DNA from: Methanobacteriota archaeon
GTDB taxonomy: Archaea > Thermoplasmatota > Poseidoniia > Poseidoniales > Thalassarchaeaceae
Length of the DNA: 32,998 nucleotides
Assembly (NCBI GenBank): GCA_002702985.1
Contig: PADI01000061.1
Coordinates: 9,374 to 42,371 of the forward strand
Direction of reading: 5' to 3'
The notes under the pieces were generated by a model that was given only the letters and a program-made list of their open reading frames with translations, was not told the DNA's origin and did not search any database. Shown in pieces: positions 1-32,998 of this stretch; the stretch's first letter is position 1, and every line of letters starts with the position of its first letter. A program made the translations under genes and the position numbers.

Positions 1-1595
1 TCCCATACAACTTCATCCTCACAAAATACTGCATTCATTATTTTTGTAATAATGGGACCTAAATCTGGCTCTGAACGACCTAATAGATTGGATGCTTTTG
101 TGGCTATAGCAGGCAGAATTTCATTCACTAATTCGAATTTTTCCTTGGTTTTTGCTTTTTGAGCACTTTTCTTTTTGTGATTTTTCAAATGCCTACCAAT
201 TTCCTGTAATGCTTTACGAATTTCAGTCATTACTACTTCATTTTCAGCCACTGCTTCTTTTGCTTCTGATGTAAATTGTACATTTGTGCTCGCAAGATGA
301 ACTAGTATTGTAGCCGCTCCCTTTGGCAATCCCTTACCTCCAGGTTGATCTAAACCATACCCTTTCCAACTGACAGATTCAATCCCTTTCGTCAGAAGAC
401 ATCCCCCTTGTTGATACATTAGAGGTACCCTATTTGCAAATCTTAAAACTTCAATTGGACCTTCTGCAGATACATCTGCATTTCCATAAATTAGTCCGAC
501 TTCAACTTGAAATGGATTACCGTTTGCTACACTAGGGGCTCTGGTGAGTGTAGAAACAAACGCAGAATCGACTCCTTTTTCCAATCCTTTTTTGATCAAT
601 AAATCTTCTATTGGAGACAAACAATCAGTTGGCGGAGGCATCAGTCTAACTTCATTGAATGATGTTAGAATTTGTTGAGATGCTTCTGGAGTTACTTCTC
701 CAGGAGCTAATTTTTGATCAATATCAGATCTTTCAAGAATTTCTTTCATTGCCCTCATCGGAATTCCAGAAAACGTATGGCGCAAAAATCCTCTCATATT
801 TCTTTCAGAAGAATCTCTTAGTAGCCTATTTAATGAACCAATTTCGATTCCATGTGGATGAGGTTTAATCTCCCTTACTGGACGCGGTAATCTGTCAGTG
901 ACTCTCTCAGACACGAAACTATCTATCAATTCATTTTCCTCATTGTATGCATGAAAACGTATTGTTGCATGAGGATTAACTATTGCAGTCATTCTGAGAT
1001 ACTGGCCTACACTTTTCTTGCCTCGTTGAAATTTGGCTTTCATTGGGGCCTCTATCCGAAGTCCATGTTCAACAGGTAAGCCATTGTGATCTACAAACCC
1101 GTGTGTTCTTTCTCGATTAGAGACGATTGCAGCATTCTTTTTTGTATCCAGACCAATATCCATCTTCAATGCAGTAGCATCCTTTGCAATTTTTGAGACC
1201 ACATGTGTTGTTTTTCCTGTAGTCAATTGACTATACATTACAACTCCTGTAATACCAATTCCTTGTTGACCTCTAGTTTGTCGGATAGTATGAAATCGAG
1301 ATCCAAATAATAGTGATCCAAATACCTTCTCAATTGACTTAGCGGGGATTCCTGGTCCGTTATCTTGAGCGATCAGTAATATTCGATCACTTTTGTTAGG
1401 AATTCGTCGTAATTCAATTGAAATTGTAGGTAATATTCGATGTTCTTCACATGCATCTAACGAATTATCGATAGCCTCTTTGACAGCTGTAATTATCGAT
1501 CTTTGTACAGAATCATATCCTAGAAAATGCTTATTCTTTTCAAAGAATTCACTAATACTGGCTTGCTTCATCGTGCTAGTCGCGCGTCTTGCCAT
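1..1595 (-). CDS. top6B: DNA topoisomerase VI subunit B (3' end outside window)
   Basis: ATPase subunit of the type IIB topoisomerase, which with Top6A relaxes and decatenates DNA in archaea. Reading the minus strand gives about 530 residues without a stop. GHKL ATPase motifs are present: N-box EAIDNSLDAC (about 40-49, Asn44), DNGPGIP (77-83) and the glycine lid GQQGIGITG (108-116). The helix-two-turn-helix and transducer regions follow, with a lysine-bearing segment PGGKGLPKG near 417-425 that fits the switch loop. The ATG at 1595 is chosen because GGAGG lies 7 nt upstream; a second ATG (1571) has none. The length seen is close to the short form of the family (about 530 aa), so little should be missing. 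rlmH lies 135 bp upstream in the same direction. The identification is firm; the C-terminus is not seen. Confidence 0.95.
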   Translation of the reverse strand, partial: MARRATSTMKQASISEFFEKNKHFLGYDSVQRSIITAVKEAIDNSLDACEEHRILPTISIELRRIPNKSDRILLIAQDNGPGIPAKSIEKVFGSLLFGSRFHTIRQTRGQQGIGITGVVMYSQLTTGKTTHVVSKIAKDATALKMDIGLDTKKNAAIVSNRERTHGFVDHNGLPVEHGLRIEAPMKAKFQRGKKSVGQYLRMTAIVNPHATIRFHAYNEENELIDSFVSERVTDRLPRPVREIKPHPHGIEIGSLNRLLRDSSERNMRGFLRHTFSGIPMRAMKEILERSDIDQKLAPGEVTPEASQQILTSFNEVRLMPPPTDCLSPIEDLLIKKGLEKGVDSAFVSTLTRAPSVANGNPFQVEVGLIYGNADVSAEGPIEVLRFANRVPLMYQQGGCLLTKGIESVSWKGYGLDQPGGKGLPKGAATILVHLASTNVQFTSEAKEAVAENEVVMTEIRKALQEIGRHLKNHKKKSAQKAKTKEKFELVNEILPAIATKASNLLGRSEPDLGPIITKIMNAVFCEDEVVW

Positions 1596-1601
1596 TTGTC
1601 C

Positions 1602-1606
1602 ACCTC
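1602..1606 (-). promoter_or_regulatory. Shine-Dalgarno site of top6B
   Basis: The minus strand reads AGGAGGTGGACAA before ATG. The GGAGG core is 7 nt from the start codon. This fixes the start of top6B and gives a local norm for SD spacing. Confidence 0.7.
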
Positions 1607-1619
1607 CTGCTGTAGTCCT

Positions 1620-1671
1620 CCTTCGACCGGATGTCGAAGGGCTACTCACAAGTTTGTGGACTTCGCAAGTC
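1620..1671 (-). other. three consecutive small inverted repeats in the rlmH-top6B gap
   Basis: Three perfect inverted repeats follow one another: 1620-1640 (CCTTCGA, 7-nt loop, TCGAAGG), 1647-1658 (CACAA, 2 nt, TTGTG) and 1659-1671 (GACTT, 3 nt, AAGTC). They lie between the rlmH stop and the top6B SD. They could shape the intergenic mRNA, act as a processing or attenuation site, or bind a regulator. The 2-nt loop cannot close as RNA at full stem length. No function is established. Confidence 0.5.
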
Positions 1672-1730
1672 GAGGGTTATTGAACTCTAATCCTTGGAAT
1701 CATCTAGATTTGTGATTATCTATTCATTTA

Positions 1731-2162
1731 CTATTGTCGGTGATACCTACTGCCACGTTCTATCTCCGAGCATCTGTACAATTGTTCTAACAGTACAACA
1801 GCCGCCATTTCATACGTCATTGTCAATGGACCTAAACCCAATTTTTCATGTTCCAATGGGAAATCGTCTTTCCATCCATCTACAGGACCTATAGCGAGAT
1901 GAATCGTTTTTGCGCTACTTTTCCATGAATTCCATTTTTTGACAAATAGTTCTGTACTAATCGATGGTCCATTTTCGTCAAGAAGAATTAGATTTCCCCT
2001 TTCCTTCTGCAATTTTGAAATATATTCATCTAAACTTAATTTTCCAGAATGACGAATTAGGTTCACCCCACGCCCTTCTAATCTTGTGGAATAAGTATCG
2101 ATCAAGGTAGAATATGCACCATCTCTGGCTTTACCATGTAGGTGTACATTGATACGTGCCAT
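1731..2162 (-). CDS. rlmH: RlmH-like 23S rRNA pseudouridine-N3 methyltransferase (SPOUT)
   Basis: RlmH in bacteria methylates N3 of pseudouridine 1915 in helix 69 of 23S rRNA, using S-adenosylmethionine, on the 70S ribosome. The 143-residue length is close to the bacterial enzyme (about 155). Recognisable segments are LILLDENGPSIST (about 57-70), the knot glycines in HLAIGPVDGW (about 87-97), and the C-terminal family signature LTMTYEMAAVVLLEQLYR followed by GSRYHRQ. In the bacterial family the second segment usually reads IGG-A-G and the third has MT..H; the Tyr here in place of His is a small deviation. The gene precedes top6B in the same direction and diverges from the gene at 2242. No SD is visible before its ATG, so translation may be leaderless. 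Confidence 0.85.
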   Translation of the reverse strand: MARINVHLHGKARDGAYSTLIDTYSTRLEGRGVNLIRHSGKLSLDEYISKLQKERGNLILLDENGPSISTELFVKKWNSWKSSAKTIHLAIGPVDGWKDDFPLEHEKLGLGPLTMTYEMAAVVLLEQLYRCSEIERGSRYHRQ

Positions 2163-2241
2163 ATTCTTGGTGAAATAGTAATTGTTCTTGACCCATTCTA
2201 CAAAACTTAGGGTTCAAAGGCCTCGGCCACGACGGTCAATC

Positions 2242-2577
2242 ATGTCATGGTGGCCATTCTCTAGGAAGAGCTCGGACACCTTTGTCGATGACCCTCATAT
2301 CAAGGGTTCAAGAATGTGGCTAATCGAATTACAAGAGGTATGTGAAAAAGAGTACCAAAACCCTGCTTCTGGACAGGCGAGAGTAAGGGAAATGCAAATT
2401 GAATGGACTGATGCACATTCAAGGGGCGAAATTAGTGATGACTTATTGCAAGGCTTAGATCGAAGAGCATTCCGATTATTGAGAGCAACATCCGAAGAAT
2501 GGCTACAATGGTTAGATGATATTGAATTTTGGAAGCCTGGATGGAGAGGAGATGACGGTTCTCCAAATACTGAATAA
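2242..2577 (+). CDS. conserved-looking small hypothetical protein
   Basis: No family is recognised. The 111-residue product is hydrophilic and rich in Trp, Glu and Arg, with a predicted helical body (about 25-90) and an acidic C-terminus; it has no signal peptide or membrane segment. The ATG at 2242 (MSWWPFSRK) is preferred over an upstream in-frame TTG at 2182, which would add an Arg/Pro-rich leader lying in the divergent promoter region shared with rlmH. The stop is 11 nt before the next start, so it is probably translated from one mRNA with the membrane protein that follows. Confidence 0.6.
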   Translation: MSWWPFSRKSSDTFVDDPHIKGSRMWLIELQEVCEKEYQNPASGQARVREMQIEWTDAHSRGEISDDLLQGLDRRAFRLLRATSEEWLQWLDDIEFWKPGWRGDDGSPNTE

Positions 2578-2588
2578 TAGGTGAAATA

Positions 2589-3317
2589 ATGCTAATATGG
2601 GTAATTTTGTTCAGTGGTATTGCTGTTGGATTATTTTGGTATGCTCGTCACCAACCATTCCCGGAACATGGTAATATTGCAGGCTCTATTTTTCTATTAA
2701 CTGCCCTAGTTCTCTACATCGCCTCAGAAGCCCCAAGGTCTACTGCAGGTACCTTACCAGGTAGCCCCGTACCTCCTGTTATAGCGATTATATTAGGAGG
2801 ATGGTTCACAATTATTGGAGGTTACCATATGGGAAGAACTCAACGTGACGTAATTGTGGCCCCGTTCTCAGGCATCATTCTTGTATCAGGAATCTTTGGA
2901 TTAGTTACCTTAGATTGGACCGAGCAGACTACTGCTGAACAGATAGGTAATTTCATCTTAGCATCAATTTTTGTTTTGTTAGAAATATACTTACTTTTTC
3001 GTGGTTTAGTTGTAGGCATACAAGGGATAACATGGTCAAAATCTGGCTTACGTCAGTTAGAGAGAGGATTGATTTTGGGTGAACGTGGTGCGATTTCTCA
3101 TTTTGAAAGATCATGGGATATGGAAGATCCAGCATTGAGTGCTATGGCCCATGCAGCGCTTGCTTTAATTCACAAATCCAATGGTGATACTGAGAAATAT
3201 GAAACCCACATAAATCGTTTAGAAAGATTTGGTGGATGGGAATCAGTAGATCCTTCATGGCTCGATGTAATTAATACTCGATTACATGGAAATGCAATTC
3301 TTGATTCTAGTGAATAA
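2589..3317 (+). CDS. polytopic membrane protein of unknown function with soluble helical tail
   Basis: Unrecognised 242-residue protein. Hydrophobic segments lie near residues 2-18, 29-46, 63-82, 90-107 and 119-145, followed by a soluble C-terminal third (about 155-242) whose helices (LERGLILGERGAISHFERS, then AMAHAALALIHKSNGD) look like a pair of TPR-type repeats. The start is an ATG with GGTGA four nt upstream (2580-2584). It sits in a plus-strand run with the hypothetical gene at 2242 and the small membrane protein at 3379. Membrane topology with a TPR-like tail suggests a scaffold or assembly role, but this is only inference. Confidence 0.65.
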   Translation: MLIWVILFSGIAVGLFWYARHQPFPEHGNIAGSIFLLTALVLYIASEAPRSTAGTLPGSPVPPVIAIILGGWFTIIGGYHMGRTQRDVIVAPFSGIILVSGIFGLVTLDWTEQTTAEQIGNFILASIFVLLEIYLLFRGLVVGIQGITWSKSGLRQLERGLILGERGAISHFERSWDMEDPALSAMAHAALALIHKSNGDTEKYETHINRLERFGGWESVDPSWLDVINTRLHGNAILDSSE

Positions 3318-3378
3318 TCAGCCTATTTTCGATGCACACTAAACAGGGATTGATAAACTACTACGGGTAAATAATAAC

Positions 3379-3672
3379 ATGGTTTGGGATATACCGAGAT
3401 CTTCTTGGGGAAGAGGTAATTTCCTTTTTTGGGTATTATCAACATGGTTTGGAGCAAATCTCCTTGTTCAAGCATATTGGGTTGGAACTTATGGAAATCC
3501 ACTTGATGCGAATATGTTATTCGAAGCATTTGGTCCAATTGCATGGGTGATTGCCGTTTTAGAAATCCTGCTTTGGTCATTTTTGTTAGTCTATGCTTTC
3601 CGTCGTACGATAATTCGTATTATTGCTCAACACGAGCATCAAACGGATTCAAGAGCCGCCGACTTCGTATGA
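3379..3672 (+). CDS. small two-helix membrane protein, unknown function
   Basis: Unrecognised 97-residue protein with two hydrophobic helices (about 13-35 and 49-73) and a basic, His-containing cytoplasmic tail (RRTIIRIIAQHEHQ). It lies 61 bp after the preceding membrane protein and 13 bp before the cobalamin adenosyltransferase, so it may be co-transcribed with both. Nothing visible links it to cobalamin metabolism. Confidence 0.6.
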   Translation: MVWDIPRSSWGRGNFLFWVLSTWFGANLLVQAYWVGTYGNPLDANMLFEAFGPIAWVIAVLEILLWSFLLVYAFRRTIIRIIAQHEHQTDSRAADFV

Positions 3673-3685
3673 ATATTGAGAGTAG

Positions 3686-4327
3686 ATGGTACGTATCACA
3701 AGAGTTCATACTGGTGGGGGGGATGGTGGTGAAACTAGTCTTTTGACTGGTGAACGCGTTGCTAAGTCAATCGATAGAGTCGAATTGTTTGGAACTATTG
3801 ATGAATTAAACTCATCAATAGGTTGTGTTAGAATGGAACTATCTCGTCTTCCAAAAGAAGCTGCTGATGGCGGGATCCGTATTGCGACAATTCGTCTAGA
3901 ATCCGACCTTGAACCAAAATTGTCACTTCTTCAACAAGAATTATTCGATGTTGGTGGTGAGTGTGCTGGGAATCCAAAATCTCTCCCTGATGGAATGGTT
4001 TTGATCAATATGGAACAAGCAGACAGACTAGTTTCAGAAATGGATGAATGGACAAAAAACACTCCCCCTTTGGATTCTTTTATTTTACCTGCCGGGTCTC
4101 CAGTGATTGTAGCATTACACGTTGCAAGAACGATAGCAAGAAGAGCAGAACGTTGTGCAGTTCGATTGACTCAATCTGAAGGTGATGACGCAGTTAGACC
4201 CACAATACTTGCATATTTGAATAGACTATCAGATTGGTTTTTTGTCGCATGTCGTCATGCAACATTTACTTTAGGAGAAGAGGAGGTTCTATGGATCCCT
4301 CTTTCATCTAGAGGTTCAAAATCTTAA
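3686..4327 (+). CDS. PduO-type cob(I)alamin adenosyltransferase
   Basis: Transfers the adenosyl group of ATP to cob(I)alamin to make adenosylcobalamin, the cofactor of enzymes such as methylmalonyl-CoA mutase and class II ribonucleotide reductase. The 213-residue protein shows the N-terminal ATP-binding signature TGGGDGGETSLLTGERVAKS (9-28) followed by VELFGTIDELNSSIG (about 32-46), and the C-terminal signature ARTIARRAERCAV then YLNRLSDWFFVACRHA. Length and order fit the PduO/MMAB family, with an insertion around 55-75 rich in Ile and Glu. The 3' end overlaps the convergent Nudix gene by 12 bp. Whether the cell makes or only salvages corrinoids cannot be told here. Confidence 0.92.
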   Translation: MVRITRVHTGGGDGGETSLLTGERVAKSIDRVELFGTIDELNSSIGCVRMELSRLPKEAADGGIRIATIRLESDLEPKLSLLQQELFDVGGECAGNPKSLPDGMVLINMEQADRLVSEMDEWTKNTPPLDSFILPAGSPVIVALHVARTIARRAERCAVRLTQSEGDDAVRPTILAYLNRLSDWFFVACRHATFTLGEEEVLWIPLSSRGSKS

Positions 4328-4714
4328 GATTTTACGAGCCTCTTGTAATACACCAACTTCTTCTTCAAACGTAATCATCTCTTCCGCACTATCTACGTCA
4401 ATCCATATGTAATCTGTATGTTCCTCTGAAAGAGAAATATCCATTGAATTTGTTCTTGCAGGGAACCAATGAACTTCTTTTTCTCTTGGAATATTTTTTT
4501 TCATATAGGTATATTTTGTAGATGTAAACCAATTTCCAATAATTTCTACATCAGTGATTCCTGTTTCTTCTTCTAATTCTCTAATAGCAGTTGCTTGATG
4601 CGATAAATCATTTTCTTCGACATGACCTTTCGGAAATCCCCAATGACCTTGAGGATATCGAAGTAATAAGATTAAATCGCCATTTCTTAGTATTAAACCA
4701 CATGAAGTTTCCAT
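4316..4714 (-). CDS. Nudix hydrolase (Ap4A-hydrolase-like)
   Basis: Nudix enzymes cleave nucleoside diphosphates linked to another group; the short form with a PKGH lead-in resembles diadenosine tetraphosphate hydrolases. From the ATG at 4714 the product is 132 residues: a beta-strand start (METSCGLILR), HWGFPKGHVEEN, then the Nudix helix ending RELEEETGI with the REXXEE metal-binding glutamates. The box has one residue more than the standard 23 between its first Gly and the Arg, and Asp stands where the first Glu is expected. An upstream in-frame TTG (4801) would overlap the divergent DHH gene, so the ATG is preferred. Substrate is uncertain. Confidence 0.85.
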   Translation of the reverse strand: METSCGLILRNGDLILLLRYPQGHWGFPKGHVEENDLSHQATAIRELEEETGITDVEIIGNWFTSTKYTYMKKNIPREKEVHWFPARTNSMDISLSEEHTDYIWIDVDSAEEMITFEEEVGVLQEARKILRF

Positions 4715-4787
4715 ATTTCTCGGAAGAGGCTCTATTCTTTCAGAGTTCGTCCGAATCGCTCTTAACAGAAATTCATTGGAACGTAAT

Positions 4788-5810
4788 GTGAACCGAACCA
4801 ATCACACTACAGATGAGTTCGATCTTATCAACTTACAAAAATTGAAACCATCCAGAATTGTAACCGATGGAGATTTAGACGGGATCTCTTCTGCAGCTAT
4901 TCTACTCAGAGCATTTCCAGATGCCGAAGTTATTTTTGCCCATCCACCAGGTATTCGTTCAGGAGTTTTTGATAAATTTATTGACAAATCAACAATTATC
5001 TGTGATTTACCATTCCATCCATCCGCTGGAGCAGTTATTGATCACCATTTGACAAACCAAATCTCTAATTCTGATGTTTTAGATCTATGGAGGCCAACAA
5101 TGTCTGCTGCAAGAATCGCCCACTCTATTGTTAAGACTCAACATAATCTAGATGATTTAGAAGAATTCATTGAATGGGTCGATCGTTTAGATGGAGGCGG
5201 TATTTCCAAAGAAGATTTTCTTTCTGATCATCCGATTGTAACACTCAGTAGAAGTGTTGATGCTCGAGAGTCTCCATCAACTGCTCTCTGGGTAGCTAAG
5301 TCAATATCAAAAGGAGTAACTATTGAAGAAATTCTCAATAATCCTATTGTGGATAAATTTGTACAAAAAAAATCTCATGAATCAAAGACCATCGATCATA
5401 TAATCAACAGCACTTTACGTATTGAAAATAGATTAGCTATTGTTCGATTTGATGGTACAGGAACCCGTACAGGAGGATATAGAATTACTGCCTCAGTTGG
5501 AGATTCTTGTGATGCTTGTATTATTATTCATGGTGATGAAAAAGGAAGTGTTTCTGGCAAAATTCCTCCATTAGGTGCCTCATTTTACACTAATTCATTT
5601 TTTCACAAGAATGGTGGTCTGGTAGATCTAACATTACTTGCAACAGCATTTGATCCAGATGGGGGAGGTCATTCAAATGCATGTGGTTGTAGAATTAAAC
5701 CACTAGATAAATTTGGTAATATTGAAGATAGAAATCCCAAATTAACTGACATTGAAGAAAACCTAACTCATTGGATCAAGATTTGGAATTCAAATCATCC
5801 CGATTATTGA
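4788..5810 (+). CDS. DHH-family phosphoesterase (RecJ-like / DHHA1)
   Basis: Members cleave phosphodiester bonds in single-stranded nucleic acids, nanoRNA or cyclic dinucleotides with two metal ions. With the GTG start at 4788 the product is 340 residues. Motifs in order are DGDLDG (27-32, motif I), ICDLPFH with Asp73 (motif II), the name-giving DHH (85-87, motif III), and the C-terminal DHHA1 substrate loop GGGH (292-295) followed by SNACGCRI. A TTG at 4776 is an alternative; there is no suitable ATG in this frame before the motifs. The gene is shorter than bacterial RecJ and lacks its OB domain, so the archaeal stand-alone class is more likely. Substrate cannot be assigned. The stop overlaps the convergent gene by 7 bp. 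Confidence 0.88.
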   Translation: MNRTNHTTDEFDLINLQKLKPSRIVTDGDLDGISSAAILLRAFPDAEVIFAHPPGIRSGVFDKFIDKSTIICDLPFHPSAGAVIDHHLTNQISNSDVLDLWRPTMSAARIAHSIVKTQHNLDDLEEFIEWVDRLDGGGISKEDFLSDHPIVTLSRSVDARESPSTALWVAKSISKGVTIEEILNNPIVDKFVQKKSHESKTIDHIINSTLRIENRLAIVRFDGTGTRTGGYRITASVGDSCDACIIIHGDEKGSVSGKIPPLGASFYTNSFFHKNGGLVDLTLLATAFDPDGGGHSNACGCRIKPLDKFGNIEDRNPKLTDIEENLTHWIKIWNSNHPDY

Positions 5811-6289
5811 AGGATATCCAATAATCGTAAAAATCCTAAGAATACAACAGCAATTAGTAACCATACCAGAAAATCACCTATACGTTGGTGAATCCCTCTT
5901 ACTTGTTTGATATTTTCTTTCTCTTCTCTCTGTTTGACTATTTTCGTTCCAGATCTGTACATTAAGTAAACAAAAAAAGCTAAAATTAATCCTAACCATC
6001 CATGTAAACTAACTATCGAGGAGATATCTGCATCTAATTTGAAATATCGATAAGCATCAGCAACAACAGCAAAGAAAATTACAACAGAGATGAATAGTAA
6101 TGACCGCCTTCCTGAAACTTCGTGTTCATTTACAATTTCACTTCTTTTTTTATCTTGAATTTTAGACCACATAATTCCCTTTTTTGTTTTCAATGCCTTC
6201 ATAATTTTCCATTGTCTGTATAGCCAGATCGCCATTGAAAAACCGAGAATAGGATGCAACAAGATGACTACCGCATCGACCACATCCAT
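5804..6289 (-). CDS. four-helix membrane protein with conserved-looking histidines (cytochrome b561/DUF4079-like)
   Basis: A 161-residue membrane protein with four hydrophobic segments (about 5-22, 62-80, 91-110, 138-158). Histidines sit at helix edges: HPILGFSMA near the first helix, HGWLGL in the third and HQRIGD before the fourth. This spacing resembles small bis-His b-type haem membrane proteins, but no signature is decisive and the family assignment is tentative. The loop after helix 1 is strongly basic, suggesting it is cytoplasmic. The start ATG at 6289 is divergent from the PIN-domain gene across a 108-bp gap. Confidence 0.6.
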   Translation of the reverse strand: MDVVDAVVILLHPILGFSMAIWLYRQWKIMKALKTKKGIMWSKIQDKKRSEIVNEHEVSGRRSLLFISVVIFFAVVADAYRYFKLDADISSIVSLHGWLGLILAFFVYLMYRSGTKIVKQREEKENIKQVRGIHQRIGDFLVWLLIAVVFLGFLRLLDILQ

Positions 6290-6385
6290 GCCCTCACATC
6301 GACTTCTCCATCATCATTCTGAGGGTCGGATGCCTCATTTTCTGGCGAATCGTTGATGTATGCTGGACGAGCGCACCTCTTCGTT

Positions 6386-6390
6386 GGAGG
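6386..6390 (+). promoter_or_regulatory. Shine-Dalgarno site of the PIN-domain gene
   Basis: GGAGG ends 7 nt before the ATG at 6398, the same spacing as top6B. It selects this start over an in-frame ATG at 6356 and a TTG at 6353. Confidence 0.65.
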
Positions 6391-6397
6391 GCGAAGG

Positions 6398-9300
6398 ATG
6401 GAGGACCGTCTCAAGGAAGCTATCGAACACGCCCTCCGTTCTGGAGACGATCCTAATACAAGAATTAGGACTTTAATTGGGAACGATGCCTTCAATTTAT
6501 TAGATAAACCATGGAAGTCAATTGCAATCACAATTCTTCGAAAAGAGGAACCAGTTAATCCCGATGAGGAAGTAAAAGTCAAGGTTACTCGAAGACGAGG
6601 AGGTCGAAGACGAGGAGTCAAAGGCTCTTCTGGAATCGAAGATTCGCTACCGTCACCATCACAAGTAATTTCTGGAAATTTCATACCAGCATTCAAACTT
6701 GCAACATTACTGATTCACAAGGGCAAAGATCCAAAAAATTGGGAATCAAAACTTGATTTAGATATTGACCAATTAAGAAACGATTGCATTTCTGGTATCC
6801 ATCCAGTTTGGTCAATAGCAGCTCGAGAGTGTCCATTAATCGCTCAGTTAGGTGCCTTTCCATCCTTGGAAGTCGAAATTCAGTCTGTAGAAGTAGATCA
6901 GAGTTGGATAGTAGCGTCAAGAATTGACCCAATGGATATTTCATCACTTGGTGACTTGTTAGAAAAATTCCCTACACTGAATCTCGGTTCAGCAGGTATT
7001 CTCAAAATCCAACGATTATCCAAAGGACTTCAAGGTAAGAAGATGAGAATGAATCAAATCCAGAAGAGTATTCCCGAAGAACTTCTTTCATCTACAATTC
7101 CAGAACATATGTTGTTGGGGGCATATCTTTTGATTGCAGCCGGCGAATTAGAAAAATCGTTAAAAGTTCTACAGTCAATTAAATCGAAAAATAAGATATT
7201 AATGAAATCAGTAAACGATGTTATCGCTTTAACTACTCTAAGATCAGGAGATATTTCTTCTTGGGATCATTGTTCAGAAGTTACAGGAAAAGACCCATTG
7301 TCGATTGTTATGCTTCTAGAAGCATGGAAAAACCCCCCTATTGATAGACAAATCGATTCAAAAAAGATTGAATCAGGGATGATGCATTTAGAATTACATG
7401 GTGAACCAGTATCAGATACTCTTCGTTGGATGTTAGTAAAACAGGTGGCAGAGACCGGGGATTTAGCAGCGGCAACTGAACTTGTTTTAGAAACAAGAAT
7501 TGATGATGAAGAATCATTTATTCAAGCCTCCTCGTTAGCAGGAGATAACGAATTATTGATTACTCGTTTAGTCGAAAAAGCTCCAGAATTTTCTTTGATT
7601 ACATGGTCAGAAATTGTGACCGATTCAAAATATCCAATGTTAATTCGTCTCACTTGTTCAAAGTTAATTGCAAATGAAAGAACACTACTTCCATCCGATG
7701 TTCTCGAGTCGACCATAGAGATATTATCTACTCAAGTAGACATTTTTTCCTTATCGTTGATATTGTATTCCTCAAAGATAGATGGGTCTACCAAACCCTA
7801 TTCTGTTCTACTTTGTAGTGCATTAGCACCTGCAAATATTGGCGAAGAGACAATACAGTGGCTTCAGAATGAAAGATCAATAGCTCATGACTCAATTACT
7901 TCTTCAGAAATACCTGAATTCCTGAGCATACATGAAGCTGCTTTGATTCGGTTATTGGATGGTGGAAATGCAAACTTGGACGAACTTCTTGGAAGATTAC
8001 CAGAATCCGGTTCAGAGGTTTTACGTGAAACACGTCGAGCATTGATGGATGGAGGAGATGGACTAGTTAGTGAAAAGAGAATTGATACTCTCGAAGAATC
8101 AATTGCTGCAGCTAATCTTTCCAGTTTAGAATCTTCATTGTTTCATGCAATTGTGAATCTCCTTAGAATGAATCGCGTAAATAATGAAATTCAGATGAGT
8201 GATAGTAGTCGTAAAGAACATGCGTCAGAATTACTTAATCAGATTATTGAAAATAATTTTTCTGCTATTTTCCTCAATCAAGTTCAACAAATGCTTCTAG
8301 AGCATGAAGTAGCATCCGAAAATTTTGTTTCATGGTTACAAGAAAATAGACCCGGCTCTGAATGGTCCCCTGTTGCAAATGCCGCAATTAAAGTAAATAT
8401 GGAACGCTATAGGGAGGCAGCCCGCTTATACAAACAAGCAGCCCCTCGTTTTCAAGCAGAACCGCATTGTGATTTTGAGATAGCCACCCAATTATATCGT
8501 AAATCATTAATTGGGTTTGCTCAGGCACAAGGATGGTCAGAAGCGATAGCATTATTGAACAGTCATGAAGAGTTGGCCACTACTATCACATCAAGATTCA
8601 AACTGTATTTACAAGTCTCTCATTCTGCTGAAGTACAACAACAAAACCGCGGTAAAAGAAATTCAAAGAATAGGGATATGTCACGAAAGGCTATATTTGA
8701 TTTTGTTGACGAAAAAGTACCAAACATATCTAGTGAAGAAGAAGAATCAACATATTCATCTCAAAGGGAAAGAAATAGGAGAAAGGAAGATCTAATTGAG
8801 TCTTTGATGACCTACCCTTCAAAACGTAATCTTCCTGAAGAACCATTTGTAGGTCGTGTTCGTGCGGCGTTAAACCACATTCGAGAAAAGAACAAGTCTG
8901 GAAGAACACGGATTGAAAATCGATTCCGAGAAGCGATAAAGGATGAAGAAGAGCCCTTGGAATTATTCAGTATTGCTAATGAAATAGCTTCTGAAGATCC
9001 TGTCCGCGCATTAGGGATGTTAGAACATGCCGTATCGGTTTGTAATTATCTTGGACGTATGGAAAAGGCAAGATTGATTGCATCAATGAAAACATTGTAT
9101 TCAAAACACGAGTCTAATATTCCAATTCGATCACGACGTATTTTAAGTTCAGTAGATTTAGCCCCATTAGTTGTTATTGATACAAATTTGTTGATAGATG
9201 CTTTATCAGATGCAATACTTAGAAAAATGGCTATGGATCGAAATGGAATTATTAATCCAAATTCATCTCTTTTATTCCACCATACTCTTCGACATTTACG

Positions 9301-9868
9301 TCTCGAACGTCGTATTCGAACCTATGTTCCTTTGACCGCCAAACATGAGTTGATGAATAAGATTGGCAATATTGAAACAGGTAAATTTGATCCTGAACGA
9401 ACCCTTTCTGTGTTTTCAGGTTCTAATCAACACATCAATCTAGATGCATATCGTGAAGCGATTACACCAGATATCTTAGAAAAAATGCATCATGAGATTC
9501 TCCAATCTTTCCATGATTGGGAACCATCATCATCAGAATTCTTAGAGGCTGTAGAAGGTGAAATGAATGCTGTTGAGTCATTTATTCAATCTCATAGTGA
9601 AATATACAGACGAGTTACAGATTTCAAAGATCAACGTGGTGCTGCTGATAAAAGAACTGAATTTAATGGAGATAGCATATATCCTGAATCTGGAGATTTA
9701 GATATAATGAGAACCGCAACTTACCTCGCATCCTCTATATATCCAAATATTGGCTCAGTTATTGTAGCAACCCGCGATTCTGATTTCACATTATTAGCTA
9801 GAGCATTAGAAGAGACATTAGGCGTTGGAGTTGCCAAGAATGCTTCAGAACTAGCTCAGTGGTTGTGA
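6398..9868 (+). CDS. 1156-residue helical-repeat protein with C-terminal PIN nuclease domain
   Basis: PIN domains are metal-dependent ribonucleases. The last about 235 residues begin with LVVIDTNLLIDAL (first acidic residue Asp928), carry a long insertion, then GDLDIMRTATYLAS (Asp1100, Asp1102) and VIVATRDSDFTLLARAL (Asp1127, Asp1129), matching the order of PIN active-site acids. The rest is not recognised: an Arg-rich patch near 62-75 (TRRRGGRRRG) that could touch RNA, then a long alpha-helical region with TPR-like units, clearest near 660-725 (MERYREAARLYKQAA), and a charged linker near 760-810. No antitoxin-like small gene is adjacent, and the size excludes a simple VapC toxin. The stop is 2 bp before the RluA-family gene, which suggests a joint role in RNA maturation; this is inference. 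Confidence 0.8.
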   Translation: MEDRLKEAIEHALRSGDDPNTRIRTLIGNDAFNLLDKPWKSIAITILRKEEPVNPDEEVKVKVTRRRGGRRRGVKGSSGIEDSLPSPSQVISGNFIPAFKLATLLIHKGKDPKNWESKLDLDIDQLRNDCISGIHPVWSIAARECPLIAQLGAFPSLEVEIQSVEVDQSWIVASRIDPMDISSLGDLLEKFPTLNLGSAGILKIQRLSKGLQGKKMRMNQIQKSIPEELLSSTIPEHMLLGAYLLIAAGELEKSLKVLQSIKSKNKILMKSVNDVIALTTLRSGDISSWDHCSEVTGKDPLSIVMLLEAWKNPPIDRQIDSKKIESGMMHLELHGEPVSDTLRWMLVKQVAETGDLAAATELVLETRIDDEESFIQASSLAGDNELLITRLVEKAPEFSLITWSEIVTDSKYPMLIRLTCSKLIANERTLLPSDVLESTIEILSTQVDIFSLSLILYSSKIDGSTKPYSVLLCSALAPANIGEETIQWLQNERSIAHDSITSSEIPEFLSIHEAALIRLLDGGNANLDELLGRLPESGSEVLRETRRALMDGGDGLVSEKRIDTLEESIAAANLSSLESSLFHAIVNLLRMNRVNNEIQMSDSSRKEHASELLNQIIENNFSAIFLNQVQQMLLEHEVASENFVSWLQENRPGSEWSPVANAAIKVNMERYREAARLYKQAAPRFQAEPHCDFEIATQLYRKSLIGFAQAQGWSEAIALLNSHEELATTITSRFKLYLQVSHSAEVQQQNRGKRNSKNRDMSRKAIFDFVDEKVPNISSEEEESTYSSQRERNRRKEDLIESLMTYPSKRNLPEEPFVGRVRAALNHIREKNKSGRTRIENRFREAIKDEEEPLELFSIANEIASEDPVRALGMLEHAVSVCNYLGRMEKARLIASMKTLYSKHESNIPIRSRRILSSVDLAPLVVIDTNLLIDALSDAILRKMAMDRNGIINPNSSLLFHHTLRHLRLERRIRTYVPLTAKHELMNKIGNIETGKFDPERTLSVFSGSNQHINLDAYREAITPDILEKMHHEILQSFHDWEPSSSEFLEAVEGEMNAVESFIQSHSEIYRRVTDFKDQRGAADKRTEFNGDSIYPESGDLDIMRTATYLASSIYPNIGSVIVATRDSDFTLLARALEETLGVGVAKNASELAQWL

Positions 9869-9870
9869 TT

Positions 9871-10767
9871 ATGTCCAGAATAGATCATACGATTTCGGAA
9901 GAAGGTAATTTACTTTCTATTATCGCTCTTATTCATCCAACTGCTTCTAAAAATTCTCTTAGAAAAATGATTGACTCTGGAAGAATATTGTTGAACAACA
10001 AAATATGTAGAATTGCAAAAACACCGGTAAGTCCAGGACAATTAATTTCAGTACTTCCAAAAAGTGAAGGAGATGCTCCACGTCAACTTAGGAGAAATCT
10101 AGCGAAAGATCCGGATATTCTGTTTGAAGATAAGCAAATTTTAGTTGTGAATAAACCTGTAGGTTTATTGTCGGTTTCAACTGATTTAGGTAACGAAAAA
10201 GACACAATGCATTCTAGAGTGTTTGAATGGGTTAAAGGCAAAGAAAAAGGTCGGATTTTTATTGTACATAGATTAGATAGAGAAACATCTGGATGTATGT
10301 TATTTGCAAAGGATATCCATACTAAGGAAATGTTACAACATCAATTCTTTGAGAGAAGCATTGAGCGTATTTATCATGCTGTTTTGGAAGGAATATTGCC
10401 CTCTGAAACTGGAATATCTCATGACTGGATACAACAAAGTAAAGATCTGAGGGTCAGAATTGTACCTTCTGAAAATTCAAAAGACTCTAAAGAAGCAATT
10501 ACTCATTGGAATGTAGAAGAAATAGTAGGTGATAGAACACTCGTTTCTCTTTCAATTAAGACCGGACGACGTGCCCAAATTCGATTACAAATGAATGCTT
10601 TGAATGCTCCAGTTTCAGGGGATACAATGTATGGTAGGGGTAGAAATTCAGCAGGAAGATTGTGTCTTCATGCCTCTTCTCTTCGATTTATTCATCCTAA
10701 TGGAGAAGAGATGTTTGTTACTTCCCAAATCCCATCGATATTCAGACGAATACTTCGAAATGGGTAA
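9871..10767 (+). CDS. RluA-family pseudouridine synthase with N-terminal S4 domain
   Basis: Isomerises uridine to pseudouridine in rRNA or tRNA. The 298-residue protein has an S4 RNA-binding domain (about 28-63, including NSLRKMIDSGRILLNN), then the catalytic domain with LVVNKPVGLLSV (91-102) and the invariant HRLDRETSG (133-141) holding the catalytic Asp136, and the later RRAQIRLQM and SGDTMYGR motifs. S4 plus this core is the RluC/RluD arrangement. The ATG at 9871 is used; an in-frame GTG at 9859 would overlap the preceding stop. It follows the PIN-domain gene with a 2-bp gap and converges on the M28 gene. This family is chiefly bacterial, so transfer is likely; the modified site is unknown. 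Confidence 0.92.
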   Translation: MSRIDHTISEEGNLLSIIALIHPTASKNSLRKMIDSGRILLNNKICRIAKTPVSPGQLISVLPKSEGDAPRQLRRNLAKDPDILFEDKQILVVNKPVGLLSVSTDLGNEKDTMHSRVFEWVKGKEKGRIFIVHRLDRETSGCMLFAKDIHTKEMLQHQFFERSIERIYHAVLEGILPSETGISHDWIQQSKDLRVRIVPSENSKDSKEAITHWNVEEIVGDRTLVSLSIKTGRRAQIRLQMNALNAPVSGDTMYGRGRNSAGRLCLHASSLRFIHPNGEEMFVTSQIPSIFRRILRNG

Positions 10768-10782
10768 TCAAATATTTTGCAT

Positions 10783-12552
10783 CTAACTTTCAAGATATGA
10801 ATTTCGAATTGGCTCTTCATCTAGGTGGAAGAAAGAGTAAGTTGCCCACCAAGTAATAGTATCTAATGCATCAACAAGATTACTAGTCCCACTACGAGGT
10901 TCACCGTAGTCCTTTCCAGTGGTATCCATCCAGTCTATCATTTCATCAACCGTATCACATGTTTGATGATAACACCAATATCCATCTACAAGGCCGCCAA
11001 AGCCCATTGTTACTGTGCCAAGATTATCTTGGAAGGTAGCATGATCGGAACGAGCAGTGGTATCTTCATAGACAATTATTTCTGGGCGGTCTTTTGCCAT
11101 CCAATCATCAACTTTCCAAGTGTCTGCCGAATGCCCTACTCCAATTAGAGGAGCCATTTGTTCTTCAACACCAATTGCATCTGACCCAATCCACATTGCT
11201 AGTCCAACCATTTCTGGCTGATTCATTACATCATGATCCAAACTTGGGCCAATGTATACTCGCATGGGCCACACTTCCTCATCTTTTGGATAACCATCAG
11301 GGTCAACTTCGGGTTGGGGGTCGCAATTTCCATCTCCACCTCCATGCCCATTACCACAGGGAGCTCCACCCCCGCCTGGCCAATTTACACCGGCCATGTC
11401 TAGATTGACGTAATTTGTAACCTCTACATCTGGATTGTCTTCTTTGACCCAATAATCTGTCCAAAAGTCACTTCCTCGTTTACCACCTTCTTCTCCGGAC
11501 CAGAGGCAGAAAACCATTGTATTACGTGTTGGATAATTTGCCATAGCTCTAGCAACTTCGAGAACCATACTTGTTCCAGCCGTATTATCATAAGCACCTA
11601 CACGAGTTCCGTATGTTCTTCCGAAAATATGTGGATCTAACATCCCTCCGTTTACAGGTGGAGCGATGTCAAAATGAGCACCAAATACCATCCATTTGTT
11701 TGGATCAACCTCACCAAAACGGTAACCACAGATATTGTATGCCTCAGGATTTTGGGCACCAGTCATGAGCGAATCATAGGTGAAACGCTGAGTGATGACT
11801 TCTAAACCAAAATTCTCCATCTGTCCAATGAGATATAGCGCTGCATCTTCGTATGCTGCATTTCCTTGTCCAGCCCACCTGTCTAGATACCCCACGGCAT
11901 TATCTGCAAGATCGGTTGGATCAAATGTTTCATCAGACATATGGTTGATGTAATTGAAGACGTTCAGTCCATCTACGAGTCCAGTTGAATGTCTACCTCC
12001 CATCGCATCAGTGTAAGCAGCAGCCATAGGCCGTATGATTGGAATTTGAACTGCAATTACTGGACTAGCACTATTGTTGGATACTTGTACTGTATCTAGC
12101 GAATTATTCACTCCATTTACTCGTTGAATAATCTGATTATCAGACCGTTCAAAACCACCACGCCCATACCAGGTTCTCCAAGACTCATTTACTTCGCGTA
12201 CTGGCCACTCTTCACGGCCATAATCACCAATCAAAATAACTGCAGTATCCGTTCGTGGTGGGGCTAATACTGACAATAAGACTGATTCACCTGCTCTGAG
12301 ATCAACGACAGTAGAATTCTGAATAAATCCAGTATCTGGATTTTGAATCAAGTATGGAACGAAAGCCGAAAGTTCAGTTTTAGCATTGATAGTGATTCCT
12401 TGGAAGACCCCACCCGTCCATACTTCTGGTGTGATTACAACATCGTCAGACGAACTTGGGCCTATATCATCTGAACTACCAAAACATCCCGATAAGGGGG
12501 CGAAAACCATCAAAATGATGATCAAAATTGCAGCCCTATGCCGCGAGTTCAT
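10783..12552 (-). CDS. secreted M28-family zinc aminopeptidase, lipoprotein
   Basis: Exported di-zinc peptidase probably releasing N-terminal residues from peptides outside the cell. From the ATG at 12552 it is 589 residues: basic N-terminus, hydrophobic core and lipobox PLSGC (Cys23), then a long acidic N-terminal region. The M28 ligands appear in order: AHFD (His293), AYDNTAG (Asp322), SGEEGG (Glu354-Glu355), NLDMAG (Asp385) and CYHQTCDTVD (His529). A Gly/Cys-rich insertion (about 391-422, with GGGGAPCGNGHGGGDGNC) sits between the fourth and fifth ligands and is not typical. It is last in a minus-strand run and converges on the RluA gene with 15 bp between stops. An in-frame TTG at 12567 is an alternative start. 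Confidence 0.93.
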   Translation of the reverse strand: MNSRHRAAILIIILMVFAPLSGCFGSSDDIGPSSSDDVVITPEVWTGGVFQGITINAKTELSAFVPYLIQNPDTGFIQNSTVVDLRAGESVLLSVLAPPRTDTAVILIGDYGREEWPVREVNESWRTWYGRGGFERSDNQIIQRVNGVNNSLDTVQVSNNSASPVIAVQIPIIRPMAAAYTDAMGGRHSTGLVDGLNVFNYINHMSDETFDPTDLADNAVGYLDRWAGQGNAAYEDAALYLIGQMENFGLEVITQRFTYDSLMTGAQNPEAYNICGYRFGEVDPNKWMVFGAHFDIAPPVNGGMLDPHIFGRTYGTRVGAYDNTAGTSMVLEVARAMANYPTRNTMVFCLWSGEEGGKRGSDFWTDYWVKEDNPDVEVTNYVNLDMAGVNWPGGGGAPCGNGHGGGDGNCDPQPEVDPDGYPKDEEVWPMRVYIGPSLDHDVMNQPEMVGLAMWIGSDAIGVEEQMAPLIGVGHSADTWKVDDWMAKDRPEIIVYEDTTARSDHATFQDNLGTVTMGFGGLVDGYWCYHQTCDTVDEMIDWMDTTGKDYGEPRSGTSNLVDALDTITWWATYSFFHLDEEPIRNSYLES

Positions 12553-12555
12553 ACC

Positions 12556-12560
12556 CCTCC
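12556..12560 (-). promoter_or_regulatory. Shine-Dalgarno site unusually close to the M28 start
   Basis: The minus strand reads GGAGGGGT directly before ATG (12552), leaving 3 nt after GGAGG, against 7 nt at other genes here. No better start with a complete signal peptide exists downstream. Confidence 0.5.
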
Positions 12561-12582
12561 GAATCAACGGTAACAGTTCAAA

Positions 12583-13242
12583 TCAACGGTTTCGATGTAC
12601 CTCTAATTTTGATGTTGTAATATTTACTAACATGTCACCAAATGCATAGAATGCACCACAAAGTAATGGCGGATTCCAGGCAGTAAATCCTGTCCATGGA
12701 ACATTATTATCCCAAGTCCAAGTTCCTAACCAAGTTCCCCATAATTCCATTGCCAATGCTAACCATCCCATTACTGAGTATAGCATTGGAGCAGGGCCCC
12801 ATTTAACGAAAGAATACATGATAATTAGTAAAATAATACCTGAAGTATCTACTCCAGTAAATGCCATCCAAATTGTAAGCGGGATAAAAGGAAAAATCAT
12901 CCACGCTGAAACCTTTCTTCCATCAGGTAATCGTGTAGCAATTCTCCGTCCAAGATCGAAGAGAAACCAGTGACCTACAGGGACGTATAATGGCATAATT
13001 TCTCTTTGATATTCATAAATCAACCATATTTCACTAAAGAATAACTCCATTGGAGTGGCAAATGAAAGTACTACTAACATTTCTACCCGTTCTTTTCTTT
13101 CAGCTTTACGAAATAAATAGACGAATAGTCCAATACACCATATGTTCACTGGCCATTCTGAGATATACGCTGAAATTGGGAGACCGATTGCTATGGTTAA
13201 TACATAGAGAGACTCTCTTTTCAGTTTCCGTACAGATTCCAT
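12583..13242 (-). CDS. polytopic membrane protein of unknown function
   Basis: Unrecognised 219-residue protein, very rich in Trp and hydrophobic residues, with about six membrane helices (near 12-28, 33-45, 55-70, 116-131, 134-146 and 155-172) and a re-entrant hydrophobic stretch near 190-205. The motif PVGHWFLFDLGRR (about 87-99) and the proline-rich NPPLLCGAFYAFGD near the end are the most conserved-looking parts. The ATG lies 10 bp after the DDAH stop and the stop 30 bp before the M28 gene, so it is likely co-transcribed with them. No function can be named. Confidence 0.65.
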   Translation of the reverse strand: MESVRKLKRESLYVLTIAIGLPISAYISEWPVNIWCIGLFVYLFRKAERKERVEMLVVLSFATPMELFFSEIWLIYEYQREIMPLYVPVGHWFLFDLGRRIATRLPDGRKVSAWMIFPFIPLTIWMAFTGVDTSGIILLIIMYSFVKWGPAPMLYSVMGWLALAMELWGTWLGTWTWDNNVPWTGFTAWNPPLLCGAFYAFGDMLVNITTSKLEVHRNR

Positions 13243-13252
13243 AAAATGGCAC

Positions 13253-14047
13253 TCATCCTATGAATAGAGACAAACAAGTCAAGCTTCCATCTGCTTGCAT
13301 GATTTCGCCCATTTCCACTTCCTTAGTTTCAAATCCAGCCGTTTCAAGTCTCTGTTTTGTTATTGGAAATCCAGCACTAACAAGTACTATTCCATTTTCC
13401 ATTGCGATGGTATTGGAAGCATATGTTTCACTATTGGGGACCCATATGATATCATCAAAACCAGTAATTTGTTCAGGTTTCAAATGTCCTTCTGCAGCAA
13501 TTAACATTCCATTTTTAGGAACAGAACATACTGTCGTTAAATGTAAAGTAGAATTAGGTACATCGATAACTTGAGTGGAATATCCAAGTTTTGAAGCAAT
13601 TTTACTTAGTTCATTAATTCCAATATCATTAGTTCTTGTGGAACGTCCAATCAAAAATCCATCCCCAGTGAATACAATATCTCCTCCATCCATTTTTGCT
13701 TCGGGAGAAAGGAATTTTATCTCAAAATCCTCACTTAGTCGTTCAGATATTGTATGTACTTCATTTGCTCTTGATGGATGACCTGGTCTACATATCACGG
13801 CAAGATCATCAAAAATCACAGCAGTATCTTCTACAAAACAACAATCTGGGTGACCAGGTAATTCTTCAAGAATTTCAACAACAACTCCAGACGTTCGTAA
13901 TGCATCGACGTATCCTTGATGTTGTATCTTCGCAGTATCTACTTTAGGAGGGCGACTCCCAAAGAATTTAGAAACAGCATCATCGAAATTAGATGAAATA
14001 TTTCGGACCAAAGCTCTGTTTCGAGAACGATCGAAAACACCTGGCAA
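13253..14047 (-). CDS. dimethylargininase (DDAH), arginine deiminase superfamily
   Basis: Hydrolyses N-omega-methylated arginine to citrulline and methylamines through a covalent thiouronium intermediate. The 264-residue length is close to known DDAHs. Family motifs appear in order: DCCFVEDTAVI (68-78), KMDGGDIVFTGDGFLIG (118-134) then STRTN, HLTTVCSVP with the catalytic His169, and ADGSLTCLSLFI with the nucleophile Cys258. Together these follow animal and bacterial DDAH more closely than arginine deiminase. The start is TTG at 14047, supported by GGAGG 7 nt upstream (14055-14059). It lies between two membrane protein genes in a minus-strand run; its source substrate may be peptide-derived methylarginine taken up from outside (inference). 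Confidence 0.9.
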   Translation of the reverse strand: MPGVFDRSRNRALVRNISSNFDDAVSKFFGSRPPKVDTAKIQHQGYVDALRTSGVVVEILEELPGHPDCCFVEDTAVIFDDLAVICRPGHPSRANEVHTISERLSEDFEIKFLSPEAKMDGGDIVFTGDGFLIGRSTRTNDIGINELSKIASKLGYSTQVIDVPNSTLHLTTVCSVPKNGMLIAAEGHLKPEQITGFDDIIWVPNSETYASNTIAMENGIVLVSAGFPITKQRLETAGFETKEVEMGEIMQADGSLTCLSLFIG

Positions 14048-14054
14048 TTCGACT

Positions 14055-14059
14055 CCTCC
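14055..14059 (-). promoter_or_regulatory. Shine-Dalgarno site supporting a TTG start of the DDAH gene
   Basis: The minus strand reads GGAGGAGTCGAA before TTG. The 7-nt spacing from GGAGG equals that at top6B and the PIN-domain gene, so the non-ATG start is credible. Confidence 0.65.
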
Positions 14060-14085
14060 ATTCCTCTTTCAAGGTAAGCCGCTTT

Positions 14086-14448
14086 TCATGCTTGTCCGCC
14101 TGTAACTAATTTTGTAGCAATAGCAACACCAATTCCATACAATACGATTGTAGCAATTATTCCTAATCCCAAAGAAGGCCAAAAATCCCATCCTCTCTTC
14201 ATGAGTTGTGGGAAAATAATGAACAATGTCAAAGAGGGCAATACAAGGTATAGTACACTCTCAGAGTAAGCAATCAAATCTTCAGACTTTACACCATCTC
14301 GATATAAAATTACTAGTGACATTATACTCATCAAAGGTAATGAAATAACGACAGCGCCGAATATAATCGATCGTTTCGCAAACTCTGTAGCTAGAACCAC
14401 CAACCCTCCAGAAAGAATGCCCTTCAATGCCAACTCTGTCCAAATCAT
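14086..14448 (-). CDS. DUF3147-like four-helix membrane protein
   Basis: A 120-residue membrane protein with four hydrophobic helices (about 5-20, 27-48, 65-83, 92-113). The pattern LKGILSGGLVVLATEFAKRS then SLPLMSIMSLVILYRDG matches my recollection of the DUF3147 family, which has no known biochemical role. It lies 36 bp after the lipoprotein stop and 38 bp before the DDAH start in the same direction, so it is likely part of one transcript. Confidence 0.7.
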   Translation of the reverse strand: MIWTELALKGILSGGLVVLATEFAKRSIIFGAVVISLPLMSIMSLVILYRDGVKSEDLIAYSESVLYLVLPSLTLFIIFPQLMKRGWDFWPSLGLGIIATIVLYGIGVAIATKLVTGGQA

Positions 14449-14484
14449 GATGTTGAGTAATCAAGACGGACTGAAAGCCTGTCG

Positions 14485-15954
14485 TTACAGAGTTTCTTGT
14501 CCACCAGTGGGCATCACACTCAAATTTCCATCTGAACCCCTTAGTGCCGCACCTTCAGACATAGTAGCAAAAATTCCGATATCAGCGATATTATGTGACA
14601 ATCCAAACCAAGGCCTTCCGTATTGATCGACTGACATGTCTAGGAAATCCCCCAATCCTCCGCATCTATTGTAGCCACATCCATCTTCAGTATCTAGAGG
14701 ATTTCCAGGCTCATTGATTTGGACAGTTGTCATCAATGGATTTTCATTGAAAGCATCTGTAATTACGGTCATGTATCCGTTCCAAGTATTATTTCCACTG
14801 TCTCCTACATATCCAAATGCAACCTTACCTGCAGCACCTGCAGTTACAACGGGAAATCCAGTTCCTACTAAATCTGCAGGGGGTGCTATCATCATTGCAT
14901 TACTCCAAGTTTCTCCTTCATCTCTAGAATATGCATAGTATGGCATGTTATCTAGTCCATTCCACATAGCATGTACATTTCCATCATCATCCACAGCCAC
15001 CTGAGCTTCTTCTCCATTCCAAGTATCTGCGGTTCCGGTTTCTTCTGTTGGCAATGGATGTTCAGTCCATGTTAAGCCTCCATTAGTACTTCTGTAAATT
15101 GAGTACCCATCTCCATTACATCCGATATTTCCTCTGTAGAGATTACCGTTCACTCCTCCTTCAATATGGGCAGTCAGCCCACCACTCTGACAATCGATAG
15201 GAGCACCAGAGACTTCTGAGGTCCAGGTTCTCCCCCCATCAAAACTTGTTGAGCATAGAGGATGAGGCGCATTTCCATTGACACAAAAAGACCAGGTTGT
15301 TGCATAACCAGGTGCAGGAAGTAGAGCAGATCCAATGGTCTGATGATCTTGGACAGAATATATCGAGGTAGCTAACTGTCCGTTTTGCCATGAATTTCCT
15401 TCATCATCGGAGAATTCTACAGTCATTCCTAGAAGTGCATGCATGTCAAATTTCATTATTCGATCAGTCCACTTGTCTACATATATGTACGGATCATTAC
15501 TATTCGGAACTGGCAAGGCTGGATTGTACACGTTCTCACAAGAATATTCGGAGAGAGCAGTCATTTCTATTAGTCCAGAGCATCGTATTACAGCAGTAGA
15601 TCCAGAAGGTCCATTACCCCAACTTGACATGTATATATTGTCCATCGAAGTAATACCAATAGTGGGCTCGAAGGTGCTCATTCCGATTCCATAATATGAT
15701 CCTTGAGTCCAATATGGAATGTTTTCTCCAGTTAAATTTGCAGAAATATTTGCTTCTTCAACGGCAGAGGAATTCAGAGCATCAATACCTCCTGAGTAAT
15801 GATACCATGTTGTTTCAGGAATTTCCTTTTCGAAATCAAAAAGTGAAGGCTCTTCTTCAATAATCTCTTCATCCTCTCCAAAGCATCCACTCAAACTCCC
15901 TCCTATCATCAAAATGGTGAGTAACACGGCAGAGACAGTTCTCATTACAATCAT
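14485..15954 (-). CDS. secreted lipoprotein with Asp-box (BNR/sialidase-like) propeller
   Basis: A 489-residue exported protein. The N-terminus has a signal peptide and lipobox GSLSGC (Cys24) followed by an acidic linker. Four Asp-box motifs are seen: SDDEGNSW (182-189), SFDGGRTW (237-244), STNGGLTW (289-296) and SRDEGETW (343-350), spaced about 50 residues apart as in a six-bladed propeller of the sialidase/BNR fold. Several cysteine pairs suggest disulphides. The catalytic Arg triad and FRIP motif of true sialidases were not found, so binding or another hydrolase activity is as likely as sialidase. An ATG at 15945 is an alternative start. It is first in the minus-strand run leading to the M28 peptidase. 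Confidence 0.85.
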   Translation of the reverse strand: MIVMRTVSAVLLTILMIGGSLSGCFGEDEEIIEEEPSLFDFEKEIPETTWYHYSGGIDALNSSAVEEANISANLTGENIPYWTQGSYYGIGMSTFEPTIGITSMDNIYMSSWGNGPSGSTAVIRCSGLIEMTALSEYSCENVYNPALPVPNSNDPYIYVDKWTDRIMKFDMHALLGMTVEFSDDEGNSWQNGQLATSIYSVQDHQTIGSALLPAPGYATTWSFCVNGNAPHPLCSTSFDGGRTWTSEVSGAPIDCQSGGLTAHIEGGVNGNLYRGNIGCNGDGYSIYRSTNGGLTWTEHPLPTEETGTADTWNGEEAQVAVDDDGNVHAMWNGLDNMPYYAYSRDEGETWSNAMMIAPPADLVGTGFPVVTAGAAGKVAFGYVGDSGNNTWNGYMTVITDAFNENPLMTTVQINEPGNPLDTEDGCGYNRCGGLGDFLDMSVDQYGRPWFGLSHNIADIGIFATMSEGAALRGSDGNLSVMPTGGQETL

Positions 15955-16000
15955 TCCATGGGAAGAGCATTACCCCTTCAAACTCATGGTTAGACGCTAG

Positions 16001-16086
16001 TGGTGCAGAGGACAGGATTTGAACCTGCGAAGCACTACGCACTAGGACCTCATCCTAGCCCCTTTGACCAACTCGGGTACCTCTGC
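16001..16086 (-). tRNA. tRNA-Leu (anticodon GAG), CCA encoded
   Basis: On the minus strand GCAGAGG (16080-16086) pairs with CCTCTGC as a 7-bp acceptor stem, followed by discriminator A (16004) and an encoded CCA (16001-16003). The anticodon stem CTAGG/CCTAG encloses the loop ATGAGGT, anticodon GAG (16049-16051). The D-arm is closed by CCC/GGG with GG in the loop, and the T-loop is TTCAAAT. The extended variable region fits a class II leucine tRNA. No intron is present. It reads CUC and CUU codons. It lies 51 bp after the malic enzyme stop and 46 bp before the lipoprotein start, same strand. Confidence 0.95.
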
Positions 16087-16137
16087 TTGGAATAATCGAC
16101 CTGACTTATTCACATGAATCCATCGCAATGTGTTGAA

Positions 16138-18477
16138 TCAACTAAGTCTTGCTCTTTGGTGGCGTTGCGCATCAACTGCACATATGGCAGCCATTCGTAC
16201 AACATCACTAACTCCATCTCCACGTTGCAATACTTGTACTGGTTTTGCCATTCCTTCTAGTATCGGACCTGTTGCTTCAGCGCCGCCTAAGCGTTGCAAT
16301 AATTTGTATCCAATGTTTGCAGCAGCAAGGTTGGGACAAATCAATACATTTGCAGGACCATTAAAAGTCATGAATGGATATTCTTCCTGTATATCGCTAA
16401 CCAAGGCAGTATCTGCTTGCATTGGACCATCAATTATTAGACTAGGATCCCGTTCTTTGACAATTTTTATTGCATCCTCAATTCTTGTACTTCTATATTC
16501 TTTTGAGGATCCAAAGTTAGAAAATGATAGCATTGCTACAACAGGTTTCACACCAAAACGTCTTGCCATTTTCGCGGTCTCAATTGCAATTTCTGCCAGT
16601 GTCTGAGAATCAGGATATATATTGATAGTAGCATCTCCAATAAACAACAATTGTCCTTTGATTGTCATCATATACATTCCAACCAATCTTTCTACGTCTG
16701 GAGCAGTTCCAATTGTGTGTAAACACGGCCTCAATATGTCTGGATAGTGCCTATCAATTCCTCCGACAAGTCCGTCAGCGTCATCCGATGCCACCATCAT
16801 CGAACCAAAGTATGTTCTTGATCTCAACATCCTAACAGCATCTGCTCGAGTAACCCCTTTTCTTGCTCTTTCTTCACTGAGAATATCAGAGTATTTTCCC
16901 TTTCGTCGAGGGTCATCTCTAACATCAATTATTTCACATTCAAATTGTAACCCAAGGCGTTCTTTATGTTCTTCAATTGTACTTTCTCTTCCCAATAATA
17001 TTGGTGAACAAATACCTTCTCTAATACATTCTGCTGCTGCTTTGATCACCGTAGGATGATCTCCTTCAGTAAATACAATTTTCTTAACATCTGACTTTGC
17101 TTGATTCATCACACCTCTCATCAGACTTCTAGTTAGGCCCAATCGTCCTTCCAATGTTCTTCTGTATTCTTCAACATCAAACTCGTCTTTGGAAATTTCA
17201 GTAATTCCTTCACTAACTGCTGCTTCAGCAACCGCACTAGCTTCCCAAATCAAAACCCTCTCATCGAATGGTTTCGGAATTAAGTAATCGGGTCCAAATT
17301 GTAGGCTTTGTCCACCATATGCTGCTGCAACATGATCAGGTACAGTTTCTTTCGCTAATGCAGCTATAGCATGAGTAGCTGCCATCTTCATCTTCTCTGT
17401 GATTTCTTTAGCACGAACATCCAAAGCACCACGGAAAATATATGGAAAACCTAAGACGTTATTGATTTGATTTGGATAATCAGATCTACCTGTAGCCATG
17501 ATTGCATCAGGACGAATTCCGGCAACTTCTTCTGGCATTATTTCTGGAGTCGGATTAGCTAATGCAAAAACCAATGGGTCTTTTGCCATACTAGAAATCA
17601 TTGATTTGGAAACCAACCCCCCTTTGGAAAGACCGAGAAAAACATCAGCATCTTTGATTGCATCTCCTACTGTTCCTTCAGGAATATCTAACGCGAATTT
17701 AGCCTTGTATTCGTTAAGATCGCCTGCCTTTTCTCTAGCTTTAGTCATTATGCCACCCGAATCACACATGATTAAATTATCAGGATTTACCCCTAATCGA
17801 ATATAGTGACTAGCGCAAGAAATAGCACTTGCGCCTGCGCCCAATACAACAATTTTGACATCACCGATTTTTTTGTTAACTACTTCTAACCCATTCAGAA
17901 GAGCAGCACCAGAAATTATCGCCGTTCCATGTTGATCGTCATGCATTACTGGAATATCCAATTCTTCAATCAATCTTTTCTCGATTTCAAAACATTCTGG
18001 AGCCTTCAAATCTTCAAGATTTATTCCTCCAAAAGTGGGAGCAATATTCTTTACAGTGTTAACAAATTCATCTATATCTTCCACATCAATTTCGATGTCG
18101 AAGACATCGATATCTGCGAATGCTTTGAACAATAGCCCCTTCCCTTCCATAACAGGTTTTCCAGCCAAGGCCCCAATGTTTCCAAGCCCAAGAACCGCAG
18201 TACCGTTACTGATTACAGCGACTAGATTGCCCTTCGCAGTGTATTTGTATGCCTTCGAAGCGTCTTTTTCAATTTCCAAACAAGGGAATGCGACACCAGG
18301 AGAATATGCTAAAGATAATTCTCTTTGAGTAGAATGAGGTTTTGTAGGGATAACAGTAAGCTTACCAGGAGGAGATGATTCATGATATTCGAGAGCATCC
18401 CTTCTCAATAGATCGTCCTTGCCCATTCTATGAGGGGCGACTACACTGGGCTTTGTGTTTTCCCACATTTTTTCCAT
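16138..18477 (-). CDS. maeB: malic enzyme, MaeB-type with C-terminal phosphotransacetylase-like domain
   Basis: Oxidatively decarboxylates malate to pyruvate with reduction of NAD(P). The 779-residue length fits bacterial MaeB (about 760). The N-terminal malic domain carries [16 protein letters not shown] (55-70) and [20 protein letters not shown] (177-196); the nucleotide-binding fold shows [13 protein letters not shown] (210-222). From about 430 to the end lies a phosphate acetyltransferase-like domain ([16 protein letters not shown], then [20 protein letters not shown]). In bacterial MaeB this domain is generally held to be regulatory, sensing acetyl-CoA, and not a working transacetylase. 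A second ATG at residue 4 is possible. The gene is divergent from pyruvate kinase, both acting at pyruvate. Confidence 0.94.
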
Positions 18478-18559
18478 TATATTCCATTAATTGAACAATC
18501 GCGGTTTTTCCGCATCTATATCGGATTGATTCAAACACTCCACTTTCTTGAATGACAAT
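18478..18559. promoter_or_regulatory. divergent promoter region of malic enzyme and pyruvate kinase
   Basis: This 82-bp AT-rich gap separates two divergent central-metabolism genes. CTATAT at 18516-18521 is a candidate TATA box for pyruvate kinase, placing initiation roughly 12-18 nt before its ATG, so a very short or leaderless mRNA is expected; no SD precedes the ATG. A small inverted repeat GCGG-TTTTT-CCGC (18501-18513) lies just upstream and could bind a shared regulator. Promoter assignment is by position and composition only. Confidence 0.35.
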
Positions 18560-19993
18560 ATGAGGCGAACCCGCATTGTTGCAACTATTGGTCCCGCATC
18601 CTGTGATGAGGACTCACTTCGAACCATGATTCAAGCCGGTCTGGATGTTGCGCGTTTGAACTATAGCCATGGAGATGATGAATGGCGTGCGGAAGTAGCA
18701 GAAAGAATACGAAGAATAGCAAATGAGCATGGTATTCATATCGGCATAATGGCAGATCTCCCGGGACCAAAGTTACGATTAGGAAGATTCGAAGGAACCT
18801 ACCAACTTTCTCAGGGGGAAATTGTTTCATTACGATGTGGAGAAACAGAAGGATATGCAGACTCGTCTTCATTACCTGTTGAGTATGAAGGATTAGCACA
18901 AGAAATTAGACCTGGAGATCCGGTTTTATTGTCTGATGGTTTGATTCAATTGGAAGTTGAAGAATGCAATGAAAATATTGTAAAATGTAGAATAATCGAA
19001 GGGGGGCCGATTACACAGAGAAAGGGAATAAATGTCCCTGGAACGATTGTCAAATTACCTGCAGTCGGCCCTCGTGATGAGGAAGCATTGCGTCATGCAA
19101 TTGGATTAGATGTTGAATTTATTGCAGTTTCATATGTTAGAAGCGAGGAAGATGTATCTCCAGCACGACGAATTCTTGAAGAGTGTAATTCAAAGGCATG
19201 GATAGTCTCTAAAATTGAACATCCTTCTGCATTAGAGTCTCTTGATGGTATAATTGAGGTAAGTGATGCAGTTATGGTGGCCAGAGGAGATTTAGGTGTA
19301 GAAATCCCTCCAGAAGAAGTTCCAATGGCTCAAGACAGAATTGTAAAAGCAGCTAGAAAACGTGGTTTGCCGGTAATTGTTGCTACTCAAATGCTTGAAT
19401 CAATGGTGACAAATCCTAGACCAACTCGTGCGGAAGTAGCTGATATTGCAAATGCAATCCGTCATGGTGCTACCGCAGTAATGTTGTCGGCTGAAACTGC
19501 CTCTGGTGCACATCCAGTGGACTCTCTGCTGACGATGTTGCGTGTAACTAGGCGTGCAGATTCAGAATGGGATGGACTAACAAAACCTACCGATGCGAAA
19601 TTTCTTCTTACAAGAGCAGTTGCAAATGCTGGAGTAACTTTAGCAGAAACTTCTTCTGCGGATAGAATATTAGTTGCAACAAAGCATGGAAATGCAGCTA
19701 GACTTGTTGCTGCACACTCAACAAAAATTCCGATCACAGCAGTAACAAATAATCCCAGTGTTGCTAGAAAAGTCATGCTTCTTCCAGGTGTAGATGCAGT
19801 TGTGTGTGAAGAGTTAGAAAGAGGTAGTTCTACAATGCGTTTAGCCATTGAGACAATTTTTCAGAATGGAAGATTGAAGGAAAACGATAGAGTTGTAGCT
19901 ATTAGTGGGTCACCAAAAGCAATGTCTGGAGCAACATCTACGGCTCGATTATATCGAGTTACAGAGGACGGGTCTGTTGATGGTGATGAATAA
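18560..19993 (+). CDS. pyk: pyruvate kinase
   Basis: Converts phosphoenolpyruvate and ADP to pyruvate and ATP, the last step of glycolysis. From the ATG at 18560 the protein has 477 residues, a normal length. Signatures: TRIVATIGPAS at the N-terminus, DVARLNYSHG, ADLPGPKLRLG, the active-site segment IVSKIEHPSALESLDGII with its catalytic lysine, VMVARGDLGVEIPPEEV, and VATQMLESMVTNPRPTRAEV followed by DIANAIRHGATAVMLSAETA. The C-terminal allosteric domain is complete. An in-frame TTG at 18548 is a weaker start. It is divergent from malic enzyme and 88 bp upstream of the giant surface-protein gene. Confidence 0.96.
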   Translation: MRRTRIVATIGPASCDEDSLRTMIQAGLDVARLNYSHGDDEWRAEVAERIRRIANEHGIHIGIMADLPGPKLRLGRFEGTYQLSQGEIVSLRCGETEGYADSSSLPVEYEGLAQEIRPGDPVLLSDGLIQLEVEECNENIVKCRIIEGGPITQRKGINVPGTIVKLPAVGPRDEEALRHAIGLDVEFIAVSYVRSEEDVSPARRILEECNSKAWIVSKIEHPSALESLDGIIEVSDAVMVARGDLGVEIPPEEVPMAQDRIVKAARKRGLPVIVATQMLESMVTNPRPTRAEVADIANAIRHGATAVMLSAETASGAHPVDSLLTMLRVTRRADSEWDGLTKPTDAKFLLTRAVANAGVTLAETSSADRILVATKHGNAARLVAAHSTKIPITAVTNNPSVARKVMLLPGVDAVVCEELERGSSTMRLAIETIFQNGRLKENDRVVAISGSPKAMSGATSTARLYRVTEDGSVDGDE

Positions 19994-20074
19994 CCTCTAG
20001 TTTATTCAATATTGATTAATTTGAATCATCCATAGACGTGAGATAGTTTCATTCAAATGTTATTGCGCACGCAA

Positions 20075-20079
20075 GGAGG
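20075..20079 (+). promoter_or_regulatory. Shine-Dalgarno site unusually close to the giant surface-protein start
   Basis: AAGGAGGTC precedes ATG (20082), leaving only 2 nt after GGAGG against 7 nt at other genes in the window. The next in-frame ATG (20133) would remove the basic N-region of the signal peptide. Confidence 0.5.
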
Positions 20080-20081
20080 TC

Positions 20082-23000
20082 ATGAATAGCGCAGGCTATG
20101 GAATACCTCGCACCCGTCGTCGGGCAATATCGATGGTATTTCTCATGCTTTTGTACAGTTTGTCTGCCCTTGCCTTTTCCCCTGTAGCCACTGCTCATGC
20201 GTCTAATGTTGCAGAATGGCCAATGTCTGGTTCAAATGACACTGGATGGGTATTGATTGAATCAACAGGAGCCGATCCATCTACTCAGACGATGGCTACT
20301 GGTGATATGTTTCATAATTTCGCACCTGGAGCTGAAATCTCTAATCTTACCTTTGAAATTCAGGTTAATGGATCTGATGGAGTATGGGTTACAGAACCTC
20401 AATTGACAATAATGGATACACAGACATCAATATTTGATTGGAGAACATACGGAGATTTTGGACGTGCTCTTGACTTTTTGAACGGTGATCCTCATTCTAG
20501 TCGCTTGAATCCAACTACAGATACCGGAGCATCGTACATTTTGCCCGCTGGTGCAAATATCACCGATCTTGTGATTGAAGCTCTACGTCCAGCAGATCCG
20601 TTGGTATCTTTTGAGAAAATTGATTTTGAAATAATTGATTGGGACACTCATCCCGCTGATCACCGTCTTTACGTTGCAACCTCAAATCAAGTTCTAACAG
20701 TTGATGCAAATAACGATCCTTGGGTTGTGGATATTTTTGATGGCATAGAGCCAACCGCACTTGAGGTAGATGCTACCAATGGCCGACTTCTTGTAGCAAC
20801 CTCGGATGATATCATTCATTCATTTTCGGCAGAAGATACAACTTATTTGGGTCAATTACCTCCACATGGTTTAGATCCAGCTAAAGTTCTCGAGGTTGAT
20901 TCATCAGGAATCCTCCATATTGCAACAGATTGTCATCTCTACATTGAAACACCATCAGGATGGCAAGATGTTCCCCTTTCAACATCTTCAGGCTCTACTG
21001 TTCAAGGACCATGTGATGGTTCACAATTAGAAGAAGTAGTAATTCCTACAGATATTCATTTTATTGGGGCTGAGGTCTATGTCGGAACGCAAGATCATGG
21101 AATTACTGTTTGGGACGGAACATCATATACTCATTGGGATACTCAAAATGCATTGACAAGCGATTCCATTGTTGATTTCGGACAAAGTGGTAATACACTT
21201 TTCATCGCCACTGCCGATGCTGGAATTATGCGTCGAGATGTTAGTACAAATTCATGGCTTGCATCATGGTCCAGCCAAAATTGGCTTTCAGGCGACGACG
21301 TTCAATCAATGGCAGTGACAGATAATTGGATTCATATTCTTGCGAATAATGTGTTACATGTTTACAATGCATCATCTGTAGTGTTTACTAGTACTATTTC
21401 TGCAACAAGTTTGGGGATCTCAGATCCATCAAATCTGATTCCTTGGATGGCTGGTGGATTGAGGGGGCCTGTAAACGAGTCAATTCTTTTGATTGGGTCT
21501 TCCGGGGCAGCTTCCATGATTGAAGCAACCGATGTCCCTACTTCTTTCTCTTCTGAAGTCTTCGCAAACTCACCTAGTTCTGAAGAAATGTATAGCATTA
21601 CTCGTTTAGGAGACGTATACTGGATAGGAGGACAAGGTTGGATAGACCGATTTGATAGTTCAGTAAATCGTTGGATTCAGCCAATTTTTACTGATGAGAT
21701 GAGTTTTGCAATAACTACTGATGGTACAGATGTTTATGTTGGAACCGAAGACTCTGGAATGATGGCTTTTGATGTAAATGGGACACTTTTACGAAGCATA
21801 GATGAGACAACCACACCTTCCATAGCATTTGATGGAATTACAGACATGTCCTACGATCAATATACTGATTCAATGGTTATTGCACATGGACAAAGAGGAG
21901 TAACTGTATGGAATATATCTTCAGACACAACAACTGAATTTAACACACAATCTGGAGGTTCTACAGAATTAGAAGCGAATGATGTTAATGATGTTGCAAC
22001 TAGAGCTGGTATTGCTTACCTAAGTTCTGAAGAAGATGGTGTTTTACGAATTGACTTGACGTCTAACACCGTACTTTCTCCTTGGCAATCTCTCGGTGCT
22101 GATGCACTGGACTTTGCACCTATAGCAAGCGATGGTTCAACAGTCTGGCTTGGGTTATCCGGCTTCGGTGTTTTGGTTTTTGATAGAGTAACAGGCGAAG
22201 TTCTCGATCGATGGACCTCTTCCGGAGGCAATAATCCTGGACAAGGTTCTGCTATGCAATCTGATTATGTGATTAGTTTAGAATACGATCCTTATGGAGG
22301 AGTATTGGTCGGTACAGCATTTGGTTTAGAACGTTTTACAAATGGTCAAGGTCAATCTGTTTCGCAAACTGGTAGATTTGATCCTCGCGTATTCTTTGAT
22401 ACCGACTCGGATTCGAATAGTATTTGGGCAGCTACTGATAGAGGATTATGTCGTTATACTTGGCAATTTCAACGTGATGATTGTTGGGATGATGGCGACG
22501 ATATTCCAGATGATGCCCGTTCTGTGAGGATTATTTCACCAACAAGAGTCTTGGTTGGGACTGAAAATGGTGCTGCAGTTTGGGATGTTACAAATGAAGA
22601 AGTAATTGAGGTCTGGGAAGCAGGTGAACAGACCAATAATGCAAAAGTTGTGGTTCACAACGATGTTGCATATGTGGGCTTCGATGGAGCAGGAATTCAA
22701 CGCTATGACCTTGTTAATAGTGAATGGTTGACACCTTGGGACCAAGCCTCCAATGCATTAGATAGCGACGGGGTTACATCTCTCGCCCTTGTTTCGAACA
22801 GTCATATTCTTTGGGCGGGGGGAGACTTTGGTCTCGCAGAATTTGATCTCATCAATGGTACTGTTCTTCGTAACTGGGATAAAGGGACCAATTCCGGTGG
22901 CCTTTCCTTATCTATCTACGATCCTATGCACATTACCATCCACAATAACATCCTACATTATGCTCAACAGCAGAATTATCAACAATCTCGAGATTTAATT

Positions 23001-26000
23001 TTCAGAGTCGATTTAACCAATAATACCAGTCTTTCACGATTAGATGTTGGGGATCGTATTGGAACTACTGGAATTACGAATAGTCTTGGCATGGTCGGAG
23101 ACGAACTTTGGGTAGGAGTAACTCCAAGTCAATGGTGGACTGGTGTTGGTGCTGTTGTTAGATGGAACGTATCTAATGGGTCATGGGCAGACACATTGGA
23201 ATCTACTGGAGAAATTGAAAGAGTGAATGCACAATATCTTGGCGACTGTTTCCCATTGGATCCTGCAGATTGTGAATTGTGGGTTGCATATGGAGAAAAT
23301 TATCTTCGAAGATTCAATGCAAATAACATGACCTTGCTTGGTTCATGGGATGATGTTGAAGGAAGAATTAGAGGAATGGTTGAATGGGATGGAGACTATC
23401 TTTTTGCATCTTTGAATGGTATTCTTCGTTTCGATCCTACAAACAATTCTTGGCTCACAAGTTGGACTCCAAGTAATGGTGGAATGCCATCTTCAGGAGA
23501 TGAGGATGTGTATTCAATGAAGGTCATTGGTGACGATCTTTGGGTTGGAACTTATGCACAGAATGGATGGCAGACAAATTCAGATGTTCATACTCTAAAT
23601 GGCACCACAGGACAGTGGTCAAGCACTGCGGCAGGATCAGGAAATCTTCCTTCCGGCTATCCCGCAGATTTCGCAGTTTGTGCTGATATTGTACACGTAG
23701 CAATGGGATATCTTGGATGGTGGGCTCCTGGTGGAATCGGTCGTTATGATACAACATCTTCAACCTGGATTTCTAATTTCCGTGCTCAAAGCGGAGAAAT
23801 TTCCAATGACGATGTCCGCTCTTTAGCATGTGATGATGCCAACGAAATCCTCTATTCAGCTTATGATACAGATGGCATAGGAGTTGGCAGATATCTGTAT
23901 GGTGGCCAAGATTTGAAACTATCAGATATCACTGCCCAAGATGGAATTTCTGAAGAAGCAGTATTCCCGGGTGGACTTTTGTACCATAATAACAAGTTGA
24001 TGATTTCTCATTTAGCAAATAATAGAGGAGGATTTTCTTTAATTGGAGTTGTTGGAGTAAATCTGGGGACAGGTTCTCTGGTGGATCCAGGCCTAGAAAC
24101 CGGGAGTATTGTAGTGAAACCTACAACTTCAGGTACTGATGCATATGCAATTGGTCGAAATGGAGGAACATCAGGCAATAGTCGTGTTGATTTGTTAGAT
24201 AGTACAGGTTTCACCCCCGGTGGAATCGATACCTTCACTGCATTAAGTAGTGGACGAGTTTTAGAAATTGTATCCTCAGGAAACAAGGTTTGGGCACTAG
24301 CTGGTGAAGATGTAACCTCTGGTTATGGCAATTCTATTCTTGAAGGAACATTGGTTAGTGGCGAAGTCCGTTGGGACCGTTCTTTTTCATTGGGTGCTGA
24401 AACAGGAAATGAATTACTAGTTGATGGGAATCGACTTTGGGTAACTAATGCAGGCTCTGGATTAACTCTCATAGATCTTTCAACAGGTAGCGTAATTCCT
24501 GTTGGTATTGGTTTTCATTGGATGCATGATGGGCTGGCTCAATGGAATGGAGATTTAGTCATTGGTTTGATGGGAACTCAATCTACTGCCACCGGTGTAC
24601 AAGTTTACGATACAACCAACTATTCATTTGTTGATGGAAAGTTACTTGCTGCTCTCCCTAGCAATTTTGTCTACGATTTCATTGAACATGATGGAAGAAT
24701 TTGGGTAGCAACCCTCGCTGGTTTAGGTATCTGGAATATAACAACACAAGATTGGGAAGATCCATTTACACTTCTAGATGGATTACCTAATCCAGTAGTC
24801 GTTCGACTTGAATCTTCTAATGGTAATTTATTATTAGGAACGAAGGGTGGTTTAGTTGAACTAAATACAACTAACATGTCTATTGTTAGAACATTAACTG
24901 CTCAGAGTGGGTTAATGGGATCATCCATTTCTGATTTCACAATAGTCCCCCCAACAACTGTAGTTAATGCTCTTGGAGTATCTACTTCCTTCCCTGAGAC
25001 AGTATTAGTCGGGCATGATGGTCAAGGAATCACTCGACCAGGGTATGCAGAAGTCCCTGTAGGCACTATGATTCCAACTGTTACTAGAGCAATTGATATG
25101 ATTCCAGATAATGATGTAATTAGTCTAACTGCAGATAGCTGGGGAGTTCACATAGCCACTGCTACTGCACCCACAGTTCATTGGAACGCATCTTCAGGAT
25201 CCATGGAAGATGGCCCCAATCCATTCACTATGGCAGGATATCCACCAACATCAATGGTTAGTAACGGTCTTGATCTAATTTCACTGACTAATATTGGCAT
25301 AACATATCTTGCTGCTAATGGAGATCATGGTGTCGACGATCAGATTCAGGTAACAAATCAATATGGTGCTTACATTGATTCATCTGGATTAGCAACTGTG
25401 GGCTTGGACGGCCTTCATTTGTACAGTCCGATTTCTCATATTGAAGAAGACAGATTCCGGAGTCGAAGAGCTTCACCGCTGAATGTTCTTATTGGCGGAA
25501 ATTCGATTAATATCACAAATCAAACATCTCCTGGTCGAAATATTATTCTTGCAACACCTGATTCACCAATTCCTCTTTCTACAATTGGTGCAGCAGGGCC
25601 AAATGGTCTGCAACTTGTTCAGAATGTAATCACTTCTGTTAGCCCAATTCAAGGCGCAGCAACATGGATGTCAACAACAAGTTTGAATTATACAGGAATA
25701 TGGGATCTTGCTTCAATTAATTCAGGCTTAGAAAATAATCTTCAAGATGCGATTAGAAATTCTGCTATGACTCCAGATGGTAGAAATGTCCACTTCCAAC
25801 TTCAAAGCCCTACAAATGGATCTATGTGGGTTAGGATGACATATGATTGGGAAAGAACTGAGCAGCCTACTGAGATTTTGAATTTCTATGACAGGCCTAA
25901 TGATGGAGGCGGAGTACTAGTCGCAGAATGGTCTCCATCTACAGACCACGGTTGGACTGCATATCGAGTTTACATATGGGAGACTTCAGAGTATCCAAAT

Positions 26001-28589
26001 GGACTTTCTTCAACAGATTTGTCAGGTACTAATTCGCAAGTAACTTATGACGCTAGAATAGCTGTATGGGGAACGATTGCTGCTGAATTTACCAGTTCTA
26101 TGGGCCAACCATTGGAAGATGGTAAGGAATATGGCATCAGTATAGTCACTGAATATTCAGGAGCACAATTAGGAGACCCTTCCAATTTTGGAACATTCGC
26201 GATTCCTATTGATGATGTCCCAGATGCACCTGCTTGGGCGAATGCAACTATGAATCCAGATCAAGATGGAGAAATGATTCTGGAATGGGCAGCATGTACA
26301 GAATTAGATCCTGCATTCATGCATGTTTGGAGATCTCCTGCCCCAATTACAAATGTACTTGGATTACCTGAATTCCGGGCGATAGCAGTCCCCCATTCTG
26401 AAGCCAATACGACTTCAATTAACATTCCAGTTAATCGTATGACTTGGATGGGGTTGGTTTGTACTGATGAAGCAGGTCAATATGATGCTGCAAATGCTAC
26501 AATCATCGGACCAGTTGTATGGACAAGCGAGGTAGATGACGGAATACCCCCAGCTCCAATTGAAGATCTTGATGCATTCGATACTCCAGATGATGAAGGT
26601 GGAAGAATCACTCTAGAATGGACACCCAATGAAGAGGATGATTGCGCATATTACGCTGTTTATGGTAAAGTAGCAGATTCTGATACTGTTCCAGATAATC
26701 TCGAAGGTTGGGACATTATCGAATATGTTCCTTCTTGTAATGTCGGTAATGGGCCCCCGGGTAGGCCAGGTAATCAACCAGGGCCACCAAGTGATGGAAT
26801 GGTACGAGTAACAGTTAGTGACATTGTAGGCCGCCCAATTCAAGATGGTATTGTACATTGGTTTGCAGTTGTAGCAGTAGATTTCTGGGAAAATTCAGAT
26901 ACTGAAAATGTTACAATTGTATCTGCATCGTCTATAGCAAATATTGGACCAGATCCTCCAGATAGAATCCAAAATGTAGAGGCTTGGGACACTCCAGATG
27001 ATGATGGAACAAGTATCGATGTTAGTTGGACACCTGGATTTGAACGTGATTTAGATCATTACACAGTTTGGGTTTCAGAACACCCAGTATCAGCCGTAGG
27101 GCCTAAGTGGAATGTTTGCGAGTCCGATCCTGATTCTTGTGGATTAGTTTTAGTTGAACAAAGAAGATGGAATGAAGAACGAATTGAGGTCACCATTGAT
27201 ACGGCTTTACTTGGAGGTAGTTCAGTCAATGGAGCAACACCATCATCGATCTCTCCTGGAATGACACTGTACGTGTCTGTTTCAGCTCACGATACATCTG
27301 GAAATGCCTTCTTAACTCAGTTAGAGACTGTAAATGTCGTTCCAATCGATAACCGTGGAGACATTACACCACCTAGTCGCTTGGCAGCACCTACGCTTTC
27401 TGATCGTCCAGATGATGTTGGAGATGGTTTGAACGTAAATTTCGAACTCAGTTTAGCAAGTGACGTTGAAGAATATCTAATCTTTGCAGACAGAGTCCCA
27501 TTCACTGACGCATCTTCAATGCAACCCGCTGCAGTAATTTCAAGATCTCCAGATTTCCCTGTGGAGGTAGAATTCTTTTCCTCTATGGAAGGTGATGATA
27601 GCGAACGATTACCATTGAGCCCAGGAGTATTGACTTGGGTAGCAGTCGTTCCTGTTGATTCCTCAGGAAATGCATTCTTTACCGATCTAGCAACATCTAC
27701 TCGCTCTCCGATAGACAATTCACTTCTTGATCCTGGTCTCCATCTTCCTGAGATCACGGGAATAAGTCTCCAATGGACCGATGATGGGAATCAAATTTTA
27801 GTCGAATGGAATTTAATTGAAGACGATCCAAATGTTAGAACATATTGGATTTATACTTCATTGGAACCATTTGAAGATACAAGAGAAGCAACTCTTGTTG
27901 AATCATATATTGTAGAAAATTCTTGGACATTTACACCGATATGTGGTATAGATTCGAACGAATCTAATATTTCAATTTGTAATGATGTCCCTCATTACAT
28001 TGCCGTAGTTGCACATGATGATGAGGTTCATCGAACAGGAGTCACACCTCAACCTTTAGCACCATGGGATCCAATAACAGCATCTAATCCAGGAGATACG
28101 GAAGATGCGGCTTGGTGGGCTGATTTCCTTAATCCTCAAACACTGATCATTCTATTACTGATGATACTGATTGTGGTGGCATTAGTTGCATTAGTAGTTG
28201 GTCGTCGAAGGGATCCTGCTGATGACTGGGCGCACCTTGCTCAAGGAACATATGGAATTCCTCAACAAGCTGCTTGGGATGATTCGCCTTCAGACGTAGA
28301 ACTTCCTCCTGGATTGCCTGAACCAACATCTGCAGTAGTCCAACAAGTAACTCCACAACAAGTGGCTCCAGTCGATGAATACAGTTATTCAAGGCAGAGT
28401 GCTAAAGATCTGGTTCAAGATTACTCTCTTCCATCTGAGGATTTACTAATCCAAGAGGCTCGCCATCACGATGAAAACAATGACAGATATCTCGATGCTA
28501 TTGAATTGCAGAGTGCTGCTGAAGCGCTTCGTTCAGGCGAACCAAAGTCTGATGATCTTGATATGTCATTCCTTGATGACTTACTTTGA
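20082..28589 (+). CDS. giant surface protein: propeller repeats, FN3-like domains, TM anchor, EF-hand tail
   Basis: A 2835-residue exported protein of unknown function. A signal peptide (basic PRTRRRA, then a hydrophobic core ending near ATAHA, about residue 40) is followed by a very long region (about 190-1790) of propeller-type repeats with recurring strands such as VYVGTEDSGMMAFDV, LFIATADAGIMRRDV and IWVATLAGLGIWNI, resembling two-component-regulator or WD/PQQ-type propellers. From about 1930 to 2650 there are FN3-like domains whose A-B strands repeat the phrase DTPDDDG...WTP (starts near 1933, 2164, 2300 and 2439). One TM helix (about 2687-2708) with a following RRR places the tail in the cytoplasm. 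The tail is Pro/Gln-rich and contains a canonical EF-hand loop DENNDRYLDAIE (2797-2808). Many NxS/T sites suggest glycosylation. An adhesin, polymer-binding or sensor role is inferred only. Confidence 0.85.
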   Translation: MNSAGYGIPRTRRRAISMVFLMLLYSLSALAFSPVATAHASNVAEWPMSGSNDTGWVLIESTGADPSTQTMATGDMFHNFAPGAEISNLTFEIQVNGSDGVWVTEPQLTIMDTQTSIFDWRTYGDFGRALDFLNGDPHSSRLNPTTDTGASYILPAGANITDLVIEALRPADPLVSFEKIDFEIIDWDTHPADHRLYVATSNQVLTVDANNDPWVVDIFDGIEPTALEVDATNGRLLVATSDDIIHSFSAEDTTYLGQLPPHGLDPAKVLEVDSSGILHIATDCHLYIETPSGWQDVPLSTSSGSTVQGPCDGSQLEEVVIPTDIHFIGAEVYVGTQDHGITVWDGTSYTHWDTQNALTSDSIVDFGQSGNTLFIATADAGIMRRDVSTNSWLASWSSQNWLSGDDVQSMAVTDNWIHILANNVLHVYNASSVVFTSTISATSLGISDPSNLIPWMAGGLRGPVNESILLIGSSGAASMIEATDVPTSFSSEVFANSPSSEEMYSITRLGDVYWIGGQGWIDRFDSSVNRWIQPIFTDEMSFAITTDGTDVYVGTEDSGMMAFDVNGTLLRSIDETTTPSIAFDGITDMSYDQYTDSMVIAHGQRGVTVWNISSDTTTEFNTQSGGSTELEANDVNDVATRAGIAYLSSEEDGVLRIDLTSNTVLSPWQSLGADALDFAPIASDGSTVWLGLSGFGVLVFDRVTGEVLDRWTSSGGNNPGQGSAMQSDYVISLEYDPYGGVLVGTAFGLERFTNGQGQSVSQTGRFDPRVFFDTDSDSNSIWAATDRGLCRYTWQFQRDDCWDDGDDIPDDARSVRIISPTRVLVGTENGAAVWDVTNEEVIEVWEAGEQTNNAKVVVHNDVAYVGFDGAGIQRYDLVNSEWLTPWDQASNALDSDGVTSLALVSNSHILWAGGDFGLAEFDLINGTVLRNWDKGTNSGGLSLSIYDPMHITIHNNILHYAQQQNYQQSRDLIFRVDLTNNTSLSRLDVGDRIGTTGITNSLGMVGDELWVGVTPSQWWTGVGAVVRWNVSNGSWADTLESTGEIERVNAQYLGDCFPLDPADCELWVAYGENYLRRFNANNMTLLGSWDDVEGRIRGMVEWDGDYLFASLNGILRFDPTNNSWLTSWTPSNGGMPSSGDEDVYSMKVIGDDLWVGTYAQNGWQTNSDVHTLNGTTGQWSSTAAGSGNLPSGYPADFAVCADIVHVAMGYLGWWAPGGIGRYDTTSSTWISNFRAQSGEISNDDVRSLACDDANEILYSAYDTDGIGVGRYLYGGQDLKLSDITAQDGISEEAVFPGGLLYHNNKLMISHLANNRGGFSLIGVVGVNLGTGSLVDPGLETGSIVVKPTTSGTDAYAIGRNGGTSGNSRVDLLDSTGFTPGGIDTFTALSSGRVLEIVSSGNKVWALAGEDVTSGYGNSILEGTLVSGEVRWDRSFSLGAETGNELLVDGNRLWVTNAGSGLTLIDLSTGSVIPVGIGFHWMHDGLAQWNGDLVIGLMGTQSTATGVQVYDTTNYSFVDGKLLAALPSNFVYDFIEHDGRIWVATLAGLGIWNITTQDWEDPFTLLDGLPNPVVVRLESSNGNLLLGTKGGLVELNTTNMSIVRTLTAQSGLMGSSISDFTIVPPTTVVNALGVSTSFPETVLVGHDGQGITRPGYAEVPVGTMIPTVTRAIDMIPDNDVISLTADSWGVHIATATAPTVHWNASSGSMEDGPNPFTMAGYPPTSMVSNGLDLISLTNIGITYLAANGDHGVDDQIQVTNQYGAYIDSSGLATVGLDGLHLYSPISHIEEDRFRSRRASPLNVLIGGNSINITNQTSPGRNIILATPDSPIPLSTIGAAGPNGLQLVQNVITSVSPIQGAATWMSTTSLNYTGIWDLASINSGLENNLQDAIRNSAMTPDGRNVHFQLQSPTNGSMWVRMTYDWERTEQPTEILNFYDRPNDGGGVLVAEWSPSTDHGWTAYRVYIWETSEYPNGLSSTDLSGTNSQVTYDARIAVWGTIAAEFTSSMGQPLEDGKEYGISIVTEYSGAQLGDPSNFGTFAIPIDDVPDAPAWANATMNPDQDGEMILEWAACTELDPAFMHVWRSPAPITNVLGLPEFRAIAVPHSEANTTSINIPVNRMTWMGLVCTDEAGQYDAANATIIGPVVWTSEVDDGIPPAPIEDLDAFDTPDDEGGRITLEWTPNEEDDCAYYAVYGKVADSDTVPDNLEGWDIIEYVPSCNVGNGPPGRPGNQPGPPSDGMVRVTVSDIVGRPIQDGIVHWFAVVAVDFWENSDTENVTIVSASSIANIGPDPPDRIQNVEAWDTPDDDGTSIDVSWTPGFERDLDHYTVWVSEHPVSAVGPKWNVCESDPDSCGLVLVEQRRWNEERIEVTIDTALLGGSSVNGATPSSISPGMTLYVSVSAHDTSGNAFLTQLETVNVVPIDNRGDITPPSRLAAPTLSDRPDDVGDGLNVNFELSLASDVEEYLIFADRVPFTDASSMQPAAVISRSPDFPVEVEFFSSMEGDDSERLPLSPGVLTWVAVVPVDSSGNAFFTDLATSTRSPIDNSLLDPGLHLPEITGISLQWTDDGNQILVEWNLIEDDPNVRTYWIYTSLEPFEDTREATLVESYIVENSWTFTPICGIDSNESNISICNDVPHYIAVVAHDDEVHRTGVTPQPLAPWDPITASNPGDTEDAAWWADFLNPQTLIILLLMILIVVALVALVVGRRRDPADDWAHLAQGTYGIPQQAAWDDSPSDVELPPGLPEPTSAVVQQVTPQQVAPVDEYSYSRQSAKDLVQDYSLPSEDLLIQEARHHDENNDRYLDAIELQSAAEALRSGEPKSDDLDMSFLDDLL

Positions 28590-28628
28590 CCTCAGAACAT
28601 AGATGTTTGATGGGTGGTATGGATATTC

Positions 28629-29357
28629 ATGGTGGACGGGACTCCTTCTTCTTCAGTTTTCACAACATGTAGATTTGATGAGATGGGAAGAGTGTTGGCA
28701 TTTGATCAACATTTCAACCGATTGAAAGAAGCAGCCGAACAGATCAGATGTCCTCTTCCTGATAGGAAAATAATTTCAACAATTCTTTCTAAATCGATCA
28801 ATGATTTTGGGAAAAAAGAAGGATTAGCACGCATAGATTGGTCGTCTAAAGGCCAAGCATCTTGTGAAACCCGTTCTCTTGATCAATCTAAATCTCCATT
28901 GGTAGCAATTACTCACCCTGCTCCACAATGGCCTAGGAGATTTAGAGGAATAAAACATGGAAATTGGAAACCATATTTGGAAGCAAGAGAATTGGCCAAA
29001 GAAAATGGAGCCGACATATCCTTACTCGTTGATAATCATGCGATAGTGGACGCTGATAGGGCAACTCCACTAATTCTAGATGAGAATGGCTGGGCTTATT
29101 CTCCAGGTCCTGAACAAGGAGCTGTTAGATCTATTACTCTGTCACTTGTTTCTGAACATTTAGAATCAAATGGTATCCCTCTTCGTACAGCATATTTGAC
29201 TGAAGAAATGATCCGCAGATGCAAAGAATTGGTAGTTGTAGGAACTGGCATTGGCGTACTTCCTGTTGGTGAAATTGATGGTGTGGATATACAACTAGGA
29301 ACTTGTTTGATAGAACTAATTTCAGAAGCATTGAAGTCTGCATGGCAAGAATCCTAA
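28629..29357 (+). CDS. pabC: aminotransferase class IV, probable 4-amino-4-deoxychorismate lyase
   Basis: PabC removes pyruvate from aminodeoxychorismate to give p-aminobenzoate, with pyridoxal phosphate. From the ATG at 28629 the protein has 242 residues. The N-terminus (SSVFTTCRFDEMGRVLAFDQHFNRL) fits the fold-type IV start, and GIKHGNW (107-113) aligns with the PabC cofactor-lysine segment, making Lys109 the Schiff-base residue. The next segment reads LLVDNHAIVDADRATPLI where lyases and branched-chain transaminases usually have an E-x-x-x-N-x-F motif; Asp141 stands at the usual Glu. This deviation leaves substrate less certain, but the gene lies 12 bp before the PabB-PabA fusion, which supports PabC. 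An in-frame GTG at 28614 is an alternative start. Confidence 0.8.
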   Translation: MVDGTPSSSVFTTCRFDEMGRVLAFDQHFNRLKEAAEQIRCPLPDRKIISTILSKSINDFGKKEGLARIDWSSKGQASCETRSLDQSKSPLVAITHPAPQWPRRFRGIKHGNWKPYLEARELAKENGADISLLVDNHAIVDADRATPLILDENGWAYSPGPEQGAVRSITLSLVSEHLESNGIPLRTAYLTEEMIRRCKELVVVGTGIGVLPVGEIDGVDIQLGTCLIELISEALKSAWQES

Positions 29358-29369
29358 ATTGGTGATAGA

Positions 29370-31682
29370 ATGATTGTTCGAGATTTAGGAATCATCCCAA
29401 ATGATTCGCCCTTAATCTCAATCCAGAGAGAATTACGTTCCTCTTTGTCTGATCAACACGCTCCAGATGAATTGCTGTTACACTCTGGCGGACCTCTTTC
29501 AGACATTTCTCAATCATCATTGTTGATGGGGCCTCCAAGCCATAGAACGATATTTATTCAGCCAGAAAATCATCAATCGTCATCAATTAACAAAAACCCT
29601 CTAGACGGAGATTTAACTTTCCATGCCTCAAATCCGTTAATTGTTAAACATCAAGAATGGAAGACGAGTAGTTGGGTTACGGTTGAGGCTTCTACTGCAG
29701 AAAGTTTGTCTGAGGCAATGAGAAAAACATGTGAACATGAATGTCTTCAATCTCCTGAAGGAATGCCTAGTTTGGGTAGTGTAACTGGAATATTGAATTA
29801 TGACTTGGTACAATGGACCTCTCCTGTAGGGATTAAACACATCCCTTCCTCTAATTCTGTTCTAGGAATAATGTATAGAATTTCAGGATATATTTTCCAT
29901 AATCGTTCCACCAATAAAATCTATCTTGTTGCAGATGAAAACCACCCTTGGTCAAATATCACAGATATTTCATTATCAACATCCGCGCAAAAGAAATCGT
30001 CTCTCGATGGAGATGAAAAACCCGTAACAAATTCAGATAATCATCATGCTGATAAAATCAGACAAATTATTGAATCAATTCGAGGAGGACATCTCTATCA
30101 AGTGAATTATGGCAGAACATGGCGAGGTAATTCTCAGGTTCATCCTTGGGAGATATTCGAACGATTAGATTCTACAAATCCTGCACCATATTCTGCTTGG
30201 ATGAATACTCCAGATCTAGGTCTTGCCATCGTATCTTCTAGTCCTGAACTACTTTTAGAGACAGATAACACATCTATCTACACTCGCCCGATTAAGGGCA
30301 CTCGTCCTCGAGGCGAAGGATTTGAGGCAGATCAAGCTGAAATCATGTCTTTGTTGAAATCAAGAAAAGAAATTGCTGAACATATGATGTTAGTAGATTT
30401 AGAACGAAATGATGTTCGAAAAATTGCAAAGTTAGGAACAACCCACTGGTCTGATTGGAGGGTAGAATCATTTCCTAATGTCCACCATTTAGTGAGTACT
30501 ATTCAAGGAAACTATCGTCAGGGTTTAGATTGTATTGATGCTTTACAATCTCTTTTTCCAGGTGGTTCGATTACAGGATGTCCAAAGGATGCAACTATCG
30601 CTTCAATTTCATGGCTAGAAGAAGAACCTCGCGGTTCTTGGACGGGTTCAATCGGATTAATTGATCCATTGACATCTCATTCTATTTGGAATATATTGAT
30701 CCGGACGATTGAATTTCATGATGAATCATCTAAATGGTTTGCAACCATTAAATCAGGTGGTGGCATTACAGTAGAATCTAACCCTGCTTCTGAAGTTGAT
30801 GAAGCTAAACTCAAAGCAAGTGCGCTAATCGATGCTTGTTGGCCAAATACAGATCCTGACTCTTTCCGTGCTACTATCACATCTCCTCCTTCTATCCAAT
30901 CAATTGAACCAATAGATGAGAGGACAGAGTCACTGATAGATAGACTACATTCTGAATCTATTCGTATTATTAAGGAATCAACCGATAGAGAAGTTCGAGT
31001 ATTATTTATCGATAATTTAGATTCATTTACATGGAATATTGTAGATGAATTACGAATATGTGGCGCTATTGTTGATGTAATCCCAGGAAGGGGGCCAACT
31101 ACAGATTTCTCGGTTGAAGAAATTTTACGAGAGTTTAGACCATCTCACATTGTCCTAGGTCCTGGCCCCTCTACTCCTGAAAATAGTCCGCTGACGATGT
31201 CTTTTGCATCTTGGGCATTAGAGCATGAAAACCCATTACCTACTCTAGGCCTTTGTTTGGGACATCAAGCGTTAGGAGTCGCTGCCGGTTGGAAATTAGG
31301 CCGAACATCTACAGGAGCAGTACATGGTGTACCTACTAGAATTCAGCACGTATCTTCAGGATTATTTGTTGATTTGGAACCTTCTCCTGTCATGATGCGC
31401 TATCATAGTTTGAGTCTTCAAGAGCCCAAATCTACTATGTCTCCAATCCTTCGTTCAAATGCATGGTTGGATCCAGCGGGTATTGTAATGGGTGTAGAAG
31501 CAGTAGACAGACCAGTTCATGGCATCCAATTTCATCCTGAATCATGCGGAAGCCCAGATGGTCGATTGATATTACAGAGATTTTTATCATTAAATCAAGA
31601 TAAATTTGAAGATCAATACTCGATGAATCAATCTAGGTTGAATAGTAGAGTTGAAGGAGATTATACCTCTGCGATGGACTAA
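29370..31682 (+). CDS. pabBA: aminodeoxychorismate synthase, PabB-PabA fusion
   Basis: Makes 4-amino-4-deoxychorismate from chorismate and glutamine for p-aminobenzoate and pterin C1-carrier synthesis. Of 770 residues, about 1-500 are the synthase: PIKGTRPRG with Lys309 (PabB has PIKGT where anthranilate synthase has PIAGT), EHMMLVDLERNDV, GGSITGCPKDATI and IKSGGGITVESNPASEVDEA. After a linker, about 548-745 form a class I glutamine amidotransferase: VLFIDNLDSFTWNIVDEL, GLCLGHQALG with nucleophile Cys629, and FHPES with His722 and Glu724. A 25-residue tail follows. The start ATG has GGTGA four nt upstream (29361-29365). The PabB-PabA order is opposite to the PabA-PabB fusions of plants, fungi and actinobacteria. 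The gene is tightly linked to pabC. Confidence 0.92.
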   Translation: MIVRDLGIIPNDSPLISIQRELRSSLSDQHAPDELLLHSGGPLSDISQSSLLMGPPSHRTIFIQPENHQSSSINKNPLDGDLTFHASNPLIVKHQEWKTSSWVTVEASTAESLSEAMRKTCEHECLQSPEGMPSLGSVTGILNYDLVQWTSPVGIKHIPSSNSVLGIMYRISGYIFHNRSTNKIYLVADENHPWSNITDISLSTSAQKKSSLDGDEKPVTNSDNHHADKIRQIIESIRGGHLYQVNYGRTWRGNSQVHPWEIFERLDSTNPAPYSAWMNTPDLGLAIVSSSPELLLETDNTSIYTRPIKGTRPRGEGFEADQAEIMSLLKSRKEIAEHMMLVDLERNDVRKIAKLGTTHWSDWRVESFPNVHHLVSTIQGNYRQGLDCIDALQSLFPGGSITGCPKDATIASISWLEEEPRGSWTGSIGLIDPLTSHSIWNILIRTIEFHDESSKWFATIKSGGGITVESNPASEVDEAKLKASALIDACWPNTDPDSFRATITSPPSIQSIEPIDERTESLIDRLHSESIRIIKESTDREVRVLFIDNLDSFTWNIVDELRICGAIVDVIPGRGPTTDFSVEEILREFRPSHIVLGPGPSTPENSPLTMSFASWALEHENPLPTLGLCLGHQALGVAAGWKLGRTSTGAVHGVPTRIQHVSSGLFVDLEPSPVMMRYHSLSLQEPKSTMSPILRSNAWLDPAGIVMGVEAVDRPVHGIQFHPESCGSPDGRLILQRFLSLNQDKFEDQYSMNQSRLNSRVEGDYTSAMD

Positions 31683-31690
31683 GTGAGCCG

Positions 31691-32053
31691 ATGCCTACCT
31701 GCAGGATTTGTAAACAAGTTTTCCCGCAAGACCAGTTCATCACTGGAAACGGCCCTCGATATCTCGTTTGTGTGAGGTGTGGTGTAGAGCTTGGATTTGT
31801 CTCTGCTGAAGAAACTCCTCAACTTTATTCAGATGAAATTGTTAGAGGTCGAACGGCTTTGTATGCTCGAAGATATGGAATTTGGATGACATTATTTGTC
31901 GGTTGGATGATTTTCTTATCAATGGGTCGCGGTATCACATTCTGGTCATCAGCAATATTCGTAGTATTGCTCCTTTCTTCCATTATTATCCCTATTCGCC
32001 ATTTCTTAGGAGCAGCCCGTTTCAAAGCAGAAAAAATCCGTTTAACGCCATAA
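31691..32053 (+). CDS. zinc-ribbon membrane protein, unknown function
   Basis: An unrecognised 120-residue protein. Cys4-x2-Cys7 and Cys27-x2-Cys30 form a zinc ribbon at the very N-terminus, followed by a soluble linker and two hydrophobic helices (about 63-81 and 83-104) with a basic C-terminus. The stop of pabBA lies 8 bp upstream, so it is likely the last gene of that operon, though nothing links it to folate synthesis. Such ribbon-plus-TM proteins are frequent in archaea and usually uncharacterised. Confidence 0.7.
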   Translation: MPTCRICKQVFPQDQFITGNGPRYLVCVRCGVELGFVSAEETPQLYSDEIVRGRTALYARRYGIWMTLFVGWMIFLSMGRGITFWSSAIFVVLLLSSIIIPIRHFLGAARFKAEKIRLTP

Positions 32054-32399
32054 TGTTCTATGAATTAGTACATTTATGGTGATGGATTCAAATATCCTGA
32101 GTCTGTTCCAAATGACAGAGGGAACGCAGGGTACCCTAGATCGACATGTGGCTTGGAATGGCTAAAAACGGAGGACTGGAGCAAGAAATCAGAGGAAATC
32201 GAACATCTGAAACAATCAGAAATCGCTTGCATGCGATTCGATTTCCCGAGCTCCATAGAGTTATCAGCAGTGATAGCCATCTCTTGTCTAATGTAACCGC
32301 CAAATCCCGGAGACTTACTTTCGTGCAGTGCACGAATAATCCCGGAAAGAGAGAACGGCGGGTTCTCTGAAATTAAAAAATGCAAAGGAAGTAAAAACA
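32054..32399 (+). other. 346-bp gene-free stretch with several inverted repeats (candidate structured leader or ncRNA)
   Basis: No convincing gene lies here. Seen directly are a 10-bp palindrome AGGGTACCCT (32128-32137); AATCGC/GCGATT hairpin (32221-32238); TATCA/TGATA hairpin (32262-32275); a 17-bp palindrome TTCGTGCA-G-TGCACGAA (32320-32336) framed by two direct copies of AATCCCGGA (32303-32311 and 32338-32346); and an AGAGAAC/GTTCTCT hairpin (32350-32368) 31 nt before the next ATG. It is the longest gene-free part of the window. A long structured 5' leader, operator sites, or an independent small RNA are all possible. Confidence 0.5.
32320..32336. promoter_or_regulatory. 17-bp palindrome framed by direct repeats, candidate operator
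   Basis: TTCGTGCA and TGCACGAA are perfect arms around one G. The flanking AATCCCGGA copies are 35 bp apart, start to start. A dimeric regulator site is the simplest reading; an RNA hairpin with that 1-nt centre would have to open its innermost pairs. Confidence 0.4.
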
Positions 32400-32998
32400 A
32401 TGCAAAATATGAACAAAAAATTGAGTATGCTGATTGCACTGTTCATGGTGTTAATGGCTGCATCTGTAGGAGTATCTGCAGATGGTACTGACCCACTCGA
32501 CGGCTCCGATGGAGGCGCTGATTGGGACGGTGACGGTCTAACTAACGCTGAAGAACAGCAGCAAGGAACCGACATGACCAGAGCCGACACAGATGGCGAC
32601 GGACTACCAGATGGATGGGAGGTCAATCATGGCCTGAACCCTAATTCTGGTGGTGACGCCAATGCGGACCCTGACGGAGACGGACTGACGAACGCCCAAG
32701 AATATGCACGAGGAACTAATCCTAACAGTGCAGATACTGACGGCGACGGCAAGCCTGACTCTACTGACGCGTTCCCGAACGACCCTAACGACGGAGAATC
32801 TTCCGATCAGGATGGAGATGGCATCCCAGATGCTTACGATCCAGATTACCAAGATTCCGAGACAGGTAGTGGAAACGGCGGAACAAACGGCGGTGGAGAA
32901 TCCAACGATCAAGGTCAAGGCGAACAAGGTCAAGGCCAAGGTCAAGGCCAAGGTCAAGGCCAAGGTCAAGGCCAAGGTCAAGGCCAAGGTCAAGGCCA
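32400..32998 (+). CDS. secreted thrombospondin type 3-like calcium-binding repeat protein with Gly-Gln tract (3' end outside window)
   Basis: From the ATG at 32400 the frame stays open to the window edge (199 codons). A signal peptide (QNMNKKLSMLIALFMVLMAA) ends near VSA, about residue 27. Then come calcium-binding-type repeats DWDGDGLTNAEE, DTDGDGLPDGWE, DPDGDGLTNAQE, DTDGDGKPD and DQDGDGIPDAYD, with NPNSADTD-like spacers, as in thrombospondin type 3 repeats. After a Gly/Asn/Ser linker a QGQG tract runs off the end. The coding DNA is visibly GC-richer than its neighbours (about 58% in 32461-32520 by hand count). Role is probably structural or adhesive at the cell surface; a C-terminal anchor may follow outside the window. 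Confidence 0.85.
   Translation, partial: MQNMNKKLSMLIALFMVLMAASVGVSADGTDPLDGSDGGADWDGDGLTNAEEQQQGTDMTRADTDGDGLPDGWEVNHGLNPNSGGDANADPDGDGLTNAQEYARGTNPNSADTDGDGKPDSTDAFPNDPNDGESSDQDGDGIPDAYDPDYQDSETGSGNGGTNGGGESNDQGQGEQGQGQGQGQGQGQGQGQGQGQGQG
32925..32998 (+). repeat. perfect 12-bp tandem repeat coding for (Gln-Gly)n
   Basis: CAAGGTCAAGGC is repeated without change from 32925 to the window end, about six copies, continuing beyond it. Alternating GGT and GGC codons make the unit 12 bp and not 6 bp. Imperfect copies begin at about 32908. Such a repeat is prone to slippage and to assembly breaks. Confidence 0.9.

Follow-up and report, generated by a model that had tools for sequence, protein, structure and literature searches.

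What kind of protein is encoded by a 1,156-codon frame that appears to end in a PIN nuclease domain and carries more than 900 residues of no recognised family ahead of it? We examined this in the window, the whole 32,998-nucleotide stretch of Poseidoniales DNA analysed here. An earlier note, made from the letters alone, had placed a very large PIN-domain protein at 6398-9868, and we found the open reading frame intact there, with 1,156 codons and a single copy in its own genome. The start ATG at 6398 fits the conserved N-terminus of the relatives (MExYLxxC), and orthologues share 27-95% identity along the full length. Codon comparison with three congeners gave dN/dS values of 0.085-0.11, the same in the N-terminal part and in the PIN part, indicating that selection maintains both halves. 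The gene is clearly a genuine protein-coding gene under strong purifying selection on both parts. Its features and neighbours are listed in Table 1.

Table 1. Positions of the solenoid-PIN gene, its parts and its neighbours in the window.
Feature	Position	Strand	Basis
Solenoid-PIN gene, 1,156 aa plus stop	6398..9868	+	Intact ORF, orthologue alignment
Predicted all-helical TPR/PPR-like solenoid, residues 1-915	6398..9142	+	AlphaFold model, Foldseek
Disordered Arg-rich loop, residues 57-78, R72 invariant	6566..6631	+	Model and alignment
Near-invariant GxHPxW motif, residues 133-138	6794..6811	+	Orthologue alignment
PIN domain region, residues 916-1156	9143..9865	+	Profile match, domain model
Codon of D928, invariant acid	9179..9181	+	Orthologue alignment
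Codon of E984, invariant acid	9347..9349	+	Orthologue alignment
Helical insert within PIN domain, about residues 999-1079 (about 80 residues)	9392..9634	+	AlphaFold model
Codon of D1100, invariant acid	9695..9697	+	Orthologue alignment
Codon of D1127, invariant acid	9776..9778	+	Orthologue alignment
Codon of D1129, invariant acid	9782..9784	+	Orthologue alignment
DHH-superfamily gene, upstream and syntenic across the two families	4776..5810	+	Annotation, loci comparison
Small membrane protein, cytochrome b561-like, between DHH and PIN genes	5804..6289	-	Annotation, loci comparison
RluA-family pseudouridine synthase, PIN-gene neighbour within the window's genus alone	9871..10767	+	Annotation, loci comparison

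The C-terminal domain was compared with PIN families by profile and by fold. No single member passed the Pfam cutoff for PIN families, and individual members matched PIN, PIN_12 and NYN below threshold, at 1e-3 to 1e-4. For comparison, PIN, PIN_4 and NYN profiles were built from loci of the same phylum. Using hhalign, we found that the profile of the whole domain matched the combined PIN profile at 82% and that removal of the helical insert gave 95.7% (E 9e-9, a single comparison); the column-shuffled and reversed controls stayed at or below 0.4%. AlphaFold modelled the domain alone with good confidence (pLDDT 86.7, pTM 0.86). When this model was searched against the PDB, the top two matches were entries for chain K of the nuclear exosome (Rrp44/Dis3), with prob values of 0.80 and 0.72, and the PIN domain of SMG6/EST1A (2dok) was also among the matches, all of them weak (E >=0.11; TMq <=0.34 overall) and none reaching E<=0.001. 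The viral structure library gave nothing useful, with a viral 5'-3' exonuclease and flap-like models among very weak fold matches.

The acidic residues of this domain are strongly conserved. In the aligned orthologues, D928 (109/109), E984 (110/110), D1100 (109/109), D1127 (108/108) and D1129 (108/108) are invariant, and they follow the order D..E..D..DxD that is canonical for active PIN nucleases. The note had assigned the active site to Asp928, Asp1100/1102 and Asp1127/1129; D928, D1100, D1127 and D1129 hold, while position 1102 varies (D in 48, E in 22, T in 16, and others) and E984 had been overlooked. Loss of the acids in orthologues had been named as a refutation, and all five invariant acids are kept across about 109 of them. 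Based on the invariant acids and the profile similarity, the C-terminal domain is probably an active PIN-type nuclease.

The long N-terminal part was modelled as a solenoid. The full-length AlphaFold model (pLDDT 83.3, pTM 0.63) is 68% helix over residues 1-915, with a median hairpin spacing of 35 residues, so that the predicted model contains a helix-hairpin solenoid of the TPR/PPR type, which has a period of about 34-35 residues; the helical repeats read earlier from the sequence are borne out to this extent. Foldseek retrieved TPR/PPR-type solenoids (IFT-A subunits, Ski3, Ctr9, Naa15 and PPR10) as generic matches with low TM-scores. TPR/PPR repeats were not recognisable in sequence, which gave only weak matches of single members, such as TPR_19 at E 0.0047. 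Residues 1-915 matched no family in Pfam, NCBIfam or the PDB sequences, and neither sequence nor profile searches of the PDB gave a credible match. The whole protein had no match above cutoff in Pfam, NCBIfam or the PDB sequences and no credible match in PHROGs or PADLOC; a PADLOC match to BrxF (E 8e-4), covering 44 residues of the solenoid, was dismissed as a chance similarity. The claim of more than 900 residues matching no known family therefore agrees with our searches, and the outcome named as its refutation, a clear match to a known large family, did not appear by sequence, the structural neighbours being generic TPR/PPR-type solenoids.

Near the N-terminus, the Arg-rich patch that had been noticed is TRRRGGRRRG, inside residues 57-78, which are predicted to be disordered. 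R72 is invariant (107/107 aligned orthologues) and R71 is present in 105/107. A second near-invariant motif is G133-x-H135-P136-x-W138. The loop and this motif are candidates for contact with RNA or a partner.

We then compared the genomic neighbourhoods. The next gene had been said to modify RNA, which is correct in the window, where the ATG of the RluA gene at 9871 lies 2 bp past the PIN-gene stop; the linkage is conserved only within the window's genus, as RluA immediately follows the PIN gene in all congeners read but in 0/19 loci from other genera. This suggests that its placement is a genus-specific gain or rearrangement, and RluA as a functional partner was rejected beyond the genus. 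Upstream, most genomes of the two families have a distantly RecJ-like DHH-superfamily gene of the same orientation, which belongs to a long block of conserved gene order comprising the RlmH-like, cobalamin adenosyltransferase, Nudix, DHH and b561-like genes. Since other genes interrupt the DHH-PIN linkage in several loci of the second family (f2) and the DHH gene persists where the PIN gene is missing, we read the adjacency as shared synteny with at best a weak functional link, and an obligate DHH partnership is weakened. No RNA-related operon partner conserved across the order was found. Likewise, no small partner is conserved beside the PIN gene in 20 neighbourhoods, in agreement with the earlier statement that an antitoxin is lacking.

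Other genes in these regions were also recorded. The RlmH-like gene (window 1731-2162, minus strand) is a homologue, in an archaeon, of the 23S rRNA pseudouridine-1915 methyltransferase (E 5e-16, below the NCBIfam cutoff), and it is kept in the neighbourhood across both families. At 20082-28589 (plus strand), an ORF of 2,835 aa, for which Pfam gave nothing at E <= 0.001, lies immediately before genes for a class IV aminotransferase and a chorismate-binding/GATase fusion. An open frame of 467-476 aa with an NYN domain was seen in two f2 genomes (G014:C73:62726-63052 and G034:C12:22422-22811) and in no other genome sampled from the order.

The distribution of the gene was then determined. A protein search found orthologues in 153/195 Poseidoniia genomes, all 153 being Poseidoniales, and a profile search of 293 genomes of the phylum gave matches confined to two families of the window's order, with 0 matches among the listed genomes of the sister family and likewise none in other classes of the phylum. 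Within the phylum, the gene is specific to Poseidoniales; outside it, genome contigs were searched with patterns from a single protein, which detect close relatives. Inside the order, the gene is missing in all 11 sampled genomes of genus g4 and in all four of genus g20; three genomes of a further genus (g11) that lack it are incomplete assemblies. Seven loci of g4 and g20 were read; all keep the flanking gene order, and no pseudogene remnant was found at the same locus. In g20 locus L077, about 17 bp (7879-7895) separate the end of the DHH ORF from the next gene. In the tree of 107 members, the second family forms a single clade with support 1.0, as does the window's genus. Taken together, the distribution, the clean absences in g4 and g20 and the clades of the tree indicate that the gene is old, vertically inherited and dispensable in Poseidoniales. 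The plasmid, phage and viral collections gave 0 matches, and a mobile or viral origin was rejected. The literature searched contained no mention of this protein.

The loci of g4 and g20 (L072-L078) show the clean absence between the DHH gene and the next conserved gene. In g4 loci L072 and L074, an unrelated 274-aa ORF, apparently of membrane type, stands in place of the PIN gene.

We propose, with a probability of about 0.5 for the statement as a whole, that the solenoid-PIN protein is a Poseidoniales-specific, vertically inherited, metal-dependent endoribonuclease whose solenoid and Arg-rich loop bind RNA or partners and which serves dispensable RNA turnover or surveillance. The TPR/PPR-like solenoid and the loop would bind RNA and/or partner proteins and deliver single-stranded RNA to the PIN domain at the C-terminus; there D928, E984, D1100, D1127 and D1129 would hold a divalent metal and cut the RNA. 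We infer metal-dependent RNA cleavage, the function of the solenoid and the cellular role from these features; that the substrate is RNA rather than DNA is assumed from the Arg-rich loop and the PIN family, and it is plausible that the helical repeats select it. RNA turnover or surveillance as the cellular role is put forward tentatively, with an organisation that would be SMG6-like and with no claim of full-length homology to SMG6. A bolder version, in which a dedicated mRNA or ribosome quality-control nuclease of planktonic Poseidoniales evolved the SMG6-like plan independently as an archaeal RNA-surveillance endonuclease, seems unlikely. The earlier suggestion of an undescribed RNA enzyme combining helical repeats with an active PIN domain survives in its core, through the PIN acids, the helical N-terminal part of no family and the absence of a toxin-antitoxin setting, and loses D1102 and the RluA context.

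Other roles were weighed against the same evidence. A dedicated RNA maturase resembling PRORP, in which the solenoid would be specific for a single structured RNA (pre-tRNA, pre-rRNA or another stable species) that the PIN domain processes by one precise cut, would share with PRORP the plan of a solenoid plus a PIN-superfamily nuclease (PMC10941002); PPR10 is among the generic fold matches of the solenoid, and in one genus the neighbouring RluA is an RNA-modifying enzyme. However, the window's genome and 52/60 genomes of the class, PIN-lacking ones included, contain the RNase P RNA (RF00373), and 53/60 contain a Nob1-type PIN_6, so that the two obvious maturation steps are already covered; both persist in some genera from which the solenoid-PIN gene is absent. 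The solenoid-PIN protein therefore replaces neither the RNA-based RNase P nor Nob1, and both replacements were rejected. The protein also has no zinc-binding CxxC motif, and the clean absence of the gene in related genera suggests no essential step. We consider it improbable, about as much so as the bolder surveillance version.

A stress- or virus-triggered effector is less probable still. Here the solenoid would sense a signal and the PIN domain would cut tRNA, rRNA or mRNA and shut down translation, as VapC-type PIN domains do; the solenoid could be a regulatory sensor, and the gene is dispensable in some genera. The lack of an antitoxin, of mobility and of a patchy distribution argues against any toxin or defence role, however, as do the fixed chromosomal position among housekeeping genes, the vertical tree, the strong purifying selection, the lack of a credible PADLOC match and the absence from viral, phage and plasmid collections. 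Least probable of all is a nuclease that acts on DNA in repair or replication, a FEN/XPG-like PIN-superfamily enzyme with a helical scaffold. Flap nucleases belong to this superfamily, the DHH gene upstream has a distant likeness to RecJ and the very weak viral fold matches include exonuclease and flap-like models, but the profile similarity is to PIN, PIN_12 and NYN rather than to FEN families, and the best solved fold matches, though weak, are RNase PINs.

Poseidoniales are among the most abundant archaea of the surface ocean, and here they carry a large conserved gene for a probably active PIN nuclease joined to a 900-residue solenoid outside every family searched. The protein probably represents an RNA-degrading enzyme that has not been described before. 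Should it prove to be an endoribonuclease, archaeal RNA metabolism would gain a large RNA-cutting enzyme with a scaffold, and SMG6 and PRORP would have a counterpart among prokaryotes. With related genera that naturally lack the gene, its role can be tested by comparing RNA ends across lineages.

Among known systems, VapC and other standalone PIN toxins share the order of the acids and the profile similarity to PF01850. Those toxins are small and have an adjacent antitoxin, whereas the solenoid-PIN protein is giant, chromosomal, vertically inherited and without one. When folds were compared, the PIN model came closest to the PIN domain of Rrp44/Dis3, though the match is weak (prob 0.80, E 0.11). 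In Rrp44 the PIN domain precedes an RNB exonuclease, whereas no RNB-type domain was detected in the solenoid-PIN protein. HARPs are small proteins without a solenoid, and the solenoid-PIN family reaches their model TIGR03875 at E 0.09 in 1/44 members only. With HARP, an archaeal and bacterial PIN-like RNase P homologue that coexists with RNA-based RNase P and is dispensable (PMC10941002), it would nevertheless share the character of a dispensable archaeal PIN-superfamily RNase beside RNA-based RNase P, its own activity being predicted.

PRORP, the eukaryotic protein-only RNase P, joins a PPR solenoid to a PIN-superfamily (NYN) nuclease (PMC10941002), and the likeness lies in this joining of a helical solenoid to such a nuclease. 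The solenoid here spans about 915 residues, against the 5-6 PPRs of PRORP, and RNA-based RNase P is still present. The split zinc-binding domain of PRORP (three Cys, one His) is missing: there is no CxxC, and of 7 Cys in total only C130 is nearly invariant. SMG6 (EST1A), the endonuclease of metazoan nonsense-mediated decay, likewise carries an active PIN domain at its C-terminus, behind a TPR-like helical domain. Its PIN acids are D1251, E1282, D1353 and D1392, and PRORP1 and VapC15 have a fifth acid (PMC12923823). The solenoid-PIN protein differs from SMG6 in its much longer solenoid, its five-acid site and the PIN insert of about 80 residues, and it is archaeal and order-restricted. As for SMG5/SMG6/EST1 features, no member gave an EST1/14-3-3-like or PIN_4 match, and a PIN_4 search had no match among the listed genomes of the order. 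Judged by these sequence features, membership in either the SMG6 or the PRORP family fails, and the likeness is one of plan: the solenoid-PIN protein is built like the animal enzymes that destroy faulty mRNA, but is apparently not descended from them.

Follow-up and report, generated by a model that had tools for sequence, protein, structure and literature searches.

A giant surface protein conserved across Poseidoniales and a portable EF-hand-type module in its predicted cytoplasmic tail in one genus

The uncultured Marine Group II archaea (Poseidoniales) are abundant in the surface ocean. The closest described counterparts of the giant protein analysed here are the periplasmic sensors of Bacteroides HTCS systems (BT4663, BT3049 and BT4673; PDB 4a2l, 3v9f and 3ott), which share with it homologous Reg_prop blades followed by beta-sandwich modules and a transmembrane helix. 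The HTCS sensors differ in having two propellers, one Y_Y_Y domain and a kinase or regulator after the membrane helix, whereas the giant protein is archaeal, has a predicted five or so propellers and several FN3-like modules, and carries neither of these outputs. Receptors of the ROS1/Sevenless kind also place propellers and FN3 modules outside the cell ahead of a single transmembrane helix, and they were matched by Foldseek with a low-confidence model; however, the giant protein has no kinase, and the likeness is one of layout alone. For the tail of the protein, the relevant comparison is with calmodulin, calbindin and secretagogin, which have the same loop ligands (D, D/N, N/D and E) and flanking helices as the module described below. 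In contrast to these canonical EF-hand proteins, the Poseidoniales module is a portable unit with a single complete EF-hand and an extra preceding helix, mostly lacks Gly at loop position 6, and has a conserved Y-L at positions 7-8 and an ELxxAA exit helix.

Among studies of the order, Meheust et al. 2022 (PMC9258230) reported that the family-specific modules of both Poseidoniales families include calcium-binding domains and suggested a signalling role, and Rinke et al. (PMC6461757) described adhesion via archaella, thrombospondin-type proteins and flotillin. The accessible text of the former gives no account of a 52-residue domain, of its architectures or of receptor tails or a synthase carrying it, and we found no description of the giant surface protein or of the module in the accessible portions of the literature on Poseidoniales, these two papers included. 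In this report, we describe both; the order-specific portable module is a more interesting finding than the EF-hand tail of the giant protein from which the analysis started.

Architecture and conservation of the giant surface protein

The window, that is, the whole 32,998-nucleotide stretch of DNA analysed, contains an open reading frame at 20082-28589 (+ strand) that encodes 2835 amino acids in a single frame. Its coordinates, and the layout that a sequence-only reading had given it (a surface protein joining propellers, FN3-like modules, a transmembrane helix and an EF-hand tail), were confirmed, and its features are as follows.

20082..20198, + strand: signal peptide region, residues 1-39, with a hydrophobic segment at 14-39
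20199..20636, + strand: N-terminal domain, residues 40-185, with low column entropy at 51-200
20649..25331, + strand: predicted beta-propeller region, residues about 190-1750, from Reg_prop, a blade HMM and matches to HTCS structures in the PDB
25854..28091, + strand: FN3-like stalk, residues about 1925-2670, about six modules, from a DxPxDxG...W pattern and a sub-threshold fn3 match
28140..28199, + strand: transmembrane helix, residues 2687-2706, hydropathy 3.7, followed by RRR at 2708-2710
28200..28586, + strand: cytoplasmic tail, residues 2707-2835, from topology prediction
28383..28538, + strand: EF-hand module, residues 2768-2819, specific within the giant protein to the genus of the window, from tail alignment and recurrence elsewhere
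28470..28505, + strand: EF-hand loop DENNDRYLDAIE, residues 2797-2808, with conserved ligand positions
28560..28586, + strand: order-wide C-terminal peptide DMSFLDDLL, from tail alignments and a pattern search

A signal peptide, a single transmembrane helix and positive charges behind it are all present, as expected of a single-pass surface protein. Hydropathy gives only one strong membrane segment in the 2835 residues (about 2687-2706), and in all 50 homologues compared the flank after this helix is more positively charged than the flank before it, the mean number of Lys and Arg in the 20 flanking residues rising from 0.38 to 3.38. In the protein of the window, the ectodomain contains 31 N-glycosylation sequons and 16 Cys, and the tail (2707-2835) contains none of either. 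Because of this charge bias and the lack of sequons and Cys in the tail, we predict a type-I topology with the tail in the cytosol, as had been proposed. A Pfam search of the 129-residue tail returned no domain, including no histidine kinase and no DNA-binding regulator, and no kinase, phosphatase or other output domain was found anywhere in the giant protein. The layout of a large ectodomain, one C-terminal transmembrane helix and a short tail rich in Pro and Gln or in acidic residues is also common in this organism: a crude filter covering about 77% of its genome counted it in 51 open reading frames.

The propellers, which had been likened to those of two-component regulators, are well supported as such. 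Pfam Reg_prop scored 25.6 bits against a cut-off of 20.4, and a profile of 16 homologues matched the HTCS sensor structures 4a2l (E 1.6e-35), 3v9f and 3ott, indicating blades of the HTCS type. An HMM built from the protein family itself located 19 blades (i-E <= 0.01) within residues 323-1611 and weaker ones from residue 193; the span of approximately 1,560 residues has room for approximately 35 blades and would therefore correspond to about five tandem propellers. The structure predictions, which had been proposed as a check, were of low confidence: the AlphaFold model of residues 40-1180 had a pLDDT of 48.5, so that the high rank of HTCS propellers in a Foldseek search with it is weak support, and the model of 1641-2835, made with five close sequences, was discarded (pLDDT 30.9). 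Because both models are poor, the fold and the number of blades rest on sequence. The FN3 domains of the sequence-only reading fared less well and are best called plausible FN3-like modules. A repeated DxPxDxG...W pattern was seen in the alignment of the stalk, but the Pfam fn3 match was below threshold (14.5 bits against 25, E 0.043), and a profile search against solved FN3 chains gave weak matches (best E 0.0076). The N-terminal domain (residues 40-185) is strongly conserved across homologues by column entropy and matched no known family in a Pfam search.

The giant protein had matches in 190 of 194 Poseidoniales genomes and none in the listed genomes of f3, a sister lineage in the same class. 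The order of its neighbours is kept in both families of the order (maeB, often pyk, the giant gene, pabC, pabAB and a small zinc-ribbon gene); these neighbours are metabolic, with pyruvate and folate-type genes, and give no hint of function. With this near-universal presence and conserved neighbourhood, the giant protein is part of the conserved core of Poseidoniales surface proteins and has been inherited vertically. Its ectodomain is conserved fairly evenly along its length, and the tail evolves fast except for a juxtamembrane W..TWG-like segment and its last residues, xDxSFLDDLL. A second full-length copy is present in at least one g12 genome, namely G002 of family f2, where both copies (C1 340094-348244 and 1806168-1814072) end in SFLDDLL. 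Separately, a gene for a secreted protein begins within positions 32400-32996 of the window, and its TSP3-like DxDGDG repeats give way to a long Gln-Gly repeat where the window ends; this TSP3-like gene adjoins the giant-protein locus in the genus of the window and in two other f1 genomes (L051 and L054).

The C-terminal peptide and the EF-hand of the tail

By comparison of tails, the element conserved across the order is the C-terminal peptide, and the EF-hand of the giant protein is confined to the genus of the window. The peptide xDxSFLDDLL is near-invariant at the C terminus in both families amid an otherwise variable tail; 43 of 50 homologues have its strict form, and most of those remaining have a looser variant. 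A DNA pattern for the peptide found 86 sites in 116 genomes, and the reversed control found 5. Most of the 86 sites lie at the giant-protein gene, generally with a single site in a genome; in the genome of the window, the strict pattern matched only this gene and no other protein. A docking peptide carried by a disordered tail would be conserved in this way, and we infer such a role. A partner-binding motif like that of FtsZ was ruled out, the FtsZ-family proteins of these genomes ending in GFQRFD, STTFVR or IEFVN. When a profile of the whole tail was searched against whole genomes, the stronger matches were the giant-protein family and its paralogue; other surface-protein tails were reached only at E about 1e-3 or worse, probably through transmembrane and basic residues, and were set aside.

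The EF-hand loop DENNDRYLDAIE lies at residues 2797-2808, where it had been described as perfect. By eye it fits PROSITE PS00018, but it has Arg at position 6, where Gly is usual, and the copy of the module in the window scores 14-15 bits, under every Pfam EF-hand cut-off (best relative 20.0 against 25). Within the giant protein, the EF-hand was found in the copies from the genus of the window (L001-L008 and L031-L034), and a tail search of this genus recovered it in 8 of 10 genomes, the remaining two being incomplete assemblies. In the tail comparison, it was absent from the homologues of all other genera examined, whose tails are Pro/Gln-rich in family f2 and mostly acidic in family f1, and the alignment places the loop and its flanks as an insertion directly before the C-terminal peptide. 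The idea that an external sensor or adhesin carries an internal calcium-binding tail is thus supported for this one genus and refuted as a property of the protein family. The module cannot be essential to the core function of the protein, since no orthologue from the other genera examined has it. Within the genus it is nevertheless constrained. Between its two most distant clades (L001-L006), dN is 0.30 for the module, 0.27 for the ectodomain and 0.70 for the adjacent Pro/Gln stretch, with dN alone compared because synonymous sites are near saturation; the module is therefore under constraint similar to that of the ectodomain, and the Pro/Gln stretch is looser.

A portable module across Poseidoniales and its carriers

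The tail search in the genus of the window also matched three unrelated proteins. The common unit is approximately 52 residues long and consists of a helix YSxxVLxxVM, a turn GIxDRxAF, the EF-hand loop and an exit helix ELxxAA, the helices being deduced from sequence. A profile of this module was positive in 36 of 60 Poseidoniales genomes; in this sample it occurred in all 29 genomes of family f2, and within f1 only in genera g1, g5 and g7. In a phylum-wide sample of 145 genomes, 26 were positive, all of them Poseidoniales, with no match outside the order at E<=1e-5. Among the 60 distinct copies compared, Asp occupies loop position 1 in 58, positions 3 (Asp/Asn), 5 (Asn/Asp) and 12 (Glu) hold in all 60, position 9 is Lys in 23, and Ala26 and Ala46 of the module are invariant; the acidic or amide residues at 1, 3 and 5 and the Glu at 12 are those that an EF-hand uses as ligands. 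The profile also matches calbindin, secretagogin and calmodulin (best E 1.5e-7). Each module has one complete loop, and its first half has a helix without loop ligands, so that a module contains no EF-hand pair, although two modules lie close together in L202 and L183. Taken together, these comparisons define an order-specific family, a portable EF-hand-type unit that, within the genomes searched, is restricted to Poseidoniales. A tree built from the modules, whose 52 residues are too few for it to be reliable, suggests more than one gain by surface-protein tails.

The carriers are diverse. Three copies were found in the genome of the window: one in the giant-protein tail, one where the tail of a second surface protein (L196) ends and one in a 2849-residue KS-AT-ACP-KR-DH multienzyme of the polyketide or PUFA-synthase type (L197:1033-9579, on G000:C39), where the module occupies residues 501-552, between the ketoacyl-synthase (KS) and acyltransferase (AT) domains. 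Elsewhere, it was found in TPR proteins (L168, L205 and L183), in proteins that combine DUF11 with zinc ribbons (L204 and L213), in coiled-coil-like proteins (L184 and L212) and in further surface-protein tails of g5 and g7 (L172 and L200-L203). It also accompanies canonical EF-hand pairs in two double zinc-ribbon proteins, one with two transmembrane segments (L210:2212-4467) and one soluble (L214:2292-3005), which look like archaeal calmodulin-like sensor proteins.

Possible roles of the tail and of calcium

We favour, with a probability of roughly 55%, a reading in which the giant protein is a conserved receptor or adhesin, with a tail that docks onto a partner in the cytosol and to which the genus of the window has added a portable calcium-binding-type module. 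The propellers and FN3-like modules would stand outside the cell, probably binding an extracellular ligand, a particle or a neighbouring surface, and the flexible cytosolic tail would probably dock its partner through the terminal xDxSFLDDLL. The tail module, with its exit helix and one complete EF-hand, most likely binds Ca2+ and alters what the tail associates with, in a putative signalling role. EF-hands usually function as pairs. Since the module has a single complete EF-hand, preceded by an extra helix and lacking a first loop, its pairing partner may be a copy in another protein, in trans. Na_Ca_ex exchangers are encoded in all 13 genomes examined, which makes a controlled cytosolic Ca2+ level possible. 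Its occurrence in nearly every genome of the order and its conserved docking-type peptide make the giant protein a natural candidate for the role of core receptor or anchor at the cell surface.

The main competitor, possible but clearly the weaker of the two, is that the protein serves as a structural adhesin or as part of the envelope, with a tail that does no more than anchor it on the cytosolic side by the C-terminal peptide and a module that is structural or protein-binding and no longer senses calcium. The tail is indeed short and free of catalytic domains, other genera lack the module and many surface proteins of the organism share the overall layout; however, the Ca2+ ligand residues hardly vary among the 60 modules, and a purely structural domain would have no need to keep them. 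Calcium-binding repeats are also common outside cells, in many marine surface proteins among others, and the TSP3-like protein lies at 32400 in the window, so the tail could in principle be extracellular and the module one more calcium-stabilised element. We consider this very improbable, since it conflicts with the positive-inside charge of all 50 homologues and with a tail devoid of sequons and Cys. Moreover, the synthase, TPR and zinc-ribbon carriers have no signal-peptide-like segment, which independently supports an intracellular location of the module and of the giant-protein tail. That the loop is a chance match within an Asp-rich tail might be argued from the shortness of the pattern, which alone stays under the Pfam cut-offs, and hardly deserves credence, because the whole 52-residue module, and not the loop alone, recurs in unrelated proteins (E down to about 1e-23) with invariant Ala, Asp/Asn and Glu positions.

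A bolder extension of the receptor or adhesin reading, which we regard as a rather unlikely one, is a Ca2+-response network of Poseidoniales, in which this one-and-a-half EF-hand module would be a trans-pairing tag uniting receptors, synthase, TPR scaffolds and zinc-ribbon EF-hand sensors upon a rise in Ca2+. The distribution of the module hints at an internal calcium-response system not previously described. A lineage-specific, portable calcium-binding-type module that receptor tails share with enzymes inside the cell would count as evidence of intracellular calcium signalling in archaea.

Small tail modules of other kinds recur in single-transmembrane surface proteins of the same genome (for example, L125, L139, L118, L080 and L090), among them an LPxGWTxEQWxxYG motif, a WW-like DGYEW..YYR..W unit, SAP-like segments and zinc ribbons, and the surface proteins of this organism seem to have a repertoire of cytosolic tail modules.
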